From Methylacidiphilales bacterium (GTDB lineage Bacteria > Verrucomicrobiota > Verrucomicrobiia > Methylacidiphilales > UBA1321): a stretch of DNA of 64,000 nt. Every line of letters starts with the position of its first letter. Within the stretch, counting starts at the first letter, position 1. Both the position numbers and the translations under genes were made by a program. Where the stretch lies: assembly GCA_026225555.1 (NCBI GenBank), contig JAMFSY010000111.1, forward strand, positions 1 through 64,000, written 5' to 3'. The notes beneath the pieces were generated by a model. That model saw nothing but the letters and a program-made list of their open reading frames with translations, made no database searches and was not told where the DNA came from. This document shows positions 1 to 64,000 of the stretch, piece by piece.

Positions 1-1008
1 CGCCGCTTCCGCCTGCTCGTAGGCGTCCATTTGAAAATAGAGAACGCCCAGATTACACCAGACCTTGGGATGCTTCGGCTCCAGTTCGTTGGCCTTGGCG
101 TAGGCCGCGACCGCCTGCTCGAACTTCTGGTTCAGATGATACCCGAGGGCCGCGTTGAAATGGGATGCCATTTCATCCGGGTCATACTTGAGCGCCTGCT
201 TAAAGGCGACCTCGACCAACGGCGTGTCGTTCACCTCATAGGCGGCCTGGCCGAGGTTCGTCCAGGCCTGCCACATGTCGACCTTGTCGCCGGGACGTTG
301 ATCGGCTTTCAGAAGCAACGCCTCGGCCCGCGCGAGAAATCCCTTCTTGATCGCCGCCTCCGCCGCGGACAGGCATTCCGCCGTGGTGGCGGGCAAGGGA
401 CGAGCCGATTCCTGTTCCTCCTCGGTAGTCGCGGGCAGCTTGATCGTCTCCGCCTGTGAAAAACGCGCGGGGAGAAGCATCTTGCCCGTCTTGCGAATGA
501 TCGAGGTCGCCACCGGTCGCGCATGCTGCGCCGTGGTAATGCCCGAGTGAGCGTGTTCCTGGCCATTGAGCCGCGCGATCTGTCGCTGCACGGCGACCGC
601 CGCCGCCTCGGTCAGGGGCCGCAATTCCTTCTCGGGACCGCCAAGCATCAGGGAGCGTTCGAAATGTTGCAGGGCGGTTTCCGGCAGGCTCAGGTCGCGC
701 AGATAAATCAGTCCGACCTCTTTCAACAGTGTGGGACTGTTATAAGCCTTGGCCAGCCGCACGAACATCGATTGCGAAAACCCAGAGAGTCGCGGCGCGG
801 GAACCTTGTTCTTTCCCGCCTCCTCGTTGACCCTCTCGATCTCCTTCAGGCCCGCGATAATGATCTCAAGGCTCTTGATGCTTAGGGGGTCGTTTTGCCC
901 GCGCACGGTATCGGCCAGCGTCGTCCAGGAAACGGGATTTAGCGGGCTCGACTCAATGAGCGCGATCGTCTGGCTCGAGCGCAACTTGGCATAAGCGGGA
1001 TCAGGCAT
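1..1008 (-). CDS. TPR-repeat protein, 3' end truncated by window edge
   Basis: Reverse-strand reading frame open from ATG at 1008 to position 1 (MPDPAYAKLRSSQTIALIESSPLNPVSWTTLADTV...), with TPR-like segments (MWQAWTNLGQAAYEVNDTPLVEVAFKQALKYDPDEMASHFNAALGYHLNQKFEQAVAAYAKANELEPKHPKVWCNLGVLYFQMDAYEQAEAA). Not in the ORF track because no stop lies in the window. Confidence 0.85.
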   Translation of the reverse strand, partial: MPDPAYAKLRSSQTIALIESSPLNPVSWTTLADTVRGQNDPLSIKSLEIIIAGLKEIERVNEEAGKNKVPAPRLSGFSQSMFVRLAKAYNSPTLLKEVGLIYLRDLSLPETALQHFERSLMLGGPEKELRPLTEAAAVAVQRQIARLNGQEHAHSGITTAQHARPVATSIIRKTGKMLLPARFSQAETIKLPATTEEEQESARPLPATTAECLSAAEAAIKKGFLARAEALLLKADQRPGDKVDMWQAWTNLGQAAYEVNDTPLVEVAFKQALKYDPDEMASHFNAALGYHLNQKFEQAVAAYAKANELEPKHPKVWCNLGVLYFQMDAYEQAEAA

Positions 1009-1113
1009 GGGAGTTCACCCCTAAGGAGAGCGGAAAATGCCCGTTTTGGCGAAAGATATGTGAAAGGGGCCGATTTTAGCCGGGAAAGGCCTTCCCCTTG
1101 TTGGGAATCACCC

Positions 1114-2091
1114 TCAGATTTCCGGGTTTACGGCGCGGGGGCTTTGTCCCGTAAAAAGCAGGTAAAGCCAGAAGACCAGACCGAGCGTCGAGCCCAGGAC
1201 GACCTTGAACCAGACCGGAATATGGGAGGGCGAGATGAAAGCCTCGATACAACCGGCGGTAATGAGGGCCGGGACGACGGCAATGGCCATGCGCACAGCG
1301 GAGCGTCCCTGCTGTGAAAGAGCATCCCGGCGCAAAAGGGAACCGGGATTGAGCAGGGCATTCGCAACGACAAAGCCGGCCGCACCTGAGACCAGGAAGG
1401 AGCTGATTTCCAGTACGCCATGGGTCGCGATAAATTCGAGCAGCGCGCCAAGAAGACCGTAATCGGCGCAGAGCTTGATTGCCACGCCGAGCATGAATCC
1501 GTTTTGAAAGAGAATCACAAAGGTGACCAACCCAAACGAAAGTCCTCCCGCAAAGGCCAGAAGCGCGACTGAAATATTATTGGTGAAGAGAAACGTCGAG
1601 GCGACCGGCGCGGGCAAAACGCTGAAGATGCTCCCGGTCCACATATGCCCCGAATAGATCGAATTCAGCACATTGGTGGGAAGAATGATCGAGGCGGCGC
1701 GCTCGTCGAATTGCACGGCGGAAAGCCCGAGCGCCAACCCGAGGAGGAAAACAATCGTGGACCAGGTGACCGCCTGCAGATGATCCCGAATGGCCTGAGG
1801 AATTTCGTTCCGGAAGAAGCGGGCCACCGCCCGGACAGAAAGACGATGAGGCCGATAAATCTGGTTGTGTCCGCGCGCGACCAACTGGTGCAGGAAAAGC
1901 AACAGCGTGGTACCCCGATAATGGGTCTGCGCAAAAGCCAGATCTCCCGTGGTCGCGCGATAAAGCGCAATGAGCTCCTGCAAAAAGGACCGGTCCGTCT
2001 TGCTGGGGCCACGCGCCTCGATGACCCCGAGCATGGTTTCGAGCCGCTGCCAGCGCGGGCGATTTTTGCGGACGAAGTTCCCCAAGGTCAT
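1114..2091 (-). CDS. SpoIIM-family (stage II sporulation protein M-like) membrane protein
   Basis: 325 aa, multiple TM segments, N-terminal FVRKNRPRWQRLETML...LYRATTGDLAFAQTHY typical of the SpoIIM/DUF95 family; overlaps the RDD gene by 4 bp. Confidence 0.8.
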   Translation of the reverse strand: MTLGNFVRKNRPRWQRLETMLGVIEARGPSKTDRSFLQELIALYRATTGDLAFAQTHYRGTTLLLFLHQLVARGHNQIYRPHRLSVRAVARFFRNEIPQAIRDHLQAVTWSTIVFLLGLALGLSAVQFDERAASIILPTNVLNSIYSGHMWTGSIFSVLPAPVASTFLFTNNISVALLAFAGGLSFGLVTFVILFQNGFMLGVAIKLCADYGLLGALLEFIATHGVLEISSFLVSGAAGFVVANALLNPGSLLRRDALSQQGRSAVRMAIAVVPALITAGCIEAFISPSHIPVWFKVVLGSTLGLVFWLYLLFTGQSPRAVNPEI

Positions 2092-2870
2092 GTGCGTCGG
2101 GCCAGTTCAACCAGCCATTGTTCCGGCGGCAAGGCGGAAAGCTCCAGTTCGGTTCCGCGGGCCAGAGGTTTTAACGTTTCATGCAGAGTTTCCGCGAGGC
2201 GGGAGCGGACATCGGCGGGCAATTGCTCGCGGCGATTCAGGTAGCGGTGAAGCAATTCCCACTGGGCCGAGCTCAGGCGGATCGCGGGCGCGCGAGCCGT
2301 CGCGGCCGAAGTCGCTGACTCCGCCGGTTCGATCTGATCGAAGATCGACCAATCGATTACGGTCTCATGGATGACCAGCGTTTGCGCCATGAGATCGCCC
2401 ACCCGTTGCGCCTTGCGACTGACGAAAATCATAAGGAGACCGATGAGAGCCATAGGGCCAAAGGTGTCAATGGGCCGGGAGATATTGCGGAGGAGCACGT
2501 CGGTCCAGGTAACCGGCGTGCCATCCACCTTGATCACCCGAAGATGCAGGAGGCGCTTGCCCGGGGTCTGGCCGTTCCAGAGCCATTCGAAGAGGTTGAA
2601 GTAGACCCATTGGAATCCGAAGATAAAGAGCAACAGCACAATCTCCATGGCGTTCGCACCGAAGCGAGTAATCCAGTCGGTGGCCAGGTCGCGGCTCAGC
2701 AAAAAGCTGAAGCTATAAACGATAAAGAGCACGAGCCCGCAGAAAGCGATGTCGGCCAGGATGGCCAGCGTGCGGCTGCCGACATTGGCCACTTCCAACT
2801 GCAGGTCGATTTCCTCCGGCAATTCGAGCTCGGTCTTGCGCGCATCCCAAGGCGAAGTAGTCGTGCTCAT
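2088..2870 (-). CDS. RDD-family membrane protein
   Basis: VGSRTLAILADIAFCGLV...LWNGQTPGKRLLHLRVI resembles the RDD domain; operon with the SpoIIM-family gene. Confidence 0.82.
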   Translation of the reverse strand: MSTTTSPWDARKTELELPEEIDLQLEVANVGSRTLAILADIAFCGLVLFIVYSFSFLLSRDLATDWITRFGANAMEIVLLLFIFGFQWVYFNLFEWLWNGQTPGKRLLHLRVIKVDGTPVTWTDVLLRNISRPIDTFGPMALIGLLMIFVSRKAQRVGDLMAQTLVIHETVIDWSIFDQIEPAESATSAATARAPAIRLSSAQWELLHRYLNRREQLPADVRSRLAETLHETLKPLARGTELELSALPPEQWLVELARRT

Positions 2871-2937
2871 AGGGGTCGGATCAATCTATCGAAGTGAAAC
2901 CGAAATGAGAAGCGGTGGTCACGCACCGCCATGATTC

Positions 2938-3921
2938 TCACCACTCCAGAACCGCGCCGGCCCAAGTCAGACCGCCACCGAACACGACCATCAGCAGCAG
3001 GTCGCCCTGCTTCAGCTTTCCCGCCGTATTCAGTTCGTGCAGGCAGATCGGGATGCAGGCCGCCGAGGTGTTCCCATAGCGGTCAAGATTGACGTAGAAA
3101 TGTTCCATATCGACGCTAAGACGTTGCGCCACGGCTTCGATGATCCGGGAATTGGCCTGATGCGGAATGATCCAGCGCAGGTCCTTCGGCTTGATGCCTG
3201 CTTTCTCGAGGCAATCCTCGGCCGAACGGTTCATTGCCGTCACGGCCTGACGAAAGACTTCCTTACCCGCCATCTGCAAAAAATTGCTACGATTTTTCAA
3301 GACTTCCGGCGTGATCGGCATCCGGCAACCACCGGCGGGAACTGACAGGATTTCCGTCTGGGTACCATCCGCGCCGAGATCGAAGGAGACGATGCCTCGT
3401 CCGCCTTCGCGATGCTGCAGGATGACCGCGCCCGCGCCGTCACCGAAGAGCACGCAGGTATTGCGGTCCTGCCAGTTCACGATCGAGGAAAGCTTTTCCG
3501 CTCCGACCACCAGCACCGTTTTATGCGCGCCGGACGCAATGAATTGTTCCGCCGTGACCAGCGCGTAGAGAAAGCCGGAACAGGCCGCCTGAAGATCAAA
3601 CGCCGCCGCCCGGGTCGCACCGATCTTCGCCTGGATGTAGCAGGCGGTGGATGGGAACGCGGTATCGGGCGTGCAGGTCGCGACGATGATGAGGTCAATG
3701 GTCTTGGGATCGATGCCGCTCTGGTCGAGCGCTTGCTGCGCCGCGCGCGCACCCATGTCCGAAGTGGTTTCACCCTCGGCGGCGATGCGACGTTCGCGGA
3801 TGCCGGTGCGGCTCAGAATCCACTCGTTGCTGGTCTCGACCATCTTTTCCAGATCGGCATTGGTCAGAATGCGTTCCGGCAGATAGGCGCCCGTGGCGGC
3901 GATCGAGGCGCTACGGCGCAT
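2938..3921 (-). CDS. fabH: 3-oxoacyl-ACP synthase III
   Basis: MRRSASIAATGAYLPERILTNADLE..., active-site DLQAACSGF, IPHQANSRII, GNTSAA; internal ATG at 3921 preferred over ORF start 3984. Confidence 0.95.
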   Translation of the reverse strand: MRRSASIAATGAYLPERILTNADLEKMVETSNEWILSRTGIRERRIAAEGETTSDMGARAAQQALDQSGIDPKTIDLIIVATCTPDTAFPSTACYIQAKIGATRAAAFDLQAACSGFLYALVTAEQFIASGAHKTVLVVGAEKLSSIVNWQDRNTCVLFGDGAGAVILQHREGGRGIVSFDLGADGTQTEILSVPAGGCRMPITPEVLKNRSNFLQMAGKEVFRQAVTAMNRSAEDCLEKAGIKPKDLRWIIPHQANSRIIEAVAQRLSVDMEHFYVNLDRYGNTSAACIPICLHELNTAGKLKQGDLLLMVVFGGGLTWAGAVLEW

Positions 3922-4972
3922 GAACTTCTTGAGTTGAGCTGGGGACGGCCGCAGCCGCCGCGAGCATTTCTTCATGCCGGGCAATTTCCTCCACGATGTG
4001 GGGATTCACCTGGTGAGCAACGGCCTCGCGAGCCACGCGGATCGCATTCTTGATCGCCTTGGGCGAGGAATTGCCGTGGGCCTTGATGCAGATGCCGTTC
4101 ACGCCCAGCAAGGGCATGCCGCCATACTCCTCGGTGTTCGTCTTGCGGCGAATGGCGTAAAAGGCTTCCTTCGCGAGTAGCGCGCCGAGCCGCCGGATGG
4201 GGTTGCTGGTCAGCTCGCGCCTGAGCCAGGAGAAGATTCCTCCGGCAAGGCTTTCAGAGGTCTTTAAAATCACGTTACCCACGAAGCCGTCGCAGACCAC
4301 GACGTCGATCTGCTTGTTGAAAAGATCATGCCCCTCGACGTTGCCGATAAAATTGATCTGGGCGCGGGACAACTCCTTGTAGGCTTCCTTGGTCAGTTCA
4401 TTGCCCTTGCTGGCCTCGGTGCCAATGTTCATCAGGCCGACGCGGGGGTTCTTGCGCCCCATCACTTCGCGGGCGTAAACGGAGCCCATGATGCCGAACT
4501 GGAGCAGATGTTTCGGCTCGGAATCGACATTCGCACCCGCGTCCATGAGCAGGAAAAGATTGGTCTCGGTCGGCATCACGCTGGCGATGCCGGGCCGGTC
4601 GACGCCGGGCAACGTCCGCAGCTTCACCTTGGCCGCGGCGACGAAGGCCCCGGTATGGCCGGCGGAAACCAGCGCTTCCGCCCCACCGTCGGCGAGCAGA
4701 TCGCAGGCGCGGGAGATGGAGGAATCCTTCTTGCGTCGCACCGCGTCGATGGCGCTATCGCCCATGTCGACTACCTGCGTGCAATGATAGATCGAGGTCC
4801 GCTGGGAAAGGGCGGCCGGGACGTTCAGCCCGGTCAACTCCTGTTCGATACGCGCCTGATCGCCGACAAAGATGATCTCGATGTCGTCGTAGGTTTTCAG
4901 CGCCTCAATGGCGCCGGCAACGGTGCTCGCGGGGGCAAAGTCCCCGCCCATGGCATCAAGGGCGATCTTCAT
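3911..4972 (-). CDS. plsX: Phosphate acyltransferase PlsX
   Basis: MKIALDAMGGDFAPASTVAGA...; gene order plsX-fabH. Confidence 0.95.
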   Translation of the reverse strand: MKIALDAMGGDFAPASTVAGAIEALKTYDDIEIIFVGDQARIEQELTGLNVPAALSQRTSIYHCTQVVDMGDSAIDAVRRKKDSSISRACDLLADGGAEALVSAGHTGAFVAAAKVKLRTLPGVDRPGIASVMPTETNLFLLMDAGANVDSEPKHLLQFGIMGSVYAREVMGRKNPRVGLMNIGTEASKGNELTKEAYKELSRAQINFIGNVEGHDLFNKQIDVVVCDGFVGNVILKTSESLAGGIFSWLRRELTSNPIRRLGALLAKEAFYAIRRKTNTEEYGGMPLLGVNGICIKAHGNSSPKAIKNAIRVAREAVAHQVNPHIVEEIARHEEMLAAAAAVPSSTQEVHAP

Positions 4973-5038
4973 GCGGAGCGGCCTGAATACGAAAAATCGG
5001 CGAGAAGGCGAACAATTACGCCAGCCCGCCGATTAAAA

Positions 5039-5224
5039 CTATTCTTCAACGGTGCGGGAAATGACCTGACGGCCCCGGTACATGCCGGTCTTTTCGTCCA
5101 CACAATGGCCATGGTGACGATTGCCTGTCTTCGGGTCCACATAGAGACCCGGTGATTTCCAAGCGTTGGCGGCTCTGCGCGTGCGCAGCCGCATTTTCGA
5201 TGTTTTGCGTTTAGGAACTCCCAT
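5039..5224 (-). CDS. rpmF: 50S ribosomal protein L32
   Basis: MGVPKRKTSKMRLRTRRA..., upstream of plsX as in many bacteria. Confidence 0.93.
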   Translation of the reverse strand: MGVPKRKTSKMRLRTRRAANAWKSPGLYVDPKTGNRHHGHCVDEKTGMYRGRQVISRTVEE

Positions 5225-5231
5225 AAATTTA

Positions 5232-5693
5232 TCAATCCTTCGGTTTAATTTTACTTAGCGCCTCCCACACCGTCTCGCCGGTCAGCGAGTCGGTGCTTTC
5301 AGGACGCGGTCGGTAAACCTCACCGGTCACCGGGCAACGACCATCCGCACCAAGTCGGCATGCCGCGTTCAACGGCAATTCGAGCAAAATATCTTCACGG
5401 ATAAAGGGAGTCAAGTCGATGGAATTCGGATGGGGAGCCTCAAAAAGATGTTCCACCCGCGCCCGGAGGAGCATGGGAAAGAAGTCCGCACAGCGTCCGC
5501 ATTGGATCGAAACCTGGGTCTGAGCCCAGCCCGTGACGAGGAAATTCTCTCCATCCTTCTCGACCAAAAGCTCGGTGTGAATGAAGGGTTCCGGAGCGAC
5601 CGAAGCCGGGTTGAACCCCAGGATTTCCGTGGATACATCTACCTTAAGTTCAAGGGGATGCATCTCATCGACCAGAGCAGGTAGAAAGGTCAT
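5232..5693 (-). CDS. YceD/DUF177-family protein
   Basis: Cys-containing WAQTQVSIQCGRCADFF... and position upstream of rpmF. Confidence 0.82.
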   Translation of the reverse strand: MTFLPALVDEMHPLELKVDVSTEILGFNPASVAPEPFIHTELLVEKDGENFLVTGWAQTQVSIQCGRCADFFPMLLRARVEHLFEAPHPNSIDLTPFIREDILLELPLNAACRLGADGRCPVTGEVYRPRPESTDSLTGETVWEALSKIKPKD

Positions 5694-6196
5694 GGCTTTC
5701 CTCCGTGGAATTTCTCGTGCAACGCCGTCTGGACGCCCGGCGGCACGAAAGCGGAGGTGTCCCCACCCAGCCGCGCGATCTCTTTGATGATCGAGGAACT
5801 CAGGTAAGTATAGGTGTCGCGAGGCATGAGAAAAATCGTCTCGATCGAGTCGGCCAGCTTGCGATTCATGAGTGCCATTTGGAATTCGAACTCAAAATCC
5901 GACACGGCGCGCAACCCACGCAGGATCGCATTGGCCCCCTGGCTGCGGACGTAATCAACCAGAAGCCCGCGAAAAACGGTCACCCGCACCCGGCCATTGA
6001 ATTCGGCCAGCGATTCCTCGGCAAGCTGCTTCCGTTCCTCCAGGCTGAAGAGAGGCTTCTTCGTGCTGTCCCCCGCGATGGCGAGGACGACTTCGTCAAA
6101 GAGTTGCAAGGCGCGTCCGACCACGTCGAGGTGCCCGTTGGTGACCGGGTCGAAGGTGCCCGGATAAACGATCCGGCGCAACCCCTCGGCTTTCAT
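5690..6196 (-). CDS. coaD: Phosphopantetheine adenylyltransferase
   Basis: IVYPGTFDPVTNGHLDVVGRA, TYLSSSIIKEIARLGGD. Confidence 0.95.
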   Translation of the reverse strand: MKAEGLRRIVYPGTFDPVTNGHLDVVGRALQLFDEVVLAIAGDSTKKPLFSLEERKQLAEESLAEFNGRVRVTVFRGLLVDYVRSQGANAILRGLRAVSDFEFEFQMALMNRKLADSIETIFLMPRDTYTYLSSSIIKEIARLGGDTSAFVPPGVQTALHEKFHGGKP

Positions 6197-7449
6197 CTGA
6201 CCCTCTGAATATCGGCGCCGAGGGCACGAAGCTTTTCATCGATGTGCTCGTAACCGCGGTCGATGTGGTAAACGCGATTTACTTCCGTCGTGCCGTGCGC
6301 GACCAACCCAGCCAGGACCAGCGCCGCCGAAGCGCGCAGATCGGAGGCCATGACCGGCGCGCCGCTGAGATGATCCACGCCATGCAGGATCGCAGTCGCG
6401 CCTTCCAGCTCGACCCGCGCGCCCATGCGGCGCAACTCGCTCAAATGCATGAAGCGGCTTGGAAAAATCTTTTCGGTAATCGCGCTGATTCCCGGCGTCA
6501 CTGACATCAGCGCGCACAATTGCGCCTGCATATCGGTCGGGAATCCGGGATAGGTCTCCGTGACCAAATCGATCGAGCTCAGCTTGCGCGAGGTGGACAC
6601 GTGGATACCTTCCGGGCCGCACTTCATATGCGCGCCACAGCTTTTCATCCGGTCGATGACGTTGACGAGATGATCGGGGTCCGCGCCCGCGAGGAGCACA
6701 TCGCCCTGGGTGATGAGCGCACCGATCATGAAGGTGCCCGCTTCAATGCGATCCGGGATGACGGTATGCTCGACGCCGCCGAGCGCATCGACGCCCTCGA
6801 TTTCAATCCGGCGCGTGCCCTGGCCAACAATCTTCGCGCCCATCTTGCGGAGGAATTCCGCGAGATCCCGGACTTCCGGCTCGCAGGCGGCGCTCTCGAT
6901 GATGGTGAGGCCCTTGGCCCGCGTCGCCGCCATCATGACATTGTCCGTACCGAGTACGGTGGAACCAAACTTGCCGCCGAGGAAGATCTCCTTGCCGACG
7001 AGATTGGCCTTGGGAATGAAAACGTTGCCGCCCTGGGTGTGCGATTCCGCGCCAAGTTCAGCGAGGCCCTTCAGGTGGATGTCAATCGGCCGGTCGCCGA
7101 TGGAACAACCGCCGGGCTCGGAGATCGTCGCCTGGCCGCAGCGGGCGATCATCGGCCCGAGGACGCAAATCGAGGCGCGCATCTTGCGCACGAGATCGTA
7201 GGGGACCTCGGTGATGACTTTTTCCGCGCGGGTGGTGACGGTGCCGTTCTCGAAAGTGACCTTCGCTCCGAGCTGCGCGAGAATCTCGAGCATGAAGCGG
7301 ATGTCGGACAGGTCCGGCACGTTGTGAATGATGCAGGTTTCCGGCGTCAGAAGCGTCGCGGCCAGGATTGGCAGCGCGGAGTTCTTGGAGCCGCTGATAT
7401 TGACGCGACCCTTGAGGCGGGCGCCGCCTTTGACAACTAATTTATCCAT
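6193..7449 (-). CDS. murA: UDP-N-acetylglucosamine 1-carboxyvinyltransferase
   Basis: [34 protein letters not shown]. Confidence 0.96.
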   Translation of the reverse strand: MDKLVVKGGARLKGRVNISGSKNSALPILAATLLTPETCIIHNVPDLSDIRFMLEILAQLGAKVTFENGTVTTRAEKVITEVPYDLVRKMRASICVLGPMIARCGQATISEPGGCSIGDRPIDIHLKGLAELGAESHTQGGNVFIPKANLVGKEIFLGGKFGSTVLGTDNVMMAATRAKGLTIIESAACEPEVRDLAEFLRKMGAKIVGQGTRRIEIEGVDALGGVEHTVIPDRIEAGTFMIGALITQGDVLLAGADPDHLVNVIDRMKSCGAHMKCGPEGIHVSTSRKLSSIDLVTETYPGFPTDMQAQLCALMSVTPGISAITEKIFPSRFMHLSELRRMGARVELEGATAILHGVDHLSGAPVMASDLRASAALVLAGLVAHGTTEVNRVYHIDRGYEHIDEKLRALGADIQRVR

Positions 7450-8269
7450 GATGTTCTGCTACAAGAATCCTCTCGCGTTCTGTGAAGTCGGGTAAGACTC
7501 GGATTAAAGCGTAACCAGCGGTTTCGCAAAGCGTTTTCGCTTCGCCGGCCTGCCCGTCCCCAAATTCCAGGGCGAGATACCGCGTGCGTCCAGTACTTTG
7601 CGTGATCAGGCGGCGGATTACATTTAGTCCATCCGCACCGCCATCGAGGGCCAGGCGCGGCTCATGCCGGACCTCGCGCATGAGGGTGTCGATCTGGCCG
7701 GTGGGGATATAGGGCAGATTGGCGACGATTATCTGCGCGCGGGGCGGCAGGGTCGGGGCGTCGAGCAGATCGCCCTGCGTGAACCGGACGTTTTCCACGC
7801 CTTCCGCATTCCGCCGGGCCATGGCCAGCGCGGCTTCGCTGATATCGATGCCGACGACTTCCAGTTTCGGGAATTTTCGCGCCAGGGAAAGCGCAAGAAT
7901 ACCGGAACCGGCGCCGACATCGAGCACGGGCAGCCCCTCCGGCTCGATCAGCTTGCAGGCCTCCTCAAAAAGAATTTCCGTCTCGGGCCGGGGAATGAGG
8001 ACATCGGGCGAGATCTGCACGCGATGCCCGGCGAAAGTTGTGACTCCGAGCAGGTATTCCAGCGGTTCGCCTTCCGCGCGACGTTTGACCAGCGGACGGA
8101 GACGGTCCATGACCGTGTCGGAAACCAGCTGGTCGAATTCGAGATAAAGCTGCATGCGGGTTTTGGACAACATCTCCGCGAGCATCAGCTCGATGGTGAG
8201 GCGCGGCGAGGCAATGCCGTGCTTCGCAAAGTAGCGCGTGGTGGACTCAAGGAGTTCCAGCACGGTCAT
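7442..8269 (-). CDS. prmC: Peptide chain release factor N5-glutamine methyltransferase
   Basis: [23 protein letters not shown] (NPPY-type motif), adjacent to prfA. Confidence 0.93.
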
Positions 8270-9351
8270 GCGTTGGCCGTTTCGAGTTCCGCGAATTTTT
8301 GTTCCAGGGCGTGGGTGGCCAGCACGTCGAAAATCTCGTCGAGGTCCCCTTCCATTACCTGCGCCAGATTGTAAGAGGTGAAGTTCACCCGGTGATCGGT
8401 CAGCCGGTTCTGGGGAAAATTATAGGTGCGAATCTTTTCGTTACGGTCGCCATTGCCGATCTGGCTCTTGCGATGCTGGGCGTACTTGGCCTCTTCATCG
8501 GCCTGCTTCTTTTCGAGGAGGCGCGTCCGCAGGATCTGCATCGCCTTGTCCTTGTTCTTGAGCTGCGAGCGGCCATCCTGGCAGCGCACGGTGACGCCGG
8601 TCGGCTTATGGGTGATCTGCACCGCCGAATCGGTCGTATTGACTCCCTGCCCGCCGGGTCCGCCCGAGCGACAAACACTGATCTCGAGGTCATCCGGGCG
8701 AATGACGATATCGACTTCCTTCGCTTCCGGCAGCACGGCAACGGTGGCCGTGGAGGTGTGGACGCGGCCCTGGGCTTCGGTCGCGGGCACGCGTTGCACC
8801 CGATGGACGCCACTTTCGTAGCGAATCTTTTTGTAAACATCGGTGCCAGTGATCTGGAAGATGATTTCCTTCAAGCCGCCTTTGTCCGAGGGACTGAGAT
8901 CCAGCGTCTCTGTCTTCCAGCCGACCCGTTCAGCGTAGCGGCTGTACATCCGCGCCACCTCGGCCGCGAAGAGCGCCGCTTCATCCCCTCCCACACCGGC
9001 GCGAATTTCCACGATGGTGTTGCGGGAATCGTTTTCGTCCGGTGGTACGATGGCAAAGCGGACCAGCTGTTCCGCCTTGGCGTAGGCGGGGCGCAGGGAG
9101 GAGAGCTCTTCCTCGGCCATTTCAGCCATCTCCGGCTCGGAATTATTGCGCGCCATGTCCTCGGTCTCGGCGAGATGCGCCTTGAGTTTCAACCAGTTCT
9201 GGCCATCGGCCAGCACCTGCTTGAGGCGCGAATGTTCCCGCGTTAATTCCTGCGCCTTCTGCGGATTATCGTAGAGGTCGGGGCGGCCCATAAGCTCTTC
9301 CAGCTCCGCAAAGCGGCGTCCGAAACGATCAAGATGAGGCGTCAGGTCCAT
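8266..9351 (-). CDS. prfA: Peptide chain release factor 1
   Basis: [25 protein letters not shown] with GGQ motif; [29 protein letters not shown]. Confidence 0.96.
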
Positions 9352-9365
9352 GGCAGGTCAGGGGC

Positions 9366-9415
9366 GATAAAAACAATAAGGGCGCAGGTGCCGATGTCCG
9401 GCAGGCTGCGCCCTT
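9366..9415 (-). terminator. Rho-independent terminator downstream of rpmE
   Basis: On the minus strand AAGGGCGCAG...CTGCGCCCTT stem followed by ATTGTTTTT. Confidence 0.75.
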
Positions 9416-9425
9416 GATGGGAAAA

Positions 9426-9683
9426 CTATTTCTTTTTGGCGGGAGCGGGAATGGCGGCCGTGCCCATGCGCTTCTCGGTCAGTTTGCTCGCACCGAAGCG
9501 GCGCGTGAATTTCTCGACGCGACCGGCGGTATCAACAAACTTTTGCTGACCGGTGAAAAAGGGATGGCAGGCGGCGCAGATACCCAGGCGGATGTTCTGC
9601 TTGGTGGAACGCGTATGGTAGACCGTGCCGCAGGCGCAAACGATCTGGCTGTCCACGTATTCGGGGTGGATGTTCTGTTTCAT
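9426..9683 (-). CDS. rpmE: 50S ribosomal protein L31
   Basis: MKQNIHPEYVDSQIVCACGTVYHTRST...CAACHPFFTGQQKFVDTAGRVEKF (Cys-containing form); ATG at 9683. Confidence 0.95.
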   Translation of the reverse strand: MKQNIHPEYVDSQIVCACGTVYHTRSTKQNIRLGICAACHPFFTGQQKFVDTAGRVEKFTRRFGASKLTEKRMGTAAIPAPAKKK

Positions 9684-9765
9684 GGGAGTTGGAAACCGTA
9701 GCTCAAACCTGCGGAAGAGCAAGCGACAAATAATAAGCGTTTAAAAGGGGCGCCCCACCAGGAAA

Positions 9766-9975
9766 TCAATGACTGCCACTACCCTGCGCCGTGTCGAGCA
9801 GCGTGGTGATCGCGCTGAAAATCACTTCGATTCTTTGCCCAAGAAGCGAGACGGCACCGATCATGACTACCGCTAGAACGGCGATGATCAGCGAATATTC
9901 AACCAGAGTCTGGCCTTTTTTCTGCCGCCATTGTTTCGCAAGCCGAAAGGAAAGGGATGAGGAGTGCGACCGCAT
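9766..9975 (-). CDS. Flp/Fap-type pilin subunit
   Basis: KKGQTLVEYSLIIAVLAVVMIGAVSLLG, Flp-type N-terminal hydrophobic segment with GQTLVEY. Confidence 0.82.
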   Translation of the reverse strand: MRSHSSSLSFRLAKQWRQKKGQTLVEYSLIIAVLAVVMIGAVSLLGQRIEVIFSAITTLLDTAQGSGSH

Positions 9976-10099
9976 GCGAAGGGAAAAGAGAGTGTGATGC
10001 GTGTCGAGCTTAACTTATTTCGCGAATCCGACAATCAATTCGGAGTGAAGAAAGAGAATTGGGAGAATAGAACTTCCCAAGTCTCTGAGCCTAAGAGAA

Positions 10100-10294
10100 T
10101 TAGTGGCTCGCAGCCAGCTGGCTGTTAATCGAGGAGAACACCTTCGTGACCTGATTGCCGAGGGCGATCAGGACGGAGATGGCCACCACCGAGATGAAGG
10201 CCAGGATGAGCGCGTACTCAACGAGGGTCTGACCCTTCTTGCTCTTGAGACGACGCAGCGCAGTTTTGGCGCGGATAATTACTTTGTTGATCAT
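10100..10294 (-). CDS. Flp/Fap-type pilin subunit
   Basis: MINKVIIRAKTALRRLKSKKGQTLVEYALILAFISVVAISVLIALGNQVTKVFSSINSQL; AGGAGGTGA ribosome-binding site just upstream of the ATG at 10294. Confidence 0.87.
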   Translation of the reverse strand: MINKVIIRAKTALRRLKSKKGQTLVEYALILAFISVVAISVLIALGNQVTKVFSSINSQLAASH

Positions 10295-10608
10295 TGTTAT
10301 TTCACCTCCTCTCAAAAAAAAGTGTCTGAAAATTGAAAGTAGAAGCGCTGTCAGCCGCCACTCAGTAACCCGTAACAACCATTTCGTATGCCATCGCTAT
10401 ATGGGCCTCCCTCATTTCCCTTGAGCTGTTTTTGGACCTTCTCAACTATCATGGATAGTAAGCCTGACAACAACATCTTATGTCAAATAAAACTCAAAAA
10501 TAAGTGATAAGTTATTTTCTGATCCTAGGAAAGGGGCGAGGTGAACGGGAGAAAAAACATGTCCTGATTCCGAACGGTGTGCCTTTTTTGCCTACACTTT
10601 TTGGACAC

Positions 10609-11079
10609 TCAGGAAATTGCTGCAGGGCCGTTTAAGAAATCGCCATCCAAAATAAGGGGGCCTACCTGTGATTCCTTCTCACGCGCTAATTGCAGAAGAC
10701 CATTCAAGGCTCCTGTTACCTGCTGGGCGTAAAAACGGACCAGGCCGATGTTCGTTTTCTCCCCGAAAATGGTGACGAGCAGACACTCATGGTGCAAGGC
10801 GCTCATCAGGATATGCTGTCCCTGTCCTTCGTGATAAAGAGCGCTGAATTCAGATTCCCCCAGCCGCTTTGCCAGCTCGTGCGTGGCGGCGAAGGAGCCT
10901 GCCGCGAGAGCGGAAAGAATACTGAGGTCGAGCGTCCCCGTGTCGCCATATTGGGCGAAGAGATTGCCGCCCTTATCGACCAAGGCAGACCATTGCGCCT
11001 CCGACTTCGCGAGAAAGTCGGCCAGCTGCTGTTCAATGGCCATTTGATCTTCGGCCGTTAACATTCCGATTCCAGTCAT
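10609..11079 (-). CDS. Roadblock/LC7-domain protein (MglB-like)
   Basis: 156 aa, roadblock-like fold pattern (AQWSALVDKGGNLFAQYGDTGTLDLSILSALAAGSFAATHELAKRLGE...); immediately downstream of an MglA-like GTPase. Confidence 0.75.
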   Translation of the reverse strand: MTGIGMLTAEDQMAIEQQLADFLAKSEAQWSALVDKGGNLFAQYGDTGTLDLSILSALAAGSFAATHELAKRLGESEFSALYHEGQGQHILMSALHHECLLVTIFGEKTNIGLVRFYAQQVTGALNGLLQLAREKESQVGPLILDGDFLNGPAAIS

Positions 11080-11092
11080 AGATTCCTTTTCA

Positions 11093-11767
11093 TTAGGCGG
11101 CGTGACCCGCCTCTTCCGCCGGCGGAGGGACGACCGTGGCAGCGTTGGGTTGCGACAGGCCGGTCACATTGGCATTGGGGCTTTTGGAATATTTTGCGAG
11201 CAGTAAGCGCGCCGCGGCATTCAAGGTCTCCAGGACCCCCGTTCCCTCCGAGGCCATCGCTTCAAACGCGATCGCGCGGTTGGCGCGGTTGTTGAAGGTG
11301 AATTCCAGGTAATTGATCGGAGCCGCGTTGGGGATGTCCCGCTTGTTGTACTGCAGAACGTAGGGAATCTGCACCAGGCTCAGGTGGTTCTCGATGAGAT
11401 TCTCCTGCAGATTGGCAAACGATTCCACGTTGTCCGCCATGCGGTCCCAATGGGAATCGACCACGAACACAATGCCATCGACGCCCTTGAGGACAAGTTG
11501 CCGGGTCGTATTGTAAATGGCCTGGCCCGGCACCGTATAAAGTTGGAAGCGGGTCGTGAAGCCGGGCAGCGTCTTCGTGTTGAGCGAGAGGAAATCGAAG
11601 AAGAGCGTGCGATCCGCATCCGTCGCAAGGGAGACCAGTTCGCCCTTCTGTGCGTGGGTGATCTGCTTGTGCAGCGTCACCAGATTGGTTGTCTTGCCGC
11701 AAAGGGCGGCGCCATAATAGACGATCTTTAACTGAATCTCGCGGCTCGAATAATTGATGAAAGCCAT
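11093..11767 (-). CDS. MglA-like small Ras-like GTPase
   Basis: MAFINYSSREIQLKIVYYGAALCGKTTNL (P-loop), LYTVPGQAIYNTTRQLVLKGVDGIVFVVDS, YVLQYNKRDIPNA; very close to the Myxococcus MglA pattern, with a Pro/Ala-rich C-terminal tail. Confidence 0.92.
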   Translation of the reverse strand: MAFINYSSREIQLKIVYYGAALCGKTTNLVTLHKQITHAQKGELVSLATDADRTLFFDFLSLNTKTLPGFTTRFQLYTVPGQAIYNTTRQLVLKGVDGIVFVVDSHWDRMADNVESFANLQENLIENHLSLVQIPYVLQYNKRDIPNAAPINYLEFTFNNRANRAIAFEAMASEGTGVLETLNAAARLLLAKYSKSPNANVTGLSQPNAATVVPPPAEEAGHAA

Positions 11768-11781
11768 AAGCTACTTCAAGC

Positions 11782-14154
11782 TCAAGTGGGCCGCAGGCTT
11801 AGCCCGGCCAGAACCAACCGCGCGATCTTCACATGACGATCGGGCATCTGGGGCAACCGGGAGAGAATGATTAGGTAGAGATCGTGACTGCGGAAGATGT
11901 GGAAGCTGGTGCCCGTCGTCGGGATGATCAGTTCATCGGTTTCCTTCCCGGCGATTTCACCGAACGACTTATTGATCGCCTCGAACATCCGGGGGGCAAA
12001 GGCCACGATGGCGTCCTTGTCGAATCCCGAAGGAACCGTCCCGACCAGCGACAGGCCGCTCTTCTGGCTCAAAACACAGCCCGTGACATCCGGCCAGCAG
12101 GTGATCCGCTCGGTGACATCCTTGAGCGTGACCTTCTGCTCCGCAGGAAATCCGAGCAGCTCGGACAACGAGTGCGACACGCCCGATTGCGGAGGCGCCT
12201 CGCCCGTCAGATTGCTGTAGGCGGCACTGTTCATGCCAGGGACGTCGAGAAGATCCTCGATCCGCTTGAACGATCCAATCTTGTTCCGGTAGCGCACGAT
12301 GGAGTCGGCGAGAAGCGTGGTGCAGCCGGGAATCGCCAGCAATTCGTCCGCCGTGCAGCTATTCAAATTCAATGCGTGGGAAGCCGGCGCTTCCTGGGCT
12401 TCCGGTTGTTCCACAGGCGGCGGAGCAACGGGTGCCAGCGGCGTCGGCACGGGACTTTCAACCAGGGGAGGCATCGGGGCCGTGATGCTCTTGCTGCCGA
12501 AACCACGCGTTTGGGCGGTTACCGGTTGAAGTGTAGTCCGGAAGCTTTCGACGGGGACCGGTGGCGGCGGAGGTGGAATAGCCTGGGTCGGCGCGGTGAC
12601 AGTTTCCCCAATGGGAACTTCCACTGGCTGAGTTTCGGCCACCGGAGAAGGAACGACCTCGGGTGTGGCGGGCTGACCCTCGCCCTCTTCACCCATCTGC
12701 TGCATGGCCAGGGCGGCGAGCCGCTGAAGCTCGTCGGCGGCCGCGTCGGGTTCGCCGGGCTGCGGGAAGGTCGGCTTTTCCTCGGGAGATTCAGGTTCGG
12801 GAACAGGCTCCGGCGTATCGCTCGCCGACTTGGGCAGGACTGGCACGGTGGGCGTGGCCGAAGTGACCGAAGGCCGCAACAACGGCTGGGGAGGCTGAGG
12901 TACCCGGATGGCGGGAGGGGGCATCGGGAGGGACGTGGTCGGGCGCGGTGAGGCGGGCATCGGCACGGCAGGCTGCCCCGTGGCGCCCGGAGGACGTGAA
13001 TCGATACTGGCCAGAGATACCGGCATGGTGACGGCCGCGTGGATTCGGGCGGGAATCGGCGTCGTGGCACGAGTGGGCGCGGGAAGGCGGCCGGAGGGAG
13101 AAATCGTCCTGGAAGTCGTATTGGGCGCGACGGGCGGAACCGGGGCGCTGGCCCGGGCCACGCTGGGGATTGGAGGAATGGCGCCGGTGCGCGGGGTGGG
13201 CGGAGGAATGGTGATCTTGTTCACTGGCGTCATGGGGGGCAAACCACCCGTGACGGGAGTGGGGGGACGCGGCACCGCTGGCAGAGCTGTCGATGGAGGA
13301 CGTGGCGGGGGCACGAAGCTCCGCGTGGCCGTCGCCTGATCGCGAGGCACGAATTCCTCGGTGGGAGCCTGGCTTTCCTCAATGATATTGGTCTTCGTCT
13401 GGGCCTGTGCCTGATTCCGGGCCGCTTCGGCCTGCTCCCGGAGGATTTCCTCGGTGAAGGGATCGGCCATGTTGATGACCGAGGCATCGACGTCCTTCTG
13501 GTCGGGACGAAGAGCCAGGAGATCAGGCGGAATCCGCATGACCACGTCCATCAGGGGGAGATTGATCAACTGGGGCAAATAACTGGTGATCGACTCGGTC
13601 GGCTGCAGGTAGCCGGGAGGGAAATGAGGCACCAGCTCCTGCAGCGTCATCTCCACCTTTCCTGAAGGCAGCTGGCTGAGAATCATGTTCATGGGCAGAC
13701 CGATTTCAGTCGCCGCCGCGCCAGATGCTTCAAAGTCTGAAATATCAGCCGCCAAAACTTCCTGCGGCAGACAGCGCAGGATCATGCCCATAGGCAAATT
13801 TATCCGCCCTGAGGGCGTGGCCATGGAAAGGGACTTGGTACCGCTAAGCCCTCCCGTGCTCGTGAGAGAAGGCAGAACGATCCTCTGGGTGGAGCGCGAT
13901 GAAGGGGGGGTTGCCCGGGCAGGCCGCATGGGCGAACTGCCGGGGCGCGGCATGACCATCGGTTGCGTGGTCGCTGCGCCCGCCGGGATGCCTGTCGCGG
14001 GAATTAACCCGGAAAGCTGCGGAGGCTTAACAATTGGAGAAGAACCCGCAGCCGGAGGCGTCTGAATCTTGGGAGGAGTCGGTGGCGCTTTTGCCACAGA
14101 TACAGAGGGTTCGGGAGGGTTTTTATCTTTTTTACCAAAAGAAAAAAGGGCCAT
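11782..14154 (-). CDS. Large Pro-rich protein with helix-hairpin-helix domain and possible C-terminal roadblock-like domain
   Basis: MALFSFGKKDKNPPEP... start at 14154; HhH segment LNLNSCTADELLAIPGCTTLLADSIVRYRNKIGSFKRIEDLLDVPGM; C-terminal ERITCWPDVTGCVLSQKSGLSLVGTVP... resembles roadblock/LC7; long Pro/Thr-rich linker. Confidence 0.75.
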   Translation of the reverse strand: MALFSFGKKDKNPPEPSVSVAKAPPTPPKIQTPPAAGSSPIVKPPQLSGLIPATGIPAGAATTQPMVMPRPGSSPMRPARATPPSSRSTQRIVLPSLTSTGGLSGTKSLSMATPSGRINLPMGMILRCLPQEVLAADISDFEASGAAATEIGLPMNMILSQLPSGKVEMTLQELVPHFPPGYLQPTESITSYLPQLINLPLMDVVMRIPPDLLALRPDQKDVDASVINMADPFTEEILREQAEAARNQAQAQTKTNIIEESQAPTEEFVPRDQATATRSFVPPPRPPSTALPAVPRPPTPVTGGLPPMTPVNKITIPPPTPRTGAIPPIPSVARASAPVPPVAPNTTSRTISPSGRLPAPTRATTPIPARIHAAVTMPVSLASIDSRPPGATGQPAVPMPASPRPTTSLPMPPPAIRVPQPPQPLLRPSVTSATPTVPVLPKSASDTPEPVPEPESPEEKPTFPQPGEPDAAADELQRLAALAMQQMGEEGEGQPATPEVVPSPVAETQPVEVPIGETVTAPTQAIPPPPPPVPVESFRTTLQPVTAQTRGFGSKSITAPMPPLVESPVPTPLAPVAPPPVEQPEAQEAPASHALNLNSCTADELLAIPGCTTLLADSIVRYRNKIGSFKRIEDLLDVPGMNSAAYSNLTGEAPPQSGVSHSLSELLGFPAEQKVTLKDVTERITCWPDVTGCVLSQKSGLSLVGTVPSGFDKDAIVAFAPRMFEAINKSFGEIAGKETDELIIPTTGTSFHIFRSHDLYLIILSRLPQMPDRHVKIARLVLAGLSLRPT

Positions 14155-14169
14155 ATAAAGTGAGAATTT

Positions 14170-14195
14170 CGTCGAAAGCTTGTCAAGCCTCGACG
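14170..14195. promoter_or_regulatory. Imperfect inverted repeat in divergent intergenic region
   Basis: CGTCGAAAGCTTG-T-CAAGCCTCGACG between the HhH-protein and DUF4388-FHA gene starts. Confidence 0.5.
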
Positions 14196-14240
14196 ATGGT
14201 GCACTATTATCTTGCGGTTGCAACAGCAAATATCGTCTTG

Positions 14241-15269
14241 ATGAGCTACTCAAACAGCAGTCCCGCCCCGCATGGCGACGAGCCCGGTACCCCCGGTTTT
14301 AATACCCAAAGCCAACTGGGTTTGGCCGAGGTTTTACAGATGTGTTGCGGTGCGCGAAGAAGCGGTCAGATCACGTTTCGTTCGGGCGAATCCTGCGGCT
14401 ACGTTTACCTCCAGCATGGCAACGTCCTGCACGCCCTTTGCGGCACGGTCGAAGGTGAAGATGCCGTCTACCGGATGCTCGGCTGGCCCGGCGGCGGCTT
14501 CAGCATTAATCAGGATATTCTTCCTCACAAAAAGACGGTGGGGCTGACCTGGGAACAGTTGATTTTCGAGGGTGCCCGGCGGGCCGATGACGGTCCCAAT
14601 AGCGCCCGGGATATCCTTAATCATCCGGTCAAAACTCCGGAGCCGGTGGTCAGCACCCGGGCAAAAGATAGCCAGCCCAAACTGACCCTAATTTTGCCGG
14701 ATCAGCGTCCTCTGGTCCACGAACTTCAGGCAGAATATACCCATGTGGGACGAGCGCCGGGGAACGAAGTGCCCCTCATTTACCCCTCTGTTTCGAACCG
14801 CCATTGTATTTTTATCCTGAACGGGTCCGACGTGATCTTACGGGATCTCAATTCCTCCAATGGAACCATCGTCAACGGTGTGGCGATTTCCGAAGCCGTC
14901 CTTCGGCCCGGCGACTTAATCCAGGTTGGCGTGGTCCAAATCAGATTCGAGCCTGGCGTCCGTCGCCCCAAGCTTACCCAGACCACCCCTGCCCCCGCGC
15001 CCTTGAACAACCCCGGTTTGCGCCCCGCGCCGGAACGTCTTCCCGCCCATAATACCGTCAGGCTGCCGGAGCCGCGCCCGACCCCGCAAAAGATTGAGGA
15101 CGACAGCGTTTTCGTTAAAGGCGAGTCGCCGATCAGTTACGAAAGGCTCGCCAAGCCGGAGGCACCCGCCAAGAGCCGGGTCTTGCCCATGATTGTCGGC
15201 GCCCTCATTATCGTGCTGGCGATTTCAGCAGCGGGTTACTACTTCTTCGTCGTTCTCGCGCATCATTAA
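14241..15269 (+). CDS. DUF4388 (PATAN-like) + FHA domain protein with C-terminal TM segment
   Basis: N-terminal LAEVLQMCCGARRSGQITFRSGESCGYVYLQHGNVLHALCGTVEGEDAVYRML; FHA THVGRAPGNEVPLIYPSVSNRHCIF...LRDLNSSNGTIVNG; C-terminal hydrophobic segment VLPMIVGALIIVLAISAAGYYFFVV. Confidence 0.87.
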   Translation: MSYSNSSPAPHGDEPGTPGFNTQSQLGLAEVLQMCCGARRSGQITFRSGESCGYVYLQHGNVLHALCGTVEGEDAVYRMLGWPGGGFSINQDILPHKKTVGLTWEQLIFEGARRADDGPNSARDILNHPVKTPEPVVSTRAKDSQPKLTLILPDQRPLVHELQAEYTHVGRAPGNEVPLIYPSVSNRHCIFILNGSDVILRDLNSSNGTIVNGVAISEAVLRPGDLIQVGVVQIRFEPGVRRPKLTQTTPAPAPLNNPGLRPAPERLPAHNTVRLPEPRPTPQKIEDDSVFVKGESPISYERLAKPEAPAKSRVLPMIVGALIIVLAISAAGYYFFVVLAHH

Positions 15270-15367
15270 AGACTGTTAGCGTAGAAGATGGCGCCGATGA
15301 CCGGCCCGCCTCGCCCGATTTTAACCTCGAGTGCGCGGGATCGCCCGGCCAACTCCCATCATAGGCG

Positions 15368-16390
15368 ATGCTCGACAACGCCTCGCCTCTTCCCTATTCC
15401 TTGAAGTTTTCCGCCATGTTTTCTCCTGACCTGCTCGCGTCTCTGCGGGATCTTTGTGCCCGTCACCAGCGCTTTCTGGTTATCTCCCACCTGCGCCCGG
15501 ACGGCGACGCCTACGGTTCGACTCTGGGCCTCGCTCTGAGCCTGCGCGCCGCCGGCAAGGACGTGACCGTGGTCAATGCGGACGGGATGGGCGCCCAGTT
15601 TGAATTCCTGCCTGGCAGCCAGACCCTGACGGCGACAGCCGCCGTCCCGCCCGAGGCCGACCGCTTGATCATTGCCGTCGATTGCGCCGATCCCAAGCGG
15701 CTTGGTTCCGTCTTCGAATCCTGGAAGCGCCTGCCCGACGTCAATATCGATCACCACATCAGCAATCCCGGCTACGCGGCGCTGAACATCATCGATCCCA
15801 ATTCCCCCGCCACCGCTCAGGTGCTTTACGAGATTCTCACCGCCCTGCAATGGCCCCTCACCGCGGAAGTCGCGGCGAATCTTTATGTTGGCATCATGAC
15901 GGACACCGGCTGCTTCCGTTATCGCCAGACCACGGCGCGCACGCTGGAAATCGCCGCGCGGCTGGTCGAGGCGGGAGCCAATCCCACCGATCTCGCCGAA
16001 AGCTGTTATCAGAGCTTCCGCGCGGAACGTTTACGCCTGATGCGGGAAGTGCTGAACGCGCTCCACTTCGCCAATCGCGATCGCATTGCCTGGTTCTCCC
16101 TCACGCCCGAAATGTATGCCCGCAGCGGCGCGACGGCGGACGAGACGGAAGGTCTCATTGAATATCTTCAGGCGGTGCGGACCGTGGAAGTGGCCTTTCT
16201 CCTCGAAATCATGGCCGACGGCATGACCCGGGCCAGCCTGCGTTCCCGTGGAACGGTGGACGTGCAGAAGATCTGCGCGACCTTTGGCGGAGGCGGGCAT
16301 CGCCTGGCCGCCGGGTTGCGGACCCGGCTCGAGCCCGCCGTCCTGGAAAAGAAACTGGTGGATTTAATCGCGGAACAATTGCCCGCCTAA
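15368..16390 (+). CDS. DHH-family phosphoesterase (NrnA-like oligoribonuclease / pAp phosphatase)
   Basis: VISHLRPDGDAYGSTLGLALSL, VDCADP, NIDHHISNPGYA, GGGGHRLAAG. Confidence 0.9.
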   Translation: MLDNASPLPYSLKFSAMFSPDLLASLRDLCARHQRFLVISHLRPDGDAYGSTLGLALSLRAAGKDVTVVNADGMGAQFEFLPGSQTLTATAAVPPEADRLIIAVDCADPKRLGSVFESWKRLPDVNIDHHISNPGYAALNIIDPNSPATAQVLYEILTALQWPLTAEVAANLYVGIMTDTGCFRYRQTTARTLEIAARLVEAGANPTDLAESCYQSFRAERLRLMREVLNALHFANRDRIAWFSLTPEMYARSGATADETEGLIEYLQAVRTVEVAFLLEIMADGMTRASLRSRGTVDVQKICATFGGGGHRLAAGLRTRLEPAVLEKKLVDLIAEQLPA

Positions 16391-16419
16391 CGGCAGCCCG
16401 CATCGGACTTATAACTTAT

Positions 16420-17136
16420 ATGATAGACGCAGACGGAGTTCTTCTCATCGATAAACCCAGCGGATGCACCTCGCACGACGTCGTCGACTACGTGCGCAAC
16501 CGCTTTCACTTCAAAAAGGTCGGCCATTGCGGGACGCTCGATCCCCTCGCGACCGGCCTGCTCATGCTCGTCATCGGCAAGGCGACCAAGATCCAGGACC
16601 TGCTCATGGCCGAGGACAAGGAATATGCCGGCACGATGAAGCTCGGCTCGGTCACTGATTCGCAGGATGCCGACGGAAAGGTCCTCGAGGAAAAGCCAGT
16701 CCCGACGTTGACCCCCGAAGAGCTCGATGTCGCCTTCAAGAAGTACACCGGCGATTTTTATCAGATTCCGCCCATGGTCTCCGCGCTGAAGAAGCAGGGC
16801 GTACCGCTCTATAAGCTCGCCCGCGCGGGCAAAACGGTCGAACGAGAGCCGCGCCTGGTCCACATCAACTCGTTCATCATCGACGAGATCGCGCTGCCCC
16901 TCGTTAAATTCCGGATCCAGTGCAGCAAGGGTTTCTATGTCCGCACCTACTGCCATGACATTGGGCAGGATCTGGGCTGTGGCGCACATCTCATCCAGTT
17001 GAGCCGGCTTAAATCGGGAAACTTTGCCTTGGAACGCGCTCTCTCGTGGGAGGCACTGAAGGCGGTGCCCGACGCTCGCACACTGCTGCCCTCGCTCCTC
17101 ACCCTCCCCGAGGTCTCGCGCCTGCGCCGGCAGTAA
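16420..17136 (+). CDS. truB: tRNA pseudouridine(55) synthase
   Basis: GVLLIDKPSGCTSHDVVDYVRN...KVGHCGTLDPLATGLL. Confidence 0.95.
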   Translation: MIDADGVLLIDKPSGCTSHDVVDYVRNRFHFKKVGHCGTLDPLATGLLMLVIGKATKIQDLLMAEDKEYAGTMKLGSVTDSQDADGKVLEEKPVPTLTPEELDVAFKKYTGDFYQIPPMVSALKKQGVPLYKLARAGKTVEREPRLVHINSFIIDEIALPLVKFRIQCSKGFYVRTYCHDIGQDLGCGAHLIQLSRLKSGNFALERALSWEALKAVPDARTLLPSLLTLPEVSRLRRQ

Positions 17137-17154
17137 CTTTTTCCGGTTGATTTT

Positions 17155-18060
17155 GTGCTGATCGGCCCTGTTCCCCTTCATGAAATGGCCCCCCACCCGG
17201 GCGTGAACGGACTCGCCATCGGTGTGTTCGACGGGGTCCACCTCGGTCACCAGGCGGTCGTGGCCAGCCTGGCGGGCAACCGCGCGGCCCTCACATTCGA
17301 GCCGCACCCCCTCACCATCATCGCGCCCGAACGCGTGCCCCCGCGGCTGACCACACTGGAGCAGAAGGTCGCCTATCTGCGGGCGCAGGGAACGATTGCG
17401 GTCGTCGCCGTGAAATTCGACCAGGCGCTGCGCGAGCTTTCCGCCGCCGACTTCGTCTCGGAAATCAAACGCGTCTTTCCCGATCTCCGCGAAGTCGCCA
17501 TCGGAGAGAACTGGTCCTTCGGTCGGAACCGCGATGGCAACGCCACGCGTCTGACCGAGCTGGCGCAAGCCCATGGCTTCGCCGTCCGGGCCATTGCCCC
17601 CGTGATGCTGGAAGGCGCGCCGGTCAGCAGCACACGCATCCGCGAGGCGATTGCCCAGCGCCGCTTTCCGGACGCCGCCCGGCTGCTGGGCCGCTCTTAC
17701 GCCGTGACCGGTAAAGTCATCCACGGTGATGCGCGTGGATCAAAGATCGGATTCCCCACCGCAAATCTAGGTGGCGTGGAACAACTGCTCCCGCCGCGCG
17801 GCGTCTACGCCGTGCGCGCCCGGGTCGCGGGAAACCTCACCAAATACCGCGCCGTAATGAACTTGGGCCAGCGGCCGACCTTCACCTCGAACGGAGTCGA
17901 TTCGCTCGAAGTCCACCTGCTTGATTTCAATGCCGACCTCTACGATCAACGGCTGTGGGTTTCCGATTTCGCCTGGCTCCGCGACGAGCAGGCTTTCACC
18001 AATGTCGAGGAGTTGAAGGCGCAAATCGCCCGCGATGTCGCCAAGGCCAGGGACCTTTAA
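17155..18060 (+). CDS. ribF: Bifunctional riboflavin kinase/FAD synthetase
   Basis: IGVFDGVHLGHQAVV; GDARGSKIGFPTANLG; RAVMNLGQRPTF. Confidence 0.94.
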   Translation: MLIGPVPLHEMAPHPGVNGLAIGVFDGVHLGHQAVVASLAGNRAALTFEPHPLTIIAPERVPPRLTTLEQKVAYLRAQGTIAVVAVKFDQALRELSAADFVSEIKRVFPDLREVAIGENWSFGRNRDGNATRLTELAQAHGFAVRAIAPVMLEGAPVSSTRIREAIAQRRFPDAARLLGRSYAVTGKVIHGDARGSKIGFPTANLGGVEQLLPPRGVYAVRARVAGNLTKYRAVMNLGQRPTFTSNGVDSLEVHLLDFNADLYDQRLWVSDFAWLRDEQAFTNVEELKAQIARDVAKARDL

Positions 18061-18094
18061 AAGGTAGGGACGGCAGTCCCCTGCCGTCCGACTT
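18059..18094 (+). repeat. Interspersed hairpin repeat, family A (member 1)
   Basis: AAGGTAGGGACGGCAGTCCCCTGCCGTCCGACTT directly after the ribF stop; 9-bp arms GGACGGCAG/CTGCCGTCC. Confidence 0.8.
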
Positions 18095-18180
18095 CGTCAG
18101 TGCTGCGAAGAGTTCGCAACCCAGTCCGTGACACAACCGCCGTAGACCTGCGCAACGGAGGATGGTAGACTCGCAAGCCC

Positions 18181-18858
18181 ATGAGAACCGTCCGCCTTTC
18201 CGCCAGCCTTCTCGCTGCCGATCTCGGCAGAATCGAGGACGAGGTCAAACGATTGGAAGAGGCCCAGGTCGACAGCATCCACCTGGACGTCATGGACGGC
18301 CATTTCGTGCCCTACTTCGCGCTCGGGCCGGACGTCGTGCAGGCTGTGCGCAAAATGACGCGCTTGCCGCTCGAAGTTCACCTCATGATCCAGCAACCGG
18401 ATCGCTACGCGCAGTCGTTCATCGAGGCGGGCGCGGATCTTTTGATCGTGCACCTGGAATCCTACCATGACCCGAAGCGGACGATCGCCTTGATCCAGGA
18501 AATGGGTTGCCGTTGTGGCCTCGCGATCAATCCGATGACGCTGGTGGAAAACACCTACTCGCTTTTAAAAACCACGGACCAGTTGCTTTGCATGTCGGTG
18601 AATCCCGGCTTCATGGGCCAGCCTTTCATCATCGAAGTGCTGGAAAAAGTACGCGTGGCCCGGGCCTTCCGCGACAAGCATCACCTTCATTTCGACATCT
18701 CCATCGATGGCGGCGTGACGGACGAAACCGTGGGCCCCTGCGTCACTGCCGGGGCGAACCAGGTGGTCGTAGGCCGGCCGATCCTGTCGCCGAAAGACGC
18801 CAGCGAGGCGACCCGTCTGCTGCGCGCCCGCGCCAACGAAGTCGGAGCGGGCGGCTAG
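18181..18858 (+). CDS. rpe: Ribulose-phosphate 3-epimerase
   Basis: SASLLAADLGRIEDEV, HLDVMDGHFVP, DISIDGGV. Confidence 0.94.
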   Translation: MRTVRLSASLLAADLGRIEDEVKRLEEAQVDSIHLDVMDGHFVPYFALGPDVVQAVRKMTRLPLEVHLMIQQPDRYAQSFIEAGADLLIVHLESYHDPKRTIALIQEMGCRCGLAINPMTLVENTYSLLKTTDQLLCMSVNPGFMGQPFIIEVLEKVRVARAFRDKHHLHFDISIDGGVTDETVGPCVTAGANQVVVGRPILSPKDASEATRLLRARANEVGAGG

Positions 18859-18875
18859 CTGCTCTCTTTTCGCGA

Positions 18876-19532
18876 CTAGTAGTCGATCTGCGACGAGATG
18901 ATCTTGCCCACGAGGCCGTAGGCCTTGGCTTCCTCGGCGCTCATCCAGAAATTACGATCGGTATCGCGCTCGATCTTCTCCTCTGTCTGGCCGGTCTGGA
19001 CGGAAAAGATCCGGTTGAGACGGGAACGCATCTTCAGAATCTCCTCGGCTTCGATGCTGATGTCGGAGGCCTGGCCGCCGACGCCGCCGCTGGGCTGGTG
19101 GAGCATGAAGCGGGTGTTGGGCAGCGAGTAACGATCTTCTATCGGCACGGCGACATAGATCAGCGCGCCCGCGCTGGCAACCCAGCCGGTGCCCAGGATT
19201 TTCACCTTCGGCTTCACGAAGCGGAGCATGTCGTGGATGGTATCGCCCGCCTCCACATGGCCGCCTTGGGAATTGATGATCAGCTTGATCGGATCGTCGT
19301 TGAGCGCGGAAAGCAGAATGAGCTTCTCGCAAACCTCGCGGGCCGACTTCTGGCTGATCTCGCCAAAAAGAAGGATGGTGCGGGTCTCGAGGAATTTTTC
19401 CTCGAGCTTCGACTTGGGCTCCTTTTCCTTCTTATCTTTTTCTTTCTCTTCAGGAGCGTCTTCGCGGAACCGGGGCTGATAGGGCAGAAAATCCATAGCG
19501 GGAAACATACTGGGTCTCATGAAGCGCAGCAA
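18876..19532 (-). CDS. ClpP-family protease subunit with charged N-terminal extension
   Basis: [30 protein letters not shown] (Ser), [15 protein letters not shown] (His), [16 protein letters not shown]-terminal [19 protein letters not shown] insertion. Start codon uncertain (19532 or 19496). Confidence 0.87.
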
Positions 19533-19572
19533 GTGCTGTCATTCCCCGAGTGGCAGCACCTGATTTATCGAC

Positions 19573-19602
19573 GGACGCGAAGGGACTCGCGTCCCTACCT
19601 TA
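19573..19602 (-). repeat. Interspersed hairpin repeat, family A (member 2)
   Basis: Minus strand TAAGGTAGGGACGCGAGTCCCTTCGCGTCC begins at the stop codon of the M32 peptidase; 8-bp arms GGACGCGA/TCGCGTCC. Confidence 0.75.
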
Positions 19603-21099
19603 GGTGAGGCCGTACTTCGCCTTGAGGTAATCGAGGAAGTAAGTCGCCCGGAGCGGTTCGCCGGTGGCCCGCTGGATCAATTCGCCCGGCGAATAGCGGC
19701 GGCCATGCCGATGGATATTGTCCTGGAGCCAGCGAAGCAGAGGCGCGTAGTTAGCCTGTTGTAAATCGGCTTCCAGCCCCGGCACCTGCCGCAGCGCCGC
19801 CGCGAAAAGTTGCGCCGCATTCAGCGTACCCAGGGTGTAGGTCGGGAAATAGCCGATCAACCCAAGCGACCAGTGCGTATCCTGCAGGCAACCACGCGCG
19901 TCGTCCGGCACGGGAATCTGGAAAAGCTCCTCAAAGCGGGCGTTCCAAGCCTCGGGCAAATCGGCCACGGCGAGATCACCCGACACGAGCCGCTGCTCGA
20001 TTTCGTACCGCAGGACGATATGGAGATTGTAAGTCGCCTCGTCGGCCTCGACCCGGATATGCGAGGGCTTCACGCGATTGACCAGCAGCCAGAATTCCTC
20101 CAGCGGCAAACCGTCCAGCGCGGGGAATTGCTCCCGCACGATCGGGTACCAATGCCGCCAGAATTCGGGGCTGCGGCCGACTTGATTTTCCCAGAGGCGC
20201 GATTGCGATTCATGAATGCCGAGGGAGAGAAACGTCCCGAGCGGCGTGCCGAAATGTTCGACCGGCAGGCCCTGCGTATAGAGCCCATGCCCGGCCTCAT
20301 GCATCACGCCAAAAAGCGAGCTGGTGAAATCGGCCTCGTGGTACCGCGTAGTCAGGCGGCAATCGCGCGGTCCCATCTCCGTGCAAAAAGGATGTACCGT
20401 CGTATCGATCCGGCCCGCTTCGAAATCGAAGCCCATGGCGGCGGCGACGCGCCAGTTAAGGGCCTGCTGGCCAGCAATCGGATAATTTCCCTCGAGCCGC
20501 GCCGGATCGACCACGCCGGTGATTTTTTGCAGGCGTGGCAGCAGGGGTGTGAGCGCCTTTTGCAGGTCGGCGAAGACGGGGTTGAGCTCGGCCACGCGAG
20601 CGCCGGGCTCGTAACCTTCGAGCAAGCCATCGTAGGCGCACGTGTTGTAGCCCCACGCTTCGGCCTGCTCGCGAACGAGCGCGAGAATCTTTTCCAGCCA
20701 AGGCGCGAATCCGGCAAAATTGGATTCCCGGCGCGCCTCCATCCAGGCTTCGCGGGAAAGCGAAGTGGTCCGCGCCAGTTCCTCCACGAGTCGTCCGGGC
20801 AACCGGGTCGCGCGATCATAATCCCGCCGCCATTCGCGCACGTTGGCCGCGCGCACCGCGGTCTCCTCTTCATCCGCGCATGGCGGCAGATGGTCCTCGC
20901 ACGATTTGATCCAGTCGCCCACCTCGGGCGCGGTGCTCAAGCGATGGGTCAGGCCCGCGAGCTGCCCCATCTGTTCGGCGCGGTAGGCGCCCGCCTTCGG
21001 CGGCATGTAGGTCTCCTGGTCCCAGCCCAGCAGGCTGGCCATGCTGTTGAAACCCGCGACTTCGCGAGAGCGTTGCTGGAGAGATTCGTAGGGAGTCAT
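19600..21099 (-). CDS. M32-family metallocarboxypeptidase (carboxypeptidase Taq-like)
   Basis: VMHEAGHGLYTQGLP (HExxH), GIHESQSRLWENQVGRS, IRVEADEATYNLHI. Confidence 0.95.
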   Translation of the reverse strand: MTPYESLQQRSREVAGFNSMASLLGWDQETYMPPKAGAYRAEQMGQLAGLTHRLSTAPEVGDWIKSCEDHLPPCADEEETAVRAANVREWRRDYDRATRLPGRLVEELARTTSLSREAWMEARRESNFAGFAPWLEKILALVREQAEAWGYNTCAYDGLLEGYEPGARVAELNPVFADLQKALTPLLPRLQKITGVVDPARLEGNYPIAGQQALNWRVAAAMGFDFEAGRIDTTVHPFCTEMGPRDCRLTTRYHEADFTSSLFGVMHEAGHGLYTQGLPVEHFGTPLGTFLSLGIHESQSRLWENQVGRSPEFWRHWYPIVREQFPALDGLPLEEFWLLVNRVKPSHIRVEADEATYNLHIVLRYEIEQRLVSGDLAVADLPEAWNARFEELFQIPVPDDARGCLQDTHWSLGLIGYFPTYTLGTLNAAQLFAAALRQVPGLEADLQQANYAPLLRWLQDNIHRHGRRYSPGELIQRATGEPLRATYFLDYLKAKYGLT

Positions 21100-21234
21100 G
21101 AGGAATTACTTTTGACGGAATTGACGGAATGCCAAACGGAATCAGCAGATTTTTTTCACGGTCGGAACGCGGGAACGGTTTGGACAGGATTTACCCGGCT
21201 ACCTAGTATATAAGAGACGGGCCGTTTTTCATCC

Positions 21235-22335
21235 GTGTTTACCATGCTTCTTCAACCTGACTTTTCCCAGCCCGCTTCACGCCGAGCATGGACCCGGCGC
21301 TTGCTCGCTCCTCTCGACGACGCGGCTTGGGAAGAGCTGGCGGGGGAACTCTTCGCCTGGCAATTCGCGCGGGTGCCAGCCTACCGGCGGTTGTCCTTGG
21401 GTCATGGCGTGAGGCCGAGGAATCTCTCTTCCTGGCGTGAGATTCCCGCCATGCCCCAGCAGCTTTTCAAGCTGGAAAATCTCTTCAGCCACGGCGAGCT
21501 GAAGCCTGGCGCGATCTACGAAACGAGCGGCACCACGACCGGGCAACCCGGACGCCAGCATCTCTTGCACACCGATATTTATCGCGCGATCTCCACCGAG
21601 GGAGCTCGACGCGCGGGACTTTTCGCGGGCGAACCGCAGCTTCATTTTCTGACGCCTTCACCCGCGGAAGCGCCGCATTCCTCACTCGGCGCCATGTTCG
21701 GTTTCTGGCAAAGAGCCTCCAGGCAAAGCGGCCCACGCTTCTGGGCGCGGAAGGGCTCGTTCCATTTTGACAACTTCCGGAAAACATTGCTCGCCCATGT
21801 TAAGGCAGGCCATCCCATTGCCGTGTCGGGAACCGCTTTCAGCTTCGTGCATCTTCTCGAAGCCTGGGAGGGCCTGCCGCCCTTGCGCCTGCCCAAAGGG
21901 AGTTGGTTGCTCGAAACCGGCGGCTTCAAAGGCCGCAGCCGCGAAGTGCCCAAGGCCGAACTCTACGCCGGGATGTCGCGGCTTTTTACCGTGCCTGATC
22001 AAGCGATTTGGAATGAGTACGGGATGAGCGAACTTTCCAGCCAGGCTTATGCGCGGGGCACTTCGGGCCTGCACCAGACGCCACCGTGGGCGCGGGTCCT
22101 GGTCTGCGATCCGGCCACCGGTCGCGAGGTGCGCATCGGCCAGCGCGGTCTGGTGCGCTGGATCGATCTGGCGAACACCGATTCGGTGCTGGCCCTGCAA
22201 ACGCTCGATCTCGCCGAACGGACCGCGACCGGTTTTCGACTGATCGGTCGCATGGCGAAGACGGAGCCTCGCGGATGTTCCCTTAGCGCGGAGGATTTGG
22301 CCGCGCGGCCCACGCCTGCTATTCCCGCTCACTGA
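21235..22335 (+). CDS. LuxE-family acyl-protein synthetase-like enzyme
   Basis: YETSGTTTGQPGRQHLLHTDIYRA; WNEYGMSELSSQAYARG; adjacent LuxC homologue. Confidence 0.84.
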   Translation: MFTMLLQPDFSQPASRRAWTRRLLAPLDDAAWEELAGELFAWQFARVPAYRRLSLGHGVRPRNLSSWREIPAMPQQLFKLENLFSHGELKPGAIYETSGTTTGQPGRQHLLHTDIYRAISTEGARRAGLFAGEPQLHFLTPSPAEAPHSSLGAMFGFWQRASRQSGPRFWARKGSFHFDNFRKTLLAHVKAGHPIAVSGTAFSFVHLLEAWEGLPPLRLPKGSWLLETGGFKGRSREVPKAELYAGMSRLFTVPDQAIWNEYGMSELSSQAYARGTSGLHQTPPWARVLVCDPATGREVRIGQRGLVRWIDLANTDSVLALQTLDLAERTATGFRLIGRMAKTEPRGCSLSAEDLAARPTPAIPAH

Positions 22336-22336
22336 T

Positions 22337-23419
22337 ATGACCACTCGCCAGCGCCTTGATCTTCTCGCCCGCGCTTATCCGCGGTTGTTTCCGCGCGTGG
22401 AGTTGCAGCGGCTATTGCGAACACAGCTCGGCGCTATCGATGCGCTGGACGGCTGGATCCAGCGCGACGGCGGGCGCGTTCGGGCCCGCGCCCCGAAGAT
22501 CATCTATCATATTTGCGCGGGCAACCTCGCCGTCTCCGCCTGGACGAGCCTCGCCCAGGGGCTTCTGCTTGGGGCGCGTAACGTGATGAAGCTTCCCGGT
22601 GAACGCGAAGACGCGACGACCACGCGGGAAATTCTCGCATTCATTCGCGGCCTGCCCGCGGCTTTGCGGCGGCTGGTGGAAACGCATCGCGCCATCGACG
22701 ATAAGCTCTTTGCCCAGGCCGATGTCATCGTCGCTTTCGGCTCGGATGCCACGATGGAAAGCCTGCGCACCCGCACGCGTTGGGACCAGAAGTTCATCGC
22801 GCATGGCCATGCGGTCAGCCTGCTCTGGATCACCGATCCGGATCGCCTGACCATGCGACAGGCAGGCGCGTGCGCCGTCGATGTTCTCACCTACGATCAA
22901 CTTGGCTGTCTTTCACCTCAAGCCATCTACATCCCGGCCCGGACCGATATTCTCTTACTCGGCGGCAAACTTAGCGCGGCGTTGGAAAAGGAGTGGGTCA
23001 AGATTCCGTCGAAACCCGCGCGCCCGCTTTCCGTTACGGCCCGCATCTCCGAAGCGCGCGACATCGCGCTGGCCATGGGGCACCGTCTCTGGCTTCCGCC
23101 CAAAAAACATTTCGGCTGGACGGTAATCCACGATCCCAGCCCCACCTTTCGCCCGTCGCCCCTGCACGGCGTGATCTATCTGCGACAGGCAACGGAAGCG
23201 CAATTGCGGGCGGCACTTTCGCCCATCGCCCATCGCATCTCCACGGTCGGTATGGTGGGAAAAACGTCCTCGCGTTTGGAGAGCCTCTTTCTTAGCCTCG
23301 GCGTTTCTCGCTTTTGCGCGGCCGGACATATGCAATTTCCACCTCTCACCTGGCATCACGATGGCCACGCCCCCCTGGCCGAAATGGTCACGTGGGTCGA
23401 TGCCGAGCCCAGCGCATGA
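22337..23419 (+). CDS. LuxC-family acyl-CoA reductase
   Basis: HICAGNLAVSAWTSLAQGLLLGARNVMKLPGE; VLTYDQLGCLSPQAIYIPA (LuxC active-site-like Cys motif). Confidence 0.88.
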   Translation: MTTRQRLDLLARAYPRLFPRVELQRLLRTQLGAIDALDGWIQRDGGRVRARAPKIIYHICAGNLAVSAWTSLAQGLLLGARNVMKLPGEREDATTTREILAFIRGLPAALRRLVETHRAIDDKLFAQADVIVAFGSDATMESLRTRTRWDQKFIAHGHAVSLLWITDPDRLTMRQAGACAVDVLTYDQLGCLSPQAIYIPARTDILLLGGKLSAALEKEWVKIPSKPARPLSVTARISEARDIALAMGHRLWLPPKKHFGWTVIHDPSPTFRPSPLHGVIYLRQATEAQLRAALSPIAHRISTVGMVGKTSSRLESLFLSLGVSRFCAAGHMQFPPLTWHHDGHAPLAEMVTWVDAEPSA

Positions 23420-24576
23420 TGGACACGGCACGCAAGCAGACGCGCCTGCGCTGGGCGGCGTGGGGCTTCTGGTTTCTCATCCTCCTGGTCATCTGCGGCG
23501 ACGTCGCGCGGCGTCCGATCAAGCATAACACCACCCCGGTCTATCGCCTCGCCGTGCAGCAGTGGTGGGCCGGAACGGACCCCTACTCGCAACGTAATCA
23601 CGACGGGTTCCTCTACTTGCCGCAAGCCGCTTTTCTCTTCACGCCCTTTACGTGGGGCCCTTATCTTCTCGGTGAATTCCTCTGGCGCATCGCGGTCTTC
23701 GGGCTGTTCGCCTATGCGTTGATTCGTTTGCAGGAGTTCTTTCTTTCCCGGCGCGATCCCGCTCCGGAAAAAACTTTTCTGATCCTCTCGCTGCTGGCGG
23801 TGCCCAGCGCCATGGCCAGCCTGCGCAACGCGCAGTTCGATCTGCCGCTGGCCGCGCTCTTTATTCTCGGCACGGCAGAGATAGGGCTCGGTCGCTGGAA
23901 CCGCGCGGCGGCGTGGCTATGTCTGGCGCTCGCGCTCAAACCACTCGCCGTGGTGCCGCTGCTGCTTTTCGGCGCGCTTTATTGGAAGCTCATTCCCCGT
24001 CTTGTCATCGGCTTGCTGATCGTTTTCGCGCTGCCATTTCTGCATTGGAATCCCGCCTTCGTCGCGCACGAATATGTCCGGTGCGCGCAGACGCTCATGT
24101 GGGCTACGGGAGCCAACGAACCCCGCTACAGCGATCTGGGCGCGCTGCTCGAGCACGTGAAGATTTCTTCCCCCTATGCCTGGAGAACGGTGGGCCGCGT
24201 CATCTTCGCCGCAGTTTATCTCGGACTGGGCGCGATGGCCGTGCGGCGCTTAAGCCGGATCGATGCGGCCTGGACGATTGGGGCACTCAGCGCCGATTAC
24301 CTGATGCTCTTCAACCCGCGCACGGAAACCTGCTCGTACGTTTTTCTCGGGCCGTTCGTGGCCGCCCTGGCCCTTTGGTATGCGCGCGGGCCGGAGCGGG
24401 GCTGGCTAAGTTTCGCGTTGGGTTGCGCGGCGCTTGGTTTTGCCTGTGATGCCATTCCCCTCATCCACGGGCTGACGGATCGCTGGCTTAAGCCGCTGCT
24501 GGCTTTGTTCTTTTTACCGGCGCTGATTCATTTTATTTTCAGGCCGCGCTTGGAACCGGAGCCATGCCTTCCGTAA
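23416..24576 (+). CDS. GT87/DUF2029-like polytopic membrane glycosyltransferase
   Basis: Multi-TM, QQWWAGTDPYSQRNHDGFLYLPQAAFLFTPF...; start overlaps the LuxC-like stop (ATGATGG). Confidence 0.75.
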   Translation: MMDTARKQTRLRWAAWGFWFLILLVICGDVARRPIKHNTTPVYRLAVQQWWAGTDPYSQRNHDGFLYLPQAAFLFTPFTWGPYLLGEFLWRIAVFGLFAYALIRLQEFFLSRRDPAPEKTFLILSLLAVPSAMASLRNAQFDLPLAALFILGTAEIGLGRWNRAAAWLCLALALKPLAVVPLLLFGALYWKLIPRLVIGLLIVFALPFLHWNPAFVAHEYVRCAQTLMWATGANEPRYSDLGALLEHVKISSPYAWRTVGRVIFAAVYLGLGAMAVRRLSRIDAAWTIGALSADYLMLFNPRTETCSYVFLGPFVAALALWYARGPERGWLSFALGCAALGFACDAIPLIHGLTDRWLKPLLALFFLPALIHFIFRPRLEPEPCLP

Positions 24577-24600
24577 CCTTTACCCCAACGCCAACGTCTT

Positions 24601-25623
24601 ATGTTACAGATGGGGAGCCGATCCGTTTTGTTGTTGTGCTGGCTGCTTTTCTTCGGCTTCGCGCCCGGGTCGTGGGTCCGAAGCGCCCCCGTCGGCGCTG
24701 ATCCGGGCAACACTCCCATGGTGACCGATCTCAACAAGCTGGCCGTGCCCGGGCGCTATCGGGCGACCATCAAGTCGGGCGACTATTGGCGGAAGTTCAT
24801 CTTTGTCACCCCGAAGAAATTCAAGGTGGGAGAACCCCTGCCGATCGTCTTTTTCTTTCACGGCGCGGGCGGCACCTCCGAGCAGGCTTTTCTGACTTAC
24901 GGCTGGGCGCAGAAGGCCGACACGGAAAGTTTTTTCGCCGTTTTCCCGGAAGGCCTGGGAGCGAAACCGACGAAGCCCGGCAACTTCGCGCTCAATCCCA
25001 ATGTCTGGCGCGATGGGCGGGCCAGCATGCCGGGACAGGATGTCGATGACGTTCAGTTTTTTGAGGACCTGCTGACCAAGCTGCAATTCTGCGTGGCCAT
25101 CGATCCCAAGCGAATTTTCATCACCGGCTTTTCCAACGGCGCGGGCATGACCTTCACCCTGGGCGCGCGTTTCTCCGACCGCATCGCGGCCATCGCGCCC
25201 GTCTCCTCGCAAAGCTTCGTGCAGACGGACACGCTGCTCCGTCCGGTGCCGCTCTACTTTCTGGCCAGCACTGCCGACCCGCTCGTTCCCTATCGGGGTG
25301 GCACGGTGACGTTGCCCTGGGGTTCCGTCGTCACACATCCCCCCGTGCAGGAGAGCCTCGATCAATGGCTGCATTTGGACAAATGCGCGGCCCAACCCCA
25401 AACGCTCCATGATGCGAACGGCGTGCTGACCGTGAGTTACGGATCGGATCCCAAGCACACCGAGATTCTCTTCACGACCATCGAGAGCAACGGCCATCAC
25501 TGGCCGGGCACGGTGGAACCATTACCGGAAAGCATCGCCGGCCCTTCGCGCGATCCCTTCCACGCCACCGATGCGATCTGGGATTTTTTCAAGGCGCATC
25601 CGATCAAGGGCGAGAAGGATTAG
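24601..25623 (+). CDS. Secreted alpha/beta hydrolase, PHB depolymerase/feruloyl esterase-like
   Basis: Signal peptide; PIVFFFHGAGGTSEQAF, ITGFSNGAGMTF (GxSxG), ESNGHHWPG. Confidence 0.85.
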   Translation: MLQMGSRSVLLLCWLLFFGFAPGSWVRSAPVGADPGNTPMVTDLNKLAVPGRYRATIKSGDYWRKFIFVTPKKFKVGEPLPIVFFFHGAGGTSEQAFLTYGWAQKADTESFFAVFPEGLGAKPTKPGNFALNPNVWRDGRASMPGQDVDDVQFFEDLLTKLQFCVAIDPKRIFITGFSNGAGMTFTLGARFSDRIAAIAPVSSQSFVQTDTLLRPVPLYFLASTADPLVPYRGGTVTLPWGSVVTHPPVQESLDQWLHLDKCAAQPQTLHDANGVLTVSYGSDPKHTEILFTTIESNGHHWPGTVEPLPESIAGPSRDPFHATDAIWDFFKAHPIKGEKD

Positions 25624-25685
25624 AGGTTGGTCTGCCACGATCGGATTTGCGCTTGGAAGGGACCATCCGTCCCCTATCTTAAGAT

Positions 25686-25961
25686 ATGGCCCTGAGAATT
25701 ATTCCGGAGGAGATGGAAAGGATGTTGAACGAATATCATCCTCCCCGCGACCCGCGCGCCGCCTGGCGCTTGCTTCTTCTGGGCATCTTCATGTCAGCAG
25801 CCGCGGCCCTTTTCACCGCCTTATTTGTCTTGGGAATTTTATCCCGGATGGAAGCTTTTTTTCTCGTGCTCCTGCCCGCAGGAATTGGTTTCGCCTTAAC
25901 TGCTTTTAGAAAGCCCGTTCGCCAGCCGGCCGTCAAACATCGAAGTCTTCATTCGATTTGA
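25686..25961 (+). CDS. Small two-TM membrane protein, unknown function
   Basis: 91 aa with two hydrophobic segments. Confidence 0.55.
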   Translation: MALRIIPEEMERMLNEYHPPRDPRAAWRLLLLGIFMSAAAALFTALFVLGILSRMEAFFLVLLPAGIGFALTAFRKPVRQPAVKHRSLHSI

Positions 25962-26038
25962 ATTCCCCTTCTTCGACGCCAGCGGGCCACACGACGCAGC
26001 CTCGACATCGTGCCTCCCTCATGCGCTAATATCTCTCC

Positions 26039-28294
26039 ATGAATGATTCGCGGCCCCGCCGTACTCGCCGCCCCAGCAGCCCCACCCCTTCTCCCCGCCC
26101 GCCTCGCCCGGCGGCACGACGCGAGCGCAACGAACCTAAACCAGCCGGCCCGCTTCACTGGCGCGATGGCCTGGCGCAGTTGCTCGCCGCTCCGGAATAT
26201 CAGCCGGTCGATGAAGCGACGCTGATCCGCAAATTGCGCATCCCGAAGGAGGAAATCTCGGCCTTCTCCGAATTCCTCGCTGCCGAGGCGCTCATCGGCC
26301 GCATCATGCAGGTGCGCCACAGCCTTTACGTCCTGCCGAAGAAGCTCGGCTTCTGCGTCGGCAATCTCCAGATGAATGAGCGTGGCTTCGGCTTCCTCGT
26401 TCCACTCGATAAAGCCGAACCCGATTTTTATGTCGCGGGTGAAGACACTGGCGTGGCGCTGCATGGCGATCTCGTCCTGGCCCGCTTGAAGGAACAGCAT
26501 GGCCGCCAGCGGGACGGCCGTCTGCGTGGCGAGGTGGTGAAGGTGCTCCAGCGCAAGCGCCGCCAGCTCGTCGGCACGCTGCGCAAGACGCCGCTCTTCT
26601 ATTATGTGCTGCCGGATGAGACGCGGATTCCCTACGACATCTCCGTGCCGCCACCTGCCGACCCGGCCACGCTCGGCCAAAAGGTGGTCATCGAACTGAA
26701 GGACTGGCCCGACCGCCGCAAGCCGCCCGAGGGCGTGATCACCGAGGTGCTCGGCGCGCCCGACGCGCCCGGCGTCGATCTCATTTCGATCATCCGCAAG
26801 CACGACCTGCCCACCTCCTTTCCTGAAGAGGTCGAGCAGGAAGCGGCCGGCATCCCCTCGCAGATCCCAGCCGAGGAAATCGAGCGCCGGGAGGATTTTC
26901 GTCCGCTCTTCACGATGACCATCGATCCTGACGACGCCAAGGATTTCGACGACGCGCTTTCCTACCGGATCCACGACAACGGCGAATTCGAGATTTACGT
27001 CCACATCGCCGATGTCTCCCATTACGTCCGCACGGGCTCGGCGCTCGATCTCGAGGCGCGCACGCGCGGCAACAGCGTCTACCTGGTCGACCGTGTGATT
27101 CCCATGTTGCCCGAGAAATTGAGCAACGGCATCTGCTCGCTCCAGCCGAATGTCGATCGCCTGGTCAAGACAGCCATCATCCGGCTCGACAAGCGGGCCG
27201 AGGTGAAATCGTTCCGCTTCGCCGCCGGCATCATTCACAGCGTCAAACGCTTCACCTACAAGGAAGCCTTCGCCCTGCTGCGTAAGCCGCCGGGCTCGCC
27301 GCTCAGCCGCCACGTCCATGCGCTTCACACCATGGCCCAGGCGCTTCGCAAAAAACGCTTTGCCTGCGGCGCGCTCGATCTCGATTTTCCCGAGGTAAAA
27401 GTGCGCGTGAATGAGCTCGGCATCCCGACTCATTTGGAGCGCAACGAGAACGACGCCTCGCACCAGCTCATCGAGGAATTCATGCTGCTGGCCAACGAAG
27501 TCGTGGCACTGGAATTGAAACGACGCAGCCGCCCCGGCCTTTATCGCATCCACGAAAATCCGGATCCAGGCCGGCTGGACGAATTCCGCGCCCAGGCTAA
27601 GTCGATGGGCTTCGCCTGCGGCGATCTGACCCAGCGCGGCGAGATCCAAAGACTTCTCACCCGCGTCCAAGGCCAGCCGGGCGAGAGCGTGGTCAAGATC
27701 GGCCTGCTCAAGTCACTCAAGCGAGCGATGTATAGCCCGAAGCCGCTCGGCCATTACGGCCTGGCGAAGGTTAATTACACGCACTTCACCTCACCCATCC
27801 GGCGCTATTCGGATTTGATCGTACACCGCGTGCTTTTCAACCCGACCCACGGGGCGGTTGAGTTCAATTACGACACGCTTTCCCGCGTGGCCCAGCATCT
27901 CTCCCTCACCGAACGCTCGGCCTCCGAAGCGGAGCAGGAATCGGTGAAGTTGAAGAAACTGGAATACTTCGACCGCCAGGCCCACGCCACCAAACGCACC
28001 GCGTTCCAGGCCCTGATCCTGGAAGTGCGCTCTTCCGGTTTGATGGTGCAACTGCCCGAATTCCTCGTACAAGGCATGGTCCCCCTTTCGGCCTTGCAGG
28101 GTGATCTCTTCGTCTTCAATCCCCAGCGGCTGGAACTGCGCGGGCAGCGTACCAAGTTGACTCTGCGCGCCGGGCTTTCCCTCCAGGTTGAAGTGGCCAA
28201 GGTTGACCTCGCACGCCATCAGGTCGACTTTGGCGTAAGCAAACAAAACCTGCTAAAACTTTCATCCTCGCATGAACCCACGGGCAAACGCTAA
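26039..28294 (+). CDS. rnr: Ribonuclease R
   Basis: TIDPDDAKDFDDALSY, HIADVSHYVRTGSALDLEA, HFTSPIRRYSDLIVHR, C-terminal S1-like domain. Confidence 0.95.
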   Translation: MNDSRPRRTRRPSSPTPSPRPPRPAARRERNEPKPAGPLHWRDGLAQLLAAPEYQPVDEATLIRKLRIPKEEISAFSEFLAAEALIGRIMQVRHSLYVLPKKLGFCVGNLQMNERGFGFLVPLDKAEPDFYVAGEDTGVALHGDLVLARLKEQHGRQRDGRLRGEVVKVLQRKRRQLVGTLRKTPLFYYVLPDETRIPYDISVPPPADPATLGQKVVIELKDWPDRRKPPEGVITEVLGAPDAPGVDLISIIRKHDLPTSFPEEVEQEAAGIPSQIPAEEIERREDFRPLFTMTIDPDDAKDFDDALSYRIHDNGEFEIYVHIADVSHYVRTGSALDLEARTRGNSVYLVDRVIPMLPEKLSNGICSLQPNVDRLVKTAIIRLDKRAEVKSFRFAAGIIHSVKRFTYKEAFALLRKPPGSPLSRHVHALHTMAQALRKKRFACGALDLDFPEVKVRVNELGIPTHLERNENDASHQLIEEFMLLANEVVALELKRRSRPGLYRIHENPDPGRLDEFRAQAKSMGFACGDLTQRGEIQRLLTRVQGQPGESVVKIGLLKSLKRAMYSPKPLGHYGLAKVNYTHFTSPIRRYSDLIVHRVLFNPTHGAVEFNYDTLSRVAQHLSLTERSASEAEQESVKLKKLEYFDRQAHATKRTAFQALILEVRSSGLMVQLPEFLVQGMVPLSALQGDLFVFNPQRLELRGQRTKLTLRAGLSLQVEVAKVDLARHQVDFGVSKQNLLKLSSSHEPTGKR

Positions 28295-28309
28295 GCTATC
28301 CCTACCGAT

Positions 28310-28714
28310 ATGAGCACCCATGAGACCCTCGAAGACGTGACCATCCGCGAGCGCCAGTTGGAGGCGCACCTGCTTCGTTCCCCGGAATATCTCCGCCACG
28401 CGGACCAGGAATTGAAGCGGCAGGTCTCCATGCTTTATCTCGCCATCGCCTTGCTGCTCGTTTTCCAGGGCCTCTTCGCCTGGAGGACGGTCGGCCAGAT
28501 TCCGGTGATCGTCAGCTTGTTGACCGCGGTGACGTCCCTGCTCGCCATTGCCAATTGCTTCCTCCTGATCCGGACCAAATCCTGCCTGCGCCGCCTGAAC
28601 GAGGCGTGGCTTCAGCCCGAAGAAAGAAACGCGGTTCGCGCCCTGCGGAATCAGCGGCATGAGATCCTCATGCACCAATCTTCACCGGAAAGCGCCCGCG
28701 CCGAGTTGAACTGA
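28310..28714 (+). CDS. Hypothetical membrane protein
   Basis: 134 aa, two TM segments, good coding context. Confidence 0.6.
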   Translation: MSTHETLEDVTIRERQLEAHLLRSPEYLRHADQELKRQVSMLYLAIALLLVFQGLFAWRTVGQIPVIVSLLTAVTSLLAIANCFLLIRTKSCLRRLNEAWLQPEERNAVRALRNQRHEILMHQSSPESARAELN

Positions 28715-28750
28715 GCCCCTCGCGCGGGCCCATTCTTCTTTCCCAGCTTC

Positions 28751-29857
28751 ATGACTGACGCCGCCTCCCCCGGCCCGGCGACCGAGCCCAGGATTCTTTT
28801 CATCGCCCGTTCCTGTGTCATCACGGGGATGATGGCGCAGTTTATCGAGCGGTCCGACGCCTACTTCTGTCGTGATAACGAGCGGCAGCATCCTCCGGTC
28901 GGAATCAAACTTTTCACCCCGCTCATGGCCTGGCGTTTGCGACGAGCTCTGCGGGAAAACAAGTACGGCCTGGTGATCACCTGCGCCAACTCCGATCCTG
29001 TCTGGCGCGCCGACCGCAATTGGCTGAGCAATGTCTACAAGCTCATCCGGAAACTTTTGCGCCAAAGCAGCTCGCTGGGCACTTACCTCGTGCCCTGGAT
29101 GCTCGCGAAATCACGAGTGCCCCTCGCCGTCTTCGATTGGGAGGACAACACCATCATCGCCCGCAAGAACTGGGGCCTGCTGAAGCGTGCCACCTGCTAT
29201 TTCAAAACCCAAACCCCTCGCAATCCCTACAAGGCCTTTCTCTTTCAGGACAAGCGGAACGACTGCATCTTTAACATCGTCCGCCAGCCGAAGTACATCG
29301 ATTGGGCGACCAAACTGCGCCCTTACAGCCTTGGCGTCACCGTCCCTGCGAACTGGTCGGACCTTCAGGCGGTGGAAAAAAAAACCGACATCTTTTTCGC
29401 GGGCGCAATTCATTACTCCTGGGCGCGAATTGAGGGCCTGCGTCAGCTCGAGGAATTACGGAATGAAGGTTATCAGGTCGATCTCTATCCCACCGGCGAA
29501 GGACGCCCCAATCTCTCCCAGGAAGAATTTCTCCAACGCTGCGCACAAGCCTGGCTGGTCTGGTCACCGGAAGGAGCCGGTTGGGATTGCATGCGGCACT
29601 ACTGGGCGCCCCTGATGGGCTCCGTTCCACTGATGAACCATCCCGATACACGCCGCCATCAACCGCTGATCGACGGCATTCACGGCCTTTACTACGGGGT
29701 CGAAGGCGACGACATCAAACGGGTGATCAAGCTGGCCCTGAACGACAAAACCAAGCTGCGCGAAATGGCCCGCACCGGCGAGGCCTTCGTCCGCCGCCAC
29801 CACACCCATCGCGCCCTCCTCGATTACATGATCGCGGAAACGATGGGTGCGACCTAA
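28751..29857 (+). CDS. Putative glycosyltransferase (GT4-like C-terminus)
   Basis: C-terminal FLQRCAQAWLVWSPEGAGWDCMRHYWAPLMGSVPLMNHPD...IKRVIKLALNDKTKLREMARTG pattern. Confidence 0.6.
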   Translation: MTDAASPGPATEPRILFIARSCVITGMMAQFIERSDAYFCRDNERQHPPVGIKLFTPLMAWRLRRALRENKYGLVITCANSDPVWRADRNWLSNVYKLIRKLLRQSSSLGTYLVPWMLAKSRVPLAVFDWEDNTIIARKNWGLLKRATCYFKTQTPRNPYKAFLFQDKRNDCIFNIVRQPKYIDWATKLRPYSLGVTVPANWSDLQAVEKKTDIFFAGAIHYSWARIEGLRQLEELRNEGYQVDLYPTGEGRPNLSQEEFLQRCAQAWLVWSPEGAGWDCMRHYWAPLMGSVPLMNHPDTRRHQPLIDGIHGLYYGVEGDDIKRVIKLALNDKTKLREMARTGEAFVRRHHTHRALLDYMIAETMGAT

Positions 29858-29957
29858 GCCTCTGGACACCGAGCCGCGTCAAAGTGATCGACCAAGTCAC
29901 TTTCCCCTCGAATCCTTCTTCGCCGCCCTCCCGGCGGTCAAGCCAGATCAGACCTTT

Positions 29958-30842
29958 TCAACAAGGGGCCGAGCCTCCCTGCATGGCTCGGTACTGGAGA
30001 GGAGTTTTTCCTGTAATTTCGCGGAATCGCCGATTGAAATTCGACAGATTATTGAAGCCGGATTGGAACGCGATCTCGCTCACCCGGACGTCCGAATGCA
30101 GCAGTTCCGAGCAACCACGCGCGACGCGAACTTCGCTCACATACCGGTGAAAAACCTTTCCGGTTTTCTGGCGAAAATAGCGGCAGAAAGCCTGCGGGGA
30201 CATCCCAAGTTCACGAGCGGCCTGGACTTGGGCGATGTCGCCCGCGGCCTTTTCATCGATCCAGGCGAGGATTTTCTTCAGGCGACGATCCAGCGACTCA
30301 CCGTTTAGACAGGTCTCCGGGTTGAGAAAACGGCGGCGACGCAACAAAGCGAGGCGATCCAGAATTTCAAGCCACCCTGCGAGTCGCCGCCCGCCTATCG
30401 GCAGCTTCTCCAGGTCCCGGAAACACTTCAGGCAACTTCGTGCTTCCTTCGCCTCAAACCAGATGCCCCGCTGGGATTGCAGCAGCAATTTCTTGATGCG
30501 GCGCGCTTCCGGCAGCTCCCAAAACGGCGCCCCCCACTTTTCCGGGAGAAAATGAGCCACGGTCCATTCCGCCCCGTGGCGATCGGCCGGGTGCGATCCA
30601 AACGCGTGGGGAAGGTTGGAGCCGAGCAGGCAGAAATCACCGTCGGAAAAGGGCTCGACCGAATGTCCCACGTACCGGACTCCGCGGCCTTTGAGTATAT
30701 GGACGAGTTCCAATTCCAGATGTAAATGCCAGTGAAAATCGACGCAGTTTTTGCGGAAAGAACGAACGTGAAACCCGCTTTGACGGGCCTCGGGAAGAGG
30801 CTCGATCAAAGGATCGACCAGAATCGTGGAAGCCGCAGCCAT
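29958..30842 (-). CDS. AraC-family transcriptional regulator with N-terminal cupin
   Basis: ARELGMSPQAFCRYFRQKTGKVFHRYVSEVRVARGCSELLHSDVRVSEIAFQSGFNNLSNFNRRFREITGKTPLQYR. Confidence 0.94.
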   Translation of the reverse strand: MAAASTILVDPLIEPLPEARQSGFHVRSFRKNCVDFHWHLHLELELVHILKGRGVRYVGHSVEPFSDGDFCLLGSNLPHAFGSHPADRHGAEWTVAHFLPEKWGAPFWELPEARRIKKLLLQSQRGIWFEAKEARSCLKCFRDLEKLPIGGRRLAGWLEILDRLALLRRRRFLNPETCLNGESLDRRLKKILAWIDEKAAGDIAQVQAARELGMSPQAFCRYFRQKTGKVFHRYVSEVRVARGCSELLHSDVRVSEIAFQSGFNNLSNFNRRFREITGKTPLQYRAMQGGSAPC

Positions 30843-30914
30843 GTGTTAATCGCGTACCAGAATAAAGCAAGACTGTAGAGGACGAATTGTGAAAGGGCAA
30901 CCTATCCTATCTCC

Positions 30915-31700
30915 ATGCCTTCCGCCAAAAACCTGACGGTACTCGCCGCGGTCGCTCATCCCGATGATATCGAATTCTATTTTTCCGGGACGCTTCTGCT
31001 TCTCCAAAAGGCGGGCTGCTCGATTCATATGTGGAACCTCGCCGACGGATGCTGTGGCACGATGCAACATAGCCGGGACGAGATCGCTCGGATTCGCGCT
31101 GCGGAAGCTCGCGCCTCGGCGGAGTTGGCGGGAGCAAAAATCTATCCGCCTCTCTTTCATGATCTCGAAATTTTCTATGACCGGGGTTCCTTGTTATCGG
31201 TCGGCTCCGTCGTGCGCTCGATCAAGCCCCAAATCATTCTTACCCATTCGCCCAGCGATTACATGGAAGATCATCAGAACGTCTGCCGTCTGATCGTCAC
31301 TGCGGCGTTCAGTCATGCCATTCCCAATTTCACGACCATTCCCGCCACGGTTCCCTACGCGGAACCGGTGCGGATTTACCACGCTCCGCCGCACGGCCTC
31401 CGCGATGCGATGGAATCTCCCTTCCAACCCGACTTTCTCATCGATATCGATTCGATGATGGAGACCAAGAAACAAATGCTCGCCTGTCACAAGAGTCAAC
31501 AAGACTGGCTCGCCTCGACGCAGGGAATGCATTCGTATGTCCGCGAGATGGAGCAACTCTGCGCCGAAATGGGAAAGCTGAGCCACGGGCTGACCCATGC
31601 CGAAGCCTGGCGACGCCATTCTCACCTGGGATTCTGTCCCTCCGCCTTCGACCCCCTTCCCGAGATACTCGCCACCCTCACTCAAAAACCAAAATCCTAA
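30915..31700 (+). CDS. PIG-L/LmbE-family deacetylase
   Basis: LAAVAHPDDIEFYFSGTLLLL (AHPDD); SPSDYMEDHQNVCRL. Confidence 0.93.
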   Translation: MPSAKNLTVLAAVAHPDDIEFYFSGTLLLLQKAGCSIHMWNLADGCCGTMQHSRDEIARIRAAEARASAELAGAKIYPPLFHDLEIFYDRGSLLSVGSVVRSIKPQIILTHSPSDYMEDHQNVCRLIVTAAFSHAIPNFTTIPATVPYAEPVRIYHAPPHGLRDAMESPFQPDFLIDIDSMMETKKQMLACHKSQQDWLASTQGMHSYVREMEQLCAEMGKLSHGLTHAEAWRRHSHLGFCPSAFDPLPEILATLTQKPKS

Positions 31701-31712
31701 CAGAATACGCCC

Positions 31713-32648
31713 ATGCCCAGACCGATCAGCAAACTCGCCGAAGGATGGTGGGATTACACCACCCTCGATCCTCAAATTCTCTCCGACGCCGCGCAATTGT
31801 CCCCCAAGGATCTGGCGCAACTAAGCCGGCCTGGATTTGCCGTCAAATTTTACAACACCGTCCAGGAATTCTACTCCGCGCAGGCGCTGGAATACATCGA
31901 GGCCTGGCAGCAATCAACCCCCGACAATCCCGCCGGCATTTGTGGCCCGATTGGTCCGACAGAGCAGCTACCCATCGTCGCGCTCATGGTCAATGCCTTG
32001 GGCCTCAATCTCAAAAGTCACGAGGCCCATTTCTGGGGCATGGACGAGTGGCTGGAAAATGGTCAGCCCGTCGATCGCACGCATCCGCTCTCGTTTGCCC
32101 GATGTGACAACGAACTCTGCTTCGATCGCATTCACCCCGAACTGGCGTTGCCGGAGGCTAACAAGCACTTTCCCTCGGGCGACCTTGCGGCCTACAGCGC
32201 CACCTACGATACAATTCGCTGCGTCGTCATGCAGGGAGGTCAGGGCGAGATCAAGCATTGGGCCTTCAACGATCCCCTTCCCCGGACGGGCAAATTTCAG
32301 GATGCGCCTCCATCGCCCGAAGAGTATCGGCAATTAGGCACTCGAATCGTCAAACTTCATCCCGTCACCATTCTCCAAAATGCGCGTACTTCCGGCGGCG
32401 GAAACGTCAGCCTCGTTCCCACCCATGCCTGCACGGTCGGCCCCAAAGAAACCTGGAAAGCGGAGAAGGTCAGCATCTGGCATCCCGGCCATCACGACAA
32501 CCCCTTCGGCATGCGCTTGAGTTCGCTCATGATCTCCAAGCGAATCGTGGATAGCTCCTGTCCCATGTCGCTTCTGGCCGATCATCCTAATGTCCAATTC
32601 AACTTCCTCCGCAGCGGCTTGGGAAACGTCTCCACTGAAATGCATTGA
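31713..32648 (+). CDS. Diverged NagB-like glucosamine-6-phosphate isomerase/deaminase family protein
   Basis: [40 protein letters not shown] correspond to diverged NagB motifs; adjacent to a PIG-L gene. Confidence 0.65.
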
Positions 32649-32656
32649 AGCGGCAA

Positions 32657-32911
32657 CTACGGCGGGAGCTGCACGGCTATCGGGGCATCGGATGGGTCCC
32701 GCAACCAGTCGTCAACTTCGCGGGGGTCAATGGTGGCGACTTTGCGCAGGGCACTGAACCGCCATGATCCGCAGGTCGCGAAAGTCGCGGCGTCCTCCTT
32801 TGTCTTGAAGAATTTCCGGACACGCTTGCCATTTATCCGAAGTCCTTCTACAACAAATGGAGAAGTTGCAGAGTGACGATACGGCTCAATGCGTAGCGTT
32901 GAGGTTTTCAT
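32657..32911 (-). pseudogene. Integrase (tyrosine recombinase) remnant
   Basis: VVEGLRINGKRVRKFFKTKEDAATFA resembles an integrase N-terminus, followed directly by VATIDPREVDDWLRD (core-binding-like); no catalytic domain; next to a tRNA gene. Confidence 0.45.
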
Positions 32912-33013
32912 GCGCTTGCATTCGCATAAGCCCGTCAATCTCCAATGAAATGTCAGTGACTCAGAATTGCTATCGCCGCACAGTCAGAGCAAGTCATTGA
33001 TAATAAGCAGTAA

Positions 33014-33104
33014 GGAGCTGTGGCCGAGTGGCTGAAGGCGATGGTTTGCTAAACCGTTGTACGACCTTAAAATCGTACCGAGGGTTCGAATCCCTCCGGC
33101 TCCG
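33014..33104 (+). tRNA. tRNA-Ser (anticodon GCU)
   Basis: GGAGCTG...CGGCTCC acceptor stem, long variable arm, GGTTCGAATCC T-arm, anticodon loop TTTGCTAAA. Confidence 0.95.
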
Positions 33105-33281
33105 CTTTTCTTGCGTTGATTTTCAACGATTTGCAAAAGTCGTTTTCAGAAATCTGAAAAATCTGAAAGATTTTCTCCGGATTTTTGGAATTTCAGGGGC
33201 GAGAATTTTCCTTCTATCCGAAATTTGTTGCGAGGCTCCACTGGATTTGTTGGAAAGATTTAAGCATCGCGGAGATCGCAT

Positions 33282-34220
33282 GTGTCAGTAAAATCATGCT
33301 ACCCCATGATCCGTTCTTGTCCGACCCCAGCTGACTTTAGAACTGGTGGGCTTAACCAACTGAACCTGGCGTGGAACATGGTGCTACGCCTGGTTCACCA
33401 ACTCGAGGACGCGAAAGAGGCAGTTGGCTTAGACGCTCCGGAAACGGAAGCAAAGTACTGGAAAGCGGCTCAGTCGGAACTGGGCACCGCGATTGGTCTT
33501 ATACAACAAGGATTTGATTTCCTGCTGAAGGCGCAAATCTGCGAAGTTAGCCCCTATCTGCTCATCTCACGCAACCCTGCTGATTGGCCGAAGAAGTGCG
33601 ACAAAGAAGATATCGAGTTCGCCGAGTTTCGAACCATCGACTCCCAAGATTTCGTCAAAGTCCTCGACACAGTTTCTCCGACTCGCTTTGATCCTGAATT
33701 TGTCACTTTATTTGACGACCTGCGGAAGAGGCGGAATCGCATCATGCATACGATTGACCCGGCATTTGAGGCCAATGTTAAAGACATCCTGACTACATTG
33801 CTGCTGGGGGTTGAGTATCTGATCGGTCCAAGACAGTGGGTTAGATTGAGAAAGGAGAATCTGGAACGGGAGGTGGATCTCGGCTACGACGGTGACCCAG
33901 TCAGCTTCGTCCAAGTCCACGATTTCTCAACCGTGGTAGATTTGTTAGATCCCGCGGTTTTGCTTCGGTGTTTTGGCTTCGACCGAAAGCGACGGCGCTA
34001 TCATTGTCCGTCATGCTGTCACGTTGATGATAATGTTGAAATGGATGTTATGACGGCGCTTCTTCAGCCTAACACTCCCATAAGCCCCAATGTTTATTGT
34101 TTCATTTGTACCCAAGACCAAATTGTGGAGCGCATAGATTGCAATTCCTCGGGCTGCATGGGGAACGTCTACTCACCAGACTGGGATATGTGTCTCACCT
34201 GCAAACAGAGTCGAGCGTAA
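33282..34220 (+). CDS. Hypothetical protein with HEPN-like RNxxxH motif and C-terminal zinc-ribbon cysteines
   Basis: LFDDLRKRRNRIMHTIDPAFE (R-X4-H) and C-terminal CPSC...CFIC...CNSSGC...CLTC; GTG start in ORF track, ATG at 33306 also possible. Confidence 0.6.
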   Translation: MSVKSCYPMIRSCPTPADFRTGGLNQLNLAWNMVLRLVHQLEDAKEAVGLDAPETEAKYWKAAQSELGTAIGLIQQGFDFLLKAQICEVSPYLLISRNPADWPKKCDKEDIEFAEFRTIDSQDFVKVLDTVSPTRFDPEFVTLFDDLRKRRNRIMHTIDPAFEANVKDILTTLLLGVEYLIGPRQWVRLRKENLEREVDLGYDGDPVSFVQVHDFSTVVDLLDPAVLLRCFGFDRKRRRYHCPSCCHVDDNVEMDVMTALLQPNTPISPNVYCFICTQDQIVERIDCNSSGCMGNVYSPDWDMCLTCKQSRA

Positions 34221-34512
34221 CCCCTCACTCCATGAAGCCCGGGATCGTCGGGCAAGGTAGAGTTAACCGGCAGTTCCTACAGAACGCGGCCGCCGGCGCG
34301 GCAGTGCTGGTGGAGGGTCGTTTCCGGGACGGGATCACCGCTGGAGAAATCCCGTCCGACTTTCCTGTGATTGAGGTGAAAATCGGACATCCGTTACCTC
34401 ATTGAGTGGCTCCGCTGGCGGAGGAAGCACGGATTCCCAATCAATTTATTCCAAGTTAGAATACATCTTTTTTTAGTTGCCATTCGTTTCTTGAGAAGAT
34501 ACATCGTATCTT

Positions 34513-35067
34513 ATGGATGAACGAATGGTTGGAGAAAACATTCGCGCCATTCGTCTTGCTTCCAAGGTGAGCCTCACAGAGGTGGCCCGTCGCGCCGGCA
34601 TGACCAAGAGCACGCTTTCCAAGATTGAAAATGGGCAGACGTCCTCTCCCATTTCCACCTTGCTTGCAGTGGCCGCGGCCCTGGGGGTCCACCTCGCCAG
34701 CTTCTTTCGTGAAACGGAGGGGGCTCCGCGATTTGTCCTCACCCGAAAGGGCAAAGGAAAGACCATCGTTCGTGACGGAACGCGCCTGGGGTACAGCTAC
34801 GAAGCCCTCGCCATCGATTTTGCCGATAAGCCGGTTGAACCTTTTCTCCTCACCATCTCGCCGGGTGACAAGGAAGGGCGGTTCAAACATGCAGGTCATG
34901 AGTTCATTTATATGCTATCGGGCGACCTCGAGTTCATCCTCGGAAAAGAAACGCTGCAATTGCATCCCGGCGATTCCCTTTATCTTGATCCGAACCAGAC
35001 GCACACGTTGAAACCGCTTCACCGGAAGCCGGCCCGTTTTCTCTGTTTCTTCATTGAGGTGCCGTAA
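34513..35067 (+). CDS. XRE-family HTH + cupin domain transcriptional regulator
   Basis: IRAIRLASKVSLTEVARRAGMTKSTLSKIENGQTSSPISTLLAVAAALGVHL; cupin HAGHEFIYMLSGDLEFILGKETLQLHPGDSLYLDPNQTH. Confidence 0.94.
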   Translation: MDERMVGENIRAIRLASKVSLTEVARRAGMTKSTLSKIENGQTSSPISTLLAVAAALGVHLASFFRETEGAPRFVLTRKGKGKTIVRDGTRLGYSYEALAIDFADKPVEPFLLTISPGDKEGRFKHAGHEFIYMLSGDLEFILGKETLQLHPGDSLYLDPNQTHTLKPLHRKPARFLCFFIEVP

Positions 35068-35071
35068 TCCC

Positions 35072-37123
35072 ATGGCCATGACTGAGAGCACTTCCTCCTC
35101 ACGACAAAATCGGGCGCTTTGGGAGCCAATGCCCGAGAGCATCGCCCAAACGAACCTGACTCGTTATGTCCGCTGGTTGAGGGAAAAGCGGGGCTTGAAA
35201 TTCCAGACCTATCCGGAGCTCTGGACCTGGTCCACGGATGAGCCCGAAGCATTCTGGAGTTCGATAGCCGATTTTTTTGAAGTCCGCTTTCATCATCGGG
35301 CCACGAGCGTTCTCTCGTCCTTGGAAATGCCGGGTGCCCGGTGGTTTTCCGGAGCGACCCTCAACTATGCCGAGCAGGTGCTTCGTCCCGGAAAAGACGA
35401 CGAGCAGCCAGTCATTCTTTTCGAAGCCGAAGAAAAACAGGGACAGGTTCGGCGTCGAGAAATTTCGCGGGCGGAGCTCCGAAAAGAGGTAGCTCTCGTG
35501 GCCACCCGATTGCGCGCGATGGGAGTGAAACCAGGAGATCGCGTGGCAGGCTATCTCTCGAATACGCCCGAGGCGGTGGTGGCCTTTCTGGCCAGCGCCA
35601 GCCTGGGCGCTGTCTGGTCCAACTGCGCGGTGGAAATGAGCAGCCGCAATGTGCTGGAACGGTTGACCCAAATCGAACCAAAGGTGCTTTTTGCTTCGTG
35701 CGGTTACAATTATGGAGGCAGGAAGCACGAGCGCGAGCAAGTCGTGACGGAGATCGTCGCCGGTTTGCCGACCTTGCGACATGCCATCCTGATTTCAGAG
35801 TCGAGCGACGGTCATGATCCGGCTCCCGTCCTTTCATCGGAAGACGTTTCGTATCATCAGTGGCGGGACCTGCTCGATGCCACGGAGATTCCCGAAATTC
35901 TTTTTGAACCCGTCCCGTTCGAACAACCGCTTTGGATCCTTTATTCCTCGGGAACGACCGGCACGCCGAAGGCCATCGTCCACGGGCACGGCGGCATTTT
36001 GCTCGAGCATCTGAAGGCCTTGTCGCTTCATCTGGATCTGCGGGAAGGCGACCGGTTCTTCTGGTACACGACCTCCGGCTGGATGATGTGGAATTTCCTG
36101 GTGTCCGCCCTGCTGTTGCCTGGGGTGAGCCTTGTCCTGTATGACGGCAGTCCCAAGTATCCGGATTTTCAAGTGCTTTGGGAACTGGCGGATCGACTCG
36201 AGGTCACTTACTTCGGCACAAGCGCGCCCTACCTAATGGCCTGCCGGAAAGAGGGCGTGGATCCCATTCGGACTTTTGCTTTCAGCCGCTTGCGGGGCAT
36301 CGGCTCGACCGGCGCGCCGCTTCCTCCGGAAGGTTTCACGTGGGTCTACGAGCGGGTGAAACGAGACGTCGCGCTTGGCTCCATCAGCGGTGGGACCGAT
36401 GTCTGCAGCGCGTTCGTCTTGTCCCATCCGCATCTCCCGGTGAAGGCGGGCCAACTTCAATGCCTCGGCTTGGGGGCCAAGATCGAGGCCTGGAATGAAG
36501 AGGGTGAATCCGTGTTTGGTGAGCTGGGCGAGTTGGTGCTCACCGCGCCATTTCCATCCATGCCCCTTTTCCTTTGGAACGATCCCGATGGCAGCCGATT
36601 GCGTTCGAGCTATTTCGAAAAATTTCCAGGCGTCTGGTCTCATGGGGATTGGATAGAGATCGAAGCACCGGCCGGCCCATGCGTGATTCAGGGCCGTTCC
36701 GACGCCACCCTGAATCGTGGCGGCGTGAGAATGGGGACGGTGGAGTTCTATTCCATTGTCGAAGCGTTGCCGGAAATCGCCGACTCGCTGGTGATCGATA
36801 CCGGCGGGCTGGGCCGGGAAGATCGGCTCCTTCTTTTTGTGGCTTTGCACCCCGGTTCGAAATTCGATGAGTCTCTGCAGGCGCGAATCATCCAAAGCCT
36901 TCGATCAGGAGCGTCTCCCCGGCATGTTCCGGATGCCATTTACGAAGTGGCCGCAATTCCGCGCACCCTCAATGGCAAGAAGCTCGAGGTGCCGGTGAAA
37001 CGGATCCTGGCTGGAATACCGGCAGACCAAGCTGTGCATCGCGGCACCATGGCCAACCCGGAATCGCTGAGTATCTTTATCGAACTGGCCAGGACCTTCC
37101 AAACGCCGGCCGCTAACCCGTAA
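35072..37123 (+). CDS. Acetoacetate-CoA ligase
   Basis: ILYSSGTTGTPKAIVHGHGG, FFWYTTSGWMMWNFLVSALLLPGVSLVLYDGSP, SISGGTDVCSAFV; approx. 680 aa typical of AacS. Confidence 0.92.
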   Translation: MAMTESTSSSRQNRALWEPMPESIAQTNLTRYVRWLREKRGLKFQTYPELWTWSTDEPEAFWSSIADFFEVRFHHRATSVLSSLEMPGARWFSGATLNYAEQVLRPGKDDEQPVILFEAEEKQGQVRRREISRAELRKEVALVATRLRAMGVKPGDRVAGYLSNTPEAVVAFLASASLGAVWSNCAVEMSSRNVLERLTQIEPKVLFASCGYNYGGRKHEREQVVTEIVAGLPTLRHAILISESSDGHDPAPVLSSEDVSYHQWRDLLDATEIPEILFEPVPFEQPLWILYSSGTTGTPKAIVHGHGGILLEHLKALSLHLDLREGDRFFWYTTSGWMMWNFLVSALLLPGVSLVLYDGSPKYPDFQVLWELADRLEVTYFGTSAPYLMACRKEGVDPIRTFAFSRLRGIGSTGAPLPPEGFTWVYERVKRDVALGSISGGTDVCSAFVLSHPHLPVKAGQLQCLGLGAKIEAWNEEGESVFGELGELVLTAPFPSMPLFLWNDPDGSRLRSSYFEKFPGVWSHGDWIEIEAPAGPCVIQGRSDATLNRGGVRMGTVEFYSIVEALPEIADSLVIDTGGLGREDRLLLFVALHPGSKFDESLQARIIQSLRSGASPRHVPDAIYEVAAIPRTLNGKKLEVPVKRILAGIPADQAVHRGTMANPESLSIFIELARTFQTPAANP

Positions 37124-37127
37124 GCCT

Positions 37128-38306
37128 ATGAGTGAAGTCTATATCATGTCCGCGGCGCGCACCCCGATCGGACGGTTGGCCGGAGGATTGAGCACACTGC
37201 CCGCCCATCGACTCGGCGAAGTGGCGATCACCGCGGCTTTGCGTCGCGCGCAGGTTGCGCCGGATGAAGTCTCCGAGGTCATCCTGGGACAGGTCCTGAC
37301 CGCGGGTGCCGGACAGAATCCGGCCCGCCAGGCCGCGGTCGCGGCGGGGATTCCTTTCGAGGCGACCGCCATCGGCATTAATCAGATCTGCGGTTCGGGT
37401 CTCCGGGCAATTGCTTTGGGTTATCAATCGCTGAAGCTCGGTGATTCCGAGATCGTCGTGGCCGGCGGACAGGAAAGCATGAGCCAGGCGCCTCACTGCG
37501 TCTCGCTGCGGGCGGGAACAAAACTGGGCGACACCACGCTGACGGACACCCTCATTCGCGATGGTCTTTGGGACGCTTTCCATGATTATCACATGGGCCA
37601 GACGGCGGAAAATATCGCCGCCCGCTGGAAAATCGATCGCGCGGAACAAGACGAAATCGCCTTCCATTCGCAACGCAAGGCGGCGGCGGCCCAGGCGGAA
37701 GGACGCTTCGCGGAAGAGATCGCTCCGGTCCATGTTCCGGGCCGGAAGGGGGATCTCATCATCGAACATGATGAAGACATCCGGCCTGATACGACGCCTG
37801 CGGGGCTCGCCAAGTTGCGCCCGGCTTTTCTGAAGGAGGGCGGCACGGTCACGGCCGGCAATGCCAGCGGAATCAACGACGGTGCGGCAGCTCTCGTGCT
37901 GATGCGCGCCGATCAGATCGGATCGCGAAAGATTGAACCCCTGGCGCGGATCGTCTCATGGGCAACCTCGGGAGTGGATCCGGCGTTCATGGGAATCGGT
38001 CCGGTCATGGCAACACGGCGCGCCTTGGCTAAAGCGGGTTGGAAACTGGAAGATGTCGATCTGATCGAGGCGAACGAAGCCTTCGCCGCGCAGAGTTGCG
38101 CCGTCGCCCGCGAAATGGGCTGGGACAACGAGCGCGTCAACGTCAACGGCGGTGCAATTGCCCTGGGCCATCCTATCGGCGCATCGGGTGCGCGCATTCT
38201 CGTCACGCTCCTTTATGAACTTCGCCGCCGCCAGGCGCGACGCGGGTTGGCCACATTATGCATCGGTGGAGGGATGGGCATCGCCCTCTGTGTGGAGCGT
38301 CCCTGA
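37128..38306 (+). CDS. Acetyl-CoA C-acetyltransferase (thiolase)
   Basis: NQICGSGLRAIALGYQSL, NVNGGAIALGHPIGASGARILVTLL, LCIGGGMGIAL. Confidence 0.96.
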   Translation: MSEVYIMSAARTPIGRLAGGLSTLPAHRLGEVAITAALRRAQVAPDEVSEVILGQVLTAGAGQNPARQAAVAAGIPFEATAIGINQICGSGLRAIALGYQSLKLGDSEIVVAGGQESMSQAPHCVSLRAGTKLGDTTLTDTLIRDGLWDAFHDYHMGQTAENIAARWKIDRAEQDEIAFHSQRKAAAAQAEGRFAEEIAPVHVPGRKGDLIIEHDEDIRPDTTPAGLAKLRPAFLKEGGTVTAGNASGINDGAAALVLMRADQIGSRKIEPLARIVSWATSGVDPAFMGIGPVMATRRALAKAGWKLEDVDLIEANEAFAAQSCAVAREMGWDNERVNVNGGAIALGHPIGASGARILVTLLYELRRRQARRGLATLCIGGGMGIALCVERP

Positions 38307-38319
38307 TTCAGAAATCCCC

Positions 38320-39111
38320 ATGGAAAGAAATCTACTAGGAAAGACGGCGCTAGTCACCGGTTCTACTCGCGGTTTGGGCCGGGAGATTGCCGAGAATCTT
38401 GCCGCGGCGGGCTGCTCCATCGCGTTGAATGGCTTCGGGACCTCCACCGAAATCGAGACCTGCAAATCCAAAATAAAATCGACTCATGACGTCGAAGTCT
38501 TCTATCACGGCGCCGATTTAACCATTCCCTCGGAAATCGCGGAACTCACGACAGCCGTCACCCGACAGCTCGGCCCGATCGATATCCTGATCAACAACGC
38601 GGGCATGCAATTTGTCTCTCCGCTGGAGGATTTTCCCGATGATAAATGGGATGCGGTAATCGCCCTTAATTTATCGGCCGCCTTTCACCTCACCAAGGCC
38701 GTGCTTCCAGGAATGCGCGCACGGAAATGGGGTCGCATCGTTAACATATCCTCGGCCCATGGACTGGTGGCCTCCCCCTTCAAGGCGGCCTACGTCGCCT
38801 CCAAACATGGGCTGATCGGGTTGACCAAAGTCACCGCACTGGAGACCGCTCGGGACGGCATCACCTGCAACGCGCTCTGCCCCGGCTTCATCCATACCGA
38901 TATCATCGAAGGACAAATCGCCGAGCAGTCCCGCGCCACCGGTATTCCCCGCGAACGAGTCGTGGAAGAAATCATCCTGGCCAAACATGCGACCAGGGAA
39001 TTCGTCCAGGCGGATCAAGTCGCGACTTTCATCCTGTTGCTTTGTTCCACGGCGGGCGCCTCAACCACGGGAACGGCCATCCCGATTGACGGCGGATGGA
39101 CAGCGTCCTAA
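38320..39111 (+). CDS. 3-hydroxybutyrate dehydrogenase (SDR family)
   Basis: KTALVTGSTRGLGREIAENLA, INNAGMQFVSPLEDFPDDKWDAVIALNLSAAFH, YVASKHG. Confidence 0.9.
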   Translation: MERNLLGKTALVTGSTRGLGREIAENLAAAGCSIALNGFGTSTEIETCKSKIKSTHDVEVFYHGADLTIPSEIAELTTAVTRQLGPIDILINNAGMQFVSPLEDFPDDKWDAVIALNLSAAFHLTKAVLPGMRARKWGRIVNISSAHGLVASPFKAAYVASKHGLIGLTKVTALETARDGITCNALCPGFIHTDIIEGQIAEQSRATGIPRERVVEEIILAKHATREFVQADQVATFILLLCSTAGASTTGTAIPIDGGWTAS

Positions 39112-39137
39112 GCACTATATCTTCTTCGGGAAACTCT

Positions 39138-40232
39138 ATGAAAAATATCCAGCAAACGATCCAATCTCTTCTCGATCAATCCTTCACGGAAAAAGACGGC
39201 GAGCGCGGGGCCCAGGTCGCGGTCTACCAACACGGCAAACTGGTAGTGAATGCCTTCGTCGGAATCGCCGATCCCGCAACTGGTCGCCCCGTCGATGAGA
39301 AAACCCTCTTCGCCGCCTTCTCCACCGGTAAGGGAATGGCCGCGACCCTCGTTCATCTTCTCGTCGAAAGGGGCCAGATCACTTACGAGACGCCGATTGC
39401 CAGCGTCTGGCCGGAGTTTGCCACCCACGGTAAAGACAAGATCACTTTACGGCACGCGCTCAATCATACGGCGGGCCTTTCCCAAATGCCCACCGGCCTC
39501 GGGCATGCCGAACTCTGCAATTGGGAAAAAATGTGCGAAAAAATCGCCGACCTGACACCGCTGACGCCCCCGGGCATGACGATGGCCTATCATGCCATCA
39601 CCTACAGCTGGCTGCTGGGCGAAGTTGCGCGCCGGGTGGATGGACGCCCCTTCCCGCAAATGCTTCGCGAGGAAATCACCATTCCCCTTGGTATCGCCGA
39701 CGATCTCTTTTTCGGCATTCCGGATGAGGTGGAGTCGCGGGTCGCGATCCTGGAGGCGGAAGTCGATCCCGCGGCCCCGGTTGTCCTGCCTCATGATGCG
39801 ACACCACAAGCTATCCCGGCTTTGGTGCAACCGTTGTACCAATGGATGAATCGTGCCGATGCGCGCCGCGCCTGCATCCCCGCCTCCAACGGCATTATGA
39901 CTGCGCACGCGATCGCCCGCCACTACGCGGCCCTCTTGCCCGGTGGCGTGGACGGAGTTGAACTGCTGCCTCCATCTAGAATCCTTGTGGCCACCGAACC
40001 GCAATTAGCCGGCGACCACAAGCCGGGCGATCCCGTCGCAAATCATCGTCTCGGCTACGCCATGGGCCAGGCTCTTTCCACGAGCGGCTTCGGGCACGGC
40101 GGTTACGGAGGATCAACCGGCTTCGCGGATCCCATCCACGGCATTGCGTTTGGCTTTACGCGAAACCGCTTCATCAATAACACCACGTTGACGAAGGTTT
40201 TCGAGAGCTTGCAAGCGACCCTCTCATCCTGA
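39138..40232 (+). CDS. Serine hydrolase, beta-lactamase/EstB family
   Basis: AAFSTGKGMAATLVHLLVERGQI (SxxK), LNHTAGL, YHAITYSWLLGEVARRV. Confidence 0.9.
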   Translation: MKNIQQTIQSLLDQSFTEKDGERGAQVAVYQHGKLVVNAFVGIADPATGRPVDEKTLFAAFSTGKGMAATLVHLLVERGQITYETPIASVWPEFATHGKDKITLRHALNHTAGLSQMPTGLGHAELCNWEKMCEKIADLTPLTPPGMTMAYHAITYSWLLGEVARRVDGRPFPQMLREEITIPLGIADDLFFGIPDEVESRVAILEAEVDPAAPVVLPHDATPQAIPALVQPLYQWMNRADARRACIPASNGIMTAHAIARHYAALLPGGVDGVELLPPSRILVATEPQLAGDHKPGDPVANHRLGYAMGQALSTSGFGHGGYGGSTGFADPIHGIAFGFTRNRFINNTTLTKVFESLQATLSS

Positions 40233-40318
40233 GCCTGGCGAAGGCCCCGAATCGACTTGAATCCGTGCCTCGATCGGATGCTGGTCGCTTCCCCGTGGCA
40301 CAACCCATGCGGAGGACC

Positions 40319-41422
40319 TTATGACGGGACCCCTTCCGGATTGGTGACGCGCCCAAGCCACTTGGCGCAGCCACGGACAAGCCAGGGGCCGGCGATCAGC
40401 ACGCACATGAGCCGTACCAGATGGACGGTGAGAATGATGGCGGTATCGCCCTGCAATTCAGTGGCGACGGCCGCTACGGAATCGAGGCCGCCGGGAGTCG
40501 CGGCAAGGTAGGCGCTCACCGGATCGAGTTTCAATTCGCGAGTGAGAATCCAGGCCAGCGCGCAAGAACCACTCAGCAAAAGCAACGTCGTTCCGCAAAC
40601 GGGAAGCAGGATGTCCTTGATGGCCTCGATCGTGGATGGATGAAAACGGCCGCCGATCTGAAGACCCATGACCAGATAGGCCGCCGCGAAGAGAGGCCAC
40701 GGCCAGCGTCCCAACGAGACACCGCTGATCTCCAGCAGGAAATAGAGCACGGTCGGGATGAGAAAAGTCCCGGCGGGGATGCGCGTCCGCATGCCTGTCA
40801 GCCAACCCAGGCAAGCCAGGAGGCCCAGCGCAACCAGCTTCCACCAGGCGAAGGGCGGGGCGGGGGTGACCGCCAAGGCCGTCGCCGGATGAGCCGATGA
40901 AACGGGGTGCGAAAGATGCGTCAAAAGCGGCGCGATAAAGGCGAGCGAGGCAAGGATCAACAGCAACCGGGTGTACTGCATGATCACGACGAGGCGCGTG
41001 TCGGCCTTCAAACTGTCGCTCATGGCGGCCATTTCTCCGGCGCCGCCGGGCATCGTCCCGAGAAACGCGGTGGCCACATCGAGCCGGGTGTATCGCGTCA
41101 AAATCCAACCGTTCAGGAGGCTGGTCAAAAGAATGAAAACGACCGCGAATGCGAAAATGGCGAAATGCCTGGGCAGGGTGAGAAGCGTGGATGGCGAAAA
41201 GCCCGCGCCCAAGGCCGTGCCGATAACCGCCTGAGCCGCGATGTAAACCGGCCGAGGCAATTCGGTCGCCTGCCAGTCGCGCACGGCAAAGAGCGCCGAG
41301 GCGACCAGCGGACCAAAAAGCCACGCGGCGGGAAGATGCGCCGCTTGCAACCCCACCGCAAGCAGGATGGCGGTCATGAGCAGAAGAACAGACGAAGGCT
41401 TCATTTCTCCGCGCGAACACAA
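40319..41422 (-). CDS. AbrB-family (duplicated domain) membrane transporter
   Basis: Multi-TM; GTMPGGAGEMAAMSDSLKADTRLV and ATPGGLDSVAAVATELQGDTAIILTVHLVR repeated motif. Confidence 0.87.
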   Translation of the reverse strand: MCSRGEMKPSSVLLLMTAILLAVGLQAAHLPAAWLFGPLVASALFAVRDWQATELPRPVYIAAQAVIGTALGAGFSPSTLLTLPRHFAIFAFAVVFILLTSLLNGWILTRYTRLDVATAFLGTMPGGAGEMAAMSDSLKADTRLVVIMQYTRLLLILASLAFIAPLLTHLSHPVSSAHPATALAVTPAPPFAWWKLVALGLLACLGWLTGMRTRIPAGTFLIPTVLYFLLEISGVSLGRWPWPLFAAAYLVMGLQIGGRFHPSTIEAIKDILLPVCGTTLLLLSGSCALAWILTRELKLDPVSAYLAATPGGLDSVAAVATELQGDTAIILTVHLVRLMCVLIAGPWLVRGCAKWLGRVTNPEGVPS

Positions 41423-41988
41423 GCCGCCAGCACTTCCTCCGTTGAGCGGACCACGCCGAGCCGCGGCAGAATATCCCGGATCGCGAAGGCATGGGCCTCC
41501 GCACTGATCGAGCTCATCGCGTCTTCCACAAAGACCTGGGCATAACCCAGTTCATGGGCGACGCGGGCGGTCGATTCGACCCCGAAGTTGGTGGCAATGC
41601 CGCCGAGGACAATTTTCTTCACGCCCCGACGGCGTAACTGGAGATCGAGCTCCGTGCCGTAAAAGGCGCCCCATTGACGCTTGCCAATCACGAGGTCGCC
41701 GGGACGCGGCCCGATTTCGGGCACGAGTTCCGACCAGTCAGGCGGCATGGATCCCCGTTGCATCGGCGAATCGACTTCCAGTTGCAGCGCATCGCGGCCA
41801 TCGGCCGAGAATCCGACGTGAACCAGGACGACGGGTGCCTGCTCCTCACGGAAACGCTCGGCCAGCCGAACACCATTCTGCACCACGTCCGCACCGGAAC
41901 GGGGCGCGAGAGGCAGGGGGACAATGCCGCGCTGAAGATCGATGAGGACCAGGGCGGTGTGACTAAGATCGATGGGGGATGTGTTCAT
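41401..41988 (-). CDS. Isochorismatase-family hydrolase
   Basis: ALVLIDLQRGI (D), VIGKRQWGAFYGTELDLQLRRRGVKKIVLGGIATNFGVESTARVAHELGYAQVFVEDAMSS; note N instead of Cys at the usual nucleophile position in GIATNFGV. Confidence 0.87.
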   Translation of the reverse strand: MNTSPIDLSHTALVLIDLQRGIVPLPLAPRSGADVVQNGVRLAERFREEQAPVVLVHVGFSADGRDALQLEVDSPMQRGSMPPDWSELVPEIGPRPGDLVIGKRQWGAFYGTELDLQLRRRGVKKIVLGGIATNFGVESTARVAHELGYAQVFVEDAMSSISAEAHAFAIRDILPRLGVVRSTEEVLAACVRAEK

Positions 41989-42006
41989 GAGATTTATTTT
42001 GGAGTT

Positions 42007-42429
42007 TTAACTTTGGGCGATCCGGTCGAGGACCTCGAGGCCCGCCAACACGGCGCGTAGATCTTGGGAATTCAGCTTCTTAAATTCGTCGACCAGCCAG
42101 GCTTGGCGCAGATCGCGGCCCCGGTTCAGCGCCTTGCGTCCAGAGAGGGAAAGCGAGATCAGCACTTGGCGGCGGTCCTGGGGATGGGGTGTCCGCTTGA
42201 TCCAGCGGCGACGATCCAGGGCATCGAGCGTCTGGCCGATGGTCTGCGGGCGGACCTTCTCAAGAGCCGCCAGGGCGCTCGGGGTCATCTCGCCTTTCTC
42301 ATCCAGCCAGACCAGCACGCCCTGCTCGGACCGGGCGGGCCCCTTTTCGCCGACGGCGGCGTAGGCACGGCGGACCAGGAGACGCATCACCTTGCGAAGC
42401 TTGAGGGCAGCCGTGTCGATTTCATTCAT
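42007..42429 (-). CDS. MarR-family transcriptional regulator
   Basis: LAALEKVRPQTIGQTLDALDRRRWIKRTPHPQDRRQVLISLSLSGRKAL. Confidence 0.93.
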   Translation of the reverse strand: MNEIDTAALKLRKVMRLLVRRAYAAVGEKGPARSEQGVLVWLDEKGEMTPSALAALEKVRPQTIGQTLDALDRRRWIKRTPHPQDRRQVLISLSLSGRKALNRGRDLRQAWLVDEFKKLNSQDLRAVLAGLEVLDRIAQS

Positions 42430-42432
42430 ATC

Positions 42433-42447
42433 ATCAGTATTACTGAT
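42433..42447. promoter_or_regulatory. Perfect palindrome, candidate MarR operator
   Basis: ATCAGTA-T-TACTGAT, 4 bp upstream of the marR start codon. Confidence 0.6.
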
Positions 42448-42521
42448 AATACGTTATACTGTCAAAATGCCTCTTGTCAAGCCACCCGGAAAATCAAGCG
42501 ACCAACCCTCGAGGGGATTCC

Positions 42522-43574
42522 TCAGGCCGCCTGCTTCAGCGACGCCATGTCGATGACGAAGCGGTACTTCACGTCGCCCTTAAGCAGCCGGTCGTAGGCC
42601 TCGTTGACCTGCTGGATGCGGATCATTTCGATATCGCTGACAATTCCGTGCTCGGCGCAGAAATCGAGCATTTCCTGGGTCTCCGCAATGCCTCCGATGG
42701 CCGAGCCGGCGAAGTTGCGGCGCGGCATGATGAGATTGAAGGCGGCAATGGCCAGAGGATTTTCCGGCGCGCCGACCAGCGTCAGCGTCCCGTCCCACTT
42801 CACCAGATTCAGGTAGGCATTGATGTCATGATTAGCCGAGACGCAATCGAGAATGAAATCGAAGCTGCCGGAGTGCTTCTTCATCTCGTCCTCGTTTTTT
42901 GAGACGACCACTTCGTGGGCGCCGAGGCGCAACGCATCGGCCGTCTTTCCCGGCGAAGTGGTAAAGAGCACCACGTGCGCGCCAAAGGCCCGGGCGAACT
43001 TGACGCCCATGTGACCGAGCCCGCCAAGGCCAACGACGCCGACCTTTTTTCCAGGCCCGACTTTCCAATGGCGCAACGGCGAGTAGGTGGTGATGCCCGC
43101 GCAGAGCAGAGGCGCGGTCGCGGCGAGGTCGAGTTTCTCGGGAATGCGCAGAGTGAAGGCTTCATCCACGACCACCGATTCCGAGTAACCGCCGTAGGTC
43201 ATGCCCCCGGAATGTTTGTCGGGCCCGTTGTAGGTGAGGACAGGAACGTGCGAGCAATATTGTTCCTGACCCGCTTCACAGGCCGGACAGGTGCGGCACG
43301 AATCGACCATGCAACCCACGGCGGCCAGATCGCCCTCCTTGAATTTTTTGACCTCGCGTCCGACCTTCGTCACCCGTCCCACGATTTCGTGGCCGGGAAC
43401 GCAGGGATAGGTCGTGTTATGCCACTCGTTGCGGGCTTGATGCAGATCGGAATGGCACACCCCGCAGTAGAGGATTTCGATGACCACGTCCTTCGGCAGC
43501 GGATCGCGCCGATGGATGGAAAACGGAGCCAGGAGTGAGGCAGCGGTTTGGGCGGCGTAGGATTTAGTGCTCAT
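42522..43574 (-). CDS. Zinc-dependent NAD(P) alcohol dehydrogenase (YahK/cinnamyl-alcohol type)
   Basis: YCGVCHSDLHQARNEW, PGHEIVGRVTKVG, CxxCxxC zinc segment SCRTCPACEAGQEQYC, VGVVGLGGLGHMGVKFARA. Confidence 0.93.
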   Translation of the reverse strand: MSTKSYAAQTAASLLAPFSIHRRDPLPKDVVIEILYCGVCHSDLHQARNEWHNTTYPCVPGHEIVGRVTKVGREVKKFKEGDLAAVGCMVDSCRTCPACEAGQEQYCSHVPVLTYNGPDKHSGGMTYGGYSESVVVDEAFTLRIPEKLDLAATAPLLCAGITTYSPLRHWKVGPGKKVGVVGLGGLGHMGVKFARAFGAHVVLFTTSPGKTADALRLGAHEVVVSKNEDEMKKHSGSFDFILDCVSANHDINAYLNLVKWDGTLTLVGAPENPLAIAAFNLIMPRRNFAGSAIGGIAETQEMLDFCAEHGIVSDIEMIRIQQVNEAYDRLLKGDVKYRFVIDMASLKQAA

Positions 43575-43684
43575 AAGAGTATAAATAGCGCAAAGGGAAT
43601 GGACTTCTCTTGTAATCTTGCTCGCTCTATCGGGATTTTGCTCAAAAATGGCCTGAGAGAGCGCCCAATCATCTTCGCCCCGCC

Positions 43685-44593
43685 ATGAAAACCCTGTCCC
43701 CAAGCACACTGGCCGAAGCCTCCGCGCAGCGCATGCCCGGCAAGCTCGTGGCCAGCAGCAGCAGCGGGCCATGGAAGGACCTGATGGTGCGGATTTATTC
43801 CCTGCCCCGGATTGAGCAAAGCATCATCGTGCCAGCGGTGGCTGAGCCGCTGATCGTGTGGGTTCTTTCCGGGGATGCGGTCTTCGAAGAACGGGAACTG
43901 GGCGGCGAGTGGCAGGCCAATCGGGTCAAGGCCAACGACTTTTTCCTCACCACCTCGCCCACGCCCTACGAGTTGCGCTGGAAGATCGCCGACGGCACGC
44001 CGTTCGAAGCCTTGCATCTCTATCTGGGACTGCCCATTTTTCGGCGAGCAATCAAGGAGGTGCTGGGCCGGGAGACCGCCTCGCTTCGTCTGCGCGAGAT
44101 TTCCGGCGGGCGGGATCCCGTTCTGTCCGCTTTCCTGGGCCAGCTTCACCAGGAATTCAAGGCCCCGCACCAAGCCAGCGCCCTTTTTGTCCAGGGCATT
44201 GCGCAAAGTCTCGCCGTGCATCTGGTGCGCCGTTATGCGGATGAGAGCGGACTGCGCGAGCAGCGGGGCGGCTTGCCCGCGTTCAAATTGCGCAAGGTCA
44301 CCGATTTCATGGAGGCCCACCTCGCCGAGAATTTTCGCTTGGGCCGTTTGTCGCGCGAGGCCGGGATGAGTGAGTTTCACTTCTGCCGACTCTTTCGCAA
44401 AACGACCGGCCTAACCCCGACCGGTTACTTCATCCGTTTGCGCATGGAGAAGGCCCGGGCGCTCTTGCGGGAAACCAGCAAGAGCGTCCTCGAGGTCGGA
44501 CTCGACGTCGGCTATTCGAGCCCGAGCCACTTCACGCAAATTTTCCAGCGAGAGGTCGGAATCCTGCCCAGTGAGTACCGGCGGCGCGATTGA
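43685..44593 (+). CDS. AraC-family regulator with cupin-like N-terminus
   Basis: RLGRLSREAGMSEFHFCRLFRKTTGLTPTGYFIRLRMEKARALLRETSKSVLEVGLDVGYSSPSHFTQIFQREVG. Confidence 0.93.
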   Translation: MKTLSPSTLAEASAQRMPGKLVASSSSGPWKDLMVRIYSLPRIEQSIIVPAVAEPLIVWVLSGDAVFEERELGGEWQANRVKANDFFLTTSPTPYELRWKIADGTPFEALHLYLGLPIFRRAIKEVLGRETASLRLREISGGRDPVLSAFLGQLHQEFKAPHQASALFVQGIAQSLAVHLVRRYADESGLREQRGGLPAFKLRKVTDFMEAHLAENFRLGRLSREAGMSEFHFCRLFRKTTGLTPTGYFIRLRMEKARALLRETSKSVLEVGLDVGYSSPSHFTQIFQREVGILPSEYRRRD

Positions 44594-45685
<1,092 letters not shown>

Positions 45686-45762
45686 TTCCGGCGAAAGGGA
45701 GCACGCCATTCCCCGCCAAGGTTGTGATGCCTTGGCGGGATTGTCGTCTGAAGACGGAAGGC

Positions 45763-46776
45763 CTACAAGGGCGGCTTGCTGTAGATCTGGTCGAAGACGC
45801 CGCCGCTTTCAAACTGTTCCTTCTGGACCTTGTCCCAGCTTCCAAAAAGTTCCTCCAGGGTGAAGAGTTTGATGGGCTTGAATTCATCGGCATATTTCGC
45901 CAGCACATCCGCCTCGCGCGGACGGTAATAGTGGCGGGCGATGATCTCCTGGCCCTCCGGCGAGTAGAGATACCGCAGATAGGCTGTGGCCACGGCACGC
46001 GTGTCATGCTTGTCGATATTGGCATCGACCACGGCCACCGGTAATTCCGCCAGGATCGACTGGCTGGGATAAACGATCTCGTATTGGCCGGGGTTGAGCT
46101 TGTTGACCGTGAGCAGCGCCTCATTTTCCCAGGCAATCATGGCGTCGCCTTCGCCATGCTCGACGAAAGTCACGGTCGTATCGCGTGCTCCGGTGCCGAG
46201 CACTTTGATGTGGCCGCCATAAAGCGCCGTGACGAAGGCCCGCGCTTTGGCTTCGTCATGATTGGAGGTCTCCAGCGCGTATCCGTAAGCCGCCAGATAA
46301 TTCCAGCGGGCACCGCCTCCCGTCTTGGGATTGGCCGCCACCACTTCAACGCCCGGCCGAATCAAATCGGGCCAGTCATGAATGCCCTTGGGATTCCCCT
46401 TGCGCACCACCAGGACAATGGTCGAGGTATAAGGCGAACTGTTGTGCGGGAAATGGGCCTGCCATTTCGGGTCAAGATCGTGGACCTTGGCCACGGCATC
46501 CACATCGTTCGGCGTTGAAAGCGTCAGGACATCGGCGGGCAAACCATCGATCACCGCCCGGGCCTGTTTGCCGGAGCCGCCATGCGATTGGCTGATCGTG
46601 ACGTCGTCGCCGGTCTGCTTTTTCCAGTAGGCCGCGAAAACCGGATTGTAATCCGCATAAAGCTCCCGCGTGGGATCATAGGAGACGTTGAGGAGCGAAA
46701 CCGCCTTCGCGCTGAGCGAGGTTGGAGCCATCGCTGAAACTGTCAGGAGGACAAGGAGGGTGGTTATCAATTTCAT
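45763..46776 (-). CDS. Sulfate/thiosulfate ABC transporter substrate-binding protein
   Basis: Signal peptide; LLNVSYDPTRELYADYNPVFAAYWK, SHGGSGKQARAVIDGLPADVLTLSTPNDVDAVA. Confidence 0.92.
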   Translation of the reverse strand: MKLITTLLVLLTVSAMAPTSLSAKAVSLLNVSYDPTRELYADYNPVFAAYWKKQTGDDVTISQSHGGSGKQARAVIDGLPADVLTLSTPNDVDAVAKVHDLDPKWQAHFPHNSSPYTSTIVLVVRKGNPKGIHDWPDLIRPGVEVVAANPKTGGGARWNYLAAYGYALETSNHDEAKARAFVTALYGGHIKVLGTGARDTTVTFVEHGEGDAMIAWENEALLTVNKLNPGQYEIVYPSQSILAELPVAVVDANIDKHDTRAVATAYLRYLYSPEGQEIIARHYYRPREADVLAKYADEFKPIKLFTLEELFGSWDKVQKEQFESGGVFDQIYSKPPL

Positions 46777-46891
46777 GCGGCTAGGATCTATAGGACGATT
46801 CACGGGATGGTTCGAGACGGGATTCAATATTCGTCTATAGATTTAATATAATTTAACTTTTGTCGAGGTATTTCCTCAACCTTTGCGCCAG

Positions 46892-48157
46892 TCAAACTAA
46901 CTCGGCCTGCGGCGCGGCGGGCAAAACGACCTGCCTCGGCGAATGCCGCGAAAGCCTGACCAGAACCAGGCCCACCATGGCCGTGGCGCCTCCACCCCAC
47001 ATGACGGCGGAAGTTCCGAAAGCATCCACCACCCTTCCCCCAAGCACCGAGCCCAAGGCGATAAAGATCTGAAAGGTGGAGACCATCAGCGCCGCGCCGC
47101 CTTCCAGGGCTTCCGGAGCAGCCTTGAAGACCCAGAGCTGGAGTCCAATCGGCATGCCTCCAAAAGCCAGGCCCCAAATCACCAGGAGGACGGTGATACC
47201 GACCTGATGACCACGGGCAAAGGGCAGCAGGAAAATCGCCCCCGCCATCAAGGCAACAACAATGGTCACCGTACTGCGCAGATGGCGGGCGGCACCGGCG
47301 CCTCCGGCGAAGTTACCTACGATTCCCGCCACACCGTAAGCCAGCAGCAGCGTGCTTAGGAAGGCGGCGCCGATCCCGTTCTCCTTCAGAAAGGGCGTGA
47401 CGTAAGTGTAAGCGGCGAAATGGCCGGCAATCACGAAGGCGATGGTAAGAAGGCCCAGCCGCGCGTCGGCGTGCCGCAGTAAGTGCGTCAGTTGGCGAAT
47501 GCCGGGCGCCGGTGGCGATGGAAGCGAGGGAAGAACGAATAGCTGCGCCACACCAGTGAGAAGCGCAACGCCTCCAACCGCCGCAAAGGCGACGCGCCAT
47601 CCGGCAAAACCGGCAATGAACGTTCCGGCGGGAACTCCCAACACGGTGGCGATGGAGATCCCGGCCATGATGACGGTCGTCGCGCGCGCCATCGCGGCCT
47701 TGGGCACCAGGCGTCCGCCGAGCGTGACCGCAATGGTCCAAAAGCCGCCAAGACTAATACCGAACAAAACGCGGCTCACCAACATCACCGTAAAGTTGGG
47801 AGCCAGCGCGGAGATCAGGTTGGAAGCAACAAGCAATCCGATGAGGGACAGCACGAGAATGCGTCGGTCGATCCGTCCCGCCCCAATGGTCATGATCGGT
47901 CCGGCGAAGGCCGCGACCAGACCGGGAATGGTTATCATAAGACCCGCCGTCCCATCGGAGACGCGTAATCCAGATGCGATGTGAGTCAGTAAACCGATGG
48001 GCAGGAATTCGGAAGTGACAACGACAAATGCGCCGAGCGCCACCGAAAAAACGGCCAGCCAGGATTTAAAGTTGGAGCGATGATGCGGGGCCTCGTGGCC
48101 AATGTGTTTTCGATTCATGGGGGTACAGCAGTCCTCGGCGGACAAAGTGACTTTCAT
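46892..48157 (-). CDS. MFS transporter (DHA1/arabinose-efflux type)
   Basis: 12-TM pattern; LPIGLLTHIASGLRVSDGTAGLMITIPGLVAAFAGPIM...GRIDRR. Confidence 0.91.
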   Translation of the reverse strand: MKVTLSAEDCCTPMNRKHIGHEAPHHRSNFKSWLAVFSVALGAFVVVTSEFLPIGLLTHIASGLRVSDGTAGLMITIPGLVAAFAGPIMTIGAGRIDRRILVLSLIGLLVASNLISALAPNFTVMLVSRVLFGISLGGFWTIAVTLGGRLVPKAAMARATTVIMAGISIATVLGVPAGTFIAGFAGWRVAFAAVGGVALLTGVAQLFVLPSLPSPPAPGIRQLTHLLRHADARLGLLTIAFVIAGHFAAYTYVTPFLKENGIGAAFLSTLLLAYGVAGIVGNFAGGAGAARHLRSTVTIVVALMAGAIFLLPFARGHQVGITVLLVIWGLAFGGMPIGLQLWVFKAAPEALEGGAALMVSTFQIFIALGSVLGGRVVDAFGTSAVMWGGGATAMVGLVLVRLSRHSPRQVVLPAAPQAELV

Positions 48158-48361
48158 GCCGGGCGATTCTCCGGCCCGGAGATTTCAGGCAGGGAAAAGC
48201 AATCGCTTGCAAAACGATTTAAGCGTGAGGAAAGAGGCATTATCCGAACGGGCACAAGTAGGCACGCTTACCCATTTTTGACGTATGTCAAACGGCCCCG
48301 TGGGATGTAGCGGCTTGGCGGCGCTTATCCATTCCGCTTGGGATGGCAATGGCGACGCACG

Positions 48362-48392
48362 GGTAGCAGCGGTGAACCACACCGCCGCTACC
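48362..48392. repeat. Intergenic hairpin downstream of xylA (family B)
   Basis: GGTAGCAGCGGTG-AACCA-CACCGCCGCTACC. Confidence 0.6.
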
Positions 48393-48408
48393 GAGGGAAA
48401 AATTTCTC

Positions 48409-49728
48409 TTAGTGCAGGTAGGTATTCAGGAGATTCTCGAGATACTCCTGGTGACCGCTGCGGGACTTGGGTTCGCCGAGTTTTTTCAGGACAAGCTTTT
48501 CGAGGTCCTTGAAGCTGGTCTTCTTCTTTTCGATGGCGGCGCCGTAGTCGCCGTCATAACTCGAATAACGGTCCTGCACGAATTTCTCGAGCTTGCCGTC
48601 GGCGCGGATCTTAAGCGCGAGTTTGAACGCCAGCGCGTAGGCGTCCATGCCGCCGATGTGGGCGTAGAATAAATCCTCCACGTCGGTGGAAGCCCGGCGC
48701 AATTTTGCGTCGAAGTTGAAGCCGCCCGAGCCGAGTCCGCCCGCCCGCAGGATGGAGACCATCGCCAGGGTCAGCTCCTTCACGTCGGTATTGAACTGGT
48801 CGGTGTCCCAGCCCAGCAGCATGTCGCCGGAGTTCGCATCGATGGAGCCGAGCATGCCAACGGCGGCGGCGACCTCGATCTCATGCGAGAAGGTGTGGCC
48901 GGCCAGCGTGGCGTGGTTGGTTTCGATGTTGAACTTGAAATGCTTCTCCAGGCCGAATGTGCGCAGGAACGCGATACCGCTGGCGACATCGAAATCGTAC
49001 TGGTGCTTGGTCGGCTCCTTTGGCTTCGGCTCGATCAGGAACTGGCCCTTGAAACCGATCTCTTTGGCGTAATCGACCGCCATGTGCAGGAACGCGGCCA
49101 GGTGCGCCTGTTCCCGTTTCAGGTCGGTGTTGAGCAACGTTTCATAACCTTCACGTCCGCCCCAGAAAACGTAGTTCTCGCCACCAAGCGCCTTGGTCGC
49201 CTCCATCGCCTTCTTCACCTGGGCCGCGGCGTAGGCGAAGACATGCGCATCCGGATTGGTCGCGGCGCCGTTCATATACCGGGGATTGGAAAAGAGATTG
49301 GCCGTGCCCCAGAGCAGCTTGATGCCGGTCGCCTTTTGCAGCTGTTTGGCGTGAGCCACGATTTTGTCGAGGTTGCGGTTGGACTCGGCCAGGGTGCGGC
49401 CTTCCGGCGCGATGTCGCGGTCGTGAAAGGCGTAGAAGGGAGCCTGGATCTTGGTGAAGAATTCAAAGGCGGCATCCATCCGGTTCTTCGCGATGGAGAC
49501 CGGATCGGTCCCCTTTTCCCAGGGCCGCACGATGGTGCCGGGACCAAACGGATCCGCTCCCACCCCACGAAACGAATGCCAGTAGGCGATCGAAAACCGA
49601 AGATGCTCCTTGAGCGTCTTGCCACCGATGATTTCCTCGGGATTATAATGCTTGAACGCCAGCGGATTGCCGCTGCCGGGCCCTTCATAAGCTACCGTCT
49701 TGATCTTGGGAAAGTGAGTTTTGGCCAT
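48409..49728 (-). CDS. xylA: Xylose isomerase
   Basis: [12 protein letters not shown]-type motif [53 protein letters not shown]. Confidence 0.96.
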
Positions 49729-49840
49729 AGAGCCCTCCATATTTCGACGAAGATTTGCGTTGGTCGAGCTTTTCCAGCAATAATTGCGGAACGGCACGGC
49801 TCCTCTGAAAAAGGGCTGATTGAACTTTTAAATTTTTCCT

Positions 49841-51325
49841 ATGATTTATCTCGGCATCGACTGCGGCACGCAGAGCACCAAAACCATCGCACTCGATGCG
49901 GAATCGGGGCTCATCGTCGCCACCGCGACCAAGAACTACGATGTCCTTCCCGGTCTGCCCGGGCATATGGAACAGAATCCTTCCACCTGGCTCGAAGCGA
50001 TGGACGAGACCCTGCAGCAGGTGACGGAAAAACTCGGCGCGCGCCGCTCGGAAGTGCGCGGGCTCGGCATCGCCGGCCAGCAACACGGCTTCGTCCCGCT
50101 CGATCGCGACGGCGTGGTCATCCGCCCCGCGAAGCTTTGGTGCGACACCTCCACGATGGAGGAGTGTGATCTCTTCCGGAGCCACTTCGGCAGCGCCAAG
50201 GTGCTGATTGACGAAGTCGGGCTCGATATGCTGCCTGGCTACACCGCGCCGAAGATTCTCTGGCTGAAGCGGCACGAGCCGGAGAATTTTGCCCGTCTGG
50301 CGCTGATCCTGTTGCCACACGATTACCTGAACTTTTACCTGACCGGCAAGCCGCGCATGGAGTATGGCGATGCCTCGGGCACGGCCTTGATGAACGTCCG
50401 CACCCGCACGTGGTCACAGGCTGTCCTGAAATTCATCGATCCTGCGCTGGAAGAAAAGTTACCGCCCCTCGGTTCCTCACGCGAACCGGCGGGCACACTA
50501 CGGGCGGATCTCGCGCAACGTTGGGGCCTCCCTTCCGGCGTGGTGGTCAGCGCGGGCGGTGGCGATAACATGATGGGGGCGATTGGCACTTCCAATGTCG
50601 CGCCGGGCCGCGTGACGGCCAGTCTCGGCACGTCGGGAACCATCTATGCCTATAGCGATAAACCGGTGATCGATCCGCAGGGCGAGATCGCCGCCTTCTG
50701 TGACAGCACGGACGCGTGGCTGCCGCTGGTCTGCACCATGAACGTGACTGTGGCGACGGAGGCCGTGCGCAATCTTTTCGGCTGGTCCCATGTTCGCGCG
50801 GAAGAAGCCATCCGCCGCGTGCCCGCCGGTTGCGACGGGCTGATGTTCCTGCCTTATCTGCAGGGCGAGCGCACCCCGAATCTGCCGCGCGGCACGGGCG
50901 TATTCCACGGCCTGACCACTCGCACCATGGCCCCGGCGCACATGGCGCGGGCGACTATGGAAGGGGTGACCATGGGCCTCGCTTACGGTCTGCATCGCCT
51001 GCGCGCCCTCGGGGTCCCGCCCACCGAAATCCGGCTGACCGGCGGCGGCAGCAAGAGTGGCGTGTGGCGGCAGCTTTGCGCCGATATCTTCGGTTGCCCC
51101 GTGATGACTTTGGCCGAAGCGGAAGGCGCGGCCCTGGGCGCGGCCATTCAGGCGCTCGCGACGGTGCAGACCGAAAAATCGGTGAACGCATGGTCCACTC
51201 AACTGGTGCGGATCAACAGCGCCGAGACCGTGCATCCGCAGAAAAATCTCAGTCACGATTACGCTGCGGCCACCCAGAAACAGATGGCCCTAACGCGCAC
51301 GCTGGCGGAAAAGGGCTTCCTCTAA
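49841..51325 (+). CDS. xylB: Xylulokinase
   Basis: YLGIDCGTQSTKTIALDAE; GIAGQQHGFVPLDRDG; SAGGGDNMMGAIG; RLTGGGSKSGVWRQLCADIFG. Confidence 0.95.
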   Translation: MIYLGIDCGTQSTKTIALDAESGLIVATATKNYDVLPGLPGHMEQNPSTWLEAMDETLQQVTEKLGARRSEVRGLGIAGQQHGFVPLDRDGVVIRPAKLWCDTSTMEECDLFRSHFGSAKVLIDEVGLDMLPGYTAPKILWLKRHEPENFARLALILLPHDYLNFYLTGKPRMEYGDASGTALMNVRTRTWSQAVLKFIDPALEEKLPPLGSSREPAGTLRADLAQRWGLPSGVVVSAGGGDNMMGAIGTSNVAPGRVTASLGTSGTIYAYSDKPVIDPQGEIAAFCDSTDAWLPLVCTMNVTVATEAVRNLFGWSHVRAEEAIRRVPAGCDGLMFLPYLQGERTPNLPRGTGVFHGLTTRTMAPAHMARATMEGVTMGLAYGLHRLRALGVPPTEIRLTGGGSKSGVWRQLCADIFGCPVMTLAEAEGAALGAAIQALATVQTEKSVNAWSTQLVRINSAETVHPQKNLSHDYAAATQKQMALTRTLAEKGFL

Positions 51326-51361
51326 AAGAGGCGAAAAACGGTCACGCTCGCCGCTGAATCC

Positions 51362-51396
51362 GTGGTAGCCGCCGCACGGCGTGCGGCGGCTACCAC
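51362..51396. terminator. Strong hairpin between convergent xylB and lactonase genes (bidirectional terminator or family B repeat)
   Basis: Perfect 16-bp arms GTGGTAGCCGCCGCAC-GGC-GTGCGGCGGCTACCAC; no T-tract. Confidence 0.55.
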
Positions 51397-51409
51397 CTAA
51401 GCCTGAAAA

Positions 51410-52525
51410 TTACCGCCCCTCGAAGAGAACACACACCGGGCTGCCGACCGTCGCGGATTGGTCAGTCGCACTGAGACGACCCGAGGCCGGGTCGATCTTC
51501 AGCACAGCGATTCGATTATCTTTCTGCCCGGCGGAGATCAGCCACCGGCCGGTGGGATCGATGGAGAAACTGCGCGGTATTTGCACCAGGGCAGGTACGG
51601 TCTCCAGCAAGGCAAGCCCGCCCTCCCCGTCGATGGCAAAAACCGAGATCGTGTCGCAGCCGCGATTGGAAACGTAGAGCCACTTGCCGGACGGATGAAG
51701 AACGATCTCGGAGGCGGTGAGGCCTTTCGTTGCCGTGCCGGTTGGTAGCGTGGAGACAGTTTGGAGCGGCGTGAGAGCACCGCTGGCGGCATCGTGGCGG
51801 AAGACCGTCACATTGCAGCCCATCTCGCCCGCGACGTAGACGAATTTGCCATCGGGACTGAAGAGCAAATGACGCGGACCACTGCCGGGCGGGACCTGAG
51901 CGAAGGGCGGATCGTCCGGTACGAGCCGGGCATGCATGGGGTCGAATTTGAAAATCCAGACGTGATCCGTACCGAGATCACAGGCGTAAACAAAGGCGTT
52001 ATCCGGGCTGACGTAGATCGAATGGGCATGTGGAGCTTTCTGCCGGCTGAGGTTAGGACCAGAACCGGTGAAGGGGATCAACTCGGTGCGCGCGCCAAGC
52101 GAGTGGTCCGCATTAACCGGAAAACAGGCGATGGAACCGGTCCCATAATTCGCGATGAGAACCGCGTGCCCGGTATGATCCACCGAAATATGGCAGGTGT
52201 CCTTCCCGCCCGATGGCTGGTCATTAAGCCGAACCAGACCTCCGTCGGGACGCACGGTAAAAGCGCCGGCGGCTTCATGATCGCCCACGCGAAGCGCCGC
52301 ATAGAGCGTCTTGCCATCGGGCGCGAGCGCGAGGAAATTCGGATCGCTGGCCTCGACCTCCAATTGCAGCGGGCTGAGCTTGCCAGTCTCTGTGTCGAGC
52401 GTTCCCTGGTAAATGCCCCGGTGCAGCGCCTTGTTCGTGTAGGTGCCAAGGTAGAAATGGACCTCCGCCGCGAGAAGCGATGGCGCGAGAAAAACCAGCG
52501 CCACGAAAAGAGAGAAAAACTTCAT
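51410..52525 (-). CDS. Lactonase-family beta-propeller protein (6-phosphogluconolactonase-like)
   Basis: HFYLGTYTNKALHRGIYQGTLDTETGKLSPLQLE...SNRGCDTISVFAIDGEGGL; signal peptide. Confidence 0.92.
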   Translation of the reverse strand: MKFFSLFVALVFLAPSLLAAEVHFYLGTYTNKALHRGIYQGTLDTETGKLSPLQLEVEASDPNFLALAPDGKTLYAALRVGDHEAAGAFTVRPDGGLVRLNDQPSGGKDTCHISVDHTGHAVLIANYGTGSIACFPVNADHSLGARTELIPFTGSGPNLSRQKAPHAHSIYVSPDNAFVYACDLGTDHVWIFKFDPMHARLVPDDPPFAQVPPGSGPRHLLFSPDGKFVYVAGEMGCNVTVFRHDAASGALTPLQTVSTLPTGTATKGLTASEIVLHPSGKWLYVSNRGCDTISVFAIDGEGGLALLETVPALVQIPRSFSIDPTGRWLISAGQKDNRIAVLKIDPASGRLSATDQSATVGSPVCVLFEGR

Positions 52526-54450
52526 TGTACAGAATGTCCGAGGGTCCAGCGGTGAAAGGTCTCGATCGCCTCATAATCGGAGAGGCCGAGCGCATCGAAA
52601 AGGCGGCTGGTGCCGCGGGCCGAATCATCCGCACGCTGGCCGAATTCGCGTTGGTCGCCGTCGAGAAAAGCCGCCTGATTTTTCTGGCTCTCGTGCTGAA
52701 AAATGGCTCGGCGTTTGCAGGCCACTTCGGCGGGACTCAGGGGCACCGCCATGTCGACCTCGTGGATCGGCCAGTCCGCCCACGTCCCGCGGTAAAGCCA
52801 GTTTTCGCAACCTGTGAACCACGGCTGGTCGTTCACTTTTTGCAGCGCCTGGCTGAGAATTTCCAGGCAAAGACGATGCGTGCCGTGGGGATCGGCCAGG
52901 TCACCCGCCGCATAAATCTGGTGCGGCTGGATCTCCTCCAGTAGCCGGATGGTCAGATCGATATCCTCCGTCGCGATTTTCCGATGGCCTTCGGGCGCGC
53001 GGTCGTAGAAAGGGAGATCGAGAAAATGGAGGCGCGCCGGATCCACCCGGCAAACGCGGGCGGCGGCGCGTGCTTCCGCCCGGCGGATGGCGGCCTTCAT
53101 TTCTTTCTTTTGCAGAACAGGGCCGCCCCGATCCGAGGGCGAGCCAGCTTTCATTTGTTGATGAAAATCGAGGTAGCGTTCCAGCACCTCAGCCTTAACG
53201 CTGGCACTGCCGGAGACTTGATAAGCGATGTGGACTTGGTGCTGGTGCTCCGCCAAACGCAGTAAAGTCCCTCCCATCGAAAGCACATTGTCATCCGGAT
53301 GCGGCGAGAAAATCAGGATGCGTTTCGGGTAAACTGCCGCGGAAGGACTGAGCAGCGTGCGCGGCTGCGAGACGATCTGTGAATCGGAGGGCGGCTTCCC
53401 TCCCGGCCAGCCGGTGATCGTGTTCTGGAGCTGGCGAAAGATGCGCAGATTGATTTCGTAGGCGTTGCCGTATTCGGAAAGCAATTCCTGGAGACTGTGA
53501 CTGTTGTAATCCTCATCAGTCAGCTTGAGGATCGCCTTGCCGGTTTTTTGCGCGAGCCACGTGACGGCGCGGCGCAGCATCGCCTCCGACCAGGAAAGTC
53601 CCATTTCCGCCAGCGGCCCGACCAGCCAGGGCGTCTGGATGCGCGTGAGTTGTCCCGCCGCTGCTTCGTCGAGCACCATGAGACAGTTCTCATGGTCCTG
53701 CAAATAGGTCGCTGGAATGTCCGGCGTCGGCTCGCCTTCCACCGTGCGACCGACGATCCGCGCCTTGTGCTCTCCAAAGGCCATGATGACGATCCGACGG
53801 GCCTGAAGGATTGACTTCACGCCCATGGTCAGCGCGGTGCGCGGAACGAGGTCCTCGCTCTGGAAATCCTTGATCGCATCCAGCCGCGTTACGCGGTCGA
53901 GATGGATCAACCGCGTCGTGCTGCGGCGCGCAGAGCCGGGCTCGTTGAAACCGATATGCCCCGTTCGGCCGATGCCGAGAAGTTGCAGATCGATGCCGCC
54001 CGCGCGGACGATCTCCTGCTCGTAGACCTCGCAAACTTTCGCCGCCTCCGCACGCGGCACCGAGCCATCCGGAATGTGCGTCCGTGAAAGATCGATATCG
54101 ATATGATCGAACAGATGCTCGCGCATGAAGCGGCGATAGCTTTGCGGATGATCGGGCCCGATGGGAAAGTACTCGTCCAAATTAAACGTGATGACGTTGC
54201 GAAAGCTGAGTCCCTCCTCGCGATGCATGCGGGCCAGTTCGTGGTAAACGAAGATCGGCGTCGAGCCGGTGGCAAGACCGAGTACCGCGTCGCGTCCCTC
54301 GGCGACACGGTCGCGAATCAATTGCGCGATCTCCTGCGCCACGCGCGCCGCCGCGACTTTCGGCTGCTCGAAGATCACGACGGGAATGCGTTCCCACTTG
54401 GACATTTCCAGGGAGGAAGACAAGGCATCCTGATAAAGCGGGGTGCTCAT
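52522..54450 (-). CDS. NagB glucosamine-6-phosphate deaminase fused to PIG-L deacetylase domain
   Basis: LGLATGSTPIFVYHELARM, FNLDEYFPIGPDHPQSYR, IGFNEPGS, followed by RILIFSPHPDDNVLSMGGTLLRLAEHQHQVHIAYQ and DPHGTHRLCLEI. Confidence 0.94.
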   Translation of the reverse strand: MSTPLYQDALSSSLEMSKWERIPVVIFEQPKVAAARVAQEIAQLIRDRVAEGRDAVLGLATGSTPIFVYHELARMHREEGLSFRNVITFNLDEYFPIGPDHPQSYRRFMREHLFDHIDIDLSRTHIPDGSVPRAEAAKVCEVYEQEIVRAGGIDLQLLGIGRTGHIGFNEPGSARRSTTRLIHLDRVTRLDAIKDFQSEDLVPRTALTMGVKSILQARRIVIMAFGEHKARIVGRTVEGEPTPDIPATYLQDHENCLMVLDEAAAGQLTRIQTPWLVGPLAEMGLSWSEAMLRRAVTWLAQKTGKAILKLTDEDYNSHSLQELLSEYGNAYEINLRIFRQLQNTITGWPGGKPPSDSQIVSQPRTLLSPSAAVYPKRILIFSPHPDDNVLSMGGTLLRLAEHQHQVHIAYQVSGSASVKAEVLERYLDFHQQMKAGSPSDRGGPVLQKKEMKAAIRRAEARAAARVCRVDPARLHFLDLPFYDRAPEGHRKIATEDIDLTIRLLEEIQPHQIYAAGDLADPHGTHRLCLEILSQALQKVNDQPWFTGCENWLYRGTWADWPIHEVDMAVPLSPAEVACKRRAIFQHESQKNQAAFLDGDQREFGQRADDSARGTSRLFDALGLSDYEAIETFHRWTLGHSVQ

Positions 54451-54513
54451 AAACCAGAAAGGTGTACCTCTTCACTATACCCGGAAGACCGGGACGGCGA
54501 GCGAAGTTTTCGC

Positions 54514-56547
54514 CTACGCGATTTCAGCCGAACTCACCAACAACTCGCGCGCGCCCGGCAACTGGTCCCCCTCGCCGAGCAGCAAGACGCGGTCGCCGAG
54601 GCAGAGCACTTCCTCCGGGCCGGGATTGATCAGCCGCTGGCCCGCGCGCTCGATGGCAACAATGCTTGCTCCTGTCTGCGCGCGCAAAGGGATATCCCGC
54701 AACCTGCGTTGAATGACGGCCGCGCCCGCGGGAATCTCGATCGTTTCCAACTCGGCCTGGTCGAGCAGTTCGGGCATGGGCTTCATTTCCTCGCGCCGCA
54801 GGGAGGGCATTTCGAGCAAGGTCTCATTCAGCGCGATTTGCGCGCGGCTGTAGATGCGCACGAGCGTGGAACGAAACAGCATGACCGCCACGGTGACAAT
54901 CACGAGGAGCAGGAACATGCTCCGGAGCGAACTGAGGATTGAGGTGCTCAACAAAATGGTGACCACCGTCATGACTACCAATGCGGCAAGGATGAAGACC
55001 TGACTGATCACCGTGCGCACGGCCGCGCCCTGCTGACTGTTGGCCGTCATGGGAAAACAAATTTCCGCCACCAGCGTGCTAATCGCGGTCAGCTTGCGGA
55101 AGGTGGCGAGGTAGATGGGCGAAGTCACGGTCATGACCGCGATCCAGACGAGCGATTGATTCAGTTCCGGCGACCGCAGGACAGTGGGAAGATAGCGAAT
55201 ATCCCAGGTGAGTGTCCACGCGCCCAAGGCAAAAACGCCGACGGTGAGCAGCAGATTGATCAGAAGCTGCCAGGCCATCTGTCGCACCACCATGACCATC
55301 GGGCCCGGATGGCCTTGCGCGAATGATCCAATCCACGTCGTGTAAACCTCCAGCGCCTGCATGATCGGGCGCGGCACGGCGCGATCGAGATAATTCGCGA
55401 CCGGTTCCGTCGCCTTGATCAGGTAAGGCGTGACGAGCGTGGTGATGACTGAGACCGCCACCGCGATGGGATAAAGAAAATTACTGGTCACCTCGAGTTT
55501 GAGGCCGAGCGCGGCGATGATGAAGGAGAACTCGCCGATTTGCGCGAGGCCCATGCCGACGCAGAGCGAGGTGCGCAAATCACGTCCACCAACGAATACG
55601 CCAAAACTGCAGGAGGCCACCTTGCCGATCACCACCACCAGCGAGATGACGGCGATGGGCCAGGCATAGGTCAGCAGCATTTGCGGTTCGATCAACATGC
55701 CAATGGTCACGAAGAAAATGGCGCTGAACATGTCCCGCACCGGAGCGATCAGCGCTTCAATCAGGTGGATCTGCCGCGTCTCCGCGATGACCGCCCCGAT
55801 GAGGAACGCGCCGAGCGCGACCGAGTAGCCCAGCATTGACGCCACCAGCGCGACGCCGAAGCAAAGAGCGAGACAGGTCACGAGCAGCATCTCGTCTCCC
55901 TTGCTTCGGGAAACATAGTTGAGGAGCTTGGGCACCCCCAGCAGCCCGGGCACCAGAACCATGGCAAAGAAGACCGCGATCTTGACCACTTCCAAAAAGA
56001 TTTGTCCCGTTTGCAGCGACCCGGTTCGCGCGAAGCCGGAGAGAAGCGCAAGCAGGATGATGGCGAGAATGTCCTCAATGACGAGGATGCCGAAGATGAT
56101 CTCCGCGAAGCTTTCCCGCGCCTTGCCGAGCTCCGCCAGCGCCTTGACGATGATCGTGGTGGAGGAGATCGACATCATCGCCCCCAGGAACACCGAATCC
56201 ATGACCGACCAGCCGAAGCCGCGTCCGATCTCGTATCCGAACCAGATCATGAGGACGATCTCGAGCAGGGCGGCGAAGAAGGCCGACATGCCGACGCGGG
56301 TGAGCTTGCGCAGGCTGAATTCCAAGCCGAGCGAGAACATGAGCAGGACCACGCCCATATTGCCGAGCTCCTTCACCGTATCGATATTATGGACGAACGT
56401 GTACGGCGTGTAGGGGCCGATGATAAGGCCCGCCAAAAGATACCCGAGCGTGACGGGCTGCTTCAGGCGGTGGAAGAGAATCGTGGTGATTCCCGCCACG
56501 ATCATGACGACCGCCAGATCGTGGAGCAGTTCAATTCCGTGGCTCAC
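54514..56547 (-). CDS. CPA2-family cation:proton antiporter with RCK-C domain
   Basis: VSHGIELLHDLAVVMIVAGITTILFHRLKQPVTLGYLLAGLIIGPYTP...GVVLLMFSLGLEFSLRKL; C-terminal TrkA_C-like domain; likely GTG start at 56547. Confidence 0.92.
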   Translation of the reverse strand: MSHGIELLHDLAVVMIVAGITTILFHRLKQPVTLGYLLAGLIIGPYTPYTFVHNIDTVKELGNMGVVLLMFSLGLEFSLRKLTRVGMSAFFAALLEIVLMIWFGYEIGRGFGWSVMDSVFLGAMMSISSTTIIVKALAELGKARESFAEIIFGILVIEDILAIILLALLSGFARTGSLQTGQIFLEVVKIAVFFAMVLVPGLLGVPKLLNYVSRSKGDEMLLVTCLALCFGVALVASMLGYSVALGAFLIGAVIAETRQIHLIEALIAPVRDMFSAIFFVTIGMLIEPQMLLTYAWPIAVISLVVVIGKVASCSFGVFVGGRDLRTSLCVGMGLAQIGEFSFIIAALGLKLEVTSNFLYPIAVAVSVITTLVTPYLIKATEPVANYLDRAVPRPIMQALEVYTTWIGSFAQGHPGPMVMVVRQMAWQLLINLLLTVGVFALGAWTLTWDIRYLPTVLRSPELNQSLVWIAVMTVTSPIYLATFRKLTAISTLVAEICFPMTANSQQGAAVRTVISQVFILAALVVMTVVTILLSTSILSSLRSMFLLLVIVTVAVMLFRSTLVRIYSRAQIALNETLLEMPSLRREEMKPMPELLDQAELETIEIPAGAAVIQRRLRDIPLRAQTGASIVAIERAGQRLINPGPEEVLCLGDRVLLLGEGDQLPGARELLVSSAEIA

Positions 56548-56660
56548 AAACTCCAGAGGGTATGGCGATTCCCCGATTTGGCCAGCGCGGGATTTCAGCG
56601 ACGCGAATGTTGCAGCACAGACTTTCCCTGGCGCCCCTGCCTCCCTTAAGCTCGAAAACT

Positions 56661-57891
56661 TGAACACCGACCTGCCGACACGCTTTCGGAATCTCAACCA
56701 TTTGCCGGGTCTGGAATTAATGCGGGCACTCTGCTGTCTGGCGGTTTTCCTGGACCATTTCTTATGGGGCACGCCGACGTTTCATCGCCATCCCATGCTG
56801 GGCATGGTCTCCGATTGGGGAACGGAATCGGTTCTCATTTTTTTCTGCTTTCAGGATTTGTCATCGCCCGGTCCCAAGCAATCAGACATCGAAGCCCAAT
56901 GGCTTTTATGGCCGCCCGTTTACGCCGACTTCTGCCCATCTATCTGCTGGCCATTGTCCTTTCGATCATCGCCAACTATCAGGGAGGCTATCCCCTCCAT
57001 CCCCTAACGATTTTGGGACATCTGGCCTTTCTGCAGGATGCGCACTCGGCCGTTTTCCCGGTCTTTCAAACGAACGGCGCACTCTGGTCGTTGAGCTTTG
57101 AATTCTATTTTTACTTGTTTTACGCCCTGACTATTGGGCCTCGACAAGCCATCTATTTGGCCTTGTGGGGCTGCGCGGGCTTGGTCGCCTTGGTCGCCTC
57201 TTTTATGGGCGCAGAGCTCGGTGGGGTCGCCGGGCATTTCCAAGACATCCTGGCCCTGAGTCCGCTTTGGCTCTTGGGCGCAACGCTGGCCGGGCCGCCT
57301 CTTTATTTTAGGAAATCATTGGTGCAGAACGTCGTGCTTTTCAGTTTCATTCCCTTCGTTTCAAGGCTGGTTATTTCAACCTCCACCTACAATCCCATCA
57401 AGAATCTCCTGCTTGCGCTGCTCGCAGCACCCTTGCTTTATTCGCTGGCAAACCGGAAAGAAAAATCAGAGCCTTCCTCCCCCTTGTCCTAGGCGGTCGT
57501 AGCGTTCGTTTACACGGCCCTGGCCCTGTTGTTTTGGACGACCTGCAAGCCCTTCCCCTTACCGGTTAAACTCTTTCATCTGGCTTTGCCTTTTTTTGCT
57601 TTTGCCGCGGCTTCTCTCTATCAGATGAAGAAAGATTCGTGGTTGAGACCGCACGCAAGGGCCACCGATGTTGTGCTCATGGGGGGAGCCATCTCCTACG
57701 CCGCTTATGTCATTCACGTGCCCATTATTTTTATGGTGGGAAGTACAGGCTTAAACATGGCGCTCCAGACTGCCATTTGCGTGCCAACAACCTTTGCTCT
57801 CGCCTGGATATTAGAGTATCGCTTCCATCCCTTGGTTCTGAAATGGATCGCGGGCAGTCGGAGATCCGCGTCCCCTTCCCAGCCCGGCTAG
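56661..57891 (+). pseudogene. Acyltransferase 3 family protein, disrupted (frameshift near 56838-56844 and in-frame TAG at 57490)
   Basis: LPGLELMRALCCLAVFLDHFLWG...DWGTESVLIFF in one frame; FLLSGFVIARSQ...ALWSLSFEFYFYLFYAL in the next frame; after TAG the same frame continues AVVAFVYTALALLFWT...VIHVPIIF. Confidence 0.82.
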
Positions 57892-57926
57892 TATCTTGGG
57901 AACAATGCGTGAGAAACTGAGTCTTC

Positions 57927-58769
57927 TCAAAGCACTTCGATAACCAGGGCCGTCGTATTATCGCGTCCGGAGTTTTCCACCGCCCGGCGGACGAGCTCGC
58001 GGGCGGGGTTGGATTCGCCTTGCGCGAATTCCGGCGCGCGCAGGATTTCCTCGAACTGGAGATTGAAGAGCCCATCGACCAGGCCATCGGTGCAGAGAAG
58101 AAAACGGTCGCCCGATTCATACGCGACCGAGCCGACCTGCGGCTCGACGAACTGGTTACCACCGCCGAGCGCCTTTTGCAGGGCGGTGCGGCGCGGATGT
58201 TCCCGGGCCTCGCGCTCATTGATCTGGCCGGTGCGATAAAGCCAGCCGACATGGGTATCATCATGACTGAGCTGTCGAATGCCACCGCCCTTCGCGGGCA
58301 GGTAGTAAAGGCGACTGTCGCCGATATGGCCGAAGTGCATCCAACCCGGCGTGAACCAGCACATGGTGAGCGTGGCCTGCATGTTGGCGGTCTCCTCGTA
58401 GCTACTGCCAACAAAGAGGAGCGCGCGATGAATCTGATCGAAAAGCTCAATGAGCACATCGGCAAACCCGGCCTCGAGTCCCTGGGCCGACTGGCCGAAC
58501 GAGCGTGGCAGCAGACGGGTGATTTTTTCGACCGTGATCCGGCTGGCGAACTCGCCCGCCATCGCACCACCCATGCCATCGCTGACCGCAAAGACGAAGT
58601 CGGTCGTGCCTGTGAAGGCTTCACCAGTCGAGCCCAGGTGATGAATTTCCCGGGCGTCGAATTGCTGGCCAAGGAAGGAATCCTCGTTATTAAGCCGGAC
58701 CTTGCCCCGATCGGTCTGGCCGGACCAGCGGAGGCGTTCGGAAAGCGGAATGGGGCGGGAATGGTCCAT
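57927..58769 (-). CDS. PP2C-family protein Ser/Thr phosphatase
   Basis: FAVSDGMGGAMAGEFAS, GDSRLYYL, LLCTDGLVDGL, GRDNTTALVI. Confidence 0.95.
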   Translation of the reverse strand: MDHSRPIPLSERLRWSGQTDRGKVRLNNEDSFLGQQFDAREIHHLGSTGEAFTGTTDFVFAVSDGMGGAMAGEFASRITVEKITRLLPRSFGQSAQGLEAGFADVLIELFDQIHRALLFVGSSYEETANMQATLTMCWFTPGWMHFGHIGDSRLYYLPAKGGGIRQLSHDDTHVGWLYRTGQINEREAREHPRRTALQKALGGGNQFVEPQVGSVAYESGDRFLLCTDGLVDGLFNLQFEEILRAPEFAQGESNPARELVRRAVENSGRDNTTALVIEVL

Positions 58770-58786
58770 TTGACTTCACGGATCGG

Positions 58787-59188
58787 TCAACCTGACGGAG
58801 GAGCCGAGGCGTTCTCATCGAGGATGGTGGCGAATTCGAAATCGATCAGGCAGAAGCGACCGTCGGTTTGACGGTAGGTGACGTTCCGCACCTCGGCATC
58901 GTCGTGACGCACGCCGAAGGGCAAGAGATCGGCGAAGAGTTCCCGCGCCCGTTCCTCGTCCAGATGCTCCACCCGGCTGCCGCAACTGGTGGTCACGATA
59001 CGGAGTTCCTTCGGGTCCGATTCGAGCAGTCTGGGCACGAAAGGACACTGCACTTTCTCCAAGTGCTTCAGGACATTCACCTCATTGGCAAACCGTTCCT
59101 CGGCCTTGGGACCGCGAAAGGTCTTGTAGACCTTGCCATCGTAGCTGATGCGGACGATGGCCCGGAGGGTATCTTTGACAACGTCCAT
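58787..59188 (-). CDS. Minimal protein-kinase-like protein
   Basis: MDVVKDTLRAIVRISYDGKVYKTFRGPKAEERFANEVNVLKHLE...GVRHDDAEVRNVTYRQTDGRFCLIDFEFATIL; HxD...N and DFE-like motifs; 18 bp upstream of the PP2C gene. Confidence 0.65.
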   Translation of the reverse strand: MDVVKDTLRAIVRISYDGKVYKTFRGPKAEERFANEVNVLKHLEKVQCPFVPRLLESDPKELRIVTTSCGSRVEHLDEERARELFADLLPFGVRHDDAEVRNVTYRQTDGRFCLIDFEFATILDENASAPPSG

Positions 59189-59212
59189 GAGGGGAATATG
59201 CCTTACTCTACT

Positions 59213-59235
59213 AGGGAGGCGAGTCCCTTTGCTTC
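59213..59235 (+). repeat. Degenerate family A repeat
   Basis: AGGGAGGCGAGTCCCTTTGCTTC vs AGGGACGCGAGTCCCTTCGCGTC in member 2. Confidence 0.45.
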
Positions 59236-59308
59236 GATGAATCCTTTCAGAGGCGGAGCCTGAAATCACCTCTCTTGGAGCAAGCTTGTTTCATTCCTTA
59301 ATTGACGT

Positions 59309-59324
59309 AGGCATGCTTTTTGCT
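59309..59324 (+). promoter_or_regulatory. Sigma54 (-24/-12) promoter candidate for glutamine synthetase
   Basis: AGGCATGCTTTTTGCT against consensus TGGCACGN4TTGCW, exact GG-N10-GC spacing, 62 bp upstream of the ATG. Confidence 0.65.
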
Positions 59325-59386
59325 TCCTTAAGCATTACCGAAATATTCGGCATTCACCCTACTAACAAACTACCCAATTACTAAAC

Positions 59387-60403
59387 ATGGCGAAGTATAA
59401 ACTGGAATACATCTGGCTCGACGGATATACCCCCGTCCCCAATATCCGCGGTAAAACCCTGGTCAAGGATTTCGATAAATTTCCGAAGCTGGAAGAGATT
59501 CCGAACTGGGGCTTCGACGGCAGCTCCACCCGTCAGGCTGAGGGACACAGCTCGGATTGCGTCCTGAAACCCGTAGGAGTCTATCTCGACTCCACCAAGA
59601 AGAATGGTGCCATCGTCATGTGCGAAGTGTTGCACGCCGACCTGACGCCCCATTCCACGAACGCTCGCGCGACCATCCTGGATGATCCCGATACCTGGTT
59701 CGGTTTCGAGCAGGAATATTTCCTCTACAAGGACGGACGCCCGCTCGGCTTCCCTGAACACGGTTACCCTGCTCCCCAGGGCCCCTACTACACCGGTGTG
59801 GGCTATGAATTCGTCGGCGATATCGCCCGCGAGATCGTTGACACCCATCTCGACATCTGTCTGGATGCCGGCATCAACCACGAAGGCATCAACGCCGAAG
59901 TGGCCAAGGGCCAGTGGGAATTCCAGATCTTCGGCAAAGGCTCCAAAAAGGCCGCCGACGAAATGTGGGTCGCCCGCTACCTCCTGCAGCGCCTCTGCGA
60001 GAAGTACAAGGTGGACGTGAACTACCATTGTAAGCCGCTCGGCGCGACTGACTGGAATGGTTCCGGCATGCACTCCAACTTCTCGACCAAATATATGCGT
60101 GAAGTCGGCGGCAAGGAATACTTCGAAAAGCTCATGGGTGCGTTCGACAAGTACAAGAACGAGCACATCGCGGTCTATGGACCGGATAACCACATGCGCC
60201 TGACCGGTCTGCACGAGACGCAGTCGATCGATAAGTTTAACTACGGCGTGGCCAATCGTGGCGCCTCGATCCGCGTGCCCAATAGCTTCCCCAAGAATGA
60301 CTATAAGGGTTACCTCGAAGATCGTCGTCCGAATTCCCAAGGCGATCCCTATAAGATCGCCAGCCGGATCCTGCAGACGATTGCGACGGTTCCGATCAAG
60401 TAA
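59387..60403 (+). CDS. glnII: Type II (eukaryotic-like) glutamine synthetase
   Basis: LEYIWLDGYTPVPNIRGKT, NWGFDGSSTRQAEGHSSDC, WFGFEQEYFLYKDGRPLGFP, QGPYYTGVG, GINAEVAKGQWEFQIF, NRGASIRVP; 338 aa. Confidence 0.96.
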   Translation: MAKYKLEYIWLDGYTPVPNIRGKTLVKDFDKFPKLEEIPNWGFDGSSTRQAEGHSSDCVLKPVGVYLDSTKKNGAIVMCEVLHADLTPHSTNARATILDDPDTWFGFEQEYFLYKDGRPLGFPEHGYPAPQGPYYTGVGYEFVGDIAREIVDTHLDICLDAGINHEGINAEVAKGQWEFQIFGKGSKKAADEMWVARYLLQRLCEKYKVDVNYHCKPLGATDWNGSGMHSNFSTKYMREVGGKEYFEKLMGAFDKYKNEHIAVYGPDNHMRLTGLHETQSIDKFNYGVANRGASIRVPNSFPKNDYKGYLEDRRPNSQGDPYKIASRILQTIATVPIK

Positions 60404-60434
60404 AAGCCTTCGTTAGAAGGGGTTGTTTCATAGG

Positions 60435-60470
60435 AACGCCGTCCTGCCTTCGGGTGGGGCGGCGTTTTTG
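60435..60470 (+). terminator. Rho-independent terminator of the glutamine synthetase gene
   Basis: AACGCCGTCCTGCC-TTCG-GGTGGGGCGGCGTT stem with TTCG tetraloop, followed by TTTTGTTTT. Confidence 0.9.
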
Positions 60471-60509
60471 TTTTCTCCGCCGGCGATGTGTCGGGCGGTA
60501 ACGGTGCTT

Positions 60510-61853
60510 CTAATACTTTTTCTGCAGGAGCATCCGCTTCCCCGCGAACGAAAGCGCGAGGATTATTAACGTTAGCCCCAGCCATATGGGCAGAAAACGC
60601 AGGCCTTGCGTCAATGCCAGATCGGCCTGATTTCCATCCCGAAAAGCGCGCAGAACCAGCGCGAAGAGCAGGCTGACAAAGCCGTAACCAAGATTGAAGG
60701 CGAGGCCCTTGAACGAGAGCACCGTGGCGCGATGATGGGAGTCGACGAGCGCGTTCAGGTAGTAGGAGACCATGAACCCCAGCGCCATCATCGCCGCGCC
60801 CATCGGCACGATGAAGAGCACGCCCCAAAGATGCCACTGGCAGGCCACACCCAGCAAAGCGGCCAGCGCGATGGCGGCGATAAGACCATAATTACGCAGC
60901 AGGGAATTCGCGCCGACCATCCATCGTGCCAGGGGCGAAACGACAAGACCCAGGCCGCCGAGGCTCGCGCCGATCACGCCGTAAGTGGCCTCGGGCAACG
61001 CAATCAGCCGGAAGTATGAACTCGAAAAGGTCAGGAAAAGCCGGATCACGCTATCGAGCAGCACCCCGCCCACGATGATGAAGAGCGCTACGGGCGTCCG
61101 GGCAATCCAGCCTCCCGCCGAGAGGACGAGCCCCCACGCGGTGGTCGCGGTTTCCGGCTCGCCCTTCTCCACCGGCGCGACATGGGCCTGGCGCACGACC
61201 GGTTCGCGAAAACCGAGCACCACCGCCAGCGCCGCCAGGGCGGTGACGAGGTTGAGATAAACCGGGAAACGGAGCGTGATTCCCTGGTCGAGGTGAAAGG
61301 AAAAGCCGAGGGCCCCGGCGATCCGGTTCATGAAAACGGGATCGTAAACCGCCCCGCCCACGAGCATGGCGATGACCATACCCAGCCCCTGCCAACGCAT
61401 GACTTGATCGAGAACCAGCGGCCATTCCGCCGAGCGGTCCCGCTCCGCCAGCGAATCGAAGACCAGCGCCTCGTCCGCCCCGCTGGCCATCCCCTCCGCC
61501 ATGCCGCTAAGCACGCGGTTGGCCAGGCAGAAGAGAAATAACGCGAGACCGCCATTCCGGGGAGCGAGCGTGAGCAGCAACATTTCTCCCACCATGAAAA
61601 ACGTGGCGGTGACGACCAACGGCTTGCGTCCAATCCGATCCGCCAGCACGCCCGCGGGGACGTCAGTAAAAACAATGGCAAGCGCCCAGGCGAAATTCAG
61701 CAGCGTGTATTGTGTGACGCTCAAGCCCAGATCGAGAAAGAAAACCGCCAGCACCGGGTAATAGAACCGGGAATTGAAGAGCACTCGGAAAAGGACAAAG
61801 CGCCGCCAATTACGGTCGGCATCGCTGCGGGATTGGATCGAGGAATGCATCAA
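60510..61853 (-). CDS. MFS transporter
   Basis: 12-TM pattern; DVPAGVLADRIGRKPLVVTATFFM. Confidence 0.9.
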   Translation of the reverse strand: MMHSSIQSRSDADRNWRRFVLFRVLFNSRFYYPVLAVFFLDLGLSVTQYTLLNFAWALAIVFTDVPAGVLADRIGRKPLVVTATFFMVGEMLLLTLAPRNGGLALFLFCLANRVLSGMAEGMASGADEALVFDSLAERDRSAEWPLVLDQVMRWQGLGMVIAMLVGGAVYDPVFMNRIAGALGFSFHLDQGITLRFPVYLNLVTALAALAVVLGFREPVVRQAHVAPVEKGEPETATTAWGLVLSAGGWIARTPVALFIIVGGVLLDSVIRLFLTFSSSYFRLIALPEATYGVIGASLGGLGLVVSPLARWMVGANSLLRNYGLIAAIALAALLGVACQWHLWGVLFIVPMGAAMMALGFMVSYYLNALVDSHHRATVLSFKGLAFNLGYGFVSLLFALVLRAFRDGNQADLALTQGLRFLPIWLGLTLIILALSFAGKRMLLQKKY

Positions 61854-62028
61854 GGAGAGACTGAGCTCAGGCTAGCTGAAGAAAGACAAAGCGCAAAGAA
61901 GGCCGGCATTCCCCTCCCCCTGCCCGCAACGTAACTCAGGAATTTGCCGATCTCGCCGGAGTTTAGGCTTGCTCCTTCCGGCACAAGAGGCATTGTCAAC
62001 TTTCGCCCTTTTCGGGCGGTGATAGCCT

Positions 62029-62101
<73 letters not shown>

Positions 62102-62111
62102 CGCCTCCCTA

Positions 62112-62134
62112 CCGTGAAGGGACTCGCCTCTCTC
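62112..62134 (-). repeat. Degenerate family A repeat
   Basis: Minus strand contains AGAGAGGCGAGTCCCTTCACGGT, matching the GGCGAGTCCCTTC core. Confidence 0.35.
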
Positions 62135-62158
62135 CCCTTGCCGATTTAGGGTGGCGGC

Positions 62159-63064
62159 ATGGCCATTCAAGTGGGGTGCGGAAGCTGGACCGATCCCGAG
62201 TATGTCGAAATTTTGTATCCACCCAAGCTGCCTGCGACGCAACGATTGGCCGGCTACGCCCGGTGCTTTGGCCATGTGGAGGTTAACGCCAGCTTCTACT
62301 CCATCCCTTCGCCAACGACCGCCGCGAAATGGGCGCAGATGACACCACCTGGCTTCTTCTTCGACCTGAAGTTGCACAAGACGCTCTCCGGCCATTCGCG
62401 GCGAATGGGCGATCTGCCGAAGCCGTTGCGCCCTGCCGGGACCGCGCCGATGCAATCGTTTCAGATGACGGCGGAACTGCAACGCGATCTCATCGCCTAC
62501 ACACTTGAGCAGGTGCAGCCGATGGCAAAGGCGAAAAAGCTCGGCGCGTTCCTGCTTCTGCTGCCGCCCCGATTTCATCCGGAAAAACATCGACTGGAGG
62601 AACTGGATCCAATGATCGAGGCACTGGGAAAGCATCCGCTTGCGGTCGAATTACGGCAGCGCGCCTGGGTGACCGGCAAGGCGTTGGCGAGCACTTTGGC
62701 TTATTTCCGCGAGCGCGCGATCACATGGGTCGCGGTCGATATGCCACGTTGCGACGCGGATAACGTGATGCCCGACATCGATGAGATAACGAATCCCAAG
62801 CTGAGCTATCTGCGGCTGCATGGCCGAAACGTCGACGGCTATTTGAACGGCAAGACGGCGGCGGAGAAATTCCACTATGCTTACAGCGATGCGGAGCTTA
62901 AGGGGATCGTGGAGCGAATCAAACGATTGGCCGTGAAGGCGAAGGATGTGCGTGTGGTCGCGAGCAATCACTCGGAGGATTTTGCGCCCAAAGCGGCCCT
63001 GCAAATCATGCGTCTGCTGGGCCAGCCCATCACCGCCCCCGGTAGCGAACCGGAACTTTTCTAA
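62159..63064 (+). CDS. DUF72-domain protein
   Basis: IQVGCGSWTDPEYVEILYPPKLPATQRLAGYARCFGHVEVNASFYSIPSPTTAAKWAQMTPPGFFFDLKLHKTLSGH. Confidence 0.93.
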   Translation: MAIQVGCGSWTDPEYVEILYPPKLPATQRLAGYARCFGHVEVNASFYSIPSPTTAAKWAQMTPPGFFFDLKLHKTLSGHSRRMGDLPKPLRPAGTAPMQSFQMTAELQRDLIAYTLEQVQPMAKAKKLGAFLLLLPPRFHPEKHRLEELDPMIEALGKHPLAVELRQRAWVTGKALASTLAYFRERAITWVAVDMPRCDADNVMPDIDEITNPKLSYLRLHGRNVDGYLNGKTAAEKFHYAYSDAELKGIVERIKRLAVKAKDVRVVASNHSEDFAPKAALQIMRLLGQPITAPGSEPELF

Positions 63065-63096
63065 AGGTAGGGACGGCAGTCCCTGCCGTCCGACTT
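63062..63096 (+). repeat. Interspersed hairpin repeat, family A (member 3)
   Basis: TAAAGGTAGGGACGGCAGTCCCTGCCGTCCGACTT begins at the DUF72 stop codon. Confidence 0.8.
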
Positions 63097-63115
63097 ATTG
63101 AATGGCGTTAAAAAA

Positions 63116-63649
63116 CTAGCCTCGCTTCCGCGGCACCAACTTCTTGAAGAGCGGCGAAAACAATCTCAGCCACCCCGCGCGAAAACCATAACGATTCTTC
63201 GCCCCCGCATTGGCACCACGCGCTTGCAAAAGGCTAACAACCTCCGTGCGACCGAACATGGAAGCAAACATCAACGGCGTCATGCCATTGCCGTTGTCAG
63301 CCTCAATGTCCGCCCCCGCCGCGAGCAGGTTCTCGACAATGGCGGTATCGCCCTTGAAGGCCGCACCGCCAAGCGGCGTTTGCTGGCGATGATTGCGACG
63401 GTCCACCTCTGCTCCAGCGTGCAGGAGCATTTGCGTCGTTTCGAGCCATCCGTTATAGGCGGCCAGCATGAGCAAGGTATTGCCTTTGGGGTCCTCAAGA
63501 TTGACCGGCAAACCGGCCTCGATCATCGACTGCAGGGCCGCCGTCTCCCCCTGCCGGGCGTAATCGAGCGCCATGAGTTGAAGCTCCGCATAGCGCTTCT
63601 CCTCGGCCTCGGTCACGGCCGTCGTCAGGGTGGTTCCGGCGGCGGTCAT
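63116..63649 (-). CDS. Ankyrin repeat protein
   Basis: DPKGNTLLMLAAYNGWLETTQMLLHAGAEVDRRNHRQQTPLGGAAFKGDTAIVENLLAAGADIEADNGNGMTPLMFASMFGRTEVV. Confidence 0.93.
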   Translation of the reverse strand: MTAAGTTLTTAVTEAEEKRYAELQLMALDYARQGETAALQSMIEAGLPVNLEDPKGNTLLMLAAYNGWLETTQMLLHAGAEVDRRNHRQQTPLGGAAFKGDTAIVENLLAAGADIEADNGNGMTPLMFASMFGRTEVVSLLQARGANAGAKNRYGFRAGWLRLFSPLFKKLVPRKRG

Positions 63650-63654
63650 GGCAA

Positions 63655-64000
63655 TTAGACGCTCGCCGTCTCGAGATGTTCCGGCGCGACGTGCGGGACA
63701 GGGTCGCCGTGGCCGACGCCTTCCTGCGACGTGCCGCGATTCATCGCCTTGCGCACGCCTTCGGCGTAGGCGGGGTCAGCCTTCGCGAAGTGCCCGAGCT
63801 GGCGTTCGATGATGAAGTCGGGAATGCCGTCCATGGCCTCGGCGATGTTGCGGCAAAGCGCTTCCTTCTGGCCGGGGGACATGAGACGGAACAGATCGCC
63901 GGGCTGGGAGTAATCGTCGTTGCCATCCCGATGATTGTACCGCGCGGCATCACCGGAGATGCGGAGCGGCGGCTCGGCGAAGGCGGGGTCCTGCACGGGG
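63655..64000 (-). CDS. Catalase, C-terminal part (5' end beyond window)
   Basis: [59 protein letters not shown]; frame is open to the window edge. Confidence 0.9.

Follow-up and report, generated by a model that had tools for sequence, protein, structure and literature searches.

A probable pilus control switch in Verrucomicrobiota: an MglA/MglB module whose third partner carries an uncatalogued domain

In the window, i.e., the whole stretch of 64,000 nucleotides analysed here (contig JAMFSY010000111.1 of the Methylacidiphilales assembly GCA_026225555.1), a small GTPase of the MglA type and an MglB-like roadblock protein are encoded together with a large third protein, here called PH. With moderate confidence, we read this locus as a PVC-type MglA/MglB switch, in which the third partner PH couples the GTPase to pilus motors. 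The module probably controls pili, in a manner that differs from the switch of Myxococcus. The initial annotation had described a compact module of MglA and MglB together with a large third protein, and the gene identities and the conserved neighbourhood bear this out; the three same-strand genes, the two Flp pilin genes and the divergent DUF4388-FHA-TM gene that it listed were all found at or very near the positions given. On the minus strand, the transcription order is PH, MglA, the MglB-like protein and two Flp-type prepilins, while the DUF4388-FHA-TM gene is divergent:

11782 to 14154, minus strand: PH protein, 790 aa, consisting of an N-terminal domain, a Pro-rich linker, HhH and roadblock
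13420 to 13821, minus strand: PH N-terminal domain, aa ~112-245, composed of beta-alpha units, motif [VI]xLPLxxVLxxLP repeated
12385 to 13419, minus strand: Pro-rich linker of PH, aa 246-590, 25% Pro
12202 to 12378, minus strand: HhH domain of PH (HHH_3, ComEA-like), aa 593-651, HHH_3 E 7.8e-14
11863 to 12123, minus strand: C-terminal roadblock domain of PH, Pfam E 0.13, with profile, hhalign and AlphaFold support
11093 to 11767, minus strand: MglA, group-1 small GTPase, R53-T54 and T78-V-P-G-Q82
10609 to 11079, minus strand: MglB-like roadblock protein, predicted GAP, with Robl_LC7 and PDB MglB matches
10100 to 10294, minus strand: Flp-type prepilin 1, Flp_Fap E 3e-8, with a strong ribosome site GAGGAGGTG
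9766 to 9975, minus strand: Flp-type prepilin 2, Flp_Fap E 6e-7 (slightly under the Pfam cut-off), fast-evolving
14241 to 15269, plus strand: divergent DUF4388(PATAN)-FHA-TM protein, DUF4388 E 1.5e-16, FHA E 1.4e-16

The start codon of PH is taken as the ATG at 14154, with an upstream TTG at 14253 also open, and lies 86 bp from that of the divergent DUF4388-FHA-TM gene. Conservation of the neighbourhood, a check set beforehand, was found in relatives: the order PH-MglA-MglB with the divergent FHA gene is kept at genus and family level and in much of the order, and within the genus of the window the Flp genes are kept with them, including in L064, which has different flanking genes. The uncorrected pN/pS ratios of MglA, MglB and the first Flp prepilin are 0.07-0.18, and this low ratio together with the conserved gene order argues that the locus is more than a chance assembly. 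An Rfam scan of positions 9300-15400 gave no matches, and a promoter and terminator scan returned no more sites than shuffled sequences.

Among solved structures, the best match of MglA in the PDB is Myxococcus MglA (E 7e-63), and its nearest relatives are the MglA proteins of Myxococcus and Thermus. Group-1 MglA proteins are recognised by an Arg beside the conserved Thr of G2 and by the G3 motif TVPGQ, which holds the catalytic Gln (PMC4316618); the corresponding R53-T54 and T78-V79-P80-G81-Q82 are both present here and invariant in 24 aligned sequences. Judged by these residues, MglA is a canonical member of group 1 that keeps every catalytic residue of the group. The MglB-like protein matches Robl_LC7 (E 5e-9, above the Pfam cut-off) and PDB MglB (E 3e-16), has Myxococcus and Thermus MglB as its nearest solved relatives, and is the sole roadblock protein matched by the Pfam model in the genome. 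It combines a roadblock domain related to MglB with a gene beside mglA, as an MglB should, and scores 58.5 bits against the curated equivalog NF052242 (Thermus MglB), for which the cut-off is 200; by these profile scores it is a relative and not the equivalog NF052242 itself.

The C-terminus of PH reaches 12.5 bits against Pfam Robl_LC7, under the gathering score of 23. Nevertheless, a profile of PH C-termini built free of MglB matches only roadblock proteins in the PDB, and hhalign of this region against an MglB alignment gives an E of 4e-6. The AlphaFold (AF2) model follows the alpha-bb-alpha-bbb-alpha order of the roadblock at pLDDT >90, and the top Foldseek matches of this model are MglB (E 8e-7). 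By profile and by model, the PH C-terminus is a true roadblock fold related to MglB; the roadblock-like C-terminus that had been suggested earlier is real in this fold check, which was set beforehand, on the MglB-free profile and AlphaFold, despite the Pfam E of 0.13. For the HhH region the model is poor (pLDDT <50 in part) because the alignment had no row covering it, but Pfam matches the region strongly. The Pfam scan of PH returned no TPR, and a PHROGs search with PH gave no match. A second, weaker set of matches from the first search (e.g., G009:C12, L078) was rejected, as these align solely with the HhH region of PH and resemble an unrelated S1-type RNA-binding protein.

The HHH_3 match (E 8e-14) and a weaker likeness to ComEA profiles might point to DNA uptake, in which a ComEA-like HhH in PH would bind DNA and the module would couple competence pili to DNA processing. 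This reading is very improbable: PH, read by eye, has no apparent signal peptide or membrane segment, unlike ComEA, and competence genes were not seen in the locus. Moreover, in several module lineages (L107-L123) the C-terminal profile matches the roadblock part only and no HhH. The combination of HhH, Pro-rich stretch and roadblock in one polypeptide, which the initial annotation had singled out as unusual, is no peculiarity of this genome, as it recurs in the phylum at large. The truly unusual part of PH is its N-terminal domain (hereafter N-domain).

This conserved N-domain, overlooked in the earlier reading, measures about 115 aa. An iterated profile finds it in 56 open frames of the collected loci, in up to three copies, and AlphaFold models it as repeated strand-helix units with a mean pLDDT of 90 and a pTM of 0.69. 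No match was obtained with Pfam on 42 members, with the profile against PDB sequences, or with Foldseek of the model against PDB folds and BFVD viral models; by sequence and model comparison with these four resources, the N-domain seems to lie outside any known family.

The presence of the N-domain follows that of MglA. In a phylum survey of 289 genomes, with MglA counted at E <1e-30, MglA was found in 27 genomes and the N-domain by direct search in 28, with 24 common to both; the domain occurs without MglA in four, and neither occurs in 258. The corresponding Fisher p of ~4e-34 ignores shared ancestry. Three further MglA genomes (G241, G253, G288) had seemed to be cases of MglA without the N-domain, which was rejected, as each has a divergent copy in the gene adjoining mglA, so that all 27 MglA genomes have the domain. 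In six genomes, the N-domain and MglA are far apart or on different contigs, which indicates that the link is more than gene neighbourhood. The four genomes with the N-domain only belong to one family; the proteins are ~150-160 aa long in three of them, while in the fourth an open frame of 328 aa contains the domain. The N-domain proteins observed in genomes without MglA or MglB are L224:6191-6679, L226:6149-6616, L227:6311-6760 and, in the longer open frame, L225:5340-6326.

Among 50 named MglA-bearing genomes, 14 carry the N-domain, and these belong to Verrucomicrobiota/Lentisphaerae, Rokubacteria, Methylomirabilota, 'Hebobacteria' and 'Zipacnadia'; the remaining 36 (Myxococcota, Deltaproteobacteria, Acidobacteriota, Nitrospirota and others) gave no match to it. 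It adjoins mglA in Rokubacteria, Methylomirabilota and 'Hebobacteria', while the 'Zipacnadia' copy is not at the mglA locus. At the level of loci, the N-domain lies within 340 bp of mglA in 24 of 80 named MglA loci, on the same strand in 23 of the 24.

These loci also connect the module to pilus motors. A PilB or PilT gene stands within ~6 kb in 10 of the 24 MglA loci with the N-domain and in none of the 56 without it (uncorrected p 1e-6, with related loci not independent and some loci short). The loci of Chthoniobacterales/Spartobacteria encode TPR-MshEN, PilB, PH, MglA and MglB, with PilB just upstream of PH, and those of Limisphaerales encode PH, MglA and MglB followed by PilT. Another family (L082, L084) has MglA and MglB followed by PilB and PilC; in Rokubacteria, PH, MglA and MglB precede a TPR-like stretch fused to MshEN-PilB, and in 'Hebobacteria' PilB, PilT and PilC lie ~6 kb from the module. 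Since the arrangement of the motor genes differs by lineage, it argues for a repeated association of the module with pilus motors. The MshEN domain serves as a receptor for c-di-GMP (PMC5013675). TPR-MshEN proteins are seen beside PilB-PH or PH at L109:5200-6147 and L229:1995-2837. Separately, the TPR-like stretch fused to PilB in Rokubacteria (L124:11114-12448) is a possible counterpart of SgmX.

Within the order to which the window belongs, pilus motor genes do not adjoin the module, and a TPR-MshEN partner gave no match in the window's genome. The pilus link that had been proposed from the window is supported by other lineages, whose loci of this module include PilB, PilT or PilC. Co-occurrence with PilT was rejected as evidence for a pilus link because PilT is near-universal (276 of 289 phylum genomes) and hence uninformative. 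In the window's genome, genes of the PilB, PilT and PilC types as well as a Tad system are located on other contigs.

The adjoining pilins are of the Tad/Flp type and are linked to the module only within the genus, which raises the question of whether the module there controls a Tad/Flp pilus or Tad secretion instead of type IVa pili. The two Flp prepilin genes stand directly downstream in the whole sampled genus, irrespective of the different flanks in L064, and TadA, TadB- and TadC-like genes occur elsewhere in the genome. However, the nearest other genera of the family (L066-L068) have the module without adjacent Flp genes, the in-locus motors of other lineages are of type IVa (PilB/PilT) and not TadA, and the first Flp gene follows the MglB-like gene at a distance of ~315 bp and may have its own promoter; we consider a Tad-directed output quite improbable. 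Tad genes are absent beside the flp genes, so that these do not make up a Tad locus, and lie instead on another contig, C26. The Tad locus observed there (L188:109-7142) encodes a receiver-like protein, a TadA with a Pro-rich N-terminus and TadB-/TadC-like proteins. The second Flp pilin evolves considerably faster than the first (uncorrected pN/pS of 0.4-0.6 vs 0.15-0.18).

A second alternative concerns the role of PH itself, which could be a regulator of the GTPase, i.e., a roadblock co-GAP or exchange factor comparable to MglC, RomY or RomR/RomX, serving general polarity with no specific pilus output. The roadblock domain of PH is related to MglB, roadblock proteins often pair up in GAP/GEF complexes (PMC9481161), and PH shares an operon with both switch proteins. 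Nevertheless, pilus-motor genes recur in the locus, and PH outlasts the loss of MglA and MglB, which is unexpected for a pure MglA regulator. In one family of the order (G013, G021), PH is kept while MglA and MglB were not found, and in G015 an HhH-roadblock protein without the N-domain occurs where MglA and MglB were likewise not found; these exceptions come from draft genomes that are 87-96% complete, in which the absence of a gene is likely, not certain. The genome sister to the first two (G026), likewise a draft, has no MglB and keeps MglA with TLPGY in place of TVPGQ, whereby the catalytic Gln is lost. As observed at L075:1700-2284, this MglA has also lost the Thr of G2 and resembles a switch caught in decay. 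The retention of PH without MglA and MglB implies that it has some use without the switch, and its persistence is more in keeping with an output component than with a pure MglA regulator; we regard the regulator role as unlikely.

Thus, we propose that PH couples the switch to pilus motors. As a dedicated third partner, PH would replace the partners that the MglA/MglB polarity switch has in Myxococcus. MglA would cycle between GTP and GDP, with the MglB roadblock protein turning it off, and PH, being long and flexible, may join MglA/MglB through its C-terminal roadblock. The signal would pass on through the N-domain, which would recruit or gate the ATPases that drive type IV pili, and the output of the switch would be pilus extension or retraction, to which the downstream Flp (Tad-type) pilins may belong in the window's genus. 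A more specific version, in which the N-domain, as a new fold, senses the nucleotide bound to MglA and gates or recruits the type IV pilus motor ATPases directly, as a self-contained PVC-type pilus polarity switch of non-Myxococcus design, is tentative.

The divergent protein may add a phospho-signal. Its FHA domain, read by eye in the translation, conserves the phosphothreonine-binding residues R, S, H and N (in VGR, SNRH and NSSNGT), and these predicted binding residues thus appear to be kept. The one basis for the putative phospho-signal link is this DUF4388-FHA neighbour, and any role of the FHA protein in the module is one that we infer. DUF4388 proteins are frequent neighbours of the module. 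PATAN/DUF4388 proteins near MglA/MglB were described before (Makarova 2006, cited in PMC4316618), so that the association itself is already known, and the 2014 survey of prokaryotic small GTPases noted widely varying gene neighbourhoods for group 1, occasionally including PATAN proteins (PMC4316618). In the present locus, DUF4388 is joined in one protein with FHA and a TM helix, while outside the order it occurs mostly with PAS or receiver domains.

The closest known system is the Myxococcus xanthus MglA/MglB module (with RomR/RomX, RomY, MglC and SgmX), which has the same MglA subfamily, identical catalytic residues, an adjacent MglB-type roadblock protein and pilus-linked genes. However, the gene order is PH-mglA-mglB here and mglB-mglA in the sampled Myxococcota and Acidobacteriota loci, and the N-domain had no match in the Myxococcota/Deltaproteobacteria genomes searched, including Myxococcus sp. 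CA023. Furthermore, relatives of the window have pilus-motor genes in the locus, whereas the mglA gene of Myxococcus lies apart from those of its partners (PMC4316618). There, SgmX, a TPR protein, mediates the action of MglA on PilB through a mechanism that is not known; SgmX brings PilB to the pole, and no direct contact between SgmX and PilB was detected (PMC11580455). A TPR protein and PilB thus work with MglA in that pathway, and TPR-MshEN and PilB genes stand beside PH-mglA-mglB in related lineages; SgmX, however, has 14 TPRs (PMC11580455), while PH and the window's genome lack TPR and TPR-MshEN matches, respectively. Actinobacterial conservons (CvnA-D) are likewise operons of a small GTPase and a roadblock protein with dedicated partners, but the present operon has no histidine kinase or CvnC-like protein, and its MglA belongs to group 1, not group 2.

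Within the open-access literature, no paper was found that connects MglA with HhH and roadblock domains, with DUF4388 or with Verrucomicrobiota, and there appears to be no description of the PH family, of its N-domain or of the pilus-motor operons. The 2014 survey placed Verrucomicrobia under group 5 only (PMC4316618), and the present locus extends group-1 MglA to Verrucomicrobiota. An uncatalogued domain is defined, whose presence tracks MglA across the phylum. If the direct action of the N-domain on the motors is true, the GTPase, its GAP, the effector and, in relatives, an MshEN-bearing motor would be encoded as one unit. The single operon of the relatives, comprising the GTPase, the GAP, the novel-domain partner, TPR-MshEN and PilB, makes the question of how MglA reaches the motor testable with few proteins.

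Follow-up and report, generated by a model that had tools for sequence, protein, structure and literature searches.

A stand-alone HEPN protein with a probable double zinc ribbon beside a tRNA-Ser(GCT) integration site: a candidate one-gene antiviral defence in a Methylacidiphilales bacterium

What kind of gene occupies the variable DNA beside a bacterial tRNA-Ser locus, and did it arrive together with the integrase fragment that lies on the other side of that tRNA? These questions are raised by a 64,000-nucleotide stretch of a Methylacidiphilales genome (hereafter the window; positions 1 to 64,000 of contig JAMFSY010000111.1). A preliminary description, made from the letters alone, had read this locus as a residual genomic island, in which a collapsed integrase ORF, a tRNA-Ser gene and a HEPN-like protein with Cys pairs belonged together as the remains of one insertion carrying a possible defence or toxin-like system. 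Our analysis sustains most of this picture, namely the integrase remnant, the HEPN identity, the role of the tRNA as an integration site and the patchy occurrence of the gene; the single residual island meant to unite them was not supported. The features of the locus are collected in Table 1.

Table 1. Features around the tRNA-Ser(GCT) gene; positions are those of the window
Feature	Position	Strand	Basis
tRNA-Ser(GCT)	33014-33105	+	ARAGORN; Rfam RF00005, 56.6 bits
ORF read as a collapsed tyrosine-integrase remnant	32657-32938	-	Integrase profile match, 27.3 bits in all
Remnant piece also in congener G388 (83%)	32811-32852	.	Sequence match
Native-like stretch 3' of tRNA-Ser	33106-33177	.	Common to G390; to 33162 in G388
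ORF of the HEPN-zinc-ribbon-like protein, 312 aa from GTG 33282	33282-34220	+	
Predicted N-terminal HEPN domain	33306-33884	+	AlphaFold2 + Foldseek
C-terminal Cys-rich tail, probable double zinc ribbon	34005-34205	+	Cys motifs CPSC, CFIC, CNSSGC, CLTC

The identity of the larger protein is best approached through its motifs, with residues counted from the inner ATG at 33306. The R-x4-H signature pointed out earlier is indeed present as R143-N-x3-H148 (RNRIMH), which closes the helix formed by residues 130-148, and D71-x3-K75 (DFLLK) lies within helix 56-81. Both RNxxxH and [ED]xxxK are kept in 18 of 18 divergent homologues, with R, N, H and K invariant. In the published definition of the superfamily (PMC3710099), R-x4-6-H closes helix 3 with a polar residue following the R, and helix 2 contains Ex3[KR]. 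The motif positions of the window protein agree with that definition: Rx4-6H with its polar residue, the acidic residue of Ex3[KR] and a predicted all-alpha fold were all found.

Structural modeling points in the same direction. The full-length model was good over the N-terminal 190 residues alone, and the corresponding Foldseek search, dominated by the unreliable tail, gave low-TM matches such as IDO1 that were set aside. Because the tail skews that search, the HEPN domain was modeled on its own (AlphaFold2, 12 sequences), which yielded a pLDDT of 87 and a pTM of 0.85. When this model was compared with the PDB, the best match was 7ae6 and the second 7bxo, both HEPN (HepT) toxins, followed at lower ranks by the HEPN structures 6m6u, 1ylm (YutE), 7ae9, 6m6w and 8jh1 (Csm6). 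For 7ae6, 7bxo and 6m6u the probability was 0.98-1.00 and the target TM-score 0.46-0.66; the E-values were weak (0.078 at best, to 0.3), the rmsd was 5-10 Å, and we take these matches as evidence at the level of the fold, the motif evidence being the stronger. Model and motifs together assign the N-terminal domain to the HEPN fold as predicted, in line with the original suspicion.

The C-terminal part carries the four Cys motifs that had been listed from the letters, with CPSC at residue 234, CFIC at 265, CNSSGC after it and CLTC at 296. The tails of most non-enterobacterial members of the family contain at least three CxxC pairs, and those of the enterobacterial branch contain two. Model confidence is below 50 over much of the Cys-rich part, where a profile search against the PDB returned mostly zinc-finger matches, with E-values of at least 0.04. 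The tail is probably a double zinc ribbon whose Cys pairs would bind zinc. A phmmer match to beta-phosphoglucomutase in the PDB (E 0.05-0.2) was dismissed as chance.

Two starts are possible for this gene. In nearly every full-length homologue the first residues are M-I or M-L and align with the inner ATG 33306, which means that the protein may measure 304 aa; a GGAG lies seven to nine bases 5' of GTG 33282, which keeps both starts in play. The reading frame of the gene is unbroken, and none of its motifs has been lost. The gene is also AT-rich, at 50.3% GC compared with 59.7% for the window, and just 1.9% of equal-sized stretches are lower. A second AT-rich patch, with 50% GC, occupies window 9501-11000, and 9352-10608 holds no ORF of at least 130 aa.

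The ORF on the other side of the tRNA measures 93 aa from its TTG, or 84 aa if it begins at the inner ATG 32911, in which case 102 bp separate it from the tRNA-Ser gene, much as first reported. It has no match in Pfam. A profile of 397 positions was made from 31 verrucomicrobial tyrosine integrases, with 3000 shuffles as control. The ORF matches this profile at positions 11-57 and then at 151-170, in the right order; the N part scored 21.2 bits against 7.9 for the best shuffle (n=3000), and the C part 7.6 bits against 3.9. The ORF therefore lacks some 93 internal positions of the profile and all of the catalytic domain, which corresponds to the deletion originally proposed. With arm-binding and core-binding matches found in order, as in a tyrosine integrase, the ORF is by its profile matches identified as the arm-binding N-terminus of such an enzyme fused straight to a core-binding fragment. 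Additionally, among its weak matches elsewhere in Verrucomicrobiota are tyrosine recombinases, with whose N-termini it aligns, and a 42-bp piece of it (VEGLRINGKRV) occurs at the same place in the congener G388, ~140 bp upstream of tRNA-Ser.

TTGCCA-N17-TACAAC-like hexamers lie inside the remnant (window 32811-32860) and recur upstream of tRNA-Ser in G388 and in another congener, G390; they may be the promoter of the tRNA gene, either overlapping the remnant or captured from it. Their recurrence 5' of tRNA-Ser in three species and their overlap with the INGKR stretch are what one would expect if the 93-aa ORF were a chance ORF across that promoter and no integrase remnant at all, a reading that we rejected as highly improbable because two separate stretches fit the integrase profile in order with scores beyond every shuffle. 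The genome of the window contains nine tyrosine-integrase matches that form one related group, which suggests heavy traffic of integrative elements in this genome.

Within the genus, tRNA-Ser(GCT) does serve as an integration site, as the preliminary description had supposed from general experience with tRNA genes. G388 carries exact 33-bp direct repeats of the tRNA-Ser 3' end (L058, contig C13 of G388, 10191-10223 and 5103-5135), and these bound a 5.1-kb element (L058 5103-10223) with a gene for an N6-methylase protein and no recognized integrase gene. In G390, where the region is represented by two overlapping contigs, pieces of integrase genes are located downstream of this tRNA, at a distance of ~0.8 to 2.5 kb. 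These tyrosine-recombinase pieces (L126 811-2497, contig C26 of G390) are in separate reading frames and possibly broken.

The window itself presents a different picture from G388. The attL/attR repeats that include the tRNA 3' end, by which a tRNA island is recognized, were found in G388 (33 bp) and not in the window, where the tRNA-Ser 3' end is present once and a second att copy is absent. Moreover, the DNA that follows the tRNA matches sequence downstream of tRNA-Ser in G390 (33106-33177) and sequence beyond attR in G388 (33106-33162). Being common to these congeners, it is native-like and marks no element edge, which suggests that nothing was inserted at the tRNA-Ser 3' end itself. A position of the HEPN gene directly within an attL-attR pair was rejected on account of the single att copy and the native-like sequence 3' of the tRNA.

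It is the proposal of one residual island that finds no support here. The integrase remnant is situated 5' of tRNA-Ser, with the HEPN gene on the other side, and in G388, whose genome is only 66% complete, the remnant piece is present but no HEPN gene was found. This makes it likely that the remnant is a separate scar that predates the HEPN gene; the two need not derive from one island. The pair immediately to the right of the HEPN gene, an XRE-cupin regulator and an acetoacetyl-CoA-synthetase-like gene, occurs together in a relative, G395, where no copy of the HEPN gene was found. The 311-aa gene to the left (window 31713-32648) matches nothing in Pfam, and a search of 11 other genomes of the family gave no homologue. 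The arrangement at tRNA-Ser is not conserved among relatives, so that the lack of synteny implied by an insertion is borne out. Elsewhere in the same genome, fragments of an AraC gene and of the 311-aa gene are fused (L029 3439-3855, contig C95) with 90-98% identity, and this copy ends at window 32656, next to the integrase remnant. The HEPN gene lies in the variable stretch that adjoins tRNA-Ser, where elements are known to integrate in the genus.

A wider view of the family supports its mobility. Homologues occur on plasmids, in phages and in chromosomes of four phyla. Nineteen plasmids carry the family, 17 of which are conjugative or mobilizable, and conjugative plasmids of Klebsiella are among the carriers. 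An integrase directly adjoins the homologue in Sphingomonas and Agrobacterium. In E. coli, 17 of 5426 genomes hold a homologue; the copy of the commensal strain HS (WP_000627053) is located downstream of tmRNA, beside tail-fibre remnants, and the copy on an E. coli phage-plasmid adjoins tail-fibre genes. Further homologues were found in phage contigs, and Marinomonas, Nostoc and Hymenobacter are carriers too. The nearest relative of the window protein, 42-44% identical, comes from Verrucomicrobium sp. BvORR034, where the gene stands next to the secretin gene in a filamentous provirus (Zot-type ATPase, secretin, G2P; L030 9870-18055, L077) that has a matching record in IMG/VR. To our knowledge, few defence genes have been described on phages as small as filamentous ones, and a small phage carrying a candidate defence gene is notable in this respect. 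A phage-collection search by protein returned nothing for two family members, a contig scan with a single HEPN protein gave no match, and a literature search by family protein accessions found nothing.

Within its own lineage, the gene is patchy. It is missing from 59 further genomes of the order, and among 387 other genomes of the phylum only 3 gave any match. Of the plasmid and chromosomal copies, some are fragmentary. The Methylobacterium plasmid copy (L010 8004-8966) has an open frame, yet no gene is entered there in the plasmid's gene table. Qat or AbiTii was seen near some homologues in a simple listing of neighbors. No conserved partner gene was found among 18 loci, at which only integrases, recombinases and ParA-like genes were shared, in single pairs; given that divergent members share no neighbors, the HEPN protein probably acts alone. 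Judged from this distribution, the HEPN gene is horizontally acquired and its family mobile and broad, and the mobile, defence-like setting anticipated from the letters is matched by homologues on plasmids, in phages and beside integrases.

Among abortive-infection effectors, HEPN RNases form a leading class, of which most known examples depend on a partner protein or a CRISPR signal; HEPN systems have been validated in recent screens (PMC13092281, PMC9519451). We think it fairly likely that the window protein is a mobile stand-alone HEPN endoribonuclease that acts through abortive infection in the manner of Tha, and it would probably constitute a one-gene antiviral defence. We infer a dimer whose two chains would pair via their HEPN domains, with R143, N144 and H148 making up a single metal-independent RNase site assisted by the helix 2 residues D71 and K75. 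The C-terminal zinc ribbons may bind a phage-derived ligand or an RNA substrate and hold the RNase idle in healthy cells. Infection would lift this block, whereupon RNA would be cut and growth would stop, protecting the population and the carrier element. In a bolder form, which we hold only tentatively, the family would be an undescribed, widely mobile single-gene anti-phage system whose HEPN RNase is held and triggered by its own double zinc ribbon as phage sensor, with filamentous phages, tailed temperate phages and conjugative plasmids as carriers. Its interest lies in the combination of a one-gene HEPN family with its own probable sensor domain.

Other readings draw on the same observations. 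HepT is the best structural match, many homologues are plasmid-borne, and VapBC adjoins two Sphingomonas copies, all of which would suit a toxin of a toxin-antitoxin or addiction module that stabilizes plasmids and prophages, its antitoxin being unlinked or an antisense RNA and defence a side effect. However, the VapBC pair is limited to two closely related plasmids, and neither a conserved neighbor that could serve as antitoxin nor an MNT gene accompanies the family, which makes such a module unlikely. Alternatively, the gene might serve the phage or plasmid itself, for example in superinfection exclusion or in host take-over via RNA cleavage, and have been stranded after decay of the element. 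Copies in a filamentous provirus, a prophage and a phage-plasmid speak for such a service, but the gene occupies different positions in different elements, and its plasmid and chromosomal copies often stand alone; we give this explanation a small chance, and it differs from abortive infection chiefly in the beneficiary. That the gene came with an island since decayed and is now an unused, inactive relic would accord with the relic integrase nearby and a window without an att pair, but is very improbable for an intact reading frame in which every motif is kept.

How, then, does this candidate abortive-infection RNase compare with systems already described? The protein belongs to no family in Pfam, NCBIfam or PHROGs. 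Weak PADLOC matches concern DUF3644 (E 5e-5 to 7e-4) and the candidate defence family HEC-08 (residues 95-159, E 2e-4 to 2e-3), of whose 358-position model a small part was matched. The EC042_2821 / DUF3644 group resembles the window protein in its HEPN domain and in its reported zinc-ribbon fusions (PMC3710099), whereas its members are fused to wHTH and REase in restriction-modification operons and the window protein is stand-alone. PF12358 (DUF3644) did not figure in the list of Pfam matches with E up to 5, nor was it found in the genome of the window, and hhalign against a DUF3644 profile of four sequences gave a probability of 1%; membership in this group was rejected on the basis of the Pfam result and this four-sequence comparison. 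HepT of the HepT-MntA toxin-antitoxin system (7bxo, 7ae6) provides the best PDB matches to the HEPN domain. Unlike HepT, the window protein has a long insert between helices 2 and 3 as well as the Cys-rich tail, and no MNT antitoxin gene stands beside it or as a conserved neighbor among the 18 loci.

Closest in presumed mode of action is Tha, a HEPN protein of 301 aa from S. aureus prophages with the motif RNSIMH, whose RNase is set off by phage tail proteins (PMC11087260). Both are single effectors of ~300 aa with R-N-x3-H and a HEPN domain resembling HepT, borne by temperate phages, and the RNSIMH of Tha-1 is identical to the motif of the Verrucomicrobium homologue. Tha, in contrast, has a C-terminal HEPN domain, an N-terminal part with no recognized domain and an antisense inhibitor gene, whereas in the window protein HEPN is N-terminal and the zinc-ribbon-like tail C-terminal, a distinction drawn from the published description of Tha. 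Owing to this reversed domain order, we regard the window protein as like Tha in its working and do not identify it as Tha. Fusions of HEPN with zinc ribbons have been recorded in Npun_R5629 and Plim_2023 (PMC3710099), which, compared by description, combine these two domain types; in Plim_2023 they are separated by two transmembrane helices. The family of the window protein, unnamed in the libraries searched, probably represents a HEPN-zinc-ribbon fusion of a type that is as such already known.
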